From positions 62,001 to 126,000 of the forward strand of contig LNEI01000016.1 in NCBI GenBank assembly GCA_001464455.1: a stretch of DNA of 64,000 nucleotides, in the 5' to 3' direction. The notes under the pieces were generated by a model. The model made no database searches, was not told the DNA's origin, and worked only from the letters and a program-made list of their open reading frames with translations. The position numbers were made by a program, and so were the translations under genes. Each line of letters begins with the position of its first letter. Within the stretch, counting starts at the first letter, position 1. Of this stretch, positions 1 through 64,000 are shown one piece after another. Source of the stretch: Acidobacteria bacterium Ga0077534 (lineage in GTDB: Bacteria; Acidobacteriota; Blastocatellia; Pyrinomonadales; Pyrinomonadaceae).

Positions 1-2
1 AG

Positions 3-632
3 CCGGATGGAACTGACATAAAGAAACTTACGAATACGCCCGGTTACGATGCCGAAGCAACGGTATCACCGGACGGCAAGAAGATCATCTTTACGAGCGA
101 ACGCAGCGGTGACCTCGAGCTCTATTCAATGGACATCGACGGTACGAACGTCAAACAGCTGACCGATGCCATCGGCTACGATGGCGGCGCATTCTATTCG
201 CCTGACAGCAAAATGATCGTCTATCGCCGTTCAACGCCGAAGACGGAAGCGGAGATCGCCCGGTACAAAAGCCTGCTCGGCCGCCACCTGATCGTGCCGA
301 CCACTTTCGAGATCTGGGTGATGAACGCCGATGGCAGCAACAAACGCCAGATAACGAACCTGGCGAGCGGCAGTTTTGCACCGTTCTTTACACCGGACGG
401 CAAGAAGATAATCTTCTGCACCAACTATTTCGCGACCGATCCGCGAAAACGAAACTTTGATCTCGCCCTGATCAACCTCGACGGTACCGGCCTCGAACGC
501 GTTACTTTCAACGAAACCTTCGATGGCTTTCCGATGTTTTCGCCAAATGGCAAGAAACTCGTCTTCGCCTCAAACCGCAACGCCGCGAAAGAGGGCGATA
601 CGAATGTGTTTATCGCGGATTGGGTGAAATAG
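3..632 (+). CDS. TolB/WD40-like PD40 beta-propeller protein, 5' truncated by window edge
   Basis: Frame is open from the window edge (PDGTDIKKLTNTPGYDAEATVSPDGKKIIFTSERSGDLELYSMDIDGTN...); repeated 'SPDGKKI.F.S' blades. Confidence 0.85.
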   Translation, partial: PDGTDIKKLTNTPGYDAEATVSPDGKKIIFTSERSGDLELYSMDIDGTNVKQLTDAIGYDGGAFYSPDSKMIVYRRSTPKTEAEIARYKSLLGRHLIVPTTFEIWVMNADGSNKRQITNLASGSFAPFFTPDGKKIIFCTNYFATDPRKRNFDLALINLDGTGLERVTFNETFDGFPMFSPNGKKLVFASNRNAAKEGDTNVFIADWVK

Positions 633-653
633 CGAATTGGCGACGCGTGAACC

Positions 654-1178
654 ATGAGAAGGTTCGTATATCTCATTCTGATTATCGGATTCTGCGAAAC
701 CATCCTGGCCGCGGACTCCTCCGAGCACCATGTGCAGCCGCTGCCGACTATTCCTTTTCGGGATGAATTGGTTAAGCTTGACCATTTTGGTGATGCCACT
801 TGCGAAGAGTTTTTGGCTCGTATGGATAACGCTATCATAAATGCGAATAGTAATCCGAAAAGCCAATTGTTCGTTTTTGTATACGAAGGCCGACAAAGTG
901 AATGGCAGTACGATAGGAAGACGGGAAAATCCGTAACCAGACTAGTTCTGCCGCAAGTCGGACTCGCGAAAGCCCGTATAAACTCGATGGACGCATACCT
1001 TGAGTTAAAGAGTAATGCGACAAATTTCGTTTTTGTCGAAGGAGGTCTTCGTGAAAACTTCGAAGTCGAAATTTACGTTGTTCCACCGGACTCTCGGATT
1101 CCATCTCCATCTCCATCACTCAAAAGCATCAAGTATCGAAAAGGCAAGCCACAGGGTTTTTGTCTAGGATGCTGCTGA
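654..1178 (+). CDS. hypothetical secreted protein
   Basis: ORF with N-terminal hydrophobic signal-like segment; no recognised family. Confidence 0.6.
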   Translation: MRRFVYLILIIGFCETILAADSSEHHVQPLPTIPFRDELVKLDHFGDATCEEFLARMDNAIINANSNPKSQLFVFVYEGRQSEWQYDRKTGKSVTRLVLPQVGLAKARINSMDAYLELKSNATNFVFVEGGLRENFEVEIYVVPPDSRIPSPSPSLKSIKYRKGKPQGFCLGCC

Positions 1179-1202
1179 ACGTAGCTAACATAAGCTCAGA
1201 AC

Positions 1203-1781
1203 ATGACAAAATCCAGGATAGTCTTTCTCGCTCTCCTCTTATGTTCTGCATCGGCGATCGGTCAGACCTTGGATAGATCGATAGAAACAATTCAAAAGCG
1301 CTACGCTAACATCGCAGAAAAAGCCCGGCTCTGTGAAACAGACGACGATCAGGGCGAGTTCGGCGAGTTGTTCATGAACGAGTTGACTATCAACAGCCGT
1401 TCGCACCAATGGCGGGCGGTTGGGATCTATGGTCAGAAATTTAGGTTTTTCTACAAACAGGTCGAGAATGATGAGCGGCGGTTGTATCCGGACCAGCTTG
1501 TATTTGTAAAAACCGAACGGAAGAGTTCTGCACGGACTTACAGTGAGGAGTTCCTGTTTTCCGAAACCGGAAATCTTATTTTCTATTTTCAAAGATCAAC
1601 AAACGACGAGGCTATGCCCGCCGAGCGGCGTGTTTATTTTGCCGGAACCAAGGCGTTGCGCGTAGTCGAAGATTCGAAGACACGTGACCGCCTGACAACC
1701 AAGGACGCCGTAATTGTTAAAGACATCATGGCCGCGAGCCGCCGGATCACCGAGATATTCGCCCGCAGCCTAAAGATGTGA
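1203..1781 (+). CDS. hypothetical secreted protein
   Basis: ORF with signal peptide (MTKSRIVFLALLLCSASAIGQ). Confidence 0.65.
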   Translation: MTKSRIVFLALLLCSASAIGQTLDRSIETIQKRYANIAEKARLCETDDDQGEFGELFMNELTINSRSHQWRAVGIYGQKFRFFYKQVENDERRLYPDQLVFVKTERKSSARTYSEEFLFSETGNLIFYFQRSTNDEAMPAERRVYFAGTKALRVVEDSKTRDRLTTKDAVIVKDIMAASRRITEIFARSLKM

Positions 1782-1834
1782 TCTTTACCGCTCTCAAATG
1801 CACTGTGCCGTACAACTGTAATAGAATTGCGTTC

Positions 1835-2164
1835 ATGAAAACTGCATTGATCCTCCTGCTTCTTTGTATGGCCTTCGGGGCATGTGCGAGTAAGCCGGCA
1901 AACTCGACCGTCCCCGGAGCGCCTGCGGCCCCGATCAAGGACGGCGATTACAAAGGCTCGGGTACGGTTACGAAGATCAATAATGAAGCGGGTTCTATCG
2001 AGATGGACCATGGCGATATTCCCGGGCTGATGCCGGCGATGCGGATGGAGTTTTACGTGTCCGACAAGGCATTGCTCGATGGCATCGGCGTCGGTGACAG
2101 CGTCGATTTTACGATCCTGTATAAAGGCGGCACCGAGAAGATAACCAAACTGGTCAAGAAATAG
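1835..2164 (+). CDS. CusF-like copper-binding lipoprotein
   Basis: Lipobox-like MKTALILLLLCMAFGACAS; GSGTVTKINNEAGSIEMDHGDIPGLMPAMRMEFYV resembles the CusF/CusB copper-binding fold; start placed at the internal Met. Confidence 0.65.
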   Translation: MKTALILLLLCMAFGACASKPANSTVPGAPAAPIKDGDYKGSGTVTKINNEAGSIEMDHGDIPGLMPAMRMEFYVSDKALLDGIGVGDSVDFTILYKGGTEKITKLVKK

Positions 2165-3022
2165 ATGCCGATAGAATTTATTAAATTTCATGGCTTCGGC
2201 AACGATTACATCGTTATCGAAAGTAAGAAACTCGCTCCTGATACCGACCTGAGCGATCTCGCGATCAATATCTGCAACCGCCATACAGGGGCGGGAGCTG
2301 ATGGGATCGCTGTGCTTACAGCCGTCGGCAGCGTTGATTCGCCGGCCGACTATTTCTGCGAGATCGTAAACCCGGACGGCAGCATAGCCGGATTTTCTGG
2401 TAACGGGACTCGCTGTGCCGTTGCCTACCTGCATTGCCAAGGGCTATGGAAAGAGCCATCGCTGCGGCTCGAAACGCGTAGTGGAATTAAGAATTATCAT
2501 TTGCTTGAACGCAAAGGCGATGGCGAATTCTGGTTCGAGGCTGAGATCGGTAAACCGAAATTTGCGAGCGACGAGGTGCCGATTCGAAGCAGCGAACGCC
2601 GCGATTCCGTGGTCGATGAGCCGATGATCATCGACGGCAAAGAGCTTGCGTTTGCAGGCGTTAACGTCGGAAATCCGGTCGCGTGCGTATTCGTTGACGA
2701 TTTTGACTTTGACTGGCGATCCATCGGACAGAAGATGGAAGGCCACGAGATCTTTCCGGCTAAAGCGAACATAGTTTTTGTAAAGACCATCGACCGCGAA
2801 AATATCGAGATCCGCATCTGGGAGCGGGCCGCAGGCGAGACATCATCGTCCGGCACCTGCTCGAGCGGGGCCGCCGTTTTAGCCGCATTTACGGATAGAA
2901 CAGGCCGCAGCGTAAACGTCCACGCCGAAGGCGGCACGACACGCGTCCAATGGCGTGACGACGATGAGATCATCATCAACGGCCGAGCTGATCTGGCTTT
3001 TAGCGGTGAATGGCCTGCCTGA
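2165..3022 (+). CDS. dapF: diaminopimelate epimerase
   Basis: KFHGFGNDYIVIE, GNGTRCAVAYL, and ERAAGETSSSGTCSSGAAV catalytic Cys motifs. Confidence 0.95.
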   Translation: MPIEFIKFHGFGNDYIVIESKKLAPDTDLSDLAINICNRHTGAGADGIAVLTAVGSVDSPADYFCEIVNPDGSIAGFSGNGTRCAVAYLHCQGLWKEPSLRLETRSGIKNYHLLERKGDGEFWFEAEIGKPKFASDEVPIRSSERRDSVVDEPMIIDGKELAFAGVNVGNPVACVFVDDFDFDWRSIGQKMEGHEIFPAKANIVFVKTIDRENIEIRIWERAAGETSSSGTCSSGAAVLAAFTDRTGRSVNVHAEGGTTRVQWRDDDEIIINGRADLAFSGEWPA

Positions 3023-3027
3023 CTCAT

Positions 3028-3801
3028 CTATAGAGCGATAAGCGGCCTGCCCATCAGTGCTTGAACAAGGACCAATACAAAGAAAACAAGATACGCGACC
3101 GCGCATAGGCCGGTGAGTAACGAGCTTTTTGCATCAATGACCTTATGCTCTATCAGCCCCGCTAGCGGAAGGACCTGTATCGCATGCAGGCCCGCAAAAT
3201 GAGCGATCCGCAGATCGCCGGCAGCCGTCGACCAGTTTGTTAAAGGCAGGCCCGGGCCGCCGTCCGGTGCTCCAACCGTGTGGCCGAGGTGCGTTACCAT
3301 ATAGCCGCCTTCGATGCTTCCAAGAATAAAGATGATGAGCCCGAGCCTCATACCCAAAACTATTGACGACGGCAGATCGATCTCAGAACGGAAAAATTGA
3401 ATGGTTACCGTGACCACCGTGAGCGAGCTGATCACGATGGCGATCCCCATGATGCCAAAGATCATACCGTTGAGAGGATCGCCCACATTGAAATGCGATG
3501 TCGTTCCCCGAAGCGCCTGCCCGACGATAGCAATCATCTCGATAGACATGACGACTATCAGTATCCACGAGACGACGCTGGAAAACCGCTCTTGACCCTT
3601 GAGATAGTAGAGATATACCGCGATCGTCCATAGAAAGATGGCGATCGAGAGAAAGAACTTCATCGGTTTGATCCAGCGGTTGATGCCGAGGATCTCGGTG
3701 CCGTCAACGACAATTAGCACTGCAGTTATCAAACCGAAAATCATTGAAACGATACCGGCTATCATCAGCGGACGCTGTGTTTCGAAAAGCTGTTTGATCA
3801 T
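3028..3801 (-). CDS. multi-pass membrane protein, hypothetical
   Basis: Hydrophobic segments; start at MIKQLFETQRPLMIAG overlaps the upstream stop (ATGA-type). Confidence 0.7.
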   Translation of the reverse strand: MIKQLFETQRPLMIAGIVSMIFGLITAVLIVVDGTEILGINRWIKPMKFFLSIAIFLWTIAVYLYYLKGQERFSSVVSWILIVVMSIEMIAIVGQALRGTTSHFNVGDPLNGMIFGIMGIAIVISSLTVVTVTIQFFRSEIDLPSSIVLGMRLGLIIFILGSIEGGYMVTHLGHTVGAPDGGPGLPLTNWSTAAGDLRIAHFAGLHAIQVLPLAGLIEHKVIDAKSSLLTGLCAVAYLVFFVLVLVQALMGRPLIAL

Positions 3802-4229
3802 GCCGCCGCCTCCGGTTTGCGAGCCGCAAACTGTCGAATAATTACGTACAGCAGGTATCCGATAGGTCCGAGCAGGAATGTGAACACGAGGCACGGAATT
3901 ACCAGCAAATGCGAAATTCCATGCTTCTCGGAATCTCGAACCTCCCAACTTCCGACGTACAGGTCAAAGGCGAGGTAATGGATCCACCCTGCGAGCACGG
4001 CCCATTCGTTGGTAAACAGCTTCATGACGTTTGCCAGCGAATCAAAACCGCCGTCAGCTTGTCCGAAAAACAGGACGACTATCGAAAGATAAACCGCTGA
4101 AAGGCCGAGCGAAACGCCGCCCGAAAGCACGGCGAAACGAGTAAAACGCCAACGCGGAGCAATGGCTAGCAGCAGCCATGAAAGCAGGGCGGTTGTGTTT
4201 GCGATCGAGAATATTAGTTCTGGTTTCAT
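3798..4229 (-). CDS. ABA4-like/DUF4281 family membrane protein
   Basis: MKPELIFSIANTTALLSWLLLAIAPRW...NEWAVLAGWIHYLAFDLYVGSWE...GPIGYLLY. Confidence 0.75.
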   Translation of the reverse strand: MKPELIFSIANTTALLSWLLLAIAPRWRFTRFAVLSGGVSLGLSAVYLSIVVLFFGQADGGFDSLANVMKLFTNEWAVLAGWIHYLAFDLYVGSWEVRDSEKHGISHLLVIPCLVFTFLLGPIGYLLYVIIRQFAARKPEAAA

Positions 4230-4251
4230 AATTCTAGGTATCCTAACTAAC

Positions 4252-4268
4252 ACTTAACGGTGTTAACC
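4252..4268. promoter_or_regulatory. candidate TetR-family operator upstream of DUF4281 gene
   Basis: ACTTAACGGTGTTAACC, near-palindrome sharing 13-14 of 17 positions with the palindrome at 4894-4910. Confidence 0.6.
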
Positions 4269-4284
4269 CAAAGAGCAAAAAATT

Positions 4285-4893
4285 TTAAGCAGTAAGCCCG
4301 CCAACGGTGGTTTCGACCACGGAATCGATCAGGGCCTCACGCTCAACGAAAGGGAATTTCTCGTGCATGATCAGCAGAGACGTAATGCCGTGGATCGATG
4401 CCCAGATCGTCTGTGAGATCTTGGCAACGTCGCCCGGGCGGAATATGCCTGCCGCGATGCAGTCAGTCACAGAGCTGCTCAACATTTCAAAAGCCCGCTG
4501 GCCCGCCGAGCCCTCATACGAGGACTCGTCGGACCTGAAGATCTTATCCTTTGGAGATATGAAAGCTACTTCGTAGTGGTGCGGGTTGGCGACGCCGAAA
4601 TGAATATATGCAAAGAGGCCCTTTTTCATAACGTCGAGCGGGTCCTTGCCCGTCCGCCGCGCCGATGCGATCGCGTCGCCAAGTTTGATGAACGCCTCCT
4701 CGCAAACCTCGCGGAGCAGTTCCGTTTTGTCGCGGAAGTGCAAGTAGATGGCCGTCGGCGAATAGCCTATCTTCTCAGCGACACGCCGCATCGACAGATG
4801 GTCGTAGCCCTCGGCGACAAAGATCTCGCGAGCCGCGTCGATTATCTCTTGCCGCAGGTCTTTGTCCGTGTCAGTCTTCGCTCTGGGCCCCAT
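4285..4893 (-). CDS. TetR/AcrR family transcriptional regulator
   Basis: MGPRAKTDTDKDLRQEIIDAAREIFVAEGYDHLSMRRVAEKIGYSPTAIYLHFRDKTELL HTH; start chosen at MGPR so the palindrome lies upstream. Confidence 0.9.
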   Translation of the reverse strand: MGPRAKTDTDKDLRQEIIDAAREIFVAEGYDHLSMRRVAEKIGYSPTAIYLHFRDKTELLREVCEEAFIKLGDAIASARRTGKDPLDVMKKGLFAYIHFGVANPHHYEVAFISPKDKIFRSDESSYEGSAGQRAFEMLSSSVTDCIAAGIFRPGDVAKISQTIWASIHGITSLLIMHEKFPFVEREALIDSVVETTVGGLTA

Positions 4894-4910
4894 ACTTAAC
4901 AGTGTTAAGT
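4894..4910. promoter_or_regulatory. candidate TetR-family autoregulatory operator
   Basis: Perfect 17-bp palindrome ACTTAACAGTGTTAAGT directly abutting the tetR ATG. Confidence 0.65.
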
Positions 4911-4945
4911 TAGAAGCTTTCGCGACGGCTGTCAAGTGATCGCTC

Positions 4946-5515
4946 TTAGTCCCGGTTCTTCAAATATTTTTCCGGGATCTTGTTGTCCGGCGTTTCGGCT
5001 TGCCAATAGATATTTAGGACCCACCATCGCTTGCCGTCGTTCATTAGCTGAAAACTATTGATGCCGCGCAAGAACGGCTCTTTGTCGTCCTTTTTCTTAA
5101 AAGCATGATAGGTCGAAAAGACCTGCGCGATATTGCCGTACTGATCGACGTGACGGGCTAGCTCGCGTTCGTGAAAACCGTCGCGTTCCAGTACCGGTCC
5201 ACTTCGGGTCACGTAATCTTCCGGCGTCATAAATCTTGCCGCAAATACGGCTGTCTGGGGGTTCTTGCCCGTGGGGATCAGCTTTGCGTCTTTGTGAAAC
5301 AGCGAGCGAAAACGGTTCCAATCGCGCTTCTGACCGGCATCGCCTGAGATAACGTCATATACGGCCTTCATTATCGCATCGAGCGAAGCGACGTCTTTCG
5401 GATCGGCCTCCGGAGCCGCAGCCGGTGCAGGACTTACGGCCGGGGTCGGCGTCTGGGCCATCAGAGCAGTCGTTGACGCGGCAGCAATTAGAGCGAAGAC
5501 AAGTAGTTTTTTCAT
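4946..5515 (-). CDS. secreted SnoaL/NTF2-like (DUF4440-type) protein
   Basis: Signal peptide then DVASLDAIMKAVYDVISGDAGQKRDWNRFRSLF...W.VLNIYWQAE. Confidence 0.65.
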   Translation of the reverse strand: MKKLLVFALIAAASTTALMAQTPTPAVSPAPAAAPEADPKDVASLDAIMKAVYDVISGDAGQKRDWNRFRSLFHKDAKLIPTGKNPQTAVFAARFMTPEDYVTRSGPVLERDGFHERELARHVDQYGNIAQVFSTYHAFKKKDDKEPFLRGINSFQLMNDGKRWWVLNIYWQAETPDNKIPEKYLKNRD

Positions 5516-5520
5516 AGTGG

Positions 5521-5880
5521 TTACTTGTTACGTCCAAAAAACATTTGGGTTTCAGGCTTGAACCAATAAATGAGCAGCGGAATGCAGATCGGCAAAAAAC
5601 AACAGCTTGTCATGCCGATGCAAATGAGGACGATGCCGACGATCCAGTTGTATGGTTTCGGCGGAAGAAATAGTGCGATCGCAAAGGCGATGAAAAATAT
5701 CGTCCCAAGTACGGCGTAAAGAGACCCGATGAGCAGGATCTCTGCCTGCTCGTAATGCTTTGCCTCAGGCCGGACAACGATCAGGACGACGCCGAGCACC
5801 GCAACAGCGGCATACAACACCGTCAAGATCGAAAGGTAAACCCGGTACCAGAAAAATGTTTTTCTTCCTGTTTCGTTCAT
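5521..5880 (-). CDS. hypothetical membrane protein
   Basis: Four hydrophobic segments from MNETGRKTFFWYRVYLS. Confidence 0.6.
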   Translation of the reverse strand: MNETGRKTFFWYRVYLSILTVLYAAVAVLGVVLIVVRPEAKHYEQAEILLIGSLYAVLGTIFFIAFAIALFLPPKPYNWIVGIVLICIGMTSCCFLPICIPLLIYWFKPETQMFFGRNK

Positions 5881-6053
5881 AGATCTAATATTGTCAGCAC
5901 TGATTTCCGCAGTTAAAGCAAAATGAACCGGAACTCGCTGATCGGTTTTCATCTGCCTAATCCGCATTATCTGGGGCTAAATTACCCGTGCGTCCCAGAC
6001 ATTGACCGACGACATCCCCTCACACAAAGACGCAAGACCGCAAAGAAGAAATA

Positions 6054-6857
6054 TCATCGATTCTCTATCTTATCCTGCAATTCCCGCGGCAGAGAAGAGA
6101 AAAGATCGAGGCCGGTCTTTTCCTCGATGCTTCGTACCGTCGTTTTGTACTTATCCCATTTTTCGTCTGCGATGCCTTCGACGTTAGGCATATCGACGGC
6201 AATGATCTGCGTCTTTGCGGTTATCGTCATCTGTCCGCGTCCCAAAACTGCTATCACTTTCCAGCAATTGGTTGGAACGGTCACTTTCCCCCTGAGCCGT
6301 TCTTTCTCGCCGTAAACTCCGGCGATTTGATAGACGTCGTTTCCACGTCGAGCGAGAGCCCGTGCGTGGGATTCGAGTGCGTTCCATGCGAACTGATTGA
6401 GATCGCCGGTCTGCGGAACGATGTTGGTCAACAAAAATGTCTCGTTCATCAGCTGCTCGTTCGCAAACCTGTCGGCCGCCGGTAGCATGTGTCCGCGGTC
6501 GTAGCCGCTGCCCGAATAATCGTAGTACTGAATGCGCCGAAAGCCATTCGGCAGCGAGCTGTCGGGTTGAAACAAAGGCCTCTCACGCCGTTCGCCCAGG
6601 TCATCGGCCGTTGTCTTCCACGCGACCCAATTCGCCGTTCCGCGGCTGTTGTTGTAGGAAAGAGTATGGCTCTGATGTACGACGAGATGATCATCCTCCC
6701 CGGCCAAAGCGGATGGCGTCCCAAAAGGCAAATGAGCTATTGGCGGTTGCTGAGATTCGCCTCGCTGGGGCTGCAAGTCCGGCTGCGTCCCAAACTGCCC
6801 GCAGGCCGCAAGGGTAACCGCGGAGAAAATGATCAGTGATCTGAAAAGGGCTTTCAT
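6054..6857 (-). CDS. secreted DNA/RNA non-specific endonuclease (NUC1 family)
   Basis: Lipobox-like MKALFRSLIIFSAVTLAACGQ; YSGSGYDRGHMLPAADR (DRGH) ... NIVPQTGDLNQFAWNALE. Confidence 0.9.
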   Translation of the reverse strand: MKALFRSLIIFSAVTLAACGQFGTQPDLQPQRGESQQPPIAHLPFGTPSALAGEDDHLVVHQSHTLSYNNSRGTANWVAWKTTADDLGERRERPLFQPDSSLPNGFRRIQYYDYSGSGYDRGHMLPAADRFANEQLMNETFLLTNIVPQTGDLNQFAWNALESHARALARRGNDVYQIAGVYGEKERLRGKVTVPTNCWKVIAVLGRGQMTITAKTQIIAVDMPNVEGIADEKWDKYKTTVRSIEEKTGLDLFSSLPRELQDKIENR

Positions 6858-7046
6858 CTGGAAAATACAGTCTACCAAAGCTGCGTCCCAAACCGGCGAT
6901 CGTGCGTTCGCGTTCCTGACTTTGCGATGAGCCGTAGCCCCTCGGTTGCTACGGCTACAACTATGCGTCCCAGGAATTCTAAGCGTTGCGACCATCGAAG
7001 GTCACCCGCTACCGCAGGTTTTGCTACTCGTGCATCCCAAGAATTG

Positions 7047-7105
7047 TCAAAGATCAAGTCAAAGGTCAAAGATCAAAGATCGAAGATCAAAGGTCAAAGA
7101 TCGAA
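7047..7105. repeat. short tandem repeat, TCAAAGA/TCAAAGG heptamers
   Basis: tcaaagatcaagtcaaaggtcaaagatcaaagatcgaagatcaaaggtcaaagatcgaa. Confidence 0.85.
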
Positions 7106-7116
7106 CGCCTAATCCA

Positions 7117-7494
7117 TTATGGCGATGCTCCGGCCTCTATATTTTCAGGCTTCGGGCGGCTGTAGAGAATGGTCACTTCGCACTCGGGGTCGGACATGAT
7201 CTTGTAGGCGGCTTCGCCGGGCGAGAGCTGGATCATTTTGTCGCCGCGACGGTAGAAGACGGGAGTTTTGGCGACGTAGTCTATGACATCGATGAAGGAC
7301 ATAGTCTGTTCCTTGGGAAAATCTTGTTCTTCATCGGGTTTTACTTCCTTCATTTTTTTCGGCCTCGCCAACAGCCGCGCCGGGTCGATGCAGCAGCTCT
7401 CGACAAAGCGAGCACGGGCTTCCGGGTCGTATGGTTTAGTTGTCAGGGTAGTTTCGGGCGTTTCATCTGTCGTTGGTATTTTCATAATAGGCAC
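7117..7494 (-). CDS. hypothetical protein
   Basis: ORF with plausible start; no recognised family. Confidence 0.6.
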   Translation of the reverse strand: MPIMKIPTTDETPETTLTTKPYDPEARARFVESCCIDPARLLARPKKMKEVKPDEEQDFPKEQTMSFIDVIDYVAKTPVFYRRGDKMIQLSPGEAAYKIMSDPECEVTILYSRPKPENIEAGASP

Positions 7495-7720
7495 AAATTA
7501 CCACTACCGCGATCAAAATGAAATAGCAAACCGCAAGGAATGAAGCAAAATGCATGAAATGACGCAAAATGCGAGAAATATTTTATGAGGGCTCGTTTGG
7601 CCTCTGTTACGACCGATTTTCACGCAAAGGCGCAAAGAACTTAAAGAACCGCAAAGGAGAATCGTGAGCGGAGAATCTGGGCGGCGTGAGGACGTCGGGG
7701 TAATGCGGTAGAATGTAGTT

Positions 7721-8803
7721 GTGACTGAGAAACTGCATATCACGGGCATGAGCCGTGCTGAGCTGGAGGAGTTTTTTCTCTCGCTTGGTGAGCCGAAATA
7801 CCGTTCGACGCAGGTGTTTAAGGCGGTACACGAGCGGCGACTGGTCTCGTTTGAAGAGATCACGGACCTGCCGAAGAAGTTGCGTGCGAAGCTTGAGGAA
7901 TCCGCCGCTATCTCACGGCTCGCGGTTGAATCGCGTTATGTGTCGACCGACGGCACGCGGCGTTATCTGATGAAAACGGCGGACGGTTATCCGGTCGAGA
8001 CCGTTTTTATCCCAACCGAGAATCGCGACACGATCTGCTTTTCGTCGCAATCGGGCTGTCCGCTGAAGTGCGATTTTTGCCTGACCGCCAAGCTCGGATT
8101 GCTCAGAAACCTGACTGTTGGCGAGATCGTAGAGCAGGTCATCATCGTCTTGAATGACGTTTACGGCGTCGCGGGCGAGACTCCGCATGGCACGAACCTG
8201 GTCGGAATGGGAGCAGGCGAGCCGTTTTTGAATTTTGATAATCTGATCGCCGCGCTTGAGATAATGGCTGATGAAGACGGTCTGTTTATCGTTCCGAACC
8301 GCGTGACGGTCTCGACGGCGGGCATCGTGCCGCGAATTTACGATCTCGCCAAACTCGAGAACCGCCCGCACCTCGCCATTTCGCTTTCGACCGCAAATGA
8401 CGAGCTTCGCGATCGCTTGATGCCGATAAATAAGAAGTGGGACCTCGACGAACTGATGACGGCGGCGAAGGAATTTGAGGGGAGTTTGCGGCGGGGCGAG
8501 CGATTTACTTTTGAGTACGTAATGCTCGGCGGAGTCAACGACCGCGATAGCGATGCGAACGAACTCGTCCGGCTGCTCGAAAAATATCAGCTAAAAAAGG
8601 TCAAGATCAACCTGATACCTCACAACGGCGCCGAGCAGCTCGATTACAACGCTTCAACGGCGGAGCGGGTTTCGAGATTTAAGTCGCTGCTCGAGTCGAA
8701 CGGGGTTGATGCCTATGTCCGGCAACCGCGGGGCCGCGACATATACGCAGCATGCGGGCAATTGGCCGCTAAAAGCGAGGCGAACTCGGCGGCTATGAAT
8801 TGA
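7721..8803 (+). CDS. rlmN: 23S rRNA (adenine(2503)-C(2))-methyltransferase, GTG start
   Basis: CFSSQSGCPLKCDFCLTAKLGLLRNLTVGEIVEQV radical-SAM CxxxCxxC; GMGAGEPFLNFDN; VRQPRGRDIYAACGQL. Confidence 0.95.
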   Translation: MTEKLHITGMSRAELEEFFLSLGEPKYRSTQVFKAVHERRLVSFEEITDLPKKLRAKLEESAAISRLAVESRYVSTDGTRRYLMKTADGYPVETVFIPTENRDTICFSSQSGCPLKCDFCLTAKLGLLRNLTVGEIVEQVIIVLNDVYGVAGETPHGTNLVGMGAGEPFLNFDNLIAALEIMADEDGLFIVPNRVTVSTAGIVPRIYDLAKLENRPHLAISLSTANDELRDRLMPINKKWDLDELMTAAKEFEGSLRRGERFTFEYVMLGGVNDRDSDANELVRLLEKYQLKKVKINLIPHNGAEQLDYNASTAERVSRFKSLLESNGVDAYVRQPRGRDIYAACGQLAAKSEANSAAMN

Positions 8804-8832
8804 GTCTTGGCACCTGTCTTTGCGACCTGTGC

Positions 8833-8880
8833 GGCTTTGCGTAAATTTTTTTAACGCAAAGGAGCTAAGATCGCAAAGAA
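8833..8880. repeat. dispersed GCAAAG-type intergenic repeat, copy
   Basis: GGCTTTGCGTAAATTTTTTTAACGCAAAGGAGCTAAGATCGCAAAGAA, close match to 17902-17948. Confidence 0.8.
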
Positions 8881-8923
8881 GATCCAAAAACGCTGTCGCT
8901 TTCAGTGAGAGCAAAATGTTTCT

Positions 8924-9439
8924 ATGGAACTACTAATTCCCGGTCTAATACTTGTCGCATTGATGGTGTACGCCTCGACGCGGATCAAGAAGACGGCGGC
9001 GGCGGCTTTTGAGGCGGAGTCGATCGACACTGACGTCTTTACGATAGAAAAGCCCGAAGGCTTTTTAACCGTACTCAATGGCAATCCTGAATTGCTCTTT
9101 GAATCGTACTCGAGAGCTTTCGGCGAGGAGCCGGCTGAGAATATCAAACAAGCACGAATTGAGGTGCGAAAACTGACCGCGACCACGCCGGAGCAGGCTG
9201 TGAAAGCGATCGCTGCCTCTTCGAAAGTCACATCGCGGACGACCGAGGTCATAAACGAGCGAAAATATTTGCTGATCGAGACGGAAAAGGTCGAGAAAGG
9301 CATCGGTATGGTCGAGTTGTACAAACTGGCGGCAAGCGGCCGCGATACGATCGAGCTGAAGATGATCGCCCTCGAACAAACGTCCGAGGAGATCGCGAGC
9401 AAGATCCAAAGCCTGGCTTCGAGCTTTTTTGTGAAATAA
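8924..9439 (+). CDS. hypothetical membrane-anchored protein
   Basis: ORF with N-terminal TM. Confidence 0.65.
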   Translation: MELLIPGLILVALMVYASTRIKKTAAAAFEAESIDTDVFTIEKPEGFLTVLNGNPELLFESYSRAFGEEPAENIKQARIEVRKLTATTPEQAVKAIAASSKVTSRTTEVINERKYLLIETEKVEKGIGMVELYKLAASGRDTIELKMIALEQTSEEIASKIQSLASSFFVK

Positions 9440-9481
9440 TTGCAACGGTTTAGGGCATTTTATTCATCAGGAAGTTACGTT

Positions 9482-9952
9482 ATGAGAAATATTCGCTTTT
9501 TTAGCTCATTGTTGGTTTTGCTCGCAGCAGTTGCTGTTTCGACGGTCAGTGCTCAGGAAGTCAGCGGGACGATCGCCGACGGTTCCGTCGAACGTGGAAA
9601 GAAAGCGCGTGCGTTAGTCGTGCTCGATATTCCTAAGGAACTACACGCAAACTCAAACAAGCCCAAAAGCGAATACCTAATCCCGACGACCGTAAAAGTA
9701 ACACCCGTAACCGGCCTAAAGATCGGGGCGGTTGAGTATCCCGAAGGCGAGGATAAGAAATTTGGCTTTTCTGAGAATTTTCTGAACGTTTACGAAGGGA
9801 AGGTTGAGTTTGGTTTTGATGTTACACCCCTCAAGAATTTTCGCGGGGATAAAGTGTCGATAGATGTTGCTGTGCGGTATCAGGCGTGTAACGACGAGGT
9901 TTGTTTTCCACCTAAAACCAAAAGATTGACGCTCACGGCTACTATTAAGTAA
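9482..9952 (+). CDS. secreted DsbD N-terminal-like domain protein
   Basis: Signal peptide; VAVRYQACNDEVCFPPKTKRLTLT typical of DsbD alpha domain. Confidence 0.8.
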   Translation: MRNIRFFSSLLVLLAAVAVSTVSAQEVSGTIADGSVERGKKARALVVLDIPKELHANSNKPKSEYLIPTTVKVTPVTGLKIGAVEYPEGEDKKFGFSENFLNVYEGKVEFGFDVTPLKNFRGDKVSIDVAVRYQACNDEVCFPPKTKRLTLTATIK

Positions 9953-10790
9953 CGCCGATCACCGACAGCAAACGCCCGGTTTTCCCGTATTTTTGCTTCT
10001 CCAACCTGTAAGAAAAGAAAAGATCAGGCCGCTCCATTGTGCAGAATGGGGCGGTATAGATGTTTTTGAGAGGCACGCCGGCGGCGATGAGCTGGTCGCG
10101 ATTCGCAGCGCGCAGATCGACGAGGGCGTGGCCTTCGCGTGTGGTGGAAAAGTATTTCTCGCTGTCTGCAAAATTCACAGCAAATGCGTCGATCACGTCG
10201 GAGCCGATCTCGTAATTGTCACAGCCTGCGGCCGGGCCGATGGCGGCGATCATGTTTGCCGGGTTTGCACCGTAAATTTCGGTTAGTTTTTTCACCGCTT
10301 TGCTAACGATCGACTGAACCGTGCCGCGCCATCCGGCGTGGACTGCGGCGAAGGATTTTGTGGCGGTGTCGCCGATCAGGACAGGAACACAGTCGGCGGT
10401 CTTAGCACCGGCGAGTACGTTGGGGAGATCTGAAACGACCGCGTCGGCTTTTTCCTCGGAATCGCCGATGTCGTCGATACTTTTTACAACTTTTGTTTGA
10501 TCGCCGTGGACCTGCCAGACCATCGCTAGCTGGAATTGGCCGTCAAAAGCCTTGAGAAACCGGCGGCGATTTTCGTAGATATTTTCAGCTTCGTCTTCGT
10601 TGAAACCAGCAAGATTAAGGCTGTTTTCCGGAAAATCGGACACGCCGCCAAGCCTTGTTGAGAACCCGTTTGTGAAGCCGGCGGCTTCGAGCGGGCTGCA
10701 CACGAGCACTTTAACTCCGTCGCGTTCTCGCCAATAGAAGCCTGTATCGGTTAATATTTGCTGGTTCGACTCATTTATGATCGTTTCCAT
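9945..10790 (-). CDS. pgeF: peptidoglycan editing factor / polyphenol oxidase (YfiH/laccase-domain) family
   Basis: GFTNGFSTRLGGVS; QVHGDQTKVV; KTADCVPVLIGD; AAVHAGWRGTVQSIV; exact start uncertain because it overlaps acpS. Confidence 0.92.
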   Translation of the reverse strand: METIINESNQQILTDTGFYWRERDGVKVLVCSPLEAAGFTNGFSTRLGGVSDFPENSLNLAGFNEDEAENIYENRRRFLKAFDGQFQLAMVWQVHGDQTKVVKSIDDIGDSEEKADAVVSDLPNVLAGAKTADCVPVLIGDTATKSFAAVHAGWRGTVQSIVSKAVKKLTEIYGANPANMIAAIGPAAGCDNYEIGSDVIDAFAVNFADSEKYFSTTREGHALVDLRAANRDQLIAAGVPLKNIYTAPFCTMERPDLFFSYRLEKQKYGKTGRLLSVIGVT

Positions 10791-11157
10791 CGGCATCGAC
10801 ATTGTAGAAGTTTATCGCATCCGCGACACGCTCGCCAGAACTCCGCGGTTTCGCGAACGGGTCTTTACGCCCGGCGAACAGGCATACTGCGATGCAAAAG
10901 GCGTCGCGGCCGATCAGTCGTACGCCGCAAGATTTGCTGCGAAAGAGGCCTTTTTGAAAGCCTTGAAAACCGGGTGGCGTGGGAAGATCACATGGCACGA
11001 CATAGAAGTCGTATCTGACCCGGACGGCGTTCCTGATCTAATTATCAGGGGCGAAGCTGCCGAGATATTGAAAAAACGCGGTGCCGACCGTGTCCACATT
11101 TCGATATCGCACACCGTCGACCATGCTGTTGCTCAGGTTCTGCTTGAAAAGTCTTAA
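10777..11157 (+). CDS. acpS: holo-[acyl-carrier-protein] synthase
   Basis: MIVSIGIDIVEVYRIRD; FAAKEAFLKAL; HISISHT. Confidence 0.95.
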   Translation: MIVSIGIDIVEVYRIRDTLARTPRFRERVFTPGEQAYCDAKGVAADQSYAARFAAKEAFLKALKTGWRGKITWHDIEVVSDPDGVPDLIIRGEAAEILKKRGADRVHISISHTVDHAVAQVLLEKS

Positions 11158-11204
11158 CTGCAAGCCAATTGCTTTTTTTTCAATTTAAAGGTTGATAGTT
11201 AAAG

Positions 11205-13097
11205 TTACTTTGTCGGCGTCGGAGACGCTGCGGGTTTCGGCTGCGGCTCGTCCAGCGACAAGAAAACAACGGCTCCGTCGTGGTCCGAGACGCGTTCGGG
11301 TCGAGTGCCGTCGTTGCTGAGGATCTTGGGAAAATCAGCATTTGATCTTGCGTAGCCGAACTTCAGAAGCCGCTCCCGCAAAGGCCGATTTATCAGAATG
11401 TGGTCGAGACTCTGAGCGAAGCCGTCAAAAGTGTACGAATAGCGTTTTGTGACGTCCGGCAGGAACTCGATGAGGTTAGCGAGACCGGTGTTGAAGCTAG
11501 TTTTCGACGGCGTCAGCACGTTTTGGTCCGATTTGCCTTTCAAGATGCCGATCAAGTCATTGAACCCATCGTTGAACTGAAAAGAGTTAAAATCACCGCA
11601 TAGGATGATGTTCTCAGTCGGAGCGGCCGCTTGGCGGTCGACGACGAATTTCGCAAGCCACTCAGCTTGCAGACGGCGTTTATTCTGAACACGATTGCCG
11701 TCTTTGGGATCATCGATCCCGCCGTAGGATTTAAAGTGATTAACGATAACCGTTACTGCTAGAGGCTTTTGAGATCGAGCATCGATCGCTTCCACTCGAA
11801 TGAGCAGCGGCGGACGATCGTAAAGATTCTGGTTTTCATCGCCTTTCACGTCGAGCTTAACGTCCTTGGCAAGCTGCTGAACCTCAATGACCTTGAGCTT
11901 CGTCGACTTTACGAGATAGCCGACGTCGATGCCGCGAGGGTCGTTACCCTCGATCAGGTGGGCCGTATATTTCGGGTCGGGCACGCCGGCTTTCACGTGA
12001 TCGGCATTTATCGCTTCGGCTAGTTTCTTAAGTCCGGCAAGATTCTCGGCCTCGACGACACCGATAAGATCGGGCGAGCTGAGTACGTTTCGAAACGTGA
12101 GCGACAGTTTCGCCAGCCGTCGTTGAAATACCTCTTTAGGAACGGTCGCCTCTCTATCTACATTAGAGGAATTGACCTCATCGTCAAAAAAATTCTCAAT
12201 GTTCAGCGTGCCGACGGTCAGTTCTCTTTCCCCGGCTGGGCTAAGCGGAGTGAACGCCTTAATATTCTCGATCTTTCGTTCGTACGACGCGTCGACGAGC
12301 AGGGTGTAAAACTTTCGCGAATAGTCGATGATGCCGACGACTTCCTTGAGCGTGGCTCCAGCCGGAACGTCGATCGGTTTGCCGCCCGACTGGGCAAGAC
12401 TGTCGACCCGCAGCGTTTCGGGGTTCATATCGAAAGCGGGCGTCGTCGGAGGCAGTTTGTCGACGATGATCTGCAAAACGCCGAGGCCTGGTTCCCGAAA
12501 TGGCCTTGGGGTTCCGGGCAGCGTCGCGAAGAAAACCCCATTCGATGTCGATAATCCGCTTCGCTCGTTGGTGAAGCCGCCAGTCGGGCCGACGACCGCG
12601 AGATCGGCCTTTACACGCATTCCTTCAAATCGCTCGAGCTGGTCGAGCTTGCCCTTCGGGTCGAGATCGCCGGCCGTCAGAGCGATCGGGGCGGGGAGCG
12701 GATTGTCTTTCGAAAGTACTTTGACCGTCGGGCGCGTTATCTCGGTGATCGGGATGAAGTACCGCTCACTCGGCGGGCGGAATTCGACGACAGTGCCATC
12801 GACCTGAACGAGGTTGCCGATCGCGACCTGGTTTACGCTGTTCGGACCGTAGACTAGAAGGCCTTCAGACGTTTTTGGATCGCTATCAGCCTTGTCGTCA
12901 GGCGTCTGTATAAAAAAGCCGTTCCGTAAGATCGCCGTAACGATCCCAGTCGTTCGAACATTCTCGTTAACAACTGGAGAAACACCTTTGTCGCCCTGGA
13001 TCTGGGCGATAGTGTATTCCTTCTGAGCGAAAACCGAGCTCGCCGAAAAAACTGCTATCAGAGAGAAAACGATAAAGCTGGAAATTCTGATCTTCAT
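11205..13097 (-). CDS. secreted endonuclease/exonuclease/phosphatase-family nuclease
   Basis: Signal peptide; TVGTLNIENFFDD; GVVEAENLAGL; IILCGDFNSF; SLDHILIN; VSDHDGAVV motifs. Confidence 0.88.
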   Translation of the reverse strand: MKIRISSFIVFSLIAVFSASSVFAQKEYTIAQIQGDKGVSPVVNENVRTTGIVTAILRNGFFIQTPDDKADSDPKTSEGLLVYGPNSVNQVAIGNLVQVDGTVVEFRPPSERYFIPITEITRPTVKVLSKDNPLPAPIALTAGDLDPKGKLDQLERFEGMRVKADLAVVGPTGGFTNERSGLSTSNGVFFATLPGTPRPFREPGLGVLQIIVDKLPPTTPAFDMNPETLRVDSLAQSGGKPIDVPAGATLKEVVGIIDYSRKFYTLLVDASYERKIENIKAFTPLSPAGERELTVGTLNIENFFDDEVNSSNVDREATVPKEVFQRRLAKLSLTFRNVLSSPDLIGVVEAENLAGLKKLAEAINADHVKAGVPDPKYTAHLIEGNDPRGIDVGYLVKSTKLKVIEVQQLAKDVKLDVKGDENQNLYDRPPLLIRVEAIDARSQKPLAVTVIVNHFKSYGGIDDPKDGNRVQNKRRLQAEWLAKFVVDRQAAAPTENIILCGDFNSFQFNDGFNDLIGILKGKSDQNVLTPSKTSFNTGLANLIEFLPDVTKRYSYTFDGFAQSLDHILINRPLRERLLKFGYARSNADFPKILSNDGTRPERVSDHDGAVVFLSLDEPQPKPAASPTPTK

Positions 13098-15518
13098 TTA
13101 TAGAGTGTCGCGACGGCTTTCGATGTATTCCTGGATGTTTCGCGGAACATTTGAAAAGAAGTTGTACCCGGTCAGAGCTTCGACCGAATCGACGGTCACG
13201 CGGAAATTCCTCCACGGCGTGCTCGGCGATATTAGGGCATCGTCATTCGGCATTATGACACCGAACACGCGTGTAGAACGATTGACCCTTCGAAGGTCAT
13301 CGTTGCCGTTTGGAATGACCATTATGACTTTCCAAGTGACCTCCGGGATCACGATGCGGCCCTGAGCAATGGTTCCACGGTTGCCATGTCCGCCGGAGAT
13401 TATATACAGCTCGTTCCCCTGCTGTATCAGAGATCGCGAATAGTCTTCGAGATTATTCCACGGGCCGGAATTGTTCTCGATAGCCTGCGGGATCATGTTG
13501 GTCATCAGGAACGTGGCTGAGTTGTCCGGAATAGACCTTGTCCGGTCACCGGATGGACACATGTGGCCGCGTGACAGACCTGAGCCCGAGTAATCATTGT
13601 CCGTGACTCGATACCAGCCCGCAGGAAGTGCCGGATCAGGACGAAAATCATCCTGTCGCTCAGCTGACCCGACCCAGCTTGTGTCCAGCCGCCACGCGAC
13701 CCAATTGGGGTTTGCGGTGGACCGATTGTACGAGAGCGAGTATTGAGGCTTGAACATCAGGTAATTGTTCTCATTCGCCACGTCGGGCGTCGCTCCTGAT
13801 GGATTGCCCATTATCAGCGGGTCGTCGCTCGCGAATGGTGCGTTTACCGTGATCGATTGGTTTAGGTTTACCGTTCGAGACTGAGCGTCGTGAGCGACGC
13901 TCGTGATGACATAGTTGCCGCCCGCCGTGCCCGCAGGTATCGTGGCAGCGAAAGAGAATACGTTGTCGCCCGGTGTAACGTCGCCGTTTGTCCCGTTGTC
14001 ATAAAACGGCTGCGTCGCGAGGCCGCCGATCGTGGAGAGATTTCCGTCAACGAAGATGCCGGTGCTCGGCGGAGTCGTCGCCGGAAGCACGGTTACGGTA
14101 AACAGGATCGTTCCGCCCGGCACGACGGTGCTCGGGTTGGCCGCTATCGAGGCAAATAGGTTCGCACCGGTCTCGCCGCTGCAGGCGAAAGGCGACGACA
14201 TCGAATTTCGCGGCGATGAAGGACTGGTTGCCGCGAAATCGTTCGAATTGTTGTTGCTGTCCTGACAGCCGTTATTAATACGCGAACGACTATCGTTTTG
14301 CGGCGGTGCGGCGGTGACCGCAGTTTCTATGAACGCGTTTGTTGCGGTTCCCCAGCCAACAGCGTCGACGGGTGTACCGTTCAGCGAGGGGCGCAGAGCC
14401 AAACCACCTCCGGCTCCGCCCATTGAGCATGAACAGGTCGATGGATTGTAAGTGATGTCCGCTGTCGCAGCTCCGTCGTAAGCGGTCGCCGCTACGAGAT
14501 AGTATTGTCCCGGAAGCAAGACAGTGCTCGTGGTCCAAGTGGCAAAAGGACCGACATCGCTCGATCCCGCGGCGGCGCGATAGACGAGCCGGTATCCGTT
14601 TAGGTCGACAGGGGTGCTGCCGGTGTTGTGCAGCTCGATAAACTCGTCTTCCGCCGTTCCGCCGCCGGTTTGAAACTGACTAATGACCACCGATCCGGCT
14701 CCCGGAGTTGGAGTCGGCGTAGGTGTCGGGGTCGCGGTCCCGGTCGGTGTAGGGCTCGGCGTAGGCGTCGGGCCGCCGGAACACGTGGTCGTGCTCGTTG
14801 ACGTATTCCGCGGAACAGGTGCTGTGACTACGTCGAAATCTAAATTATTGTTGTCGGTATCGGTACAGCCGGCGGTTTTTCGGACCGAACCCTGCGAAGC
14901 TGTTAATGCGGAACCGTTATTGACCGATGTTCCTCCCTCGCCGTTACCCGCACTTCCGTTTCCGGCCGCACCGTATGCGACCCAGTCAACTATCTGAGCG
15001 AGTTGGCTTACATTGCAGGGGGACGCCGCTGACCCGCAAACATTTTGAGCGAGCGTCGATACGAGAGCGACTTTGCCGCTCGTTCCGGACAAGGCGAGGT
15101 TGACGGTGGTGGCATCAGGCGAGACGGGTAATACTGCCCCCGCACTTCCCGAGTTGCCAAGCTGAACCAAGTAATATTGACCAGGATTCAGCGAGACGTT
15201 CGGAAGAGCAAAGGCATTTGATGGCTGACTCGCAAAGTTGCCCGTTGCCGAGCCGTAGTAAAGCGAAAGCCCATTCAGCGACTGCGTCGAGCCCGAGACG
15301 TTCTTAAGTTCGACATAGTCGAACAGGTACGTGCCCGTAGAGCCCCCGCCCCCACTGCCTACCTGACTGATAACGACGGTGGTCGAGACCGTCGGCGAGT
15401 TTTTGAACTTTTTCTCGTCGTCGCTCTGGGCTAGTGTAGAAAAACCGATCGCAACCCATACGGCAAAAACCGTCAAGATCCCGAGCCTTAAATAAATACT
15501 TTTCATCCGGGTCAGCAA
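13098..15518 (-). CDS. secreted multi-domain nuclease: two lamin-tail domains, Pro/Thr linker, NUC1 endonuclease
   Basis: VVISQVGSGGG...DYVELKN and VVISQFQTGGGTAEDEFIELHN; PTPTPSPTPTGTATPTPTPTPTP linker; NDYSGSGLSRGHMCPSGDRT. Confidence 0.9.
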   Translation of the reverse strand: MLTRMKSIYLRLGILTVFAVWVAIGFSTLAQSDDEKKFKNSPTVSTTVVISQVGSGGGGSTGTYLFDYVELKNVSGSTQSLNGLSLYYGSATGNFASQPSNAFALPNVSLNPGQYYLVQLGNSGSAGAVLPVSPDATTVNLALSGTSGKVALVSTLAQNVCGSAASPCNVSQLAQIVDWVAYGAAGNGSAGNGEGGTSVNNGSALTASQGSVRKTAGCTDTDNNNLDFDVVTAPVPRNTSTSTTTCSGGPTPTPSPTPTGTATPTPTPTPTPGAGSVVISQFQTGGGTAEDEFIELHNTGSTPVDLNGYRLVYRAAAGSSDVGPFATWTTSTVLLPGQYYLVAATAYDGAATADITYNPSTCSCSMGGAGGGLALRPSLNGTPVDAVGWGTATNAFIETAVTAAPPQNDSRSRINNGCQDSNNNSNDFAATSPSSPRNSMSSPFACSGETGANLFASIAANPSTVVPGGTILFTVTVLPATTPPSTGIFVDGNLSTIGGLATQPFYDNGTNGDVTPGDNVFSFAATIPAGTAGGNYVITSVAHDAQSRTVNLNQSITVNAPFASDDPLIMGNPSGATPDVANENNYLMFKPQYSLSYNRSTANPNWVAWRLDTSWVGSAERQDDFRPDPALPAGWYRVTDNDYSGSGLSRGHMCPSGDRTRSIPDNSATFLMTNMIPQAIENNSGPWNNLEDYSRSLIQQGNELYIISGGHGNRGTIAQGRIVIPEVTWKVIMVIPNGNDDLRRVNRSTRVFGVIMPNDDALISPSTPWRNFRVTVDSVEALTGYNFFSNVPRNIQEYIESRRDTL

Positions 15519-15623
15519 AACAAAAAATGACGTGCAATCTTCATTTTTACCATATTTCGATGCCTAAACGAACCTCGCGGGGTGCTTGGGATTATGGTTA
15601 ACAGCTTGTTCAGACCTTTCTCG

Positions 15624-16889
15624 TTACGGATGTTGGGGAGTGATCTCCGCGAGTTTCTTTGTAATGAATCTCTTTACCGAATCATTGTCAGACAATTCGA
15701 ACGCCCGGGCGAGCGACGCAACAGCTAGGACCGATTCGCCCCGGAGATTCTCGTAGTGTGCTTTCGTGATGAAAAAGAGGCTGTAGTTTGAGAGTTCTTT
15801 ACCTAGATCGAGGAGCCGCTTGTACGCCGCTTCAGTGCCTTCGAGCTCACCAAGAACGATCAGACGGTTTAGCTCGCGGACGGGTGAGAATTGACGCAGT
15901 TGAAGCTCATCGTAGCAGGTGAGGATCCGCCGCCAATCGGTCGAAAAGTAAGCGGCAGCGAGAGTGTAGATCGCGGCGATCTCGGCTTCGAGGTGATAAT
16001 CGGACATGTGATCGCCGCTTGCCGAGAGACGAAAATGATGCAGACCGCGAGCGATCAGGCGTTTATCCCATGCGTCGCGGTCCTGTTCGGCGAGGATGAG
16101 GAGTTCGCCATTGTGATCGGAACGCTGCGGCATTCGGGCGGCCTGAAAACAGAACAGAGCCGCTAGTGCGTCGACCTTTGGCGATGTTGTTACAGGATGT
16201 TTCGCCAGCAGCGAAATTAAACGGATAGCTTCAAAAACGAGGTCCTTACGCGTCAGAGCCTCACCGGTCGAGGCCCCGTATCCTTCGTTGAACATCAGAT
16301 ACAGAGCTTTCAGCACGCTGTCGACGCGGTCTGGCAATTCAACAGGCGTCGGAATTTCCATCCGTACGCCGCTGTCGCGGAGTTTCGACTTTGCCCGCGT
16401 TATGAGCTTCGCGATCGAGTCCTCTTTTGCCAAGAATGCATGAGCGATCTCGCCGACGCTAAAACCGCCGACCGTTTTCAGCGTCAGAGCGACACGGCTA
16501 TCGGGTGAAATGGCCGGGTGGCAGCAGGCGAAGATCATCTGGAGCTGGTCTTCGTCGATCTCGCTGGCAAAGCTCGCACCGATCAGTTCATTATTTTCTG
16601 ATCTAAGTTCAAAATTCTCGTCTACATCGATCGATGTTGACTTGCTGCTCCGTCGCAACGAATCGATACAGCGATTCTTAGCCGTACGCATCAGCCAAGC
16701 GAACTGATCCACCGGAACACCCGAAAATGGCCAGGTCTTCATCGCCGCTATCAGCGAATCCTGCACGGCGTCTTCGACCGTGTCGATCTTGTCAAAACCA
16801 AACGAACGACAAAGAGAAGCGACCATCTGCCCCGAATGATGACGGAACAGATGGTCGATGGTTTCGCTGAGGACTGGGACGCGGTCTGT
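15624..16889 (-). CDS. ECF RNA polymerase sigma factor, ECF42-like (long C-terminal extension)
   Basis: IDHLFRHHSGQMVASLCRSFG; LRTAKNRCIDSLRR; LKTVGGFSVGEIAHAFL; RVDSVLKALYLMFNEGYGAS; paired with YCII gene. Confidence 0.9.
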   Translation of the reverse strand, partial: TDRVPVLSETIDHLFRHHSGQMVASLCRSFGFDKIDTVEDAVQDSLIAAMKTWPFSGVPVDQFAWLMRTAKNRCIDSLRRSSKSTSIDVDENFELRSENNELIGASFASEIDEDQLQMIFACCHPAISPDSRVALTLKTVGGFSVGEIAHAFLAKEDSIAKLITRAKSKLRDSGVRMEIPTPVELPDRVDSVLKALYLMFNEGYGASTGEALTRKDLVFEAIRLISLLAKHPVTTSPKVDALAALFCFQAARMPQRSDHNGELLILAEQDRDAWDKRLIARGLHHFRLSASGDHMSDYHLEAEIAAIYTLAAAYFSTDWRRILTCYDELQLRQFSPVRELNRLIVLGELEGTEAAYKRLLDLGKELSNYSLFFITKAHYENLRGESVLAVASLARAFELSDNDSVKRFITKKLAEITPQHP

Positions 16890-16902
16890 CATGGCAGCGA
16901 GA

Positions 16903-17259
16903 TCATTCTCCCGTCGGCTCAACTTCGCGAAGCTCGACCCAGCCGCCGTATTTCAGGTGCGGGCAATCGCTGGACAGCCGGACGGCTTCGTCGTAATTTT
17001 CGGCCTCGATCGTAAAGTAACCGCCGATCACCTCTTTCGCCTCGACGAATGGGCCGTCGGTCACGCGGAATTTGTCGCCGAATCCGTGCAGATGTCGGCC
17101 GCCTTCGTCACGGAGCTTTTCTCCGCCGCGGATCTTGCCTTGGGCGGCGAGCTTTGCAGACCAGGCCATGTATTCGGCGATCACCGCCTCGATATCTTCG
17201 GGTGACAATTGCGAAACGTCGGACGTTTGTTCGTGAAGCAAAAGCATGTAGTTTGGCAT
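16903..17259 (-). CDS. YCII/DGPF-domain protein
   Basis: MPNYMLLLHEQ...KFRVTDGPFVEAKEVIGGYFTIEAENYDEAV. Confidence 0.92.
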   Translation of the reverse strand: MPNYMLLLHEQTSDVSQLSPEDIEAVIAEYMAWSAKLAAQGKIRGGEKLRDEGGRHLHGFGDKFRVTDGPFVEAKEVIGGYFTIEAENYDEAVRLSSDCPHLKYGGWVELREVEPTGE

Positions 17260-17272
17260 AAATCTATCTCCT

Positions 17273-17800
17273 TTAATTTCTTTTCATCGTGAAAAGCTCT
17301 TCGCGAACGCTGCCGTCTTTCTGCTTGAGAGCGAGATATATCTTTAGGTCTTTATCACCGATCTTCTCGAACGTTAAGCCAGAAAAATTTACTCGGCTGC
17401 CCTCTTTGCTGACAAATTTGAAATCGACTGTCTTGTCCTTTTCTTCCCAGCCAACAAAATTCGGGTGGAAATGCTTGAGCTTGAGCACGAGCGATCCTTC
17501 CGATTCGGTCAGCCACATCATCTCGTAGAAAACGGGCTTACCGCCGATGATCAGCCGATAGGTTCCCATCATCACACCGCCCTGCGGCTTGCTCCAGACC
17601 TCCTCAGAAATCCCGCCGAGACCCGAACCGAGCCACCCGCCGGCGAGCCATTCGACGTCGGCGATCGAGGCCTTTGGCGAAGCTTTGCCTTCCATGAGTT
17701 TGAGTGTGTTCTCGGTATGTTTGATCTGGGCGTTAAGTGCAGTTGAAAAGATAGCCACGACGAGGGAAGTGAGGACGAGAGTTTTGCATCGATTCTTCAT
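17273..17800 (-). CDS. secreted DUF6265-like protein
   Basis: DVEWLAGGWLGSGLGGISEEVWSKPQGGVMMGTYRLI. Confidence 0.7.
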   Translation of the reverse strand: MKNRCKTLVLTSLVVAIFSTALNAQIKHTENTLKLMEGKASPKASIADVEWLAGGWLGSGLGGISEEVWSKPQGGVMMGTYRLIIGGKPVFYEMMWLTESEGSLVLKLKHFHPNFVGWEEKDKTVDFKFVSKEGSRVNFSGLTFEKIGDKDLKIYLALKQKDGSVREELFTMKRN

Positions 17801-17901
17801 ATATTTGTTCAGCTTTTTGATGAGCTTCACATTATAGACGAACGAGGTAGGCGGAAAAGGACACTGAGGCGAGATTTTTCGGCGAGTCTTCGATACATTA
17901 C

Positions 17902-17948
17902 GGCTTTGCGTACGATTTTTAACGCAAAGCCGCAAAGATCGCAAAGAA
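17902..17948. repeat. dispersed GCAAAG-type intergenic repeat, copy
   Basis: GGCTTTGCGTACGATTTTTAACGCAAAGCCGCAAAGATCGCAAAGAA. Confidence 0.8.
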
Positions 17949-17959
17949 AAACGCCAAGC

Positions 17960-19345
17960 CTACTGTGCCGGTCGAGGCGTTGTTGTCGGTCTCGGGGCCT
18001 GCATCGGTCGTGGATAGACGACGGGGCTCTTGTTGCCGTTTTTGTCGACTGAGCGGACGCCGAAAAAGTAATTATCTTTTGACATCGCCTTTGCCGTGTA
18101 GGTCAGGACGTTGCCGACAGGGATCGTGTTCGTCCACTCAGCGGCCGTCGTGTCACGATAAACGACCTCGTAACCGGCGAGGTCCTGATCGGTATTCGCA
18201 TCCCATTTGAGCACCGTGTCGTTGGTCAGGCCGCCGGTGATGATGCCGACGTTCTTTGGCTTGCCCGGAGCGAGGGCTAGACTCGCGAGGGCTGTAAGAT
18301 TAACGCGTGCAACATTTGCAGTATATTCAAAATCGACGTAGTCGATCGTGTCGCCGTAGAATTTACCGTCTACAGTCCGCACATTTTGATGCTGGTGGGT
18401 GTAGTCTTCGTCAGGTTCGGTAAATCGGACGGCCGCGAATCCGCGTTCGAGAAACGGGATGTGATCGCCGCCACGGCCGTAGCGGTCACGCCGATAGATC
18501 ATCCAAGCCCCGAAATTCTTCAGGTAACGGCCCGACTGTTCCTTGATATAGCGTGCAAGTTGCCGCGAAGGCGAGTCATTTTCACCTCCGACGCTGCGGC
18601 GGGTGTTTGCTTCCTGCGGAGTTTCGCTTGACGGAACGCCTTCGCTGAAGACGCGGACGCGTTTGCGAAACTGGGAATTCTTCATCGTTATCACGCCGCC
18701 GACAATGTCGTTAGTAAACATCGCCTCGATATTCATCTTGGCCTTTTTCGCCTCTTCAGCGTAATGTGCGGCACCGAGCAGCCCTTGCTCCTCGCCGGGA
18801 ACTGCCATAAATACAATGGTTGCGTCGAATTTATACTTCGACATAACGCGAGCGAGCTCGATCGAAACGGCCGTGCCGGAAGCGTCGTCATTCGCACCGG
18901 GAGCGTCGCATTTTCCGTCGGTCGGCGACGTACACATCGAATCATAGTGGCCCGAGACGACGTAGATGCGGCTCGGGTCGGTAGTGCCCGGAAGAATGGC
19001 GAAAACGTTTGTGAGCTTCGTCGGTGTGGGGATACGAGCGACCGCTGGCTGCACAAATTCCTGCGTTTGCGGCTGCAGACAAGAGCCGCAATCGGCACTG
19101 ATCCTACGAAACTCTTCCAAGATCCAGTCGCGGGCCGCACCGATTCCGCGCGTTTTGCTGTCTTGCTCCGAAAGCGTATTTCGCGTACCAAACGACACGA
19201 GCTTTCGGATGCTCGCCTCGATATTCTTTGCTGAAATTTCTTTCAGCATCTTTTGTATCTGTGGGTCGAGTTTGTCTTTTTGAGCAAAGACGGGCGTTGA
19301 AACAAGGAGACAAAGGGAAAACAGCAAGAAAAATTTTGTTCTCAT
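17960..19345 (-). CDS. secreted M28-family zinc peptidase with C-terminal Fn3-like region
   Basis: YVVSGHYDSMC...GANDDASGTAVSIELARV...VFMAVPGEEQGLLGA; DRYGRGGDHIPFLERG. Confidence 0.9.
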   Translation of the reverse strand: MRTKFFLLFSLCLLVSTPVFAQKDKLDPQIQKMLKEISAKNIEASIRKLVSFGTRNTLSEQDSKTRGIGAARDWILEEFRRISADCGSCLQPQTQEFVQPAVARIPTPTKLTNVFAILPGTTDPSRIYVVSGHYDSMCTSPTDGKCDAPGANDDASGTAVSIELARVMSKYKFDATIVFMAVPGEEQGLLGAAHYAEEAKKAKMNIEAMFTNDIVGGVITMKNSQFRKRVRVFSEGVPSSETPQEANTRRSVGGENDSPSRQLARYIKEQSGRYLKNFGAWMIYRRDRYGRGGDHIPFLERGFAAVRFTEPDEDYTHQHQNVRTVDGKFYGDTIDYVDFEYTANVARVNLTALASLALAPGKPKNVGIITGGLTNDTVLKWDANTDQDLAGYEVVYRDTTAAEWTNTIPVGNVLTYTAKAMSKDNYFFGVRSVDKNGNKSPVVYPRPMQAPRPTTTPRPAQ

Positions 19346-19403
19346 TGGGTTTATTCTTTAGAGATTTTGACCACAGATTAGCACAGATCGAGATCGTGGG
19401 GCA

Positions 19404-19919
19404 CTAGAACTGAACGCTAAACTTGTACCACGTCGATTTTGCGGTGACGCTTTTATCATAATCGTTGTACATCGCGAGATTGTATTTCAAATCAAAAATA
19501 TCGCCGCGACGAGCTCCCAGATTTAGTGCCTCGTACGGAATGAAGATCTTGAGATCTTTGTAAACCGCGTCAACGTGGCCCGGTTTGAAATTCGTGACCG
19601 CGGACACGAACTTTGTCGTCGTTCGGTATTTTGTCTCTGCCCCGGCGGCGAGAGCTTTTCCATCCGTGTCGTTGTAGAAATAGGCGATCATCTTGTACGG
19701 GTAATCGAGGGCGTTCTTGATCTTGAAGTTCACGTAGATCATCACGCCATTTCGACCGTCGACCTTTACGCTGTGTACGACCCGCGATGCCACAAACGTT
19801 CCCGATGGAGTGGTTACAACTGCCCGCGGCACGGGACCCGCCGCACGTCCACCCTGTGCGGTTACCAGCGACGCCGAAAACAGGAATAGCGTGATCAGAA
19901 TTAGTGATTTGATTTTCAT
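19404..19919 (-). CDS. hypothetical secreted protein
   Basis: Signal peptide (MKIKSLILITLFLFSASLVTAQG). Confidence 0.65.
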   Translation of the reverse strand: MKIKSLILITLFLFSASLVTAQGGRAAGPVPRAVVTTPSGTFVASRVVHSVKVDGRNGVMIYVNFKIKNALDYPYKMIAYFYNDTDGKALAAGAETKYRTTTKFVSAVTNFKPGHVDAVYKDLKIFIPYEALNLGARRGDIFDLKYNLAMYNDYDKSVTAKSTWYKFSVQF

Positions 19920-20073
19920 ATTGTTTGATCCAGGCAGAAAAAACACTGCAGGCTCAAACAACGGTCGTGAGAGCGATTTTCAGATGCGCCAGTCGCGCCG
20001 TAAGTTCGTTTAGTTAATTCCCAAGGATTGCTCTAAGCGTAACAGAATCAACAGTTTCTGTCGAGCGGCAGAA

Positions 20074-21957
20074 TCATCTGTCGACGAGAGGGAATGCCTG
20101 CATACGATTTGCGTCCGATGAGTAAAGAAGGCTCGAGGACTCATCCGTCACAAACTGCGGGTCAGGCTCAGAAACCAGCGCAAATCTAGCATCGCGACCG
20201 GTGTGGACATTCACGCCGACGAGCCCTTTTTTGTCGTACGGCCGCGGCAGGTCGGTGTAGAAATACATGTGGTTGGAACGCAATGCCGCGAGCCGCTTCC
20301 GACGAAGAAAATAATCCGAAATTCGGTCTGCGTATCGAGCCGGATCAATACGGTCGAAAATGCTCTCTCTTAGCTCGCCACGAGTCGGCGTAAGACTTTG
20401 AACTGCCCGTCCCTTCACAATATCAAGGGCATCAAATCCGTTCAGTAATCCGATGTTCAAATTGTCAACACGACTTGCAGTGATTCCAAAAGAATATATG
20501 CGCCGATTTACGTAACTTCTGACCCCGTTTCCGGCGAGCGTTGAGAGACTCACCGATCCAAATCGACTCTGTAACCCTGACCATCGAAACGAATTTGCGG
20601 CCGTCATCATAGTCATGCCTGTGCGAGCGAACCGCAATGCAGAGGTTGCTACGCCGCCGTATCGGAAATAAATGGCAGCAGCTCTAGCCGCAATCCCCGC
20701 GATAACCCGAAACGCACCCCGAGACGGAGCCGTATGACGAACCCGCCAAGTTTCGACCGAGATTTTCCCTGGCGACCCCACAGAAAATGCCGCGATCTCA
20801 TTTCTTCCACCGATTACAGCATCGCCCGATTCGTTAACCAGCACAAATTGTGCGTTATCGACCTTGTGATCGCGTTTTGCCGCTCGTTTACCGTTCCGAG
20901 CGTCAATCATAATAAGGTCGTCCTTGTCCGCGATAAGAATCGTGTTTTGGTCGACAAACTCGAAATTTGTCATCCCTTTGTCGGCACCCTTGTAACGCCA
21001 GAGCGTTTTCCCGTTGGTGGTATTAATCGCGGACACGCCGTAGGGGCCTTTTTCTTTCAGTTCGCCGTCCTTTAGTTGTGTGAACTGGCCGCCGGTGCGA
21101 ACGTAAAGCACGCTTCCAACGAGAGCCATTTCTGCACAAATGCCGAGGTCGTCGGCCTCCCAATCCTGCTTTCCGGTGCGTCGATCGACCGCTCGGATCT
21201 TGCCTTTTCCCGAGATGTAAATGTATCGGTCGTCATAAACCGGGTCGGCTTCTGTCAGCGCGAGGCCGTCCTCGTTGATCTTGAATTTCTCGCGTTCCTT
21301 CTCCTTTCCCGTGCGGGCGTCGAACGAGGTCGAGCCTTCGTAGAACAGGAAAAGCCGTCCATCAAGCAGCAGCGGAGCACGGTAATTGTCTAGCGTGTAG
21401 TCAATATCGCCCAAATTCTCGCCAAAACGTGTTGGCATCATTTCGATGCTTGTATCGAGTTCGCGTTTCCAGAGTTCGTCGCCGGTCGAGAGCTGTAGGA
21501 CGTGAACCGTCGGCTTTTTCTTGAAATTATCATCCGCTTTCCCACGCGGATGTTTAACCAGCACGACCGCGATCAGATCATTCTCAGGATCGACCGCGAG
21601 CTGCATCACGTCGCCCTTGACCTTGTCGCTCTGCCAGATCCGCGAACCTGTGCGCATATCGACAGCCTCAAGACGTGAATTTTTGCCTTCGTCGCGCGAG
21701 AAGAGGATCAGGTCGGTGTCGGGAACCGGCGTGACCGATGTCGCGTTGATATTCCCGGTCGATTGTCTCCAGATACGTTCGCCTGTCTGTCCATCGATCG
21801 CGTAAAGGCTTCGCTCGGTTCCGGCGAGGATGATGCCGAAATCGGTCGTTTGATAAAAGCGAATTTTCGAATCGAGATTCGATTGCCACGCGGGCTGAGC
21901 AACTGAATTTGCCGCGAAAACGCACAGGATGCACAGAAGTAAAGCTAGTGCTTTCAT
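20074..21957 (-). CDS. secreted PQQ-like beta-propeller repeat protein
   Basis: LYAIDGQTGERIWRQSTGN; INTTNGKTLWRYKG repeats. Confidence 0.8.
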   Translation of the reverse strand: MKALALLLCILCVFAANSVAQPAWQSNLDSKIRFYQTTDFGIILAGTERSLYAIDGQTGERIWRQSTGNINATSVTPVPDTDLILFSRDEGKNSRLEAVDMRTGSRIWQSDKVKGDVMQLAVDPENDLIAVVLVKHPRGKADDNFKKKPTVHVLQLSTGDELWKRELDTSIEMMPTRFGENLGDIDYTLDNYRAPLLLDGRLFLFYEGSTSFDARTGKEKEREKFKINEDGLALTEADPVYDDRYIYISGKGKIRAVDRRTGKQDWEADDLGICAEMALVGSVLYVRTGGQFTQLKDGELKEKGPYGVSAINTTNGKTLWRYKGADKGMTNFEFVDQNTILIADKDDLIMIDARNGKRAAKRDHKVDNAQFVLVNESGDAVIGGRNEIAAFSVGSPGKISVETWRVRHTAPSRGAFRVIAGIAARAAAIYFRYGGVATSALRFARTGMTMMTAANSFRWSGLQSRFGSVSLSTLAGNGVRSYVNRRIYSFGITASRVDNLNIGLLNGFDALDIVKGRAVQSLTPTRGELRESIFDRIDPARYADRISDYFLRRKRLAALRSNHMYFYTDLPRPYDKKGLVGVNVHTGRDARFALVSEPDPQFVTDESSSLLYSSDANRMQAFPLVDR

Positions 21958-21996
21958 GCGGTTAGTTTAACGCTATTTCGGCATGAGCGAAAGGTT

Positions 21997-23163
21997 TTAT
22001 TGGATACGATACGCCCTACCCTTCCACACCAAAACCACAGTACCGCCGAGGTTATCTGCAATGCTTCGCAGGCCGCTGTCGAGTTTTTTGTATTCGTCGG
22101 TCCCGCGGCGGAAGTTCACGGTCGCCTGGTTTTTGTAGGCGGAATCGTACCACGCTCCGTTGCGGTTGTTGAACGTCTTGCCGCCGACCGAGCGTGTAAC
22201 CGGCATGTCAAAGGTCTGATTCTGGATCTGGTTTTGCTGAATGTTAGTCGGGCCAGAGCGGACAGGGCCGCCTTTTGCCGGAGCGGCGGGCAGATCGCGC
22301 GTGACCGTTCGAGTCGCGCTCTTTTTCATCGCGTCCGCTCTATCGTCATCTTTTGATTTCTCTTCTTCCTTTTGCGAGCGTTCGGCCAGAACTTCGTCGG
22401 AAAGAACCGGAGGCGGCGGAGCGGCTCCCTTGGGCATTGGTCTTGTTTCTACTTCAGCACGAGGTGATTCGCCGCCCGACGCAGGTGTGCTGGCTGAAAC
22501 TCCGCCGACGAGGCCGGTGTCAGGACGTTCCGCAGGCAGCGTGACTGCTCGTAAATCCTCAGGTTTCGGGGTAGCAAGCGGGGAACTGGCCGCAACATTT
22601 GCAGTGGCAGCCGCATTGGCGGCCTTGTTTGCCGATGCGATCTGATCCATCTGATCCTGCAACAGTGGAGCCGCCGCCGCGTTTGCGGACGGTTCTGAGG
22701 CAGAAGGGCCGCCGGCCGGACGTTCGTTTTCGGTGATCTGAGCGACACTGGAATTGGCGTCATTCTGACGCTCGCGGATAATCAAAACCGTTAGCACGCC
22801 GCCGAAAAGCAGGACAAGCAGGCCCATCGCCATCGCGAGATTGGGCGTTCTAAACAGCTTTTGGTACCACGGAATAGCCACCGCAAGAACTGGCTCAGAA
22901 ACGACGGAAGCGGCTTTTACGTCCGCTTCGGAAGCAAAAAGCATTGATTGGGAAAGGATCCGTCGACAGCGGTCGCAATCGGCGAAGTGCTCCATGTAGA
23001 GCGTTCGCGTCTTGGCCGGCAGCGCATTCTCGACAAACGCCGCGATGGAATCGGCGTCGATGTGCTTCGTCTTTTCGGGCGGTTCATCGCCGACGAGCAC
23101 ACCGCGACCATCCCGCGCACGGCGGAGGATCGCATCCATTTCTTTGTCGAATTCCAGTTCCAT
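21997..23163 (-). CDS. anti-sigma factor with zinc-finger (ZAS-like) N-terminus and single TM
   Basis: HFADCDRCRRIL (HxxxCxxC); hydrophobic LAMAMGLLVLLFGGVLTVLI; adjacent to ECF sigma gene. Confidence 0.8.
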   Translation of the reverse strand: MELEFDKEMDAILRRARDGRGVLVGDEPPEKTKHIDADSIAAFVENALPAKTRTLYMEHFADCDRCRRILSQSMLFASEADVKAASVVSEPVLAVAIPWYQKLFRTPNLAMAMGLLVLLFGGVLTVLIIRERQNDANSSVAQITENERPAGGPSASEPSANAAAAPLLQDQMDQIASANKAANAAATANVAASSPLATPKPEDLRAVTLPAERPDTGLVGGVSASTPASGGESPRAEVETRPMPKGAAPPPPVLSDEVLAERSQKEEEKSKDDDRADAMKKSATRTVTRDLPAAPAKGGPVRSGPTNIQQNQIQNQTFDMPVTRSVGGKTFNNRNGAWYDSAYKNQATVNFRRGTDEYKKLDSGLRSIADNLGGTVVLVWKGRAYRIQ

Positions 23164-23172
23164 TTTAAAAAT

Positions 23173-23285
23173 TAGCCACAGAGTTCACAGAGAGCACAGA
23201 GTAAAAAGAAGTATTGTTTGCAAGAACCATGACTTTCATTCAATATCACCTTTCATCTCAGTGATCTCTGTGTCGTCTGTGGCTA
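23173..23285. repeat. MITE-like inverted-repeat element (CACAGAG type)
   Basis: TAGCCACAGAGTTCACAGAGAGCACAGAG at left; reverse complement of right end TAGCCACAGACGACACAGAGATCACTGAG; 24/29 matching. Confidence 0.75.
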
Positions 23286-23302
23286 CGGTTTTCGTAACCC
23301 GT

Positions 23303-24265
23303 CTATAGAACGCCCACACCTACGATATCTTGCACGATCGCCAGTAACAGTAATGCGGCGAACATCGTCTCCAGATTGATCCCGAGGCTCGCCGCCGCGT
23401 CGCTGAGGTGACGTTTGACCTCGGTGTCGGTCCATCCGTGCTGCGTTTTCAGACTCTTTTCGACGCCTTTGCGGATCTCGCTTTGCACGCGAGTGAGCTT
23501 TCGGCTTGCTGTTGCTTCGTGATAGCCGAAGGTCGCGGCGATGTCTTTTAATTTCAGGCTGTCAAAATAATATAGTTTCAGGATCAAACGATCCTCGGCC
23601 TTGAGCCCCGCGATCGCTGAGCTGAGGGCTGCCGAAACGTCAGCCGTTGTCCGGCCTTCGCTATAAAGTTCCTCAGGATTTTCAATATGCGAACCAAAAT
23701 GCGGCCCGTCGCCATTCGAAGCCTCGTTTGCCAGATTCTCAAACTCCCGGTCTTCCTCGATCTGGACAAATTTCGACACCTTTCTAAACTGATCTACCGC
23801 CAACTGCGAAACCACCGCACGCAGCCACCCTGCCAGCGAGCCACGGCCCGAATAATACGCCAGCTTACTCTTCTTATTCCCGTCGGCATCGACGCGAAGC
23901 CCATAAAGCTCTGCCCAAATTGAACTTGCAAGATCCTCAGCATCCTCGTTATTCGAAGAGATCTTGCGTGCAGCCGACTTCACCGTCGAATCAAAATTCG
24001 CAACCAGGTCTTCCCAAGCCTTCTCATCGCCCTTTTCACAGGCCACGATCAGACAAAGGTCATCCGCCCTGATCTCATGCACAAAATCCTCTATCTCAAC
24101 ATGAGCCGCACCGGGATTATCACGCAGCAAATACTTCTCAACCGTCGCCTCAACCCGCCCCGCGATGTCGTCACCCGTTAGAGCACGCGAATTCCCGGCG
24201 CGAGAGATCAAATGCTCTATCGCCTCGCGAACCGTATTTTTGTGCTTCTCAGGAACCGCGCTCAT
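23303..24265 (-). CDS. RNA polymerase sigma-70 family (ECF) factor
   Basis: DDLCLIVACEKGDEKAWEDLV; RGSLAGWLRAVVSQLAVDQFRK; DRLILKLYYFDSLKLKDIAATFGYHEATASRKLTRV. Confidence 0.88.
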   Translation of the reverse strand: MSAVPEKHKNTVREAIEHLISRAGNSRALTGDDIAGRVEATVEKYLLRDNPGAAHVEIEDFVHEIRADDLCLIVACEKGDEKAWEDLVANFDSTVKSAARKISSNNEDAEDLASSIWAELYGLRVDADGNKKSKLAYYSGRGSLAGWLRAVVSQLAVDQFRKVSKFVQIEEDREFENLANEASNGDGPHFGSHIENPEELYSEGRTTADVSAALSSAIAGLKAEDRLILKLYYFDSLKLKDIAATFGYHEATASRKLTRVQSEIRKGVEKSLKTQHGWTDTEVKRHLSDAAASLGINLETMFAALLLLAIVQDIVGVGVL

Positions 24266-24346
24266 TCGAAAAAGGTGTCACGATTTTAGCACTGTTTTGA
24301 TGTAAGGTGGAACGAATCGCGTTGTTTGGTGTCTAATTAAGTTGGG

Positions 24347-25021
24347 ATGCGGATGACTCATATTGCCTTGTCGATTTTATTCTTGCTTTGTTGTTTTTCA
24401 GCGACAAAAGCGCAGGTTAAGGGGGTCGTCGACCCGTCTGCTGCAAAAATTGGGATTGTTAATGGTAGTGCGAGTTATTTGCCTAACCCGATTTATCCAA
24501 AACTACCAATTGACGCATGCGCGAGTGGACCGGTAAGCGTTCAGGTTTTGATTGGAAAGAACGGTCGAGTTAGGAAGGCGGAGGCAATTTCAGGAAACTC
24601 ATTTTTCCGACCATCCGCGATGAAAGCGGCAAGGCAAGCAAGATTTCGAAACATCGTCGACGGCCCGCCGGTCGAAACTTGGGGAATCCTAATCTACAAC
24701 TTTCCTCCATCGCCGGGTTGTCAACAAAATAAACCGTCCAACGTTCCCATATGTAACTCCTTAGCAACGTCTCTTCCGAATCCCGACTTCGACCCCAGCT
24801 TTGTCAGCGACAACCAAACGGCCGTTTACGTCGATCTTCTAGTCGGGAAAACGGGCGGGGTTATATCGGCTAAGGCGGCTTCGTCTGTGCCGGAAATTCG
24901 ATCTGCTGCTGAAGCCGCCGCTCTCAATGCAAAGTTTCGAATCACTACAGACCGAGGCATTCCGGTCGAAATCACATGTCGGGTTGTCTACCGGCTACCC
25001 TCCGCGAGTAATCCTCAATAG
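24347..25021 (+). CDS. secreted protein with two TonB C-terminal-like segments
   Basis: Signal peptide; VSVQVLIGKNGRVRKAEAISGNSFFRPSAMKAARQARF and VYVDLLVGKTGGVISAKAASSVPEIRSAAEAAALNAKF. Confidence 0.65.
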   Translation: MRMTHIALSILFLLCCFSATKAQVKGVVDPSAAKIGIVNGSASYLPNPIYPKLPIDACASGPVSVQVLIGKNGRVRKAEAISGNSFFRPSAMKAARQARFRNIVDGPPVETWGILIYNFPPSPGCQQNKPSNVPICNSLATSLPNPDFDPSFVSDNQTAVYVDLLVGKTGGVISAKAASSVPEIRSAAEAAALNAKFRITTDRGIPVEITCRVVYRLPSASNPQ

Positions 25022-25901
25022 ATCGCTCGGTTGCCATCCAGTTTCGCGATCGTTTGTACGCATCGATCTTCCCAGTACGTGCTAGCAGGCTAAGGTACTC
25101 TTGTGAGTATGGAAACTTCTTCGCGAGTTCGGATAGTAAAACGTATTCGTCATCGCCCTGCAATCCGGCGGCTTCGAGGTAGATATCTAGCGACCGTTCG
25201 ACGGCTTGAGCGATGAAAAGCTCGAACGGTTCATAATTTCCGTCGTTTGCAGCGTCGAGAGAGCGGTAATATTTTCGGCGGTCGTTGACGAGAATGATCG
25301 CTGGCGGAAAGCCCTCCCGCATCAGGAGCAAATTCATCAAAAGCCTGGCTGTCCGTCCATTCCCGTCGTAGAACGGATGTATCCAAACAAAGCGATGATG
25401 AAACCGAGCAGCTAGATCTACGGCGTCGAGTTTTTCCGCGTTTACGCGCAACTCGTTCAGCAGATCGCCAATGAGTTCGCGGATCTTTAAATGATTTGGC
25501 GGCACGAAATTAGCTCCGAGTATTCGGACACGGCCAGTTCGATAGCGGCCTGCGAATTCCTTTTCGATGTTGTCGAGAACCAACCGATGGATCTCGAGTA
25601 TCTCAGCTTCATTAATTGCCGATCTTGTTTTAGCCAGAGTCTCTACAAACTCAATGGCTTTCTGATGGTTGTTGATCTCGAAGTGTTCCGCGAGAGTTTT
25701 GCCGCTAACCGTTAGCCCGTGCTCGATCACCATTCGAGTTTCCCGCAGCGAGATCGTGTTTCCCTCGATAGCATTCGAATTGTATGTCCACTCAACCGAA
25801 AACTCGGCCCTCAGCCGCTCAAGCGCCGCTTTTGGAAGTGGCCGTTGTTTAGCAAGAGTTTCCTTCTTTTCGAGAATACGTTGTTGAATGTTTGAAAGCA
25901 T
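24972..25901 (-). CDS. Fic-domain protein with N-terminal inhibitory motif and C-terminal HTH-like region
   Basis: TYNSNAIEGN (S/TxxxEG/N); FVWIHPFYDGNGRTARLLMNLLL; C-terminal YSQEYLSLLARTGKIDAYKRSRNWMATERSIEDY. Confidence 0.92.
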   Translation of the reverse strand: MLSNIQQRILEKKETLAKQRPLPKAALERLRAEFSVEWTYNSNAIEGNTISLRETRMVIEHGLTVSGKTLAEHFEINNHQKAIEFVETLAKTRSAINEAEILEIHRLVLDNIEKEFAGRYRTGRVRILGANFVPPNHLKIRELIGDLLNELRVNAEKLDAVDLAARFHHRFVWIHPFYDGNGRTARLLMNLLLMREGFPPAIILVNDRRKYYRSLDAANDGNYEPFELFIAQAVERSLDIYLEAAGLQGDDEYVLLSELAKKFPYSQEYLSLLARTGKIDAYKRSRNWMATERSIEDYSRRVAGRQPDM

Positions 25902-25935
25902 ATCGGATAGGTCCAATATTAGACCTATCCGATAT
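25900..25935. promoter_or_regulatory. perfect 14-bp inverted repeat (8-nt spacer) over Fic start
   Basis: ATATCGGATAGGTC-caatatta-GACCTATCCGATAT. Confidence 0.75.
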
Positions 25936-25990
25936 ATCGTGCAAGCGATTTTATTTTTCCAATGTTAAGAATTGTATTATTATACTTTTT

Positions 25991-26257
25991 ATGGAAATCA
26001 CCGTTTCAATACCGGATACTTTCGTGCCGCTTCCGTTTGAGAGCGAGGAAATCTCACGGCAGTTGCTTGAGGCATATGCTATTGAGCAATACAGGATGGA
26101 GAAAATTAGCGCGGGCAAGCTTCGCGAAATCCTTGATCTGTCAGTAGACGAGGCTAATATCCTTTTAAAAGAGCATAAGGTATCGGTGGACTATACGTTA
26201 GACGATCTAGAGGAGGATAGTCGGACTGTTGAGGTGTTTCTAAAAAAGTTTAAATGA
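25991..26257 (+). CDS. UPF0175 family protein (putative antitoxin)
   Basis: MEITVSIPDTFVPLPFESEEISRQLLEAYAIEQYRMEKISAGKLREILDLSVDEANILLKEHKV. Confidence 0.85.
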   Translation: MEITVSIPDTFVPLPFESEEISRQLLEAYAIEQYRMEKISAGKLREILDLSVDEANILLKEHKVSVDYTLDDLEEDSRTVEVFLKKFK

Positions 26258-26748
26258 TTACTATTTCCGACACGACTCCAATTCATTACTTGATCATTTT
26301 GGAAAGAGCGGAAATACTGCCGAAAATCTTTGGAGAAATCATTATCCCGGAAGCGGTGGCCGAGGAAATGATGCATCCGAAAGCTCCGCCGGAAGTAAGA
26401 AATTGGATTGCTTCTCCGCCAGAGTGGGTGCACATTCGCAGTCCAAGAAACATATACCTGCCTACGTTAAAAGGACTCGGAAAAGGAGAGATCGCCGCGA
26501 TAGCTCTTGCGATTGAAGAACAGGCCGATGCGGTACTCATGGATGACCGCGAAGCGATTCGAGAAGGTAAAAGCTTAAATCTCAATATTTTTACCACCTT
26601 ATCGGTGCTTGAGATTGCGGCAATCCAGAACCTCCTGAATTTTGAAGAAGTGCTGGAAGAGTTGAGTGAAACCAGCTTTCGTATGCCTCCGGATGAAATC
26701 AAGAAGGAATACCTTCGACGCGAATCGGAAAGAAGGTCTCTACAGTAA
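26254..26748 (+). CDS. DUF3368 / PIN-domain putative toxin
   Basis: ISDTTPIHYLIILER; GKGEIAAIALAIEEQADAVLMDDREA; 4-bp overlap with UPF0175 gene. Confidence 0.88.
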   Translation: MITISDTTPIHYLIILERAEILPKIFGEIIIPEAVAEEMMHPKAPPEVRNWIASPPEWVHIRSPRNIYLPTLKGLGKGEIAAIALAIEEQADAVLMDDREAIREGKSLNLNIFTTLSVLEIAAIQNLLNFEEVLEELSETSFRMPPDEIKKEYLRRESERRSLQ

Positions 26749-26750
26749 AA

Positions 26751-27860
26751 TCACTTCAAATGCTTCCGCAAAAACGACACGATCTTATAACCGTCGTAAT
26801 AGACCCAAGGTTTTTCGCCCAAAGTGTAGTGTCCGCAGGGAATAGTGACGGAGCTATGTTTGATCTTGTGCTGTTTTAGGGCGTTGATCGTGTCGCGTGA
26901 CAGGTCGACTGGGAAGCTGAGGTCGTAGAGGGTGTAGATATAGCGTTGGGGACGCGGCGGGAGTCTGGCTAGGCGATCCATGTACGCCATGGGCGAGATG
27001 GGCAGCCAGTATTCGCGTAGCTCGTCGAGGGTGACGTTGTCGCCGATGGCTTGTTTGACGTGATAGGTCGAGAGGCCGTGCCAGACGACGTCTGCTGGAT
27101 AGCCGGAGACGTGGTTAAAGACGGCCGTGTCGATGTCCATATCGTGCGTAAACGCAAAAAAGCCAACGCATGAACCGATACTGGTGCCGACGATGCCGAT
27201 CTTTTCGTAACCCTGCTGCTTCAACCAACGCACCGCCGAACGCGTATCGACGACTGCCTGACGCAGTGATTGCAGCGTCCGGCCTACATTCGGAGCGACG
27301 AGATAATCAGCACGTTCCAACTCCGGCGGCATGCGTTCCTCGTGATAGGGAAGCGTTAATCTAAGGGCGGAAAAGCCCACTTTATTAAATATTTTGCAGA
27401 GGTCGTAATACGTTCCGGCCTTTGCATTCCAATGCGGCAGGACTAGGACGGCGGATTTTTTGTTGGTTGCATGCGGAAAGTATTTGGCGTAAGCCGTGTT
27501 GTTTTCGGGCGAAACGGTTTTGATGCCGCTGGTCCAGGTCAGCTTAGTCAGCTTGTCTTCACCATTTGAGATCTCAAATTTGAAATCTAAAATTTCTGGA
27601 TTGATGAAAAAATCTTCGCTGTGCTCGACCGTGTTTTTGGAATATTGGCTAAACAGCTTTCGCGGGTCGTCGCCGTTTGGGTGATCGGTGATGTATTCCG
27701 TGCCCCATTCGAATTCGCGCACAATTCGGTTATCGTCACGCATAGCGTGCTGACGTTCCTGATTGTGCATGTAGCGTTTGAGCATATAGGAACGCGGACA
27801 TCCTTGTCCGCGTGTGTAAAATGAAGCGACTGGCGGACAAGGATGTCCGCGTTCCGTCAT
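26751..27860 (-). CDS. alpha/beta hydrolase (N-terminus uncertain)
   Basis: LVLPHWNAKAGTYYDLCKIF; IGIVGTSIGSCVGFFAF (GxSxG); CGHYTLGEKPW; ORF start overlaps bshA stop and traverses a REP-like repeat. Confidence 0.75.
   Translation of the reverse strand: MTERGHPCPPVASFYTRGQGCPRSYMLKRYMHNQERQHAMRDDNRIVREFEWGTEYITDHPNGDDPRKLFSQYSKNTVEHSEDFFINPEILDFKFEISNGEDKLTKLTWTSGIKTVSPENNTAYAKYFPHATNKKSAVLVLPHWNAKAGTYYDLCKIFNKVGFSALRLTLPYHEERMPPELERADYLVAPNVGRTLQSLRQAVVDTRSAVRWLKQQGYEKIGIVGTSIGSCVGFFAFTHDMDIDTAVFNHVSGYPADVVWHGLSTYHVKQAIGDNVTLDELREYWLPISPMAYMDRLARLPPRPQRYIYTLYDLSFPVDLSRDTINALKQHKIKHSSVTIPCGHYTLGEKPWVYYDGYKIVSFLRKHLK
27789..27855. repeat. REP/BIME-like element: two perfect 23-bp inverted arms, each itself a hairpin
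   Basis: GGAACGCGGACATCCTTGTCCGC (27789-27811) and GCGGACAAGGATGTCCGCGTTCC (27833-27855). Confidence 0.9.
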
Positions 27861-28999
27861 GCGGCGGCAGCTTTGGCTTTGTTGACTATCTTTTCGTAGA
27901 AAGCGATGTATTGCGGAATGATCTTCGATGTTGCATATCGTTGAACCGCCAACTCACGGCCGCGTTCGCCGAATGAGCGTCTTAGATCTTCGTCATTTAA
28001 CAGCCGTAGCGTGTCAACGCTCATTTTTTCCACATCGCCGACATCGCTGAGGAAGCCGGATTCGCCTTCGTTGACGACCTCGGGGATCCCGCCGATACGG
28101 GTGGCGATCACGGGGACTTCGCATGCCTGGGCTTCGAGAGCTGCGAGGCCGAAGGATTCAAGTTCGGAGGGCAGCAGGAAAATATCCGCGACTCCGAGAT
28201 AGTCGGCAATGTTTGCCTGTTTGCCGACAAAGGTCGTGTGTTCTTTTACGCCGAGCTGTTCCGCACGGTAATAAACCGCCGAACGTTCCGGGCCGTCGCC
28301 GACCATGATGAGTTTTGCGTCAGTCCCTGCCGCACGAACCTTTGCGAGGATCTCGACGCAGTCATTGGGGCGTTTTACGTGACGGAAATTAGATACGTGG
28401 ACGAGCAACCGTTCGCCGTTTGGAGCGAGTTCGCCACGAAGAGGCGAATCGGGAAGCCGCATGTAATGCTTCTCGCAGATAAAATTTGGAATGACCTCGA
28501 CGTCGTCAAAATCGAAGGTTTCGATCGTCGCTTGTTTCAAAAATTTTGAAACCGCGGTTACGCCATCCGATTGCTGTAATCCGTAACGCGTGATCGGCAG
28601 GTAGCTACGATCTGCACCGACGAGCGTTATGTCGGTTCCGTGTAGCGTAGTGATCACAGGCACGTAGCGCTTTTGCTTGATGGACTCGCGGGCGAGTATC
28701 GCTGAGATCGAATGCGGTATCGCGTAGTGAACGTGGAGCAGATCGAGCTTTTCGGCACGGGCTACGGTTGCCATTTTCGTGGCTAGGGCAAGGTCGTATG
28801 GTTGATGTTCGAACAGCGCGTACGACATCATTTCGACCTCATGAAAGTGAATGCGTTCGTTCAGTTCGGTCAACCGCGTCGGCAGAACGGACGAAATAAA
28901 ATGCACGTTGTGCCCGCGTTCGGCGAGATCGCGGCCAAGTTCGGAGCCAACGATCCCACTGCCGCCGTATGTCGGATAAACTGTGATGCCGATGTTCAT
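27857..28999 (-). CDS. bshA: N-acetyl-alpha-D-glucosaminyl L-malate synthase (bacillithiol pathway)
   Basis: MNIGITVYPTYGGSGIVGSELGRDLAERGHNVHFIS; TTLHGTDITLVG; HVSNFRHVKRPNDCVEIL; GGIPEVVNEGESGFLSDVGD, close to B. subtilis BshA. Confidence 0.93.
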   Translation of the reverse strand: MNIGITVYPTYGGSGIVGSELGRDLAERGHNVHFISSVLPTRLTELNERIHFHEVEMMSYALFEHQPYDLALATKMATVARAEKLDLLHVHYAIPHSISAILARESIKQKRYVPVITTLHGTDITLVGADRSYLPITRYGLQQSDGVTAVSKFLKQATIETFDFDDVEVIPNFICEKHYMRLPDSPLRGELAPNGERLLVHVSNFRHVKRPNDCVEILAKVRAAGTDAKLIMVGDGPERSAVYYRAEQLGVKEHTTFVGKQANIADYLGVADIFLLPSELESFGLAALEAQACEVPVIATRIGGIPEVVNEGESGFLSDVGDVEKMSVDTLRLLNDEDLRRSFGERGRELAVQRYATSKIIPQYIAFYEKIVNKAKAAAA

Positions 29000-29076
29000 A
29001 GAGCCCCAATCTCGCTAAGCGTCCTCAGCAAACGATAATCGTAACAGTTTCTGTTACAAGACTCTACTAAGGACTT

Positions 29077-30258
29077 TCAGCGTTTTTTCCTGACAAGATA
29101 AACCACACCACTGTGATCATCAGTTAGCAGAAACGAATTTGCATCAAGCTTCATGATGTCGCATGGGCGGCCATTGACAGTTCCGCGGCGGAGAAAGCCG
29201 GTGAGGAAATCCTCTAGCGGCTTGCCCTTGCGCATGATGACGACCTTGTACCCGTGGCCGATGGATTTGTTAGTAGAGCCGTGGAGCGACACGAGAAACG
29301 CGTCTTTTATCGAGGGATCGGCATCTTCGTCGTTAAAATAGTCAAAACCTAGAGCCGATGAGCGGGCCGGGAAGTAGGCATACGGCACGGCGACATCCGA
29401 GCATTGGCCGCGGCGTTTGATTTTTGGATCGGCAAATAGTTTGCCGTTTGCGGAATGGCAATACGGCCAGCCGTAATCCGAGCCTTCCTTTAACGCATAA
29501 AATGTTTCGTCAGGTCGTTGGAGGCCGAGATGGTCGCTTCCTTGATTAGTGGCGAAGACAAAATTGCCGATAGGCCGCAGGCCGACCGCGTTTCGCAGAC
29601 CGCGGGCGAACTCTTTTTGATCCGATCCATCGGGGTTCATCGAGATGATGCTCGCTCGCACTCTTTCCTTTTCGACGCATGAATTACAACTAGAGCCGAC
29701 CGAAACATAGAGTTTGCCATCGGGTGAAAACGATATCGTCCGTGTCAGGTGCCAGCCGCCGTATTTGTAGCTCAGTCCATAATCGGGAAAGGTAGCGAGG
29801 ACCTGCGGTTTTGTATCGGTCGGTTTGGTTTCGCCGGCGGTGAATTTTCGGCGTGTCAGCTGATGCGTTTCGGCGAGGTAGAACCAGTCCTGGCCGTCCG
29901 GGTCGCGATAGAATTGGACGCTGTTCGGATTTCTCAAATTGGTTAGGTAAGGAATCGCCTTCGCAAATTTGCCCGATTCTGCGTTCCAGCCATCGAGTAT
30001 GTACACCGTGCCGCGTTTGTTATCGGCGAGATTGTACATGTCTGTCACGAACACTCGCCCGTCCGGAGCCTTCGCGAAGAACCGCACGCGTTTCAGCCCT
30101 TCAATTGCCGGGATGATCTCGAAATCAGAAGCTATATTGAGAGAGAATGATCTTCCGGATTTGAGCGTGATCTTGACCGGCGAGAGAGTCGGGGAGGCGA
30201 CGGCCGTCGATGCGAATACTATCGACAGGATAAAAGAGGCAAAGGTTAAGAACTTCAT
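29077..30258 (-). CDS. PQQ-dependent sugar/sorbosone dehydrogenase-like secreted protein
   Basis: RTISFSPDGKLYVSVGSSCNSC; ARGLRNAVGLRPIGNFVFATNQGSDHLG. Confidence 0.8.
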   Translation of the reverse strand: MKFLTFASFILSIVFASTAVASPTLSPVKITLKSGRSFSLNIASDFEIIPAIEGLKRVRFFAKAPDGRVFVTDMYNLADNKRGTVYILDGWNAESGKFAKAIPYLTNLRNPNSVQFYRDPDGQDWFYLAETHQLTRRKFTAGETKPTDTKPQVLATFPDYGLSYKYGGWHLTRTISFSPDGKLYVSVGSSCNSCVEKERVRASIISMNPDGSDQKEFARGLRNAVGLRPIGNFVFATNQGSDHLGLQRPDETFYALKEGSDYGWPYCHSANGKLFADPKIKRRGQCSDVAVPYAYFPARSSALGFDYFNDEDADPSIKDAFLVSLHGSTNKSIGHGYKVVIMRKGKPLEDFLTGFLRRGTVNGRPCDIMKLDANSFLLTDDHSGVVYLVRKKR

Positions 30259-30304
30259 CTGTGGTATATTGCGTCAAAACGATCTGGTTAGTACTGACAA
30301 TAAT

Positions 30305-31180
30305 ATGAATATCGAAAAATTCCGTATCGCTGAAGGATCGAAAGTTGATCTAGCAAGCCATCGTACCGATTTCACCGCCGATTATACCGACAAACAGCAG
30401 GCCGTGGAAGACCTGCAGAAGAATGTCGATCGGTTGCGGACCCTGCAGGATGTGCTTTATGCAGAGAATAAACACACCTTGCTACTGATCTTTCAGGCGA
30501 TGGATGCGGCGGGCAAGGACGGGGCGATCGAGCACGTGATGTCTGGCGTCAATCCACAAGGATGTCACGTTATCTCGTTCAAACAGCCCTCGAGCGAGGA
30601 ACTCGATCATGATTATCTGTGGCGGTGCCAAAAAAATCTGCCTGGCCGCGGAATGATAGGCATTTTTAATCGCTCGCATTACGAAGAGGTGCTGGTCGTC
30701 CGAGTGCATCCGGAATACCTGAAATATCAGCAGCTTCCGGATTTTACGCTTAACGACAAAGACATATGGAAAAAGCGTTTCAAGCACATTCGAGACTGGG
30801 AGCAGCACCTCACCGAAAATGGAACGCACGTTATCAAATTCTTCCTTAACGTCTCAAAAGATGAGCAAAAAGCCCGTTTTCTTTCGAGGATCGAAGAAGA
30901 AGATAAGAATTGGAAATTTTCAATGGGCGACGTAAAGGAGCGCGGGCATTGGGACGATTATATGAAATGCTACGAGGACGCGATCGAAGAAACATCGACC
31001 GAAAGATCGCCGTGGTATATCGTCCCCGCCGATAAGAAATGGTTCACCCGGTTAGCGGTATCTGAGATCGTTGTGAAGAAACTGGAATCGATGGATCTGA
31101 AATATCCGACCCTTACCGACGAACACAAAGCGGAGCTTTTGGAAGCGAAGAAGATGCTTGAATCCGAAGCTCCTGCGTAA
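30305..31180 (+). CDS. polyphosphate kinase 2 (PPK2) family protein
   Basis: LLLIFQAMDAAGKDGAIEHVMSGVNPQGCHVISFKQPSSEELDHDYLWR; IGIFNRSHYEEVLVVRVHPE. Confidence 0.93.
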   Translation: MNIEKFRIAEGSKVDLASHRTDFTADYTDKQQAVEDLQKNVDRLRTLQDVLYAENKHTLLLIFQAMDAAGKDGAIEHVMSGVNPQGCHVISFKQPSSEELDHDYLWRCQKNLPGRGMIGIFNRSHYEEVLVVRVHPEYLKYQQLPDFTLNDKDIWKKRFKHIRDWEQHLTENGTHVIKFFLNVSKDEQKARFLSRIEEEDKNWKFSMGDVKERGHWDDYMKCYEDAIEETSTERSPWYIVPADKKWFTRLAVSEIVVKKLESMDLKYPTLTDEHKAELLEAKKMLESEAPA

Positions 31181-31259
31181 GCGGGCGGCACGAACGTTGG
31201 GATCTAACGAGGTTAACTTCAACCTTATTTTGCCGCGCACCTACGTAGGCGGTTCTGAC

Positions 31260-32459
31260 CTAAGGTACGATCCGCATGATCCGATCATCATCAGCGGCCG
31301 GCGAGCCGCGGCCATCGCGGTTTGAGGTTGAGAAATAGATGAAGCCGTCCGGGCCTTCGCCCATTTCGCGGATGCGGCCGAAGGTGCTCGTAAGCAGGTC
31401 TTCCTGCGAGACGACCTTGCTGCCATCGAGCGTAACGCGAACAATTTTGGCACTACGCAAACAACCGAAGAAGAAATTGCCCTTGAACGCCGGAAGTTGT
31501 GTGCTGTTGTAGAACATGCCGCTAGCGGGCGCACACGCAGGCGAGTATTCGAGGAGTGGCGAGACCATACCCTCGCGTTTTTCGTTGTGATGTATTTCAG
31601 CCCAGCCTAGGTTCGTGCCTCTTTCAACCAAGTTGAATTCGTCGCCGCCCGAACCCTTTCCCTCGAAAAAGCTCGGGCCGTGCTCGGTCTGAAACATCGC
31701 TCCGGTTCCGGGCTGCCAGGCGAGGCCCTGGGCGTTTCGGTGGCCGTATGACCAGATCTCAGGCCGCGCGTCTTTTTGACCGATAAATGGATTATCCGTA
31801 GGAACCGTGCCGTCGTCATTTAGCCGCAGCGTTTTGCCCGCAAGCGAATCGAGTTTCTGGGCGAGATCCCAGTCGATGGCATCGCCGGTCGTAATGTACA
31901 GCTTGGCATCGGGTCCAAAGCGGGCACGCATTCCCGCGTGATTTGCGGCTCCTGGAATGTTTTCGATGATAACCTTTGGTTCTGTGAGCGTTTTGTCGGC
32001 GAATTTGTATCGAACCACTTTTACTCGCTTTCCGTCGCTATTGTAGGAATAGGCTAGATAGAGAAAACTATTCTCAGCGAACTGTGGATGCAGCGAGATA
32101 TCCATTAAGCCGCTTTCGCCCGATGGTTCGACATCGGGAACGACAAAGACTGGCTCTGGGCGCAACTTCCCATTTTCAACGATGCGAACACGACCCTTCC
32201 GTTCTGTGAAGAGCATGTCCTTGTTCGGAAGCCAGGCAAAGGCCCAAGGGACCTCGACGCCAGAGACAAAGGTCTCGACCCTGAATTTTGTCTGTTTATC
32301 CTGAGTTTCAAAAACCCTGTTTTCGAATCCACCGGCCGGGGTCGAGTTGGAACACGCCGAAGCGATCACTGAAAAGGCAAATATCAGAAAGCTAGATGTT
32401 CTTAACACGAACTTTTCCACACAAAAGATTGTAGTCTTTCGATAAGACGCGTGCCACAT
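31260..32459 (-). CDS. PQQ-dependent sugar dehydrogenase (aldose sugar dehydrogenase type)
   Basis: VPWAFAWLPNKDMLFTERKGRVRIV; GESGLMDISLHPQF; YGHRNAQGLAWQPGTGAMFQTEHGP. Confidence 0.88.
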   Translation of the reverse strand: MWHASYRKTTIFCVEKFVLRTSSFLIFAFSVIASACSNSTPAGGFENRVFETQDKQTKFRVETFVSGVEVPWAFAWLPNKDMLFTERKGRVRIVENGKLRPEPVFVVPDVEPSGESGLMDISLHPQFAENSFLYLAYSYNSDGKRVKVVRYKFADKTLTEPKVIIENIPGAANHAGMRARFGPDAKLYITTGDAIDWDLAQKLDSLAGKTLRLNDDGTVPTDNPFIGQKDARPEIWSYGHRNAQGLAWQPGTGAMFQTEHGPSFFEGKGSGGDEFNLVERGTNLGWAEIHHNEKREGMVSPLLEYSPACAPASGMFYNSTQLPAFKGNFFFGCLRSAKIVRVTLDGSKVVSQEDLLTSTFGRIREMGEGPDGFIYFSTSNRDGRGSPAADDDRIMRIVP

Positions 32460-32464
32460 TAGAT

Positions 32465-33685
32465 CTATTTCAAATTATTTTTCCTGGCCCCCGAAAGGAG
32501 GCGAAGGCTCGGGCGAGCATCAGACGTCACGCGATTGCGGCCAGCCCGTTTTGCTTTATAGAGGTTTGAATCGGCTCGCTCGAGCAGAGTCTCAAGTGAA
32601 TCGCCGTCTTGCAGGACGGCAACTCCAAAGCTTGAAGTTATCTTGATCCTGGTCTTGCCATGTGCGACGACCATTTCTTCGATCTCGCTTCGGAACGATT
32701 CGGCAACGGAATGAGCAGTCGACAGGTCCGTATGTGTGAGGATCAAGGCGAATTCCTCGCCGCCGATCCGGGCGATCTGGTCGTGCTGTCGCGTCATTTT
32801 TTGCAGGATCTGCCCCACTTCCATTAGAACTCGATCGCCCACCGTGTGACCATGTGTATCATTTATATGTTTGAAATGGTCAAGGTCGATAAGAACGAGC
32901 GACACCGGCATGTTGTATCGGCGACTCCGTTTGATCTCGGCAGTTGCGAACTCTTCAAAGCTGCGCTTGTTACCTAGGCCGGTCAGAAAATCAGTCGTAG
33001 CCCGTTCGAGGAGTTCAGCCTCCTTTTCCCGCAGTTCTTCATGCATTCGCTCACTATTGAGAACCATGTAGTTGAAACCCCAGACTACGGCGAAAACGAG
33101 AAATATCATGAATGAGACCGATTGGATCCAGTCCGGAGAATACAGGTCGGCGAAGACCGCCATTGCGATCATCCGTACAAGCATTAGGATCGCGAACAGT
33201 AGAAAGCTGCGGCCGACGGTTCGGTAGACCACGTTTTTCATTAACCCCGGTTTCTCGGTAAATGCCTTGTAGCTAAGGAACGACAAGAGTGAAACAACGA
33301 GGGACGCCGAGATGATCCGCAGTCCGAAATCCGGTGATATATATGTGTGGTAGATCTGCGCCCCAAAGTAAATAGCCATGATCCCGATCGGGATCGAACT
33401 GTTCGGCTTCAATCCAAGGAACCTACGGTTGCCCTCTAAAGCTAGCGCGGTTGTCGCGACTCCGAGAGTGTTTCCGATCACGACGGTAAGCACTTCGGGA
33501 CCGATGCCGCGGAAGCTTAGAAGTAAGAATGCAATTGTCCCGGCGACGTTCGAAAAGACCCAATACTGCGTTCCCGGATAGTTCTTCTGAGCTCTCCAGA
33601 CAAAGAACATCACGCTGGCCATTAGTCCCGTGACCAGCATTAGCGAGAACGCAAGCGTATTTGGATCAAGAAAAAAGTTCGACAT
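32465..33685 (-). CDS. membrane-anchored diguanylate cyclase (GGEEF)
   Basis: TTDFLTGLGNKRSFEEFATAEI; DLDHFKHINDTHGHTVGD; ARIGGEEFALIL. Confidence 0.92.
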   Translation of the reverse strand: MSNFFLDPNTLAFSLMLVTGLMASVMFFVWRAQKNYPGTQYWVFSNVAGTIAFLLLSFRGIGPEVLTVVIGNTLGVATTALALEGNRRFLGLKPNSSIPIGIMAIYFGAQIYHTYISPDFGLRIISASLVVSLLSFLSYKAFTEKPGLMKNVVYRTVGRSFLLFAILMLVRMIAMAVFADLYSPDWIQSVSFMIFLVFAVVWGFNYMVLNSERMHEELREKEAELLERATTDFLTGLGNKRSFEEFATAEIKRSRRYNMPVSLVLIDLDHFKHINDTHGHTVGDRVLMEVGQILQKMTRQHDQIARIGGEEFALILTHTDLSTAHSVAESFRSEIEEMVVAHGKTRIKITSSFGVAVLQDGDSLETLLERADSNLYKAKRAGRNRVTSDARPSLRLLSGARKNNLK

Positions 33686-33834
33686 TGAACAGCTTTGTGA
33701 AGGAGCCCACGTATTGTGGAGAGCGGCATTGCGAGGGAAACCCGCCTCATTATCGTAACACGAATCATCAAAATGTGGAACAACAAAATTTAACACGCCG
33801 CATGATCGAGATGCGTATTGTATAATCGCTTCAA

Positions 33835-34800
33835 ATGAAAAAAATAAGGTGGGGAATCATCGGTGCCGGTGACATCGTCAAAAAGAGGATCGTAACAGCG
33901 ATCAGAATCGACGCAAGTTCCGACTTGATCGCAGTTGCCCGACGCGACGGACACCTCGTTGAACCGTTTGCAAAAGAGAACGGTATTCCGCGTTGGTATT
34001 CCAACCATCTGGAACTGCTTGCAGATCGGGACATTGATGCCGTTTACATTGCATCACCCGTTTTTCTGCATTTGAGCCATACTATGGATGCGGCGAGGGC
34101 TGGAAAGCACGTGCTTTGCGAAAAGCCGATGGCGATGACTGCTGGTGAGTGTGACACGATGATAGACGAGTGCACGAATGCCGCAGTGAAACTCGGTATC
34201 GCATACTATCGGCGGTTTTATCCGGTGATCGATCGCGTCAGGCGGGCATTACGATCGGGCGAGATCGGGAAGCCGGTTTTTGCTCAGGTTAATACGTTTG
34301 AGGCGTTCGACCCGGGTCCGGAACACCCGCGGCGTTGGTTCATTCAAAAAGATAAAAGCGGCGGCGGGCCCATGATGGATTTCGGCTGCCATCGGATCGA
34401 GATACTCGTCGACCTATTTGGACCGGTTGCGGAGATCCGGAGTGTGAACACAAATGCGCATTTTGACAGGGAGGTCGAGGACACATCTTCCACAATTTTC
34501 GGTTTCGCTGACGGAGTATGCGCATCTTTGACGGTGACCCATGCAGCAAAAGCATCGGTGGATTCGTTCGACATTTATGGAACGGAGGGCTCGATCCGCA
34601 TCGCTTCTCTAAACAGCGGCGAAATAGCTATTTCAAACTCAAACGGGGAGGCGGCGGAGGTGCATCCGCCAGCGGCCAATTTCCACGTTCCGTTAATTCA
34701 GGATTTTACGACGGCGCTCATAGGTGGTCGAGCTCCGGCGGTCTCTGGTGAAGCCGGGAGAGAAGTTGCCCGGATCGTGGATGAAATTTATGGCCGCTAA
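33835..34800 (+). CDS. Gfo/Idh/MocA family oxidoreductase
   Basis: RWGIIGAGDIVKKR; DAVYIASPVFLHLSHTMDAARAGKHVLCEKPMAMT. Confidence 0.93.
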   Translation: MKKIRWGIIGAGDIVKKRIVTAIRIDASSDLIAVARRDGHLVEPFAKENGIPRWYSNHLELLADRDIDAVYIASPVFLHLSHTMDAARAGKHVLCEKPMAMTAGECDTMIDECTNAAVKLGIAYYRRFYPVIDRVRRALRSGEIGKPVFAQVNTFEAFDPGPEHPRRWFIQKDKSGGGPMMDFGCHRIEILVDLFGPVAEIRSVNTNAHFDREVEDTSSTIFGFADGVCASLTVTHAAKASVDSFDIYGTEGSIRIASLNSGEIAISNSNGEAAEVHPPAANFHVPLIQDFTTALIGGRAPAVSGEAGREVARIVDEIYGR

Positions 34801-34805
34801 ATGAA

Positions 34806-34837
34806 AAAACGGTGCAGCTCTTGGCAGGAGCTGCACC
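34806..34837 (-). terminator. rho-independent terminator for the minus-strand gene at 34871
   Basis: GGTGCAGCTC/GAGCTGCACC stem followed on minus strand by GTTTTTTC. Confidence 0.75.
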
Positions 34838-34870
34838 CAGAGGAGGATCAATGAAGATCCAGAGGAACTT

Positions 34871-35323
34871 TTAGAAGCCCGACGTCTCAGTGATAGTTAA
34901 GTAAAGACGCTTTGAGACCGTTTCAGTCGCGAGTTTTTCCGACTGTTTCTTTGTCTTGATGATCTCGGTAATGCCTGACTGGCCTTTTACAGCGATGCCT
35001 GTCAGGTAGGTGGTGTTGCCGACGGTGTCGAAAATGAGCTGGGTCGAGCCTGCGTCCTTATTCGACCTGGCTGTCATCGTATCGAAGATCATCGCTCCGC
35101 CTTTTTCGCCGCGAATGATAAGAAGAGAAGGTGAATCAGCCGTTGTCGGCGTCCTCTCGATCGTATAGATGCCCGCATCGAACGACTCGTCTTTGAGTGT
35201 GAATGCTGTCGGAACACTTACTCTGATCGAAGTGCCCTCAGCGATCTGTGCATTCGCCGCAGAAAAACCACCGAGAACGAGAACTGAGGCGGCGAGGAAT
35301 AATTTGCTTGTAAGATTGAACAT
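34871..35323 (-). CDS. hypothetical secreted protein
   Basis: Signal peptide; strong terminator downstream. Confidence 0.7.
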   Translation of the reverse strand: MFNLTSKLFLAASVLVLGGFSAANAQIAEGTSIRVSVPTAFTLKDESFDAGIYTIERTPTTADSPSLLIIRGEKGGAMIFDTMTARSNKDAGSTQLIFDTVGNTTYLTGIAVKGQSGITEIIKTKKQSEKLATETVSKRLYLTITETSGF

Positions 35324-35600
35324 TATTAAGAGTCTCCAAATAAGATTTATTAACGCCGCGGATGTTACCCCTTGTTATCGGTCTGGATTAAAATGATGCG
35401 ACCGTAGTTATCTTTCAACTTCCGGCGATAAATACTTTGCCCGAATTCCGCGTACACCTAAGAATACGAAGGATTTTGCCGTTTGGATGTCAGTTTTCCG
35501 GCTGGTTATGTAAAGTTATGTAAATAAACCGTATTCCGTACGTAATGGAATGTAAATTCGGCGTGAAATTGGGGCCTGTGCTAATCTGACAGTTCTTTTT

Positions 35601-37445
35601 ATGAAGCTTAAGTGGCGTTTTGGTGTAATTGCAGGTTTGTTTTTGGCGGTTTTCTCCCTTTACCCCCAGCTAAAGATGGTCTACCTTCGCGGAGCGGAGT
35701 GGCAAGGCCATTATGCATACAACGACATTGACGAGGTAGCGTATGCTGGATACCTCAAAGCTCTGATCGATGGGAGACCGCGAAAGAACGATCCATATAC
35801 CGGCCGCGATGATTCAAAAGAAAGTCCACAGCCTGAGTCTTTGTTCTCAATTCAGTTCGCCGGGCCTTATACCGTAGCGATACCGGCACGCATTCTAGGA
35901 ATCGGTGCGCCTTGGGCTATGACGATCACCGGGGCAGTAGCGGCTTTTTTAACCGCTCTTGCTGTTTTTTGGCTGCTCGGCATGATAACGGGCGACTCGA
36001 TCTTCGCGATGGCCGGAACTCTCGTGGTGTTGGCCGGAGGTGCTCTTTTTGCGGGCGAAGGGGCTATCGGCGAGGTGCTAGGCGGCGGGTTTTCTTATCC
36101 GTATTTTCCGGGTTTTCGACGCTATATTCCTGCGATAGCATTTCCTGCCTTTTTTCTTTTGATCGGATTGATATGGAGAATGGTCGGCGATGCCGGCAAG
36201 CCGGAGAGTTCCTCGGGAGACGAGGCCGCCGATCTTCATCATACTAAAACTAACGTTCGGATAATTCTTCCGCTCGCGATCGTCGCGTTTGCTTATACGG
36301 TCTATTCCTATTTTTATGTCTGGACGACCGCCGCAGCATGGCTGGGATCTCTCGGCCTGGTGTGGCTGGCACTAAGGCCGAAGGGATACGGAAGTGATGT
36401 CAAGCGGTTGTTTCTCCTTGCGGCCGCCTGTCTCGCGGTGCTCGCTCCGTACGCGTGGATGTTATCGAGACGCTCGGTCATGATGGACAATGTGCAGTTG
36501 CTTGTTCGTACGCGAGATCTCGATCTTTTTCGTGTTCCGGAACTTATCGGCTTTTTCGTGATCTTCGTGATAGGCCTGGGGATCGCGATGAAGATGTTTC
36601 GATTACGCGACCGCGCTACGCTCTTCGCCATTTCTCTTGCTCTGACACCGGCCATCGTTTTCAATCAACAATTGATCACCGGACATTCGCTGCAGCCGAT
36701 CCACTACCAAGTGTTTATCGGGAATTACGTTGCCGGACTTGCCGTCGTCGTTGTATTTGGATTGATCTGGCGGACGGGAGAAGGTCGTGACAAAGTGGGT
36801 TCAAAGCTCGCTCTTGTATTGTTGGCGTTGATCGCCGCCGGTTGGGGATTTGTCGAATGCCACTATACCGTTCGGGTACTTGACGAAGTGAATGTTCTCC
36901 GTGATGAGGCGATGCCGGTCGGAAACCGACTTACCGCACTCGCCGCAAACGACCCGAACAAGCATAAGCAGGTCGTTCTGCATTTGGGGATCGCGGAGGG
37001 CGATGATCTGCCGACGATCGCTCCTCAGTCGGTACTCTGGGCGAGGCATCAGCACGTTTTTCCGGGCGTCGAATGGCAGGAGAGCAAGGAGCGTTACTAT
37101 CAGCAGCTTCTTTATCAAGGTGTAGGTGAAAAGCAGCTAGCCGAGGGGATGAAGAAGGGCGAGGATTTTGTTTCGATGATCTCGCTGTTCGGTTGGGGCC
37201 GGCACACCGACCGCCTGAACTCGGATTACAAGCCATTGACCTTTGGTGAGATCGACGAGGAGGCACGGCTTTATGCGGAATACGCCGCGGCCTTTGATGC
37301 CCGGCGGCCGGATGTCCCGAAGCTCGATTACCTGGTCACTCCGGCTGAACTTGAATCCCATCTTGCTGATCTGGACCGCTGGTATGAACGGCTTGATCGG
37401 GAGCAGTTCGGAAAGTATGTGTTGTTCAAACTTCGGCTTAGATAG
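35601..37445 (+). CDS. large multi-pass membrane protein
   Basis: Many hydrophobic segments; large periplasmic C-terminus; no confident family. Confidence 0.8.
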   Translation: MKLKWRFGVIAGLFLAVFSLYPQLKMVYLRGAEWQGHYAYNDIDEVAYAGYLKALIDGRPRKNDPYTGRDDSKESPQPESLFSIQFAGPYTVAIPARILGIGAPWAMTITGAVAAFLTALAVFWLLGMITGDSIFAMAGTLVVLAGGALFAGEGAIGEVLGGGFSYPYFPGFRRYIPAIAFPAFFLLIGLIWRMVGDAGKPESSSGDEAADLHHTKTNVRIILPLAIVAFAYTVYSYFYVWTTAAAWLGSLGLVWLALRPKGYGSDVKRLFLLAAACLAVLAPYAWMLSRRSVMMDNVQLLVRTRDLDLFRVPELIGFFVIFVIGLGIAMKMFRLRDRATLFAISLALTPAIVFNQQLITGHSLQPIHYQVFIGNYVAGLAVVVVFGLIWRTGEGRDKVGSKLALVLLALIAAGWGFVECHYTVRVLDEVNVLRDEAMPVGNRLTALAANDPNKHKQVVLHLGIAEGDDLPTIAPQSVLWARHQHVFPGVEWQESKERYYQQLLYQGVGEKQLAEGMKKGEDFVSMISLFGWGRHTDRLNSDYKPLTFGEIDEEARLYAEYAAAFDARRPDVPKLDYLVTPAELESHLADLDRWYERLDREQFGKYVLFKLRLR

Positions 37446-37470
37446 GCTCTTGTTGTAGTGACCCGCATAA

Positions 37471-37494
37471 AAAAAGACCGCCAAAAGGCGGTCT
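37471..37494 (-). terminator. rho-independent terminator
   Basis: AGACCGCC-aaaa-GGCGGTCT with A-tract on + strand (T-tract on minus), downstream of minus-strand ORF at 37525. Confidence 0.8.
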
Positions 37495-37524
37495 GAAATT
37501 AATAATTACGATTTGATATAAAAG

Positions 37525-37773
37525 CTAGGCGGCCAAAAGGTCGTTAGACGTTTCGGCAAAGACACGCCTTCCGTTGAGAGCATCGTCGATGATCTCACGA
37601 ACGGCCGAAGCATCAGGATTGACATCCATCCGGGCACAAGCCCTCAGGTGTCGGATAATTCCTTCTGCCGCGATCTCAACGGCGTCGCCGGTAAGCTTAG
37701 AAAAACGGCGAGCCTGGATATGGTCAATTTGCAAGACCCTGTCTTGGAGGGTCATCGGTCTAGCTGCTGCCAC
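37525..37773 (-). CDS. small hypothetical protein
   Basis: ORF with upstream AT-rich promoter region and terminator. Confidence 0.6.
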   Translation of the reverse strand: MAAARPMTLQDRVLQIDHIQARRFSKLTGDAVEIAAEGIIRHLRACARMDVNPDASAVREIIDDALNGRRVFAETSNDLLAA

Positions 37774-38019
37774 GTGTGTTCTCCTTGTTTCTTGTTTTAC
37801 CCTCGCGGGTTAGAGTCGCAGTGCCATATCTGGCACGACCCTGACGAAAGAGCGTGAAACAACGTGCTCTCCCGGCATAAAATTAGCTGATCTCTCCAGC
37901 CCAAAATAGATGCTGAAAACATACTAACCGCGGCCTTCGAATCAACTGTAACGATACTGTAACAGATAAATTCTGGCATGTCACTACTTTTTTTCGCCAA
38001 AATCGCAAAAAAATGCAAA

Positions 38020-38053
38020 AAATAAGACCGGTAAACCACAAGATTTACCGGTC
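38020..38053 (-). terminator. rho-independent terminator of HU gene
   Basis: GACCGGTAAA-ccacaaga-TTTACCGGTC followed on minus strand by TTATTTTTT. Confidence 0.75.
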
Positions 38054-38083
38054 GAATATTTTAGAGCCACATTATGCTGTGTA

Positions 38084-38365
38084 CTAGGCAACAGCGTCTT
38101 TCATGGCTTTACCGATCGTGAACTTTACGGTCGTTTTGGCAGGGATCTTGATCACTGCACCCGTTGCCGGATTACGTCCTTCGCGAGCCTTTCGGTCGGT
38201 CTTCTTTAGTTTGCCGAAGCCAGGAAGCGTGAATTCGCCATTCTTTTTGACTTCGCTGGTGGCGAGAGCTGCAAGAGCGTCGAACATTGCTTTAACATCA
38301 GATTTCTTGGCACCGGTCGATTCAGCCAAGCTACTGATGATCTCAGTTTGTGTCATACGAGCCAT
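38084..38365 (-). CDS. HU family DNA-binding protein
   Basis: MTQTEIISSLAESTGAKKSDVKAMFDALAAL...FTLPGFGKLKKTDRKAREGRNPATG. Confidence 0.95.
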   Translation of the reverse strand: MARMTQTEIISSLAESTGAKKSDVKAMFDALAALATSEVKKNGEFTLPGFGKLKKTDRKAREGRNPATGAVIKIPAKTTVKFTIGKAMKDAVA

Positions 38366-38478
38366 AATTGTTAAGTAACCTCCAGTTGGTTGTTTTCAAA
38401 ATAAATTTTAGTAAATCTTTCACGCTCGTGGAACTTGCGTAAAAACCAGGGGGAAAACCAATCGAGACGGAAAAAAAA

Positions 38479-38555
38479 TGGTCGGGGCAGCAGGATTCGA
38501 ACTTGCGACCTCTCGCTCCCAAAGCGAGCGCACTACCAGGCTGTGCTATGCCCCG
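38479..38555 (-). tRNA. tRNA-Pro (anticodon TGG), CCA encoded
   Basis: Reverse complement CGGGGCATAGCACAGCCTGGTAGTGCGCTCGCTTTGGGAGCGAGAGGTCGCAAGTTCGAATCCTGCTGCCCCGACCA folds as cloverleaf. Confidence 0.95.
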
Positions 38556-38591
38556 TCATCTCGGTTGAGAAACGATTCCAAGACACGAATT

Positions 38592-39221
38592 CTATGCATC
38601 CAGACTCGGTTGGTCAAGTCGAAGCGCGTTAAAATCCCGTAAAAACGGGATAATTTGACGAAATGCGGCCGCGCGATGGCTTATCTCGTGTTTTATCGCC
38701 GAATTCAGCTCGCCAAACGTCAGTTCAAACCCATCCGGTTCGAAGATCGGGTCGTAGCCAAAACCGCCTAAACCGCGGGGCTGACGAGCTATCTGGCCAC
38801 TGCAAAAACCGTCTGCCTCGAAAATGATCTCGCCAGACGGCTCAGCGATCGCGACCGAGCATACGAACTGGGCCGAGCGGTCAGCATTGCCCGTTTCTTC
38901 CAGTTCGGTCAGGATGAGCTGCATTTTTTCATTGAAACCAAGCTGATCTCCACCGTACCGGGCCGAATAAACGCCCGGCCGCCCGGCGAGTGCCAGGACC
39001 TCGAGCCCCGAATCATCAGCGAGAGCGACCCTGCCCGACTGCTGAGCATAGCCGGCTGCCTTTAGCCGTGCATTTTCCCGAAAAGTTTCGCCTGTTTCCG
39101 GCACCTCAGTGTACGAGGGCAAATCGTCTAATCCCATAACCGTCACATCAACGCCGGCGAGCATCGAACGCATTTCACCGACTTTTCCCTTGTTATTGGT
39201 CGCGAGCAGAAGTTCTTTCAT
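38592..39221 (-). CDS. rdgB: XTP/dITP diphosphatase (HAM1/RdgB)
   Basis: LLLATNNKGKVGEMRSML; VALADDSGLEVLALAGRPGVYSARYGG; GFGYDPIFEPDG; SHRAAAF. Confidence 0.95.
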   Translation of the reverse strand: MKELLLATNNKGKVGEMRSMLAGVDVTVMGLDDLPSYTEVPETGETFRENARLKAAGYAQQSGRVALADDSGLEVLALAGRPGVYSARYGGDQLGFNEKMQLILTELEETGNADRSAQFVCSVAIAEPSGEIIFEADGFCSGQIARQPRGLGGFGYDPIFEPDGFELTFGELNSAIKHEISHRAAAFRQIIPFLRDFNALRLDQPSLDA

Positions 39222-39276
39222 CTCGTTCGTTGTTACTTTTCTATTGCCAAGCCCATCAAATAAAGGTTATAACTAA

Positions 39277-40641
39277 TTGTGCGGTTCCCCCGCCGTATCC
39301 CAAAAGTCGCCTGCTCCGAAGAGGAAATTCCCCATTTTGTCAGCCGTGTTTGCAGAGAACCAAGTGGAAGTACATTCCGACAATGATATCGCCGAGATGG
39401 TGTCGTCTCGCGGCGGAGCTTTGTCTGACGAGGTCCGGTCGGTCCAGGTCGAACTCGGCATCTGGCTCTCCGGCGTAGAGAGTTTTCTCGCTGCTGGCCA
39501 TCACTCTTTCCTTAGCCAAAAGGACATGCGAGCGGCGGCTGATTCTGCAAAAGAGTTTAGGCTTCTCAACTCTGTGCTCCAACGATGCACGATGTTGAAT
39601 GCCCGTCTTCTTGGGCTTTCGAACGAGCCTGGTAATTCCCTTGACCGCGACGAGCTCCGCGAACTCGCGTCTGCTCTTCGTGAATCGCTGCTGTTGTCCG
39701 AAGGGCTGATCGGCTCTAGTTCGCTCGGCTCGGGCGAGTGGAAAGCGTGGACCGGAATGCTTTCTGCCCGCTTTAGCTCAACGCCAGCCTTTCGCGAGCT
39801 GATCCTGATCGCCGAAGGCGCCGGCCGGTCAAACCTTCCGGGTATACTCAAAGATCTTACCCTAAATCGCGGCTTCCTCAGTCCTGAACAAGCCGAACTC
39901 GCTCTCGTATTGCCGCGATTCGGTGTCATCCTTCAATGGCTCAGCGTGGTCGGCAGAATGCTCGACGCGGATGAACCGCTCAAGCCGGCACTTGTCATCT
40001 TTTCGCGGGTCAACGAACAGATATTCGAGCTTACCAACTATATCAACAACCGGCTCGAGCGTTTTCCGAACGAAGAAGCGGAGCTTTTTGGTTCGCTTGA
40101 TGCCGCGTCGTATACCGCGTCGATCGAACTCAAGAAAGTCTACACGCAGGAACTCGCCGGTGTTGCCCAGATGCGGCCATCGCCGTCGATCTACGCTCGA
40201 ATGGAAACTGCTCATTCGCTTCTCAAAGAAGGATTTCAGCAGATCCTGGCTGGTTTTGCCCGCACGCTCGATCCCGACACCGACATCTTTGAGCTGTTTC
40301 CGACGTTTCATATCAAGCTTGAACAGTCGATCGCCCTCCGACGCGAACTCTGGGACGCTACCCGAGTCGTCCAGGCCGCCGAAGCGAAACCGGAAAAAGC
40401 CGAGATCGAGAAGATGCACGCCGAACTTCGCGGCTTCCTGAGCGGAACGGTCAAGTTTCTCTTTTACAAGGACACCGAAACGGTCGAGCGATTTGCCGAG
40501 GAGATATTTATCACCAAGCAAAACAAAGATCTCGTGCCGCTGCTTCATAGATTTGGTGCCTACCTCGAAACACTTTTTGGCCAGGTAAACCTGCGAGCCG
40601 TGCTCGAAAAATACCCTTTCGACCCGAACGGCGACATTTAG
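39277..40641 (+). CDS. hypothetical protein, long helical
   Basis: 454-aa ORF; no recognised family; start uncertain. Confidence 0.75.
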   Translation: MCGSPAVSQKSPAPKRKFPILSAVFAENQVEVHSDNDIAEMVSSRGGALSDEVRSVQVELGIWLSGVESFLAAGHHSFLSQKDMRAAADSAKEFRLLNSVLQRCTMLNARLLGLSNEPGNSLDRDELRELASALRESLLLSEGLIGSSSLGSGEWKAWTGMLSARFSSTPAFRELILIAEGAGRSNLPGILKDLTLNRGFLSPEQAELALVLPRFGVILQWLSVVGRMLDADEPLKPALVIFSRVNEQIFELTNYINNRLERFPNEEAELFGSLDAASYTASIELKKVYTQELAGVAQMRPSPSIYARMETAHSLLKEGFQQILAGFARTLDPDTDIFELFPTFHIKLEQSIALRRELWDATRVVQAAEAKPEKAEIEKMHAELRGFLSGTVKFLFYKDTETVERFAEEIFITKQNKDLVPLLHRFGAYLETLFGQVNLRAVLEKYPFDPNGDI

Positions 40642-40645
40642 CGAT

Positions 40646-40874
40646 CGTCTCGCATCCCTCCTGAAAGTGAGACGGGTTAACTGCTGTTATTACAGCTATT
40701 TACGTCGAAAAATCGTCTCACTTGCAAAAAAACACAACACCGTCTCGCCTGAGATGGCCTTATAAACCGTTCCACTTGCGTGCTGAAAGTGGAACGGGTA
40801 ACTTATTCTGTAACAACGAGATACGCAGAAAAATCGTTCCACTTGGCGATATACTAATAGGCGTAAGTGGAACG
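40646..40874. repeat. tandem intergenic array of alternating inverted 10-bp motifs, two diverged units with ~122-nt period
   Basis: Motifs at 40646, 40665(r), 40714, 40741, 40768, 40787(r), 40835, 40865(r); CGTYYCACTT / AAGTGRRACG. Confidence 0.85.
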
Positions 40875-41040
40875 TGTCCGCAACTGGAGCTTTCTCGATC
40901 TAGCCGCTTAATTTTCAAAGATCGTCACTGGAAGACGTGGCTTGCAGCATTCACGTACGGAGAAGTGTCGCACAGATGCAACAATTTGTCAAGTTGGGAA
41001 TGCAAATAACTTGCCGGTAAGATCTGATACCGGCGTGTTC

Positions 41041-41117
41041 GCATCTTGCGTCTTTGCGTGAAACGATAGCTTGCCTCACGTAGAGACGCTAAGGACACAA
41101 AGAAGACGCAAAGGAAG
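41041..41117. repeat. palindromic GCAAAG-type intergenic repeat copy
   Basis: gcatcttgcgtctttgcgtg ... acacaaagaagacgcaaagg. Confidence 0.65.
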
Positions 41118-41129
41118 ACCGAAAGCACT

Positions 41130-43658
41130 CTACTGGCCCCGCAAGGTAGCGAGAGGCTTGCGGAAAAGTACGTCAAAGCTTGCGGCGACGCCTACAAGCA
41201 TAACGAGCAACGCGGTTATAAGCACTCCCAGACCTGCGATCACCGGGTCAAATACCCAATCGATCCGCATCAGGAAGGTCGAGACCACGTAGGAAAGGAT
41301 GACTCCGAACCCGCTTGCGATGATGCCGGCGAGAAGCCCGAGAAGGCCGTATTCGGCAAAGAGGATCGTTGCCAGCGTTCGTCGTCTCGCCCCGAGTGTT
41401 TTCAGAATGGCGTTCTCGTAGATCCGCTGCGATTTTGTCAGGGCGACCGAGCCGATAAGGATCAGGATCCCGCTGAGCAGAACGAAGCTGCCGACGAATG
41501 AGATCGCTATGACGAAATTATTTACCAGCTTATTGACCGCCGCGATAATGTCGGCGACGTCGAATATCTGAACGTTTGGAAATTTATCGAGCACCTCACG
41601 CTGCAGGCGTTGGCGTTCGGTCGCCGGAACGTGGTTGAGCGTTGTGGCCGCGAAGCTCTGCGGTGCTTTTTCCAGCGCTCCCGGCTTGAAAACGAAGACG
41701 AACGCGGTCCGGGCGTTGCGGACGTCGATCTTGCGAATGTTTGCGACGCGGGCTGTTATCTTTCGCCCCGAAATGTCGAAGGTTATGGAATCGCCCGGTA
41801 CGACCTTCAACGTGGTCGCCATTCTTTCCTCGACCGAGACCTCGGGCGTCTCGTCCGTTTCGCCCGGCTGCCACCATGATCCGTCGATGATGGTTTCGTT
41901 CTCTTCGTATTTTTCGCGATAGGTGATCGCAAATTCACGGCCGATCTGTCCCTGATTCTGGCGGACCTCACGCTGTTGATAGTCGATCGGTTCGCCGTTT
42001 ACGAACGAGATACGGGCGCGGACTGTTGCTGTTTGCTCAGGCTTTTCACCGGTTCGTTCCTCGATCATTCGGGCGAGATCGGCGATCTGACTTTTCTGAA
42101 TATCGACAAAGATCAGGCTTGGCAGCCGACGGTTTCTCGAGAAATCGAACTCGCGAACCAGATTTACCTGCATTATCTGCACCGTTATTACGACAAATGC
42201 CCCGAGCCCGACCGCGAGCAGGATGATGCGGGTTTGATTGCCCGGCCGGTAAAGCGAGTTGATCGCCTGTCGGAACGAAAACGAACTTAGGCCCTTAAAT
42301 TTCTTGAGTACCCAGGTCAAGACAGTCGCGGACAGGTATAAAACAATCCCTGTCGCGGCCAAGCCGCCGAGGAAATAAAGGCCGACGCGGAGCGAACCCG
42401 CCTGCCAAACTGCCACGGCGAGCAGGCCGGCGAGGCTGAACGCCCCGAACAGCCATTTGGTCCAGTCGAGCCGCGAGAGATTTGCGTTGTTTTCGTCACG
42501 CAGCAGCAGTTTAGGCTTGATGGTCCTGATCTGCAGCAGCGGAAGTGCTGAGAATAGCACCGAAATGAGTACGCCGAGTACGACGCCCTGAACCGCCGTC
42601 GAGAGGCCGACCGCGAAGCTCATTTTTTCAGGCAGAGCGTCGGCAAATTGCTGTTTGGCAAGCAGCAGCCCGCCCTGCGCAAGCAGAACACCGAACAAAC
42701 TGCCGACAATACCGAGCGTGAGGATCTGCAGCAGATAGACCGTTATAACTTTATTTCCGCTCGCACCGAGGCATTTGAGGACGGCGACGGTCTTTCGCTT
42801 TTGTTCGACGAAAGCCCTCGCCACGTTCCAGACACCGACACCGCCGAGCACGAGTATCAACAGGCCGGTAAGGGCGAGATAATTCTCGGTTCGATCAAAT
42901 TGCTCGCCGAGATTCTCCTGCTGTTCCCGGTATGAATTTACCTGAACTGTCGTGCCTGTGAGGGCGGTTCTGAGTTCGCGAACGACATCGGTCGGGTTGT
43001 CGGATGTCCGATAGAGAATGCGGCGGCGGACACGGCTGGCGTTTTGAGCGATGCCGGCTTCCTCAAATGCCTTTTTCTCGACAAAGATCCGCGACCCGAG
43101 CCGAAAGCCGCTCGTTCCGCCCGGTTCTTCGGCAAACGCTCCGCGTATCTCAAACTCGCCCTCGCCGATCTTTAGCTTATCGCCGATCTTGACGTTTAAT
43201 TCCTCGAGCAGGATCTCGGCGATGACGACGCCTTTGTTTTCGAGCAGCTTGAAGTCGAATGGCTGTCCGTCGGACATCGTGAAAGTACCGACGAGCGGGA
43301 ACGGCGGCTCGATCCCTTTTAACTCGATAAATTCGAGCGCGGTATTTGCCGGATCAGAAGGCCTCGCCATCGACGAGGTGGTTATAACCTCGTTCCTCGC
43401 CTCGATGGTCGGGTAACGAGCGATCACGGCCTCGATCTTGGCAATGTCGGCCGGTGAGAAATCGTTCGTCGTGCTTACTTCGAGGTCTGCGGTCATGAGC
43501 GCCCGCGCGTCATTACCTACTACCTTGGTCAGATTTTGGATCAGCGAACGCAGAGCAACGACCGACCCGACGCCGAGCGCGATGCACAGGAAAAAGAACA
43601 ATAGCCGCTGCCATGATGAGCGGATCTCGCGTCGGGTTAGGTTGAGAATAAAAGTCAT
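41130..43658 (-). CDS. FtsX-like ABC transporter permease, YbbP-like
   Basis: 842 aa; N-terminal RREIRSSWQRLLFFFLCIALGVGSVVALRS; C-terminal FtsX-type TM block; downstream of LolD/YbbA-like ATPase. Confidence 0.9.
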   Translation of the reverse strand: MTFILNLTRREIRSSWQRLLFFFLCIALGVGSVVALRSLIQNLTKVVGNDARALMTADLEVSTTNDFSPADIAKIEAVIARYPTIEARNEVITTSSMARPSDPANTALEFIELKGIEPPFPLVGTFTMSDGQPFDFKLLENKGVVIAEILLEELNVKIGDKLKIGEGEFEIRGAFAEEPGGTSGFRLGSRIFVEKKAFEEAGIAQNASRVRRRILYRTSDNPTDVVRELRTALTGTTVQVNSYREQQENLGEQFDRTENYLALTGLLILVLGGVGVWNVARAFVEQKRKTVAVLKCLGASGNKVITVYLLQILTLGIVGSLFGVLLAQGGLLLAKQQFADALPEKMSFAVGLSTAVQGVVLGVLISVLFSALPLLQIRTIKPKLLLRDENNANLSRLDWTKWLFGAFSLAGLLAVAVWQAGSLRVGLYFLGGLAATGIVLYLSATVLTWVLKKFKGLSSFSFRQAINSLYRPGNQTRIILLAVGLGAFVVITVQIMQVNLVREFDFSRNRRLPSLIFVDIQKSQIADLARMIEERTGEKPEQTATVRARISFVNGEPIDYQQREVRQNQGQIGREFAITYREKYEENETIIDGSWWQPGETDETPEVSVEERMATTLKVVPGDSITFDISGRKITARVANIRKIDVRNARTAFVFVFKPGALEKAPQSFAATTLNHVPATERQRLQREVLDKFPNVQIFDVADIIAAVNKLVNNFVIAISFVGSFVLLSGILILIGSVALTKSQRIYENAILKTLGARRRTLATILFAEYGLLGLLAGIIASGFGVILSYVVSTFLMRIDWVFDPVIAGLGVLITALLVMLVGVAASFDVLFRKPLATLRGQ

Positions 43659-44088
43659 GAGTCTTGAGCGTCGGGAGTCTTGGGAGTCAACCTCTCAGGT
43701 GCTTGCTAAAGCCCATGATTATTCGAGAAGTTTCTTCCAGCATTTTGTAAACGGCATCGAACTGAGTTTGGTCGAGATATTTGAGATCGAGAGCCATGTA
43801 AAGATGGGATTGAGTTTCTGCAACGGAGCCGTGGGCGTAGTTCAAAAAATTTGCAAACTCTTTATCCGACCTACGACCGAATCCCTCGGCAATATTCGCC
43901 ATGATCGAAACGCTCGATCTGCGGACTTGGTCTCGCAGCCCAAAATCCTTGGAAAACACGCCCTGTCCGGTTATCTCATAAATCGCAAACGTTGCCTTTC
44001 TTGCTTTCTGCCAAGCCAGAACATCCTCGAATCTTTCAATAGTTGCCATCTGTCTTGACTCCTTAAACTCCCGACTCCCGAGACTCAT
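43657..44088. mobile_element. candidate non-autonomous element: 34-bp imperfect terminal inverted repeats enclosing four-helix-bundle ORF
   Basis: Left ATGAGTCTTGAGCGTCGGGAGTCTTGGGAGTCAA; right (rc) ATGAGTCTCGGGAGTCGGGAGTTTAAGGAGTCAA; 28/34 identical. Confidence 0.65.
43687..44049 (-). CDS. four-helix-bundle protein (S23/IVS-encoded family)
   Basis: MATIERFEDVLAWQKARKATFAIYEIT...FSKDFGLRDQVRRSSVSIMANIAEGFGRRSDKEFANFLNYAHGSVAETQSHLYMALDL. Confidence 0.93.
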   Translation of the reverse strand: MATIERFEDVLAWQKARKATFAIYEITGQGVFSKDFGLRDQVRRSSVSIMANIAEGFGRRSDKEFANFLNYAHGSVAETQSHLYMALDLKYLDQTQFDAVYKMLEETSRIIMGFSKHLRG

Positions 44089-44746
44089 CACTCCTGACTC
44101 GTCCATCGGCGAGCACGATCCGTCGCTGGGCTTTATCAGCGAGCACGTTGTCGTGCGTAACTAACACGAGACTCACTTTATTCCTCGCGTGGAGATCTTT
44201 CATCAGGTCGAAGATGTGCTGGCCGTTCTTTGAGTCGAGATTTCCGGTCGGTTCGTCGGCGAGCAGGATCTTCGGCGAATTGGCGAAGGCCCGAGCGATG
44301 GCGATCCGCTGCTGTTCACCGCCGGAGAGTTCGGCGGGGTAATGATGACCGCGGTTGGTCAGGTCGACCTGTTCTAATAGCTCGTTTGCCCGTTCCCGGA
44401 CGTTCGAAAGGCCGAGGATCTCCATCGGGATCAGGATATTTTCGTAGGCTGTCAGGCTCGGGATGAGGTGAAACGACTGGAAGATGAAGCCGATCTTCTC
44501 GCTGCGAATGCGGGCGAGGCCATCCTCGGTCATCGCCGTAACTTCGTCTTCGTCGATAAAAACCGAACCCGAACTAGGAGCATCAAGCCCCGCGATCAAA
44601 CCAAGCAGCGTCGATTTGCCGCTGCCGGAAGCTCCTGTGACCGCGACAAACTCGCCGTCAGGCACGTCGAAAGAGACATCGTCGAGAATGGTCAGGTCAT
44701 CAGTGCCGGAGCGGACGGTTTTTGTAACGTTTTGGAGTCGGATCAT
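44063..44746 (-). CDS. ABC transporter ATP-binding protein, LolD/YbbA-like
   Basis: [55 protein letters not shown]. Confidence 0.95.
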
Positions 44747-44752
44747 AAAAGG

Positions 44753-44850
44753 TCAAAGGGTTAAAAGGGAAAACGTGAAAAAGGGCGACTTGGTCAAGGG
44801 CTTTTCCCCTCTTTCTCTTTTTCCCCTTTTCGTTTTCTCCGCCTGTCTCT
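44753..44850. repeat. purine-rich/pyrimidine-rich inverted repeat region
   Basis: tcaaagggttaaaagggaaaacgtgaaaaaggg ... cccctctttctctttttccccttttcgttttctcc. Confidence 0.6.
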
Positions 44851-44938
44851 ACTTCTCATCTTAGCTTGCGAAAAATTCGCCAACAAGTTCCAATAAATTT
44901 GCATCTTATCGGCGACGGGTTTCGTTAGTTAGTCCGAC

Positions 44939-45640
44939 ATGAAGATGCGTCTTTTAATGCGAATTTTAGCCACCATTTGTTTCACCTTTCTGATCGTTTC
45001 CGCCTTCGGCTGTGCGGCGGCAAAACCTTCGGCCAATTCGGCTAGTCGGGCAAATCGCCCGATCGCGACCCCGCAGGCCGTTTCCGCCAAGCCTAAGATA
45101 ATTGCATTCGGCGACAGTCTGACGGCCGGATTCGGTCTGGCGGAAAAAGAATCGTATCCCTACCTGCTTCAGGAGAAGTTGAAGGCTGACGGATTTGATT
45201 ACGAGGTCGTGAATGCAGGCGTTTCAGGCGACACCAGCCTCGGCGGGCTCGAACGGGCTGACTGGGTTTTAGAGCAGGACAATGCAAAGATCTTGATACT
45301 TGAGCTCGGGGCGAACGACCTGCTCCGCGGCGTACCGGTTGCCAGCATGAAGGCAAATCTCGACAAGATCATCCAGAAAGCTAAAGCTAAAAATATCAAG
45401 GTGCTGCTCTGCGGGATGCTTGCCCCGCCGACGATGGGTGCGCAGTATCAACGCGATTTCGTAAAGGCGTTTCCCGATCTAGCGACCGAGCACAAGGTCG
45501 AATTCCTTCCGTTTCTTCTCGACAACGTCGCCACCGTCAAAGACCTTAACCAGGCCGATGGCATCCACCCAAACCCGCAAGGAACAAAAATAATGACCGA
45601 GAACGTCTACCAGGCTCTAAAGCCCATGCTCGAAAAGTGA
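44939..45640 (+). CDS. SGNH/GDSL arylesterase/lysophospholipase, TesA-like lipoprotein
   Basis: IIAFGDSLTAGFGLAEKESYPYLLQEKL; NAGVSGDTSLGGLERADWVL; LELGANDLLRG; DGIHPNPQGTKI. Confidence 0.93.
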   Translation: MKMRLLMRILATICFTFLIVSAFGCAAAKPSANSASRANRPIATPQAVSAKPKIIAFGDSLTAGFGLAEKESYPYLLQEKLKADGFDYEVVNAGVSGDTSLGGLERADWVLEQDNAKILILELGANDLLRGVPVASMKANLDKIIQKAKAKNIKVLLCGMLAPPTMGAQYQRDFVKAFPDLATEHKVEFLPFLLDNVATVKDLNQADGIHPNPQGTKIMTENVYQALKPMLEK

Positions 45641-45675
45641 ATCTAAACAGCTTTCGATTCCGAAAAGTAGAGTTT

Positions 45676-46242
45676 ATGAGATCATCCGTATTCATTTTCG
45701 CCGCGGTCGTTTTTTGTGCGAGTTTTTCCTTTGGACAGTCGACCCCATATGTTCGGCCCGACGCCGAAAAAAGGTTTAAGAGATTTGTGAACGACACCGT
45801 CGGCCCATTTGCGTGGGTCGGTATGGCCGCCGGTGCGGGCGTCGCGACCGCAACTGATACACCAGAAGAATGGGAGAGCAATTCGAAGGGTTTCGGTAAG
45901 CGGCTTGCGTCGAATTTTGGCCGAAATGTCATCCGCAACACCGTCACTTACAGCCTCGACGAAGCGCTGAAGCTTGACAGCCATTTCTACCGAAGCGAGA
46001 AGAAGGGGGTCGGTTCCCGCGTCGGAAATGCCTTGCTGTCCACCGTCACCGCCCGCAAAACGAACGGGAAGCGGACGGTCGGCGTTCCCCGTATCGTTGG
46101 CACTTACACCGCAAACGTCATCGCCCGCGAGACCTGGTTCCCGCCGCGGTACGACTGGAAAGACGGCTTGCGGAGCGGAACGGCTTCACTCGGTGTTAAT
46201 GCGGTTTTTAATCTCGTCAAAGAGTTCGTGTTCAAAAGGTAA
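45676..46242 (+). CDS. hypothetical secreted protein
   Basis: MRSSVFIFAAVVFCASFSFGQ signal peptide; upstream GTG start at 45637 also possible. Confidence 0.7.
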   Translation: MRSSVFIFAAVVFCASFSFGQSTPYVRPDAEKRFKRFVNDTVGPFAWVGMAAGAGVATATDTPEEWESNSKGFGKRLASNFGRNVIRNTVTYSLDEALKLDSHFYRSEKKGVGSRVGNALLSTVTARKTNGKRTVGVPRIVGTYTANVIARETWFPPRYDWKDGLRSGTASLGVNAVFNLVKEFVFKR

Positions 46243-46339
46243 CCTGCCGTATTCTAATCCCTAGCAGATATGCTGCTGGCCGTTGCCAACCACCGCAGCT
46301 ATTTGCGGCAGACTTTCGTGAATTGTATTCCGAGGGGAA

Positions 46340-47602
46340 ATGTCTTTTACTGCGCGATCTAATTTGTTTCGCGAATCATTCTCGCTGGCGTGGGATTCCG
46401 TTCGTGCGAATCGAACGCGATCCGTCCTCACTATCCTTGGGGTAACAGTCGGCGTAGCTGTCGTAGTTATCGTGGCTGCGTTGTTGCAGGGCGCCCAGAC
46501 CTTCGTTGTAAATTCGGTCGCCGCCTTTGCTCCCAATGTTCTTCGGATCGAAAAAGCCTCTTTTCAGGATTTCGGTGCAGATGGGCAGGCATTTGTCGAG
46601 GCCCAGGCAAAGCGGCCTGATCTGTATGTCGAGGATCTCGAGTATCTCACCGAAAGATTGGGCGACGAGATCGAAGTCGGAGCGCAGGGAGATGCTGTCT
46701 TGCCCGTGCGACGCGTTGGAAAGACGCTGGTTGGGGTTTCCATTCAAGGCGTCACGCCAAACATCACGGACCTTTCAAATCTAAAGATCGCCTACGGCCG
46801 AAGCCTGACCTCGACCGATGACGTCTTCAGACGCAGTGTCTGTATCATTGGCCAGGATCTGGTTGATGAGTTATTTCCGACGACGGGTGCGATCGGCAAC
46901 GATATACAGATCGGCCAGGTCCGGTATCAGGTGGTCGGCGTGGCGGAACCGCGGGGTTCCGTATTTGGATCGTCACAGGATGGTTTTGTTCAGATACCGC
47001 TTGGCACGTTTACGCGGGTTTTCGGTGCCAGGTCTCGTTCGCTCGCAATTCTGGCCAAGGCAAAAGACACCGAGAAAATGACGCTCGACGAGGTTGAGGA
47101 ACGCGTGCGGGTGGCAATTCGCATTCGCCGAAAGACGGTTGGAACTGACAAAGAGGATGACTTTAGCGTCGTTACTGCGAAGAGTATTCAGGCATTTTCG
47201 GCTAATTTGACGGGCATTGTTGGTACGATCGTTTTTCCGCTGACGGCGATCGCACTTTTTGTTGGCGGAATCGTCGTTATGAACATGATGCTCGCCTCGG
47301 TGACTGAAAGGACGCGTGAGATCGGCATTAGAATGGCGGTTGGGGCGAGACGCAGAGACATCCTCATTCAGGTTCTGATCGAAACGACCACGTTGACGGT
47401 CATTGGCGGTATTTGGGGCATCCTTGCGGCGGGCGGTATTGTCTGGGTTCTGGCGTGGGCAACACAGCTACCGCTGACGCTACCACTCTGGGCAGTGGCA
47501 GCAGCCATCGGGGTATCATGTGCGGTCGGCATTATTTTTGGTGTAGTTCCGGCACGTCAAGCTGCGGCGCTCGACCCGATCGAGGCGCTTCGGTCGGAGT
47601 GA
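46340..47602 (+). CDS. MacB-like ABC transporter permease
   Basis: SLAWDSVRANRTRSVLTILGVTVGVAVVVIV; TERTREIGIRMAVGARRRDILIQVLIETTTL. Confidence 0.93.
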   Translation: MSFTARSNLFRESFSLAWDSVRANRTRSVLTILGVTVGVAVVVIVAALLQGAQTFVVNSVAAFAPNVLRIEKASFQDFGADGQAFVEAQAKRPDLYVEDLEYLTERLGDEIEVGAQGDAVLPVRRVGKTLVGVSIQGVTPNITDLSNLKIAYGRSLTSTDDVFRRSVCIIGQDLVDELFPTTGAIGNDIQIGQVRYQVVGVAEPRGSVFGSSQDGFVQIPLGTFTRVFGARSRSLAILAKAKDTEKMTLDEVEERVRVAIRIRRKTVGTDKEDDFSVVTAKSIQAFSANLTGIVGTIVFPLTAIALFVGGIVVMNMMLASVTERTREIGIRMAVGARRRDILIQVLIETTTLTVIGGIWGILAAGGIVWVLAWATQLPLTLPLWAVAAAIGVSCAVGIIFGVVPARQAAALDPIEALRSE

Positions 47603-47632
47603 TGTCGAGAGACGACGTCTAATTGAGCAACG

Positions 47633-48895
<1,263 letters not shown>

Positions 48896-48904
48896 GTAGA
48901 TCTT

Positions 48905-50071
48905 ATGAACGTCACACATCTGGAATGCGCCCTGTGCGGGCTGAGGCACGAGGCTAATGTCCTGCAAAATCTTTGCATCACGTGCGGAAAACCGCTTCTT
49001 GTCCGCTACGATCTCGAAACTGCCGGGAAAACGCTCACGCGAGAATCTCTCTCTACGCGAACGTCGACTTTATGGCGTTACGCTGAGGTTCTGCCGGTTC
49101 GATCGCCCGAGAATATAGTAAGTCTCGGCGAAGGCTGGACACCTTTGTTCAAGACAGATACGCTCGCGGGCCGTTTGCCCGTAAAACTTGATCTCTACAT
49201 CAAGGACGAGGGCCAGAATCCAACGCAAAGTTTTAAGGCTCGCGGAATGACCGCTGCTATTTCGATGGCGAAGGAATTGGGCGTGAAGAAGGTGGCTGTG
49301 CCTTCGGCCGGAAATGCTGCAGGTGCGCTTGCGGCATATGCGGCGAAGGCCGGGATGGAGGCATTTATTTTCATGCCCGCCGATACGCCGCGTGCGAACA
49401 TTGTCGAATGTCAGCAGACAGGTGCGAACGTGACGCTGGTTGACGGGCTGATCACAGACTGCGGAAAGATCGTGGCTGAGCGGAAAGAGGCGGAAGGATG
49501 GTTTGACGTTTCGACACTCAAAGAGCCGTATCGGGTCGAAGGGAAAAAGACGATGGGGTATGAGCTCGCGGAGCAATTCGACTGGAATTTGCCGGATGTG
49601 ATCATGTACCCGACAGGCGGCGGCACGGGCTTGATCGGAATGTGGAAAGCCTTTGATGAGATGGAACAGATGGGCTGGATCGGTTCGAAACGGCCGCGGA
49701 TGGTCAGCCTCCAGTCGGCGACCTGCGCGCCGATCGTTCGCGCATTTGAGAACGGCGAGCGGTTTGCTGACGAATTCGAAAATGCTTCAACCGTGGCCTC
49801 AGGGCTGCGTGTGCCGAAGGCGATAGGTGACTTTCTCATTCTCGATGCCGTTCGAGCCTCTGGCGGAACCGCGATCTCGGTAACTGACGCGGAACTTGTC
49901 GAGGCGGTCGGCGAGATCGGAGCGGCGGAGGGTATCTTCACGGCTCCTGAAGGCTCCGCCTGCTTGCCGGCACTGCGGAAATTGATCGACATTGGTTACG
50001 TGAGCGCGGGCGAATCGGTCGTCATTTTCAACACCGGTGCGGGTGTTAAGTATCTAGAAGCGTTCGAATAA
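48905..50071 (+). CDS. thrC: threonine synthase
   Basis: LECALCGLRHEANVLQNLCITCGKPLLVRYDLE; IKDEGQNPTQSFKARGMTAAISMAKELG; PTGGGTGLIGMWKAFDEM. Confidence 0.93.
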   Translation: MNVTHLECALCGLRHEANVLQNLCITCGKPLLVRYDLETAGKTLTRESLSTRTSTLWRYAEVLPVRSPENIVSLGEGWTPLFKTDTLAGRLPVKLDLYIKDEGQNPTQSFKARGMTAAISMAKELGVKKVAVPSAGNAAGALAAYAAKAGMEAFIFMPADTPRANIVECQQTGANVTLVDGLITDCGKIVAERKEAEGWFDVSTLKEPYRVEGKKTMGYELAEQFDWNLPDVIMYPTGGGTGLIGMWKAFDEMEQMGWIGSKRPRMVSLQSATCAPIVRAFENGERFADEFENASTVASGLRVPKAIGDFLILDAVRASGGTAISVTDAELVEAVGEIGAAEGIFTAPEGSACLPALRKLIDIGYVSAGESVVIFNTGAGVKYLEAFE

Positions 50072-50085
50072 CTGCGACCGCCGTT

Positions 50086-50267
50086 GCGGAAGCCCGCACG
50101 AAGTAAGGGCTCTCGTAAAAAAGATCCATCAAGCCGTGAATGAACAACGTCTTCACGGTGTCGATGAGCCAAAGATGCATCTCGGAGTGCTTACCTCGTG
50201 CGGGCCCCTGAATACGGGCCACAGTCTTTTCTTTGATTCAAAGGCCGGCCTTCGTACGGGCTTCCGC
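50086..50267. repeat. MITE-like intergenic element with ~18-bp terminal inverted repeats
   Basis: GCGGAAGCCCGCACGAAG (50086-50103) vs CTTCGTACGGGCTTCCGC (50250-50267); 17/18 inverted match. Confidence 0.75.
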
Positions 50268-50347
50268 CTCAGGACCAGAGTTTGCCGCGGATACGCGCTC
50301 GGATTCGACCGGCACGGCACGCTTCGCTACAATGTTGCGTTGCAGTT

Positions 50348-51448
50348 ATGAACAGCTTAGTTTTCTCAAACATGCTCCATCGCCCCGCCAGGACGGCGGT
50401 GAGCGTCATCGGTATAGGGATCGGCATTCTGCTGATCGTTTTCACCGTGGGGCTGGCGAACGGCAGCCTGCGCGAGCGGGCGGAGCGGGATAAAAATGTC
50501 GGGGCTGAGATAATGTTCATGGCCGAGGGCAGCTTCGGGATGAGCGGCATCGAGCCGCGGCTTCAAGCTGCCGTTCGTTCGGAGGTCGAAAAGGTCGAGG
50601 GCGTCGAATCCGCAGTGCCGTTCATTCAAAAGAGCGTACCGGCGACCGACGGCTTGACAGGGAACCGGCTGCTGGACGGGATCGATTTTGATGATTACGC
50701 TGCGATGGCGGGGCTTCAGATAGTTCAGGGCCGCAAATTTACCGATGGTGCTGACGAGATCATGTCCGATTCGGCATGGCTCGCTCGGCGAAACATGAAG
50801 ATCGGCGACAAGTTTCCGCTCTATGAGCGTGACTTCACCGTCGTCGGCACTTACGAGCCAAGCGCCGGTGCTCGCATCAAGATCCCGATGTCGACGATGC
50901 AAAAGCAGCTCGGCACCGAGGGCAAGGTCTCTGCGTTTCTGGTTAAGGTCAAGCCCGGCTACACATCCGAAACCGTCGGTACAAATCTCTCGCAGCAACT
51001 TCCCGCTAGCCAGATCATCCGCACAAGCGAACTCGAAGAACTTTATATGCAGGGTGTTCCGGCGCTGAACGTCTTTCTCGACGTCGTGATCGGCGTAGCG
51101 GCGGTGATCAGCGGGCTTATCATTCTGCTAACGATGTACACGACCGTGACGGAACGCACGCGGCAGATCGGCGTTTTGAAATCGCTCGGAATGTCGAATT
51201 TCGGCATCGGCTGGACGATCGTACAGGAAGCGATACTGATCAGCTTTGCCGGGGTGATCTTTGGAGTGCTGGCAACGTATGTTCTGAAATTAGTGTTGGC
51301 AAAATGGACGACTCTGACGGTCGCTATCGATCCGCAGATGGTTCTGACGATCGTGGTCATCGGTGTCGCGAGCGGCATCGTAGGGGCTTTGTATCCCGGA
51401 CTTCGGGCCGCCCGTTTGGATGCGGTCGAGGCCTTAAATTACGACTAA
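50348..51448 (+). CDS. MacB/FtsX-like ABC transporter permease
   Basis: MNSLVFSNMLHRPARTAVSVIGIGIGILLIVFTVG; TERTRQIGVLKSLGMSNFGIGWTIVQEA. Confidence 0.9.
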   Translation: MNSLVFSNMLHRPARTAVSVIGIGIGILLIVFTVGLANGSLRERAERDKNVGAEIMFMAEGSFGMSGIEPRLQAAVRSEVEKVEGVESAVPFIQKSVPATDGLTGNRLLDGIDFDDYAAMAGLQIVQGRKFTDGADEIMSDSAWLARRNMKIGDKFPLYERDFTVVGTYEPSAGARIKIPMSTMQKQLGTEGKVSAFLVKVKPGYTSETVGTNLSQQLPASQIIRTSELEELYMQGVPALNVFLDVVIGVAAVISGLIILLTMYTTVTERTRQIGVLKSLGMSNFGIGWTIVQEAILISFAGVIFGVLATYVLKLVLAKWTTLTVAIDPQMVLTIVVIGVASGIVGALYPGLRAARLDAVEALNYD

Positions 51449-53161
51449 TTACCTTGCGGCCAGTTCTCGAAGTGCGGCGGCATCGGTGTCGCTAAGACTA
51501 TAGACCCTTGCGGCGGTTACGTTACTTAGCTTTATCTCGTCAGTCATTCTTCCCGAACCAGTCAGATAAGCGATATAGGCAGAGTTGCTGAAATATCGCC
51601 TTCCTTCGGCGAGGACGACGAAATCATCTGCCGCTAGTGTTGCGAAGGCGGTTTTGTCGGATAGGGATATTATCCTCAGGTCGCCTCGGCCAGCCTTTCC
51701 GGCGTAATACTCAAATAATCCAGGAGTTTCACAGGCGATCATGGCATTGGGGCGGGCGGTCGTGGCAATACTCTTAACGATCTCAGCCGTTGCGGCGTCG
51801 TAGAACTCGTCATGCGGAAAATAACTTCCTGCTGCTGCGGGGCCGCCGCCGATCGTATTTGTAAACAACCTAAAATGCGGTGTCGCCGACAGGGAATTGG
51901 TAAGTTGCGTCGCAACAACCGCGATCAGTAGGCAGGCTTGAACAACCATTCCGGCGGATCCGCCGATCTTCTCCGCGGTCCACTTCGCCGTAAAATAAAA
52001 GCCGGTTGCCGCGATCACGAGGATAAGCGGCTCGACAAAGGTGAAATAACGAGTGAATTTCCCGCCTAAAAATGTGAAAGGCAGGAACCACATGAACGCC
52101 CAGAAAAATATTAAAAACCGCCCGTCGCCCATTCGCCGCAGAAACATCAGCGGCAGGCCGATGACAAATAGCACAAGGATCGGGAGCGAGCTCTTGACCG
52201 CCATGAAAACGTAAAAAAACGTCCACGGAACGCCATTCAGCCAGGCGCTCATTTTATTTGTATAGAGGTTGCCGAGATACTCGTAACTGTCGTGGCCGAT
52301 ACGGCTCTCGCTCGAAAATTTGAGCATTTCCCGCCACGTCTCAGGCAGCAGGATCGTTGGGTTTAAGACCAAAAACGCGAACCCCATAACAATGAAAAAC
52401 TTGAGCCAACGGGCCGGTTCCATTCGCCATTTTGTTGCCTTGATGTATTGAAAAACGATGTAGTACGCGCCGACTATCGACAGCAGGTGCGGGTAGTATT
52501 TTGATGCCATCAGTCCCGCAAAACCAGCGGCGGCGGCCCACGCGTACCATGTCCAGTTGGTATCGCCAAGCTCTGCCCGCGTCTGCCCGCGTACCCAGAA
52601 ATACATCGTCAGCAGGAAGAAAAAGAGAACAAGGCTGTCCTCTTTTGCGACACGGTCAAATCCGATAGCTACGGGCTCGAGCGTCCAAAAGATCGCGGAG
52701 ACAAGGCCGATGCTCCGCCCGAAGAGCTCCGAAATAAGCAGAAAGAGCAATAGAGCGGTAAATGTACCGAAAAGAGCGACCGGGAATCTGAGAGCGGCTT
52801 CCTCCGCGATCTGAGAGCCGGTTATCGACGATATCCTTTCTGATGCGACGATACTCGCGGTTTGCAGGCCTTTCATCAGGAAAGGGTGTTCGCCGTTTTT
52901 CCCTGAAAGGCCGTTTTCGCGGTATTCGCGGACCGTATCGAGCTTATTCAACTCGTCCTCGCCGAGGCTTTCCGTACCGAGCCCGCCGACGCGAAGCCCA
53001 AATCCCACGACCATAAAAACAGCCAGAATGACGGCGCACATCGTCTTGCTGCGGGCAAAGAACAGATCGTCGGAGAACAATTCGGGAAAAATCCCGGCTG
53101 TGGTTATTCGTAGTTGATCAGTGGGCAAATCTCTAAAACACGCTCCCAAAAGACGCCGCAA
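51449..53161 (-). CDS. glycosyltransferase family 39-like membrane protein
   Basis: GLRVGGLGTESLGEDELNKLDTVREYRENG; HPFLMKGLQTASIV; FWTLEPVAIGFDRVAKEDSLVLFFFLL; start uncertain. Confidence 0.8.
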   Translation of the reverse strand: MRRLLGACFRDLPTDQLRITTAGIFPELFSDDLFFARSKTMCAVILAVFMVVGFGLRVGGLGTESLGEDELNKLDTVREYRENGLSGKNGEHPFLMKGLQTASIVASERISSITGSQIAEEAALRFPVALFGTFTALLLFLLISELFGRSIGLVSAIFWTLEPVAIGFDRVAKEDSLVLFFFLLTMYFWVRGQTRAELGDTNWTWYAWAAAAGFAGLMASKYYPHLLSIVGAYYIVFQYIKATKWRMEPARWLKFFIVMGFAFLVLNPTILLPETWREMLKFSSESRIGHDSYEYLGNLYTNKMSAWLNGVPWTFFYVFMAVKSSLPILVLFVIGLPLMFLRRMGDGRFLIFFWAFMWFLPFTFLGGKFTRYFTFVEPLILVIAATGFYFTAKWTAEKIGGSAGMVVQACLLIAVVATQLTNSLSATPHFRLFTNTIGGGPAAAGSYFPHDEFYDAATAEIVKSIATTARPNAMIACETPGLFEYYAGKAGRGDLRIISLSDKTAFATLAADDFVVLAEGRRYFSNSAYIAYLTGSGRMTDEIKLSNVTAARVYSLSDTDAAALRELAAR

Positions 53162-53291
53162 AATACGCAGCTAACACCAACTCTGGAGGTTATCCGATTG
53201 GCCTGATCGGTGTCAAAACGGATGCGGGGCCGAGACTTTTGTGTTACCATCGTATGAAGTTTTGCCCTGAGATCGGGGATATCTGTCGAGA

Positions 53292-53453
53292 ATGACATTG
53301 AAGATCATCGCTGGAATCTTGCTCTTGACGTGGCTTATCCTTGTTCTGATGGGCAAAGGCGGATTTGTTCACATTTTGCTTCTGAATGGCCTCGGCGTTG
53401 CGGCTGTTGAAGCGATGACCATCGTGCGAACTCGCATGACGGAGAGAACTTAG
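53292..53453 (+). CDS. 53-aa lmo0937/DUF5670-like membrane microprotein
   Basis: Read directly: MTLKIIAGILLLTWLILVLMGKGGFVHILLLNGLGVAAVEAMTIVRTRMTERT*; below ORF-track size cutoff. Confidence 0.5.
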   Translation: MTLKIIAGILLLTWLILVLMGKGGFVHILLLNGLGVAAVEAMTIVRTRMTERT

Positions 53454-53549
53454 AACGAACTTTTTGATTGATCAGGGCATCAGACCACTGAATAGCCCAA
53501 AAGGTTAGAAAGGAAATGCTCCCCCGCAGAACCGCTACGCCATGTTCTC

Positions 53550-55595
53550 ATGACGCCGATTTTCGCTACAAAAACAAGTTCGTCCATACGAAGCCTTGCC
53601 GGGCTTTTTCTAGTTTGGTCAATACTGCTTTCGAGTCTGGGTAGTGGCCTTTCCGCGCAGACGCGGGAACAGACTCTTCCGGAGCCGGGCGCGAAAAGTA
53701 GCGAAAGCGCCTTCCGGGCAGAGACCGTGAAGGTCGCGGGCGGGTCAGAGATCGTGACGATATTCGCCAGACGAACCTATTTCGACGGGCCGATGCAGGG
53801 GCCGGTAAGTGATATTCCAATGGTCAGCGTGCTTCGCGATACGCTCGGCGATGATATTCCCGAGAACGACCGCCTGCGCTACGTCTGGATGCTGACCCAT
53901 ACCAGGGCGACGTTCGGACAGAAACTCTCGGCCCTTGTGCCGTTCCTCTACACGCGAACCTTTAATAAGAACGAGATCGGCACTGACCCGCCGCCGGCGA
54001 TCCTCGATCTGAACTCATCGGATAAGAAGCTTTGGAACGGTGTCTTTTGGGAGGTTTTTAAACGGCTCCTATTTAATGACGTGGGGCTCGGGATCAAGGC
54101 CTCAGCTCTGCAATATCGTCAGAACGATGCCGATTACCGCCGCTCGGGCATAGCAGCCGCAGCTGCGCTTCTGTCGCTTTATCAGGAGATCGAGGGCGAG
54201 AAAGTCCTGTCGGAAAGGGAGCTCAAGGATATTCAGGCGAGACTTTTTCTCACTGAGAAACCCTTTGGCATGTTGATGCAGAGCGAGAATTTGGGGCGGG
54301 TCTATGATGGCGAAACGTCGAAGACCCGCGATTATCGCGGGCGGAACTGGGAATTATTGCGGCAGTATTCCGAAGCTCAAGGATTGTATTTTGATCCGCT
54401 TTTGATGCCGGACGGTTCGGCGAGACACGCGATGGTTTGGGTTGCGGTCTCCGATCTAAAGGCGAATAAGGGCCGGAAATTTGAGAAACGATTCCTGAAC
54501 TTTAAGAATCCCTGGACGGACAGCAGTCTGCTCGATTGGAAAGGACACTCCGAAGTACGTTGGTACGACGCGGATGATCGCGAGGTCGATGCCGACACGC
54601 CGAATGCGCATCCAAAGACGCTGATCCCCCTCGCTCTCTATGGCTTGGACCATCCGAAGGTGCCGGCGATCCTTATCGATTTTCGCAACAACGGCAACCC
54701 GAAAACCCGTGAGATATCGCGTCGCATCTTAAATGATGTAACCGGTAACGTTTTTTCGATGTCGCAGTTAAGTGGAATGCCGTTCTTCCTCGGACGATTT
54801 GTTTATGATTTCGTCACCGGTCGTCGCGGTGCGGATCTCAATCAGGCATCGCGGCTGCGTTCGTATGCGCAGCTTAAGCTTCTGATCTCGCTCGACGAAT
54901 CGCTCGACCCGGAATTCAAAAATGAGATCGCGGACCGGGTGGAGTCTGCAACGCTGAATCCGCTCCAGAACGATGCCGACGTCGAACTGCGGCTCGCGAA
55001 GGCGCAGTATGAAAACCTAATGGCATACGCCGCCGACCCAAACGGCTTGCCCAAGAAGATCGACAATGATCGGCGCGAGGAGATGTCTAAACTAAAGCAC
55101 TCGGGCAAGGTCAGGGCACTGCATGCTCTCGGCCATTTATTCTCGTTCGGACGTTATACACATCGCGAAAAGGCCACACCCGAGCTCGTCGCTCAAATGG
55201 ACACGCGTCGACAGCTCGAGTTTCACGAGAGATTTTTGCGCGAAGTTGCCTTTACGTCGGCAGATCCGGCGATCGACAGCGAGAGCGAACAACTAAAGCG
55301 ATCGCTCGATTTTGTTTCTCGTAACGGGGCAACGGCCCAGGAAAAGACGACTCGAGCATTAGCGAAGATATTTGCCATCAGCAAGGACGAAGATATTCAA
55401 ACTCTCTGCGTAACCGGCCTGTACCGGATAAACAACTCCTCGGCGAAAAAGGAGCTGCTTGCCATCTACAATAATTCCGTGCTGCCGGACCGCTGGCGAA
55501 GCATATCCGGGCGCTATTTGAGGCGAGCCCTCGAGGAGCGACAACGTATATCGGTTCGCGATGCGAAATTGATCGCGAACATTGCGGCTAATTGA
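53550..55595 (+). CDS. hypothetical secreted protein, 681 aa
   Basis: Signal peptide (SIRSLAGLFLVWSILLSSLGSGLSAQ); short gap to the following phosphatase-family gene. Confidence 0.8.
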   Translation: MTPIFATKTSSSIRSLAGLFLVWSILLSSLGSGLSAQTREQTLPEPGAKSSESAFRAETVKVAGGSEIVTIFARRTYFDGPMQGPVSDIPMVSVLRDTLGDDIPENDRLRYVWMLTHTRATFGQKLSALVPFLYTRTFNKNEIGTDPPPAILDLNSSDKKLWNGVFWEVFKRLLFNDVGLGIKASALQYRQNDADYRRSGIAAAAALLSLYQEIEGEKVLSERELKDIQARLFLTEKPFGMLMQSENLGRVYDGETSKTRDYRGRNWELLRQYSEAQGLYFDPLLMPDGSARHAMVWVAVSDLKANKGRKFEKRFLNFKNPWTDSSLLDWKGHSEVRWYDADDREVDADTPNAHPKTLIPLALYGLDHPKVPAILIDFRNNGNPKTREISRRILNDVTGNVFSMSQLSGMPFFLGRFVYDFVTGRRGADLNQASRLRSYAQLKLLISLDESLDPEFKNEIADRVESATLNPLQNDADVELRLAKAQYENLMAYAADPNGLPKKIDNDRREEMSKLKHSGKVRALHALGHLFSFGRYTHREKATPELVAQMDTRRQLEFHERFLREVAFTSADPAIDSESEQLKRSLDFVSRNGATAQEKTTRALAKIFAISKDEDIQTLCVTGLYRINNSSAKKELLAIYNNSVLPDRWRSISGRYLRRALEERQRISVRDAKLIANIAAN

Positions 55596-55623
55596 CGGCT
55601 CCTCTCGATAGAAATCAGGAATA

Positions 55624-58107
55624 ATGAAGTTTTTGGGCTACTTTAGGATATCTTGTGCCGTCGCACTGATACTGGCTTCCGCTGCGATAGTATCGTGGGC
55701 ACAGGGCGTTAAGCGCGTGGTGATCGTGAAGATCGACGGGCTTCCGACCCACTATGTTGACAGGTTTGTGCGAGAAAGGGACCCTGCGACCGGTAAGTCG
55801 GTCTTACCGTGGTTTGAAGAGGTTTTTTATCGTAACGGTACGCGTATTCCCAATTTTTACACGCGTGGAATGAGTCTTTCAGGCCCCGCGTGGGGTCAGC
55901 TAGATACCGGGCAACGGCTGCAATTAAAAGGAAATGTCGAATTTGACCGCTTTACACTGCATGCCTACGACTACTTGAATTTTATTCCCTACTACATTGA
56001 ATACGGCCGCAAGCGGAAGGCCGACATGCCCGCAATGGAGGTAATGGATCAGCTTGAGATACCGATCCTCGCAGACGCGTTCAACTATGAGAAACGGTAC
56101 ACAAGTCAGCAGCTGTATCAACGCGGCAATAACTGGGAAGTGCTTGCAAGCGGCTTCGTAAAACTCTATCCGGGTAATGCCCGTGATTTTATTGACGAGT
56201 GGACGATGGGGCTAAATTTCCGGCACGTGACGGTGGGGCAGGCGGAGCGCGACATCCTAGGGAAGCTTCAAAAACGTGATCATATTGATTACTTCGACTA
56301 TTACGACGTCGCCTTTGATCACGCATCGCACCATAACAACGACACCAAGACGAGACTTGACGCTCTAAAGGGTGTCGATAAGGTGATCGGCAGAATATGG
56401 GTTGCTATCCAGAATTCGCCGAGGGCCGATGAAACGGCACTGATCGTTGTTTCGGATCACGGCGTTAATTCGGAGGAGAACGTCTACAGTCAGGGCTTCA
56501 ATCTGGTCAAGCTTCTTGCAAGCCGGGCCGGTGGTGGGCATCACGTTGTAACGAAACGTAGACTGATGCTCGATTACTCGGTTAAGGGCATATATCCCTT
56601 GGTACCTCTTATAAAGACAAACTCGGAGGACTCATTTTATTTAAGGGGCCAGTCCAGCGAGTACCCAACGGCTCTTTTTGACTTTGATGGCAATGAAAGG
56701 TCGTCCGTTCATTTGCGTAACAGCGACCTTAATCTGATTCATATCCTTTTGCAGCAGGTTCGCGACGGAAGACTGTCTAGTGAGGTGAGAGATGCGGCGA
56801 CCGAGGCATTGTTTGAGACCATCGACCGGAACCGGGCCAAATGGACTCGCGATCTTCGTGAGATCGACACTGAACTCGGTGCTCTGAAGCGTCACGCGGA
56901 GAGCGAGAAGGGGCTTGTCGATCAATTGCCCAAGAAATTTTCGCCCGAGGAGTTGGGCCTTGGCATCGATAAAGCTGCCGTAAGAAAGCTCGCCCTGAAC
57001 CAGATCGACCACAAGACAGTCGCCGAGTTCGGACAGTACGCCGCGACTCTTCGGAATCTGCTCGATCTAAAGAGGCCTTCGTTCGATGCAAAGAAGGTAG
57101 AGATCAAAGATGTTATCGCTCCAGGTGCTATGGGCGATTCGAACTCACTGTATCAGCTTCAAAATTACATTGCCGGTGTGGGCAGAGACGGCCTGGTGCT
57201 GCGGCCCGATAAGAAATTAGACGTAGACCGGAGCTTTGTTCGCGTTAATTACTTTGAGCTCTTGCACAGTCAGCGAGTCAGAAACAACGTCCAACCCGAC
57301 GTCACGAATCGGCCGATTGATTTTGTTGCTGTCAAGATACCGCTTTCGAGCATTGCTGACGAACTCCGGCCGTCGGACCGGCCGACAGAGGATCCGATCT
57401 GGATCTACGGCAGCGAAGAAAAACAGGCACTTATCCTCGTACGCGACGATGGAGCAGGGCGTCGTTACAAGTACCTTCCCGTTGCCGGCTTGAAACAAGA
57501 TGATAGCGGCCGAACCAGTTTCCGAGATCAGGAAATAAGCTCGGGATTTCCGCTCAAGTATTTTGAAGACGAGGCATTTGCCGTACCGGTTTCGAACCGC
57601 ATCAACTGGCTGTCAGAATGGCACCGCGAGAGCGAATGGCTCGCGGCCGTTCACAAGACAATGTATTCCAATGCTCTGATCGGGCTCAACGAGCAGTTGA
57701 CCAGCCACCCTGTTTTTCCCGACGACGGAACTGGATTGACAGAGGATGCGAAGCTGATCAGGGCGTTTCGCCAGCGTCAGCGTCACCTCGCCGAGGCTGA
57801 CTTGTTGATCTTGGCCAACGATCACTGGAATTTTGACGTGCGCGGCTTCAATCCCGGCGGCAATCATGGTTCGTTTTTCCGTGTCTCAACAAATTCGACA
57901 TTTATGCTGGCCGGCGGGCGAAAAACTGGCATTCCGCGAGGTTTGGCAGTTGAGAGGCCGTACGATAGCCTTAGTTTTGTCCCGACGGTTCTGCGGCTGA
58001 TGGGAAAGATCGATGACAACAACGAGCCCAATGCGGAACTGCGAGCACGAGGGTTCCGCCGCTTTCCCGGCCAGGTTGTGACGGAGGTCATGGAAGCCGC
58101 AAAATAG
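55624..58107 (+). CDS. secreted alkaline-phosphatase-superfamily / type I phosphodiesterase-like protein
   Basis: VKRVVIVKIDGLPTHYVDRFV; NFYTRGMSLSGPAWGQLDTGQ; DYFDYYDVAFDHASHHNN; IVVSDHGVNSEENVYSQG. Confidence 0.8.
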   Translation: MKFLGYFRISCAVALILASAAIVSWAQGVKRVVIVKIDGLPTHYVDRFVRERDPATGKSVLPWFEEVFYRNGTRIPNFYTRGMSLSGPAWGQLDTGQRLQLKGNVEFDRFTLHAYDYLNFIPYYIEYGRKRKADMPAMEVMDQLEIPILADAFNYEKRYTSQQLYQRGNNWEVLASGFVKLYPGNARDFIDEWTMGLNFRHVTVGQAERDILGKLQKRDHIDYFDYYDVAFDHASHHNNDTKTRLDALKGVDKVIGRIWVAIQNSPRADETALIVVSDHGVNSEENVYSQGFNLVKLLASRAGGGHHVVTKRRLMLDYSVKGIYPLVPLIKTNSEDSFYLRGQSSEYPTALFDFDGNERSSVHLRNSDLNLIHILLQQVRDGRLSSEVRDAATEALFETIDRNRAKWTRDLREIDTELGALKRHAESEKGLVDQLPKKFSPEELGLGIDKAAVRKLALNQIDHKTVAEFGQYAATLRNLLDLKRPSFDAKKVEIKDVIAPGAMGDSNSLYQLQNYIAGVGRDGLVLRPDKKLDVDRSFVRVNYFELLHSQRVRNNVQPDVTNRPIDFVAVKIPLSSIADELRPSDRPTEDPIWIYGSEEKQALILVRDDGAGRRYKYLPVAGLKQDDSGRTSFRDQEISSGFPLKYFEDEAFAVPVSNRINWLSEWHRESEWLAAVHKTMYSNALIGLNEQLTSHPVFPDDGTGLTEDAKLIRAFRQRQRHLAEADLLILANDHWNFDVRGFNPGGNHGSFFRVSTNSTFMLAGGRKTGIPRGLAVERPYDSLSFVPTVLRLMGKIDDNNEPNAELRARGFRRFPGQVVTEVMEAAK

Positions 58108-58110
58108 CTA

Positions 58111-59199
58111 TCAATCGTCTGTTCGAGCGATGTGCCGGGCTCCGCGGGCGGCTCCTCTCCAAACCAGAATTATAAGGCCGACAGTCGTTGAAAAAAGGAT
58201 CGCTCCACGTCGAACGAGTGCGAGGGCCACGCCCGTCGCGACGGTGAAGCCGAGCATTTCAAGGATAACGCCATTCCCACCCTCGTAAACACCGATCGTT
58301 CCCGGAACAAAACTAAATACTACGTTGATCACCTTGGTCAGGCTCTCAGTAATGAAAGCAGTCGAAACTGAGGCAGGAAAACCCAGGAACTTGAGAGCAA
58401 GATACACCTCAGCCACACTGAACACGTGAACGCAGAGACTAATTCCAAAGACCTTAAAGAAGTCGGCCTTTCGGTTGTGATAGAACTGAAAGACGTTGTT
58501 CTCGACATCAAGAATGCCCTGTTTTTTGTTGACCAGGAATTTTGGAACCTTGTCTCTACGTGCCAATTTCGTGATAAGCCACGAAAGCGGTGTAATGCGA
58601 TGCCTGATCGCCAGCACGAGTATTGAAAAACCCACTACAGAAAATATCACTATCAACAGCAGAGCATTCGCAACGCCGGCCCCTCCCGAGCCAAACCCGA
58701 CCACAAGCGTAGCGACGCCGATCAAGATCACCAGGATAACCGAAAGGTAATATAGGATGTTGTCGATGATCACGGCCGAGGCTCCGTGGGTGAGCGGCAG
58801 GTTCCTTTTGAGCAAGATCGCCTTTGTTGCATCGCCAAGGAAAGGCCCGGCAAACGAGAAGAAGTTTACGGCTTCACCGCCGAAACGCGCCGCTACGACG
58901 CTCCAGTAACCTGTCGCACGATGTTCAGGCTCGATAGCGAGAAACAGGCTTGCGGCACGGCACAAATGGCGGATAACGTTAAGCGATAGTATTGCGAGAA
59001 ACCCCCACCCAACTGCGGATAGGGAATCAAGTATCTTTGCGTAGCCGATCCGGTAGATCAAGATAGCGAGCAGGGTCAATCCGGCCAAAAACGTAGCGGC
59101 TTGGATCCAGATCAGGACCTTTGTTTTGTTTGACCTCGAACTTCTGACGGGAGCGTCAGCGGGAGTAAGTTCGGAGTTAAGATAATTCTCGCTTTGCAT
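58111..59199 (-). CDS. YbhN/UPF0104 (LPG synthase TM-domain) family flippase-like protein
   Basis: LLAILIYRIGYAKILDSLSAVGWGFLAIL; FSFVPGTIGVYEGGNGVILEMLG. Confidence 0.83.
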   Translation of the reverse strand: MQSENYLNSELTPADAPVRSSRSNKTKVLIWIQAATFLAGLTLLAILIYRIGYAKILDSLSAVGWGFLAILSLNVIRHLCRAASLFLAIEPEHRATGYWSVVAARFGGEAVNFFSFAGPFLGDATKAILLKRNLPLTHGASAVIIDNILYYLSVILVILIGVATLVVGFGSGGAGVANALLLIVIFSVVGFSILVLAIRHRITPLSWLITKLARRDKVPKFLVNKKQGILDVENNVFQFYHNRKADFFKVFGISLCVHVFSVAEVYLALKFLGFPASVSTAFITESLTKVINVVFSFVPGTIGVYEGGNGVILEMLGFTVATGVALALVRRGAILFSTTVGLIILVWRGAARGARHIARTDD

Positions 59200-59331
59200 A
59201 TAACCACGAACAATTGTCGTGCAACATAGATAAGTATAACGGTTCTGAGCGGTTCGGCATAAGTTGCCCCAAGCTGGAAAAACTCGTCTTTTGGGCGTTT
59301 CAATCTAAATCGTGTGTTTTACTAGATCATC

Positions 59332-61905
59332 GTGTTTATGACGGCTAATTGGTTAAAAGGGTTGGCAAGACTTACGGCGGCTCTCTGTCTGCTTGCTGTG
59401 GTGACGGTTGCTACGACGGCTCAGAAGCGTTTTTACATAGCTCCGGACGACCATACGGACTATTTCTGGATCGCTGACGATGTCGCTTATCGTCAGGCAT
59501 TCCTGACGATGATCGACTATTACCTGAATAAAATGGATGCCACCCAATCGAATCCGCCTGATACGCAGATGCGTTGGAACTGCGACGGCAGCCTTTGGAT
59601 GTGGGAGTACGAGCGAAACAGGACGCCGCAAGAGTTCGAGCGATTTCTGTCGCGTATCCGCGACGGACGAATGAGCGTTGCTCTCAATCCGCTGGTGCAG
59701 GTGCAGGGCGGAGCTCCGGCTGAGAGCGTCCTTCGCGGCCTTTATTACCCCGGCCTCATCGAACGGAGACACAACGTGAAGTTCCCGCTTGCGATGGCGA
59801 TGGAGAACCAGACGATGCCGCTCGGACTGACATCGCTCTGGGCCGGAGCCGGAGCGAAATACAGTTGGAAAGGCGTCTGCAACTGTGCGACCGAGATACC
59901 AAACCTCAATAACCGTGACCGCGAGATATATTACAGCGGCGGGCTGGACGGAAGCCGCGTTTTGATGAAGTGGCAGTCCGTGCTGACGAACAACCAGATG
60001 TTCGGCGGATACGCCGAGGCATTTAATCCGATGCAGACTATCCAGTTTGCCGAAAATAATGCGAATTTTCTCGCCCGCTATCCGTTTCCGGTCATCGGAG
60101 CGTTTGGCAGCGGCTGGGATGAGCTGCAGTACCTCAGCGACGAGTTTGTCACGGTTGCACAGCAGAATTCGAATGCGAACCGGCGGATCATCGTTTCGAA
60201 TCAGGAAGATTTCTTCCGAGATTTTGAGACGAATCACGGTGCGGGGCTTGAAACGTATGCGGCGGCCTTCGGGAACGACTGGGATGTCTATGTCGCTTCG
60301 ATGCCGGAAGTTTCTGCTCGTATCAAGCGGGCTACCGAAAAACTGCGAAGCGCCGAGGCTATCGCGACCTTGGTCTCGCTCGAAGATCCGACGTTCATGG
60401 CGTCGCGAGTCGCGGACCGCGACCAGGCGATGATGAATCTCGGCCTGTATTTCGAGCACGACTGGACCGCCGATGGCCCGGTCGGAAGAACCGCACGTGC
60501 AAACTGGAGCCGCTCGGTCGAAAAGCAGGTGACTGCTTACGTGGACAAACTGCTCTACGACGCAAAAGCGCAGCTTGGGCGGCGTATTTCCCGGAGCGGA
60601 AATGAACTGCGATTTTTCGTATTCAATCCGCTGAGCTGGACGCGTACTGATTTTGCCGACGTTCCGCTTCCGACCTTTATGCGGAAGGCTAAAGCGGTCG
60701 ATGTCTCGACCGGGCAAGAAGTGCCGTCGCAGATCGTTCGACAGGGAGCGAAAACCGTTCTTCGGGTACTCGCGGCCAATATTCCGTCGGTCGGCTACAA
60801 AGTTTTCGAGATCCGCAATGGGCTCGACATAAGTAGCTCCCCAGCGGCGACGGTCATTGGTTCGACGATGGAGAACGAATTCTATCGACTTACGCTCGCC
60901 CCTGACGGTGCGATCACCAGCCTGATCGACAAGACTCGCGGCAATCGCGAGGTCGTCCGTTCGATCGAAGGGCGGGTCGTTAACGACCTCGGCGGCAATC
61001 GCACGGGAAACGTTCGCGTCGAGGAATCCGGCCCTGTCAGCGTGACCTTGCTCGCGAGTTCGACAAGCCCGGTTCGGCACACCACGCGTGTAACGCTCTA
61101 TCGCGGGTCGAACCGCATCGACATCTCGAACGAGATCACTGAAAACTTCAGCGGAGTCAGGACCTGGAATTACTCGTTCGATATCAACACCCCGGATCTT
61201 TGGCACGAAGAGGTCGGAGCCGTGATCCGTGCCAAACTGATGAGCAATGGCGGACATTACGCACCGCGAAACGCCCGTTACGATTGGCTGACGATGAATC
61301 ACTTCGCCGATATGAGCGATCCGACGGGCTTTGGGGTCACCGTATCGAATTGGGATAACCTCTTCATGCGTTTTGGCGAAAGCACGGTGACCAATCTGGA
61401 TACGACGCAGCCGCAGCTCAGAATTCTCGCCGGCGGCCAGGTCGACGGGCCTTCCCTTGGTATCCGCGATCAAGGAGGCGACAGCTATTTCCTGCAGCGA
61501 TTTGCCCTGTCCACGCATTCCAGCTACAACCAAACCTCGGCGATGAAGATGTCACTCGAACACCAGAACCCCTTCGTCACCGGCAGGATCGAAGGGAGCG
61601 GCATCCGCGAAAGGTCATATCCCGGTGATACATTCTCGTTCCTGACCATCAGTGATCCGAATGTGCTCTTGTGGGCTCTAAAGCCCGCCGAAGACGGCAT
61701 CGACGACGGGATCGTTGCTCGGGTCTGGAATCAGGGAAGCCTGGTCAGCTCGTACCAGCTTTCGCTCTCGCGGCCGATCGTCTCTGCCCAGCAAACCACC
61801 CACATCGAAACCCCCATAATGGCCGCCCCCGTTTTCTCAGGAGCACTAAATACAACCATCAACCAGCAACAGATACAGACGCATTTGCTGAAGGTCACGC
61901 CATAA
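59332..61905 (+). CDS. secreted glycoside hydrolase family 38-like (alpha-mannosidase-type)
   Basis: FYIAPDDHTDYFWIADDVAYRQAFLTMIDYYL; RWNCDGSLWMWEYERN; FVFNPLSWTRTDFADVPLP; ENEFYRLTLAPDGAITSLIDKTRG. Confidence 0.88.
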   Translation: MFMTANWLKGLARLTAALCLLAVVTVATTAQKRFYIAPDDHTDYFWIADDVAYRQAFLTMIDYYLNKMDATQSNPPDTQMRWNCDGSLWMWEYERNRTPQEFERFLSRIRDGRMSVALNPLVQVQGGAPAESVLRGLYYPGLIERRHNVKFPLAMAMENQTMPLGLTSLWAGAGAKYSWKGVCNCATEIPNLNNRDREIYYSGGLDGSRVLMKWQSVLTNNQMFGGYAEAFNPMQTIQFAENNANFLARYPFPVIGAFGSGWDELQYLSDEFVTVAQQNSNANRRIIVSNQEDFFRDFETNHGAGLETYAAAFGNDWDVYVASMPEVSARIKRATEKLRSAEAIATLVSLEDPTFMASRVADRDQAMMNLGLYFEHDWTADGPVGRTARANWSRSVEKQVTAYVDKLLYDAKAQLGRRISRSGNELRFFVFNPLSWTRTDFADVPLPTFMRKAKAVDVSTGQEVPSQIVRQGAKTVLRVLAANIPSVGYKVFEIRNGLDISSSPAATVIGSTMENEFYRLTLAPDGAITSLIDKTRGNREVVRSIEGRVVNDLGGNRTGNVRVEESGPVSVTLLASSTSPVRHTTRVTLYRGSNRIDISNEITENFSGVRTWNYSFDINTPDLWHEEVGAVIRAKLMSNGGHYAPRNARYDWLTMNHFADMSDPTGFGVTVSNWDNLFMRFGESTVTNLDTTQPQLRILAGGQVDGPSLGIRDQGGDSYFLQRFALSTHSSYNQTSAMKMSLEHQNPFVTGRIEGSGIRERSYPGDTFSFLTISDPNVLLWALKPAEDGIDDGIVARVWNQGSLVSSYQLSLSRPIVSAQQTTHIETPIMAAPVFSGALNTTINQQQIQTHLLKVTP

Positions 61906-63586
61906 TGTCATTCAGCTTTTTAAGTCCGCTCGCGAGATCCTTGCCGAAATGCACTCGTAAAGCTCGCCGGCCTCGATCGACAAGCACCTGAAAATCCCCG
62001 CGTGCCTGGGCGGCTTTTACTACGCCGAAGGTGTACTTCTGGCCGGGTACGGGAAGGTCGATCGCGTCGTCCGATGTTATTTGCAGAAATACGCCGTTGT
62101 TGGCCCCGCCCTTGTATGCCTGGCCGGTTGAGTGAAGAAAACGCGGGCCGAAGCCGAGACAGGTAGCTGCACCCGTACGGTTTAGGATCGATATGCGGAT
62201 CACGGAAAGTTGTTTCTCCGTTTCCTCATTCATTTCAACGTACCCGAGCAATCCGAAATAGTCACCTGTTTTGATATTTTCGACGTGAGCATTGAGCAGG
62301 TTAGCGAGTGACACCTCGCCGACTGCTGAAAGGAGTTCCGCCGCGTATTTCTCGCCGGTAAAGAACGACACGCCGTCTTCTGAATAGAACGATTTCTCCT
62401 CGGGCAGTGAACCCGTTCGTTCGTATTCGTCGGTTATTTTGCGGGCCTCGATCTTGGCAGACTCGACGTCGGGCTGGTCGAAAGGGTTGATGCCCATGAC
62501 CGCTCCGGCGACGGCGGTAGCAAATTCCCAGCGGAAAAATTCCTGACCGAGATCGCCGATAGAATTCAGCTCGATCCGCACGGCCGGGTGCCCGGCTGCG
62601 GTCACCGAGTCGTATTGCTCGTCAAGGCCACTGTTTCCCGCGACGGAGACAAATGCGAATATGCGATCGTCGCCGTATTTATCAGCGGGCAGAGCCGGCT
62701 CGCGGTCGACTGGGATGATCGCAACGCCATTTTTACCGGTCGATTCGGCGACGAGCTGTTCGAGCCAAGCCCCTACATCGCGGATCTCGGCGGTCGTGAA
62801 TATCGTCAGCTTATCGCGGCCGCTTGCGTGACAGGCACCAAGGATCAGGCCGAGGTGGGCGGCGTCGTTCGCTGCCGGATCTTCGTTGCGGCACGCGTCG
62901 ACCATTTTCGCGGCGCTTTGCAGAAAGGCTTCAACATCGATGCCCATCGCCGCGGCGGCGGTCATTCCAAATGCCGAAAGTGCCGAAAAGCGGCCGCCGA
63001 TCTCGGGTTTGCCGTAGATGATGTGGCGAAATCCGTCGGCTTTGGCGACCTGCTCCATCCTGGAGCCAGGATCGGTGATCGCGATGAACTGCCGGCCGGC
63101 ATTTTCGCCGCCCACTTTTTGCGAAAGCCGATCGAAGAAATACTGCTTGAAGCAGTTGGGTTCAAGTGTTGAGCCGGACTTGCTTGCGACGATGAAGAGC
63201 GTCTTTTCGAGGTCGAGTTTGTCTTCGACGGCCTTGACCTGAGCAGGAACGGTCGAGTCGAGGATGTGAAAATTCGGTTTGCCGAATGTCATCGCCAAAA
63301 CCTCTGGACACAGCGACGATCCGCCCATTCCCATTAGCAGAACATCCGTAAAGCCAGCCGAAGCTATATCAGCTTGCAAGTCGCGATAGCTTTCGACGAG
63401 CGCAAGTTGTTCCTCGACGACGTGTAGCCATCCGAGCCATTGCGCCTCGTCGGCGTTGGTCCAGACCGAAGCGTCCTTTGCCCAAAGTCTCGACACTTTG
63501 CCCTCGGACCGCCAATCGTCGATCTTGGCTTTTACGGAATCCCCGATCGCCGTAGGAAGATGGTATTCGAACGTGTTTATACTCAT
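61895..63586 (-). CDS. pgi: glucose-6-phosphate isomerase
   Basis: DVLLMGMGGSSLCPEVLAMTFGKPNFHILDSTVPAQV; IVASKSGSTLEPNCF; GGRFSALSAFGMTAAAAMG; GINPFDQPDVE. Confidence 0.93.
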   Translation of the reverse strand: MSINTFEYHLPTAIGDSVKAKIDDWRSEGKVSRLWAKDASVWTNADEAQWLGWLHVVEEQLALVESYRDLQADIASAGFTDVLLMGMGGSSLCPEVLAMTFGKPNFHILDSTVPAQVKAVEDKLDLEKTLFIVASKSGSTLEPNCFKQYFFDRLSQKVGGENAGRQFIAITDPGSRMEQVAKADGFRHIIYGKPEIGGRFSALSAFGMTAAAAMGIDVEAFLQSAAKMVDACRNEDPAANDAAHLGLILGACHASGRDKLTIFTTAEIRDVGAWLEQLVAESTGKNGVAIIPVDREPALPADKYGDDRIFAFVSVAGNSGLDEQYDSVTAAGHPAVRIELNSIGDLGQEFFRWEFATAVAGAVMGINPFDQPDVESAKIEARKITDEYERTGSLPEEKSFYSEDGVSFFTGEKYAAELLSAVGEVSLANLLNAHVENIKTGDYFGLLGYVEMNEETEKQLSVIRISILNRTGAATCLGFGPRFLHSTGQAYKGGANNGVFLQITSDDAIDLPVPGQKYTFGVVKAAQARGDFQVLVDRGRRALRVHFGKDLASGLKKLNDIMA

Positions 63587-63703
63587 TCAACAATTCTCAC
63601 GCAAACCGAAATGCAAATCAATGGGTGGGACGCAGCAACAGGCGGCAACTGAGATAAGTCTATTAAATCCAATGAAATACCGAAATCATTACGCCCTTCG
63701 TCC

Positions 63704-63754
63704 CAGAAGTGTCCCACGGGTGTCCCACGCCTTTCGTGGGACAAATAACTTCTG
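63704..63754. repeat. nested inverted repeat upstream of pgi
   Basis: CAGAAGT ... GTCCCACG-ccttt-CGTGGGAC ... ACTTCTG. Confidence 0.7.
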
Positions 63755-64000
63755 TGATATGAACAGTTTACCGCCGTAAATCGGCTGAAAATCATGACTT
63801 TTCAAAAACTTTTTCTAGCCATTGTTTCACAGATCCAAAATCGCCTTTTTGACCCTCCATCAAACCTGCTACCACGCTAGTTGTCATTTACGCCGATTAT
63901 CATCAAGGCGAATGTGCAACGCGGTTGCAAGGATAGCACAAACTTCAGGATAAGTCAAGCGAAAATGTGCCTCAGGGAAAACTGCCTCGTGGGCAAGATG

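What the first reader, a model, noticed from the sequence alone, without database searches (positions are those of the whole stretch)
40646..40874. Tandem intergenic hairpin array with compensatory stem changes and mutually exclusive pairings
Starting about 5 nt after the stop of the 454-aa ORF, eight copies of a motif appear in alternating orientation. Unit 1 uses AAGTGAGACG/CGTCTCACTT and unit 2 uses AAGTGGAACG/CGTTCCACTT. The units are about 122 nt apart and share ctgaaagtgRRacggg(t)taac...tacg.(a)gaaaaatcgtYYcacttg. The two differing stem positions change on both arms (A-T to G-C, G-C to A-T), i.e. covariation. In unit 2 adjacent motifs (E-F, F-G, G-H) can each form a perfect 10-bp stem, so alternative folds compete. 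This suggests a structured RNA/switch or an array of protein-binding inverted repeats not explained by any annotated family.
Basis: partly seen in the sequence, partly recalled or inferred. Interest (0 to 1): 0.75.

Follow-up and report, generated by a model that had tools for sequence, protein, structure and literature searches.

The report
Dispersed helicase-linked palindromic repeat arrays
The hairpins are one of about 20 scattered copies of a repeat that recurs across one genus of Acidobacteriota, and they are most probably docking sites for a helicase-like protein whose gene carries the same repeat at its end, a pairing of scattered DNA repeats with a helicase that I could not find described.

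Summary
Six exact and two degenerate 10-nt arms form two 4-arm units, AAGTGAGACG and AAGTGGAACG. It is one of about 20 intergenic copies in this genome. A covariance model finds 4-38 units in 8 of 41 congeners and none in other genera of the class sample. It is not in Rfam, and it is not RAYT-linked: the genome's Y1 transposase genes carry other palindromes or none.

The same unit sits just after the stop codon of a single-copy gene for an AAA_25 (RecA/DnaB/gp4-fold) ATPase with a C-terminal resolvase-type HTH. That protein clade (support 100/99) is present in exactly the genomes with such units. Two predictions held. Paralogs followed by 9-bp GTTTCA iterons occur in exactly the four genomes rich in those iterons. 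G030's own word (ATTTGRRACA) is dispersed only in G030. In two sister proteins (90% identical) the recognition helix changed disproportionately, and every word of the adjacent array changed with it. Plasmids of Bacteroidota carry TGGGACA arrays at the end of a homologous gene.

So the 'covariation' is better read as concerted change of a protein-recognised word than as RNA pairing. Best reading: dispersed iteron-type binding arrays of an MGE-derived helicase-HTH protein. How they spread, and any host function, are unknown.

The parts
40646..40655 (-). unit 1 (GAG colour) arm 1, degenerate CGTCTCGCAT
   Evidence: register from alignment A1
40665..40674 (+). unit 1 arm 2, AAGTGAGACG
40675..40713 (+). 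unit 1 central segment GGTTAAC...TTACGTCGAAAAAT (conserved TAA / TTAC / AAAAAT, variable middle)
   Evidence: alignment A2; weak inner pairing
40714..40723 (-). unit 1 arm 3, CGTCTCACTT
40741..40757 (.). unit 1 degenerate, inverted fourth arm CGTCTCGCCTGAGATGG
   Evidence: the same inverted form in L050, L052, L062, L064
40768..40777 (-). unit 2 (GGA colour) arm 1, CGTTCCACTT
40787..40796 (+). unit 2 arm 2, AAGTGGAACG
40797..40834 (+). unit 2 central segment
   Evidence: alignment A2
40835..40844 (-). unit 2 arm 3, CGTTCCACTT
40865..40874 (+). unit 2 arm 4, AAGTGGAACG
39277..40641 (+). 454-aa ORF whose stop lies 4 nt upstream of the array; syntenic in congeners that lack the array

Best explanation
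The window feature is one of about 20 chromosomal copies of an iteron-like binding array for a cognate DNA-binding ATPase (AAA_25, RecA/DnaB/T7-gp4 fold, with a C-terminal resolvase-type HTH). Its gene lies elsewhere in the same genome (G000:C25:53590-54795) and is itself followed by one unit. SHOWN: the dispersed repeat family; the gene-adjacent unit; co-occurrence of the gene clade and the units; species-specific words; joint change of helix and words in one sister pair. INFERRED: the HTH binds the arm word (TG-RR-AC core), pairs of arms dock protein subunits or a hexamer, and this marks a site for helicase loading. The protein is related to a replication-module ATPase of mobilizable elements, so the dispersed arrays are most likely non-autonomous derivatives of that module's origin-like array, kept and spread with help of the single-copy ATPase, in a REPIN-RAYT-like relationship with a helicase in place of a transposase. 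The spreading step is the least certain.
For: (1) One unit directly follows the stop of orthologous genes in G000, G023, G020 and G061, and in G033, G008, G004, G030 and G006. (2) The orthologs form one clade, support 100/99, found in 9 of 41 congeners. Those 9 are exactly the genomes with such units: eight by covariance model and G030 by its own word. Nominal Fisher p about 3e-9. (3) A prediction from paralogs: GTTTCANNN arrays beside the AA-type genes are dispersed (38-49 matches) in G010, G019, G020 and G031 only; 0-4 in the other 37 genomes, reversed control 0. (4) G013 and G017b proteins are 90.3% identical, yet 5 of 11 recognition-helix residues differ against 37 of 423 elsewhere (P = 0.002), and all words of the adjacent array switch TGTCCC to TGTTCC. 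(5) Recognition-helix residues 383 and 381 rank 2nd and 4th of 328 columns for association with word colour. (6) In a plasmid of Bacteroides and one of Butyricimonas, a homolog (about 30% identity, HTH included) carries inverted TGTCCC/GGGACA arrays at its gene end: 6 and 17 GGGAC/GTCCC words against means of 0.4 and 0.7 elsewhere. (7) Fold: KaiC/gp4/DnaB/Rad51-like ATPase plus three-helix HTH.
Against: No binding, expression or mobility data. No clean insertion boundary or target-site duplication was found. Two colours per locus (three in G020) with only one clade member in most genomes is not explained. G004b, a clade member, has no adjacent unit in its downstream 330 nt. Some HTH paralogs (G035, G060, G033b, G116) have no array. 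Phylogeny inflates the helix-colour association. The ortholog cut was set after seeing the hits, though the clade is well supported.
Confidence: 0.72

Rival explanations
1. Same protein-site pairing, but the arrays are not mobile passengers. They serve a host or chromosomal function (for example replication restart, fork pausing or nucleoid organisation) and turn over by gain and loss.
For: Arms stay conserved while loops diverge among copies. No recent identical dispersed copies in the own genome; best other copy 77%. The gene is single copy.
Against: Patchy presence in 8-9 of 41 congeners, almost no shared positions between species, and species-specific words argue against a conserved housekeeping role.
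Confidence: 0.2
2. Structured RNA or switch: arms pair alternatively in a transcript and compensatory changes preserve the stem.
For: Strong two-sided changes in the stem, nested strong folds, slight excess of inner pairing, several copies just after a stop codon in the same orientation.
Against: Two-arm pairing does not require all four arms to share a colour (arm 1 29/30, arm 4 53/62). The same words occur as direct 9-bp repeats. Copies are as common between divergent genes (14 of 47) as in the background. The central segment folds only weakly (mean z -0.68). No Rfam match.
Confidence: 0.05
3. REP/REPIN-type element mobilised by a RAYT (Y1 transposase).
For: Palindromic, intergenic, dispersed; ten Y1_Tnp matches in the genome.
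Against: No Y1 gene is flanked by the units in the RAYT manner; most have their own, different palindromes. One Y1 gene (C12:90.5k) merely lies about 450 nt from a unit. No invariant unpaired GTAG or CGTC tag.
Confidence: 0.02
4. Transcription terminators or mRNA 3'-end hairpins multiplied at gene ends.
For: Position 5 nt after the stop codon in the window; several other copies within 25 nt of a stop; AAAAAT beside arm 3 (T-run on the other strand).
Against: Intergenic classes are tandem 23, divergent 14, convergent 10, close to background 50/16/11. Most congeners with the same gene order lack it.
Confidence: 0.01

Closest known systems
REPIN-RAYT systems (Bertels and Rainey, PMC3116915; Di Nocera, PMC3733652)
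   Same: Dispersed intergenic palindromic pairs; a single-copy protein gene flanked by its own repeat type; different paralogs with different repeat types; repeats and protein appear to co-evolve.
   Different: The partner is an AAA_25/RecA-fold ATPase with an HTH, not a Y1 HUH transposase. No GTAG tag. Arms share a word that also exists as direct iterons.
CGTC-tagged REPs (PMC3733652), which lack a known dedicated enzyme
   Same: Palindromic dispersed repeats without an associated transposase; some arms here begin CGTC or TGTC.
   Different: CGTC REPs have an unpaired CGTC tag, an 8-9 bp stem and a 4-5 nt loop. Here CGT belongs to the paired arm, spacers are 9, 39 and 20 nt, and GGA arms begin CGTT.
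Iteron origins with a replication initiator or helicase (plasmid Rep/RepA; RSF1010 RepA, PDB 1g8y)
   Same: Short repeats beside the gene of a DNA-binding replication protein; ATPase fold related to RepA, DnaB and gp4; homologs on plasmids of Bacteroidota.
   Different: Here the arrays are dispersed at 5 to about 40 chromosomal places, and helicase and site recognition are in one polypeptide. Replication activity is untested.
MITE / ERIC / BOX repeats
   Same: Short non-coding intergenic palindromic mosaics.
   Different: No terminal inverted repeat-transposase pair and no target-site duplication found.

Membership tests
REP/REPIN (RAYT-linked) | Repeat flanks a Y1 tyrosine transposase (RAYT) gene | tested here: not met
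   Ten Y1 matches; most flanked by other palindromes or none; units near only one at about 450 nt
REP/REPIN (RAYT-linked) | Unpaired GTAG tetranucleotide at one end of the stem | tested here: not met
   No GTAG in unit consensus; definition from PMC3733652
CGTC-REP | Unpaired CGTC tag, 8-9 bp stem, 4-5 nt loop | tested here: not met
   CGT(Y) lies inside the paired arm; spacers 9/39/20 nt; GGA arms CGTT, others TGTT or TGTC
MITE | TIRs of a transposase-bearing element and target-site duplication | tested here: inconclusive
   No transposase-bearing copy and no clear TSD seen; empty site in G034 but flanks too diverged for boundaries
Known structured RNA (Rfam 15) | Match above the family gathering score | tested here: not met
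   Only chance-level hits
Iteron array of a replication protein | Repeats adjacent to the gene of a DNA-binding replication protein | tested here: met
   Units or 9-bp repeats directly after AAA_25-HTH genes; that the protein acts in replication is inferred from fold and context
Iteron array of a replication protein | Protein binds the repeats and replication starts there | not testable with these tools
   Needs EMSA/footprinting and an origin assay; only the helix-word association is available

The most novel reading that the evidence does not exclude
A new class of genome-dispersed repeat system: a RecA/DnaB-fold helicase with a changeable HTH (four-colour word TG-RR-AC) and chromosome-wide iteron arrays that it copies or maintains by a replicative, transposase-free mechanism, with helix-word co-evolution producing mutually insulated colours in one genome.
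Probability: 0.3. Interest if true: 0.92.

Novelty: new variant of a known kind. Interest (0 to 1): 0.74.

Why it matters
REPs are attributed to a transposase, and the CGTC class has no known enzyme. Here is a repeat family whose probable partner is a helicase-HTH ATPase, with a testable recognition code (helix residues against two word positions). It offers a way to look for enzymes behind other orphan palindromic repeats: read the sequence next to HTH-bearing replication ATPases.

Tried and rejected
Rfam scan: nothing. RAYT link: rejected. GTDB pattern scan: only five loci, all in Acidobacteriota MAGs. Clean insertion ends: G034 and others lack the array, but flanks are too diverged. Terminator or positional bias: none beyond a handful of copies right after stops. 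attC-like reading (TAAC/GTTA) was considered by eye only; the R-box pattern does not fit. PADLOC: only weak partial hits. NCBIfam: no meaningful family. Literature searches found no description of such repeats; the library lacks most subscription papers. Viral contig search failed on the server side.

Full report
OBSERVATION. The array begins 4 nt after the 454-aa ORF (stop 40641). It has six exact AAGTGRRACG arms and two degenerate ones, in two units 121-122 nt apart. Each unit reads arm1(-), 9 nt, arm2(+), about 39 nt, arm3(-), about 20 nt, arm4(+). Arm 4 is sometimes inverted or lost. The AG and GA 'colours' are consistent within a unit.

FAMILY. The word occurs 105 times in the genome against 27 for the reversed control, in about 20 intergenic arrays, usually one GAG and one GGA unit in the same orientation and in either order. 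A covariance model (R1) finds 38 units here, 32 in G020, 26 in G033, 18 in G023, 16 in G006, 11 in G061, 4 each in G004 and G008, one weak hit in G032, and none in the other 32 congeners. In a sample of 162 genomes of the class, only this genus has any. A GTDB pattern scan hit only Acidobacteriota/Chloracidobacterium MAGs. Other species use shifted words: AAGTGAGACA, AAGTGGAACA, AAATGGGACA, and in G020 a third colour, GGGACG. Positions are hardly shared between species. The window's gene pair is syntenic in many congeners without the array.

NOT REP/RAYT. Ten Y1_Tnp matches exist in the genome. Most of these genes carry other palindromes close by, and none is flanked by these units on both sides. 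One lies about 450 nt from a unit. The GTAG/CGTC tag criteria of PMC3733652 are not met.

THE PARTNER. Comparing neighbours of the copies across species showed one gene next to a unit in four species. The unit follows its stop codon closely, and this holds for further orthologs. The product is an AAA_25 ATPase with a C-terminal resolvase-type HTH. A profile search of the PDB hits T7 gp4, RadA and RSF1010 RepA. The AlphaFold model (mean pLDDT 81.7) matches KaiC, Twinkle/gp4, DnaB and Rad51 folds. A tree puts the proteins from unit-bearing genomes in one clade, support 100/99. Clade presence (9 genomes) equals unit presence (8 by model, plus G030 by its own word).

TESTED PREDICTIONS. (a) Related proteins of other clades end in arrays of other words. 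If these pairs work alike, the GTTTCANNN iterons beside the AA-type genes should be dispersed in the same genomes. They are: G031 47, G010 38, G019 49, G020 45 matches, against 0-4 in 37 others and 0 for the control. (b) G030's gene-adjacent palindrome, ATTTGRRACA...TGTYYCAAAT, occurs at five places in G030 and nowhere else in the genus. (c) Sister proteins G013 and G017b are 90.3% identical; 5 of 11 recognition-helix residues differ against 37 of 423 elsewhere (P = 0.002), and all array words switch from TGTCCC to TGTTCC at the homologous place. (d) Across 17 proteins, helix residues 383 and 381 rank 2nd and 4th of 328 columns for association with colour. This is not corrected for relatedness, and the HTH as a whole is not above the rest.

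BEYOND THE PHYLUM. tblastn finds about 30% identical homologs, HTH included, on eight plasmids of Bacteroidota. In the two read in full they sit in a module with excisionase, integrase, a DUF6371 protein and a mobilization protein. The gene ends carry inverted TGTCCC/GGGACA arrays, 6 and 17 words in 370 nt against background means of 0.4 and 0.7. That the Acidobacteriota gene descends from such a module is inference.

MECHANISM. Shown: repeat family, gene link, co-occurrence, joint change. Inferred: the HTH binds the word. Then the stem 'compensation' follows because all arms carry the same word, and RNA pairing is not needed to explain it. Arm 1 agrees in colour with arm 2 in 29/30 units, arm 3 in 79/87 and arm 4 in 53/62. 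Only three colours occur (GA 38, AG 30, GG 18, one other). R-to-R changes also keep pairing, so single-strand hairpin recognition is not excluded. Why two or three colours stand side by side is unexplained: two binding modes, other paralogs, or avoidance of cross-pairing. How copies arise is unknown.

LIMITS. The genomes are mostly fragmented MAGs. Gene calls in the context analysis are by longest ORF. The ortholog threshold was set after the search, though the clade is well supported. No experiment was possible.

Noticed in passing
G000 Y1 transposase loci L055, L054, L067, L068, L077, L079: Several RAYT-like genes each have a different private palindrome (for example GCGGGCATCCTGCCCGC, GTAGGGTGGAACCCTAC), so the genome holds several REP families besides this one.
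   Followed up: partly
L286 (G000:C25, about 11000-12000): A 0.9-kb intergenic stretch with short arrays of all four colours (TGAAACG, TGGGACG, TGAGACG, TGGAACG), not next to an AAA_25-HTH gene.
   Followed up: partly
L153 (G020:C10, 41835-42331): About 400 bp containing another palindromic repeat is inserted inside a GGA unit, with a duplicated GAACACTTTAAG-like flank: a nested insertion.
   Followed up: no
L055 2100-3400 (G000:C12): A roughly 770-bp tandem duplication, each copy with one GGA unit, upstream of a Y1 transposase gene.
   Followed up: no
window 41040-41110: Inverted TTGCGTCTTTGCGT / ACAAAGAAGACGCAAAG repeat in the same intergenic region; similar words appear in the G034 empty site.
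   Followed up: no
L327, L328: Plasmids of Bacteroidota with an integrase-excisionase-AAA ATPase-DUF6371-mobilization module have uncharacterised TGGGACA arrays at the ATPase gene end, a possible origin.
   Followed up: partly
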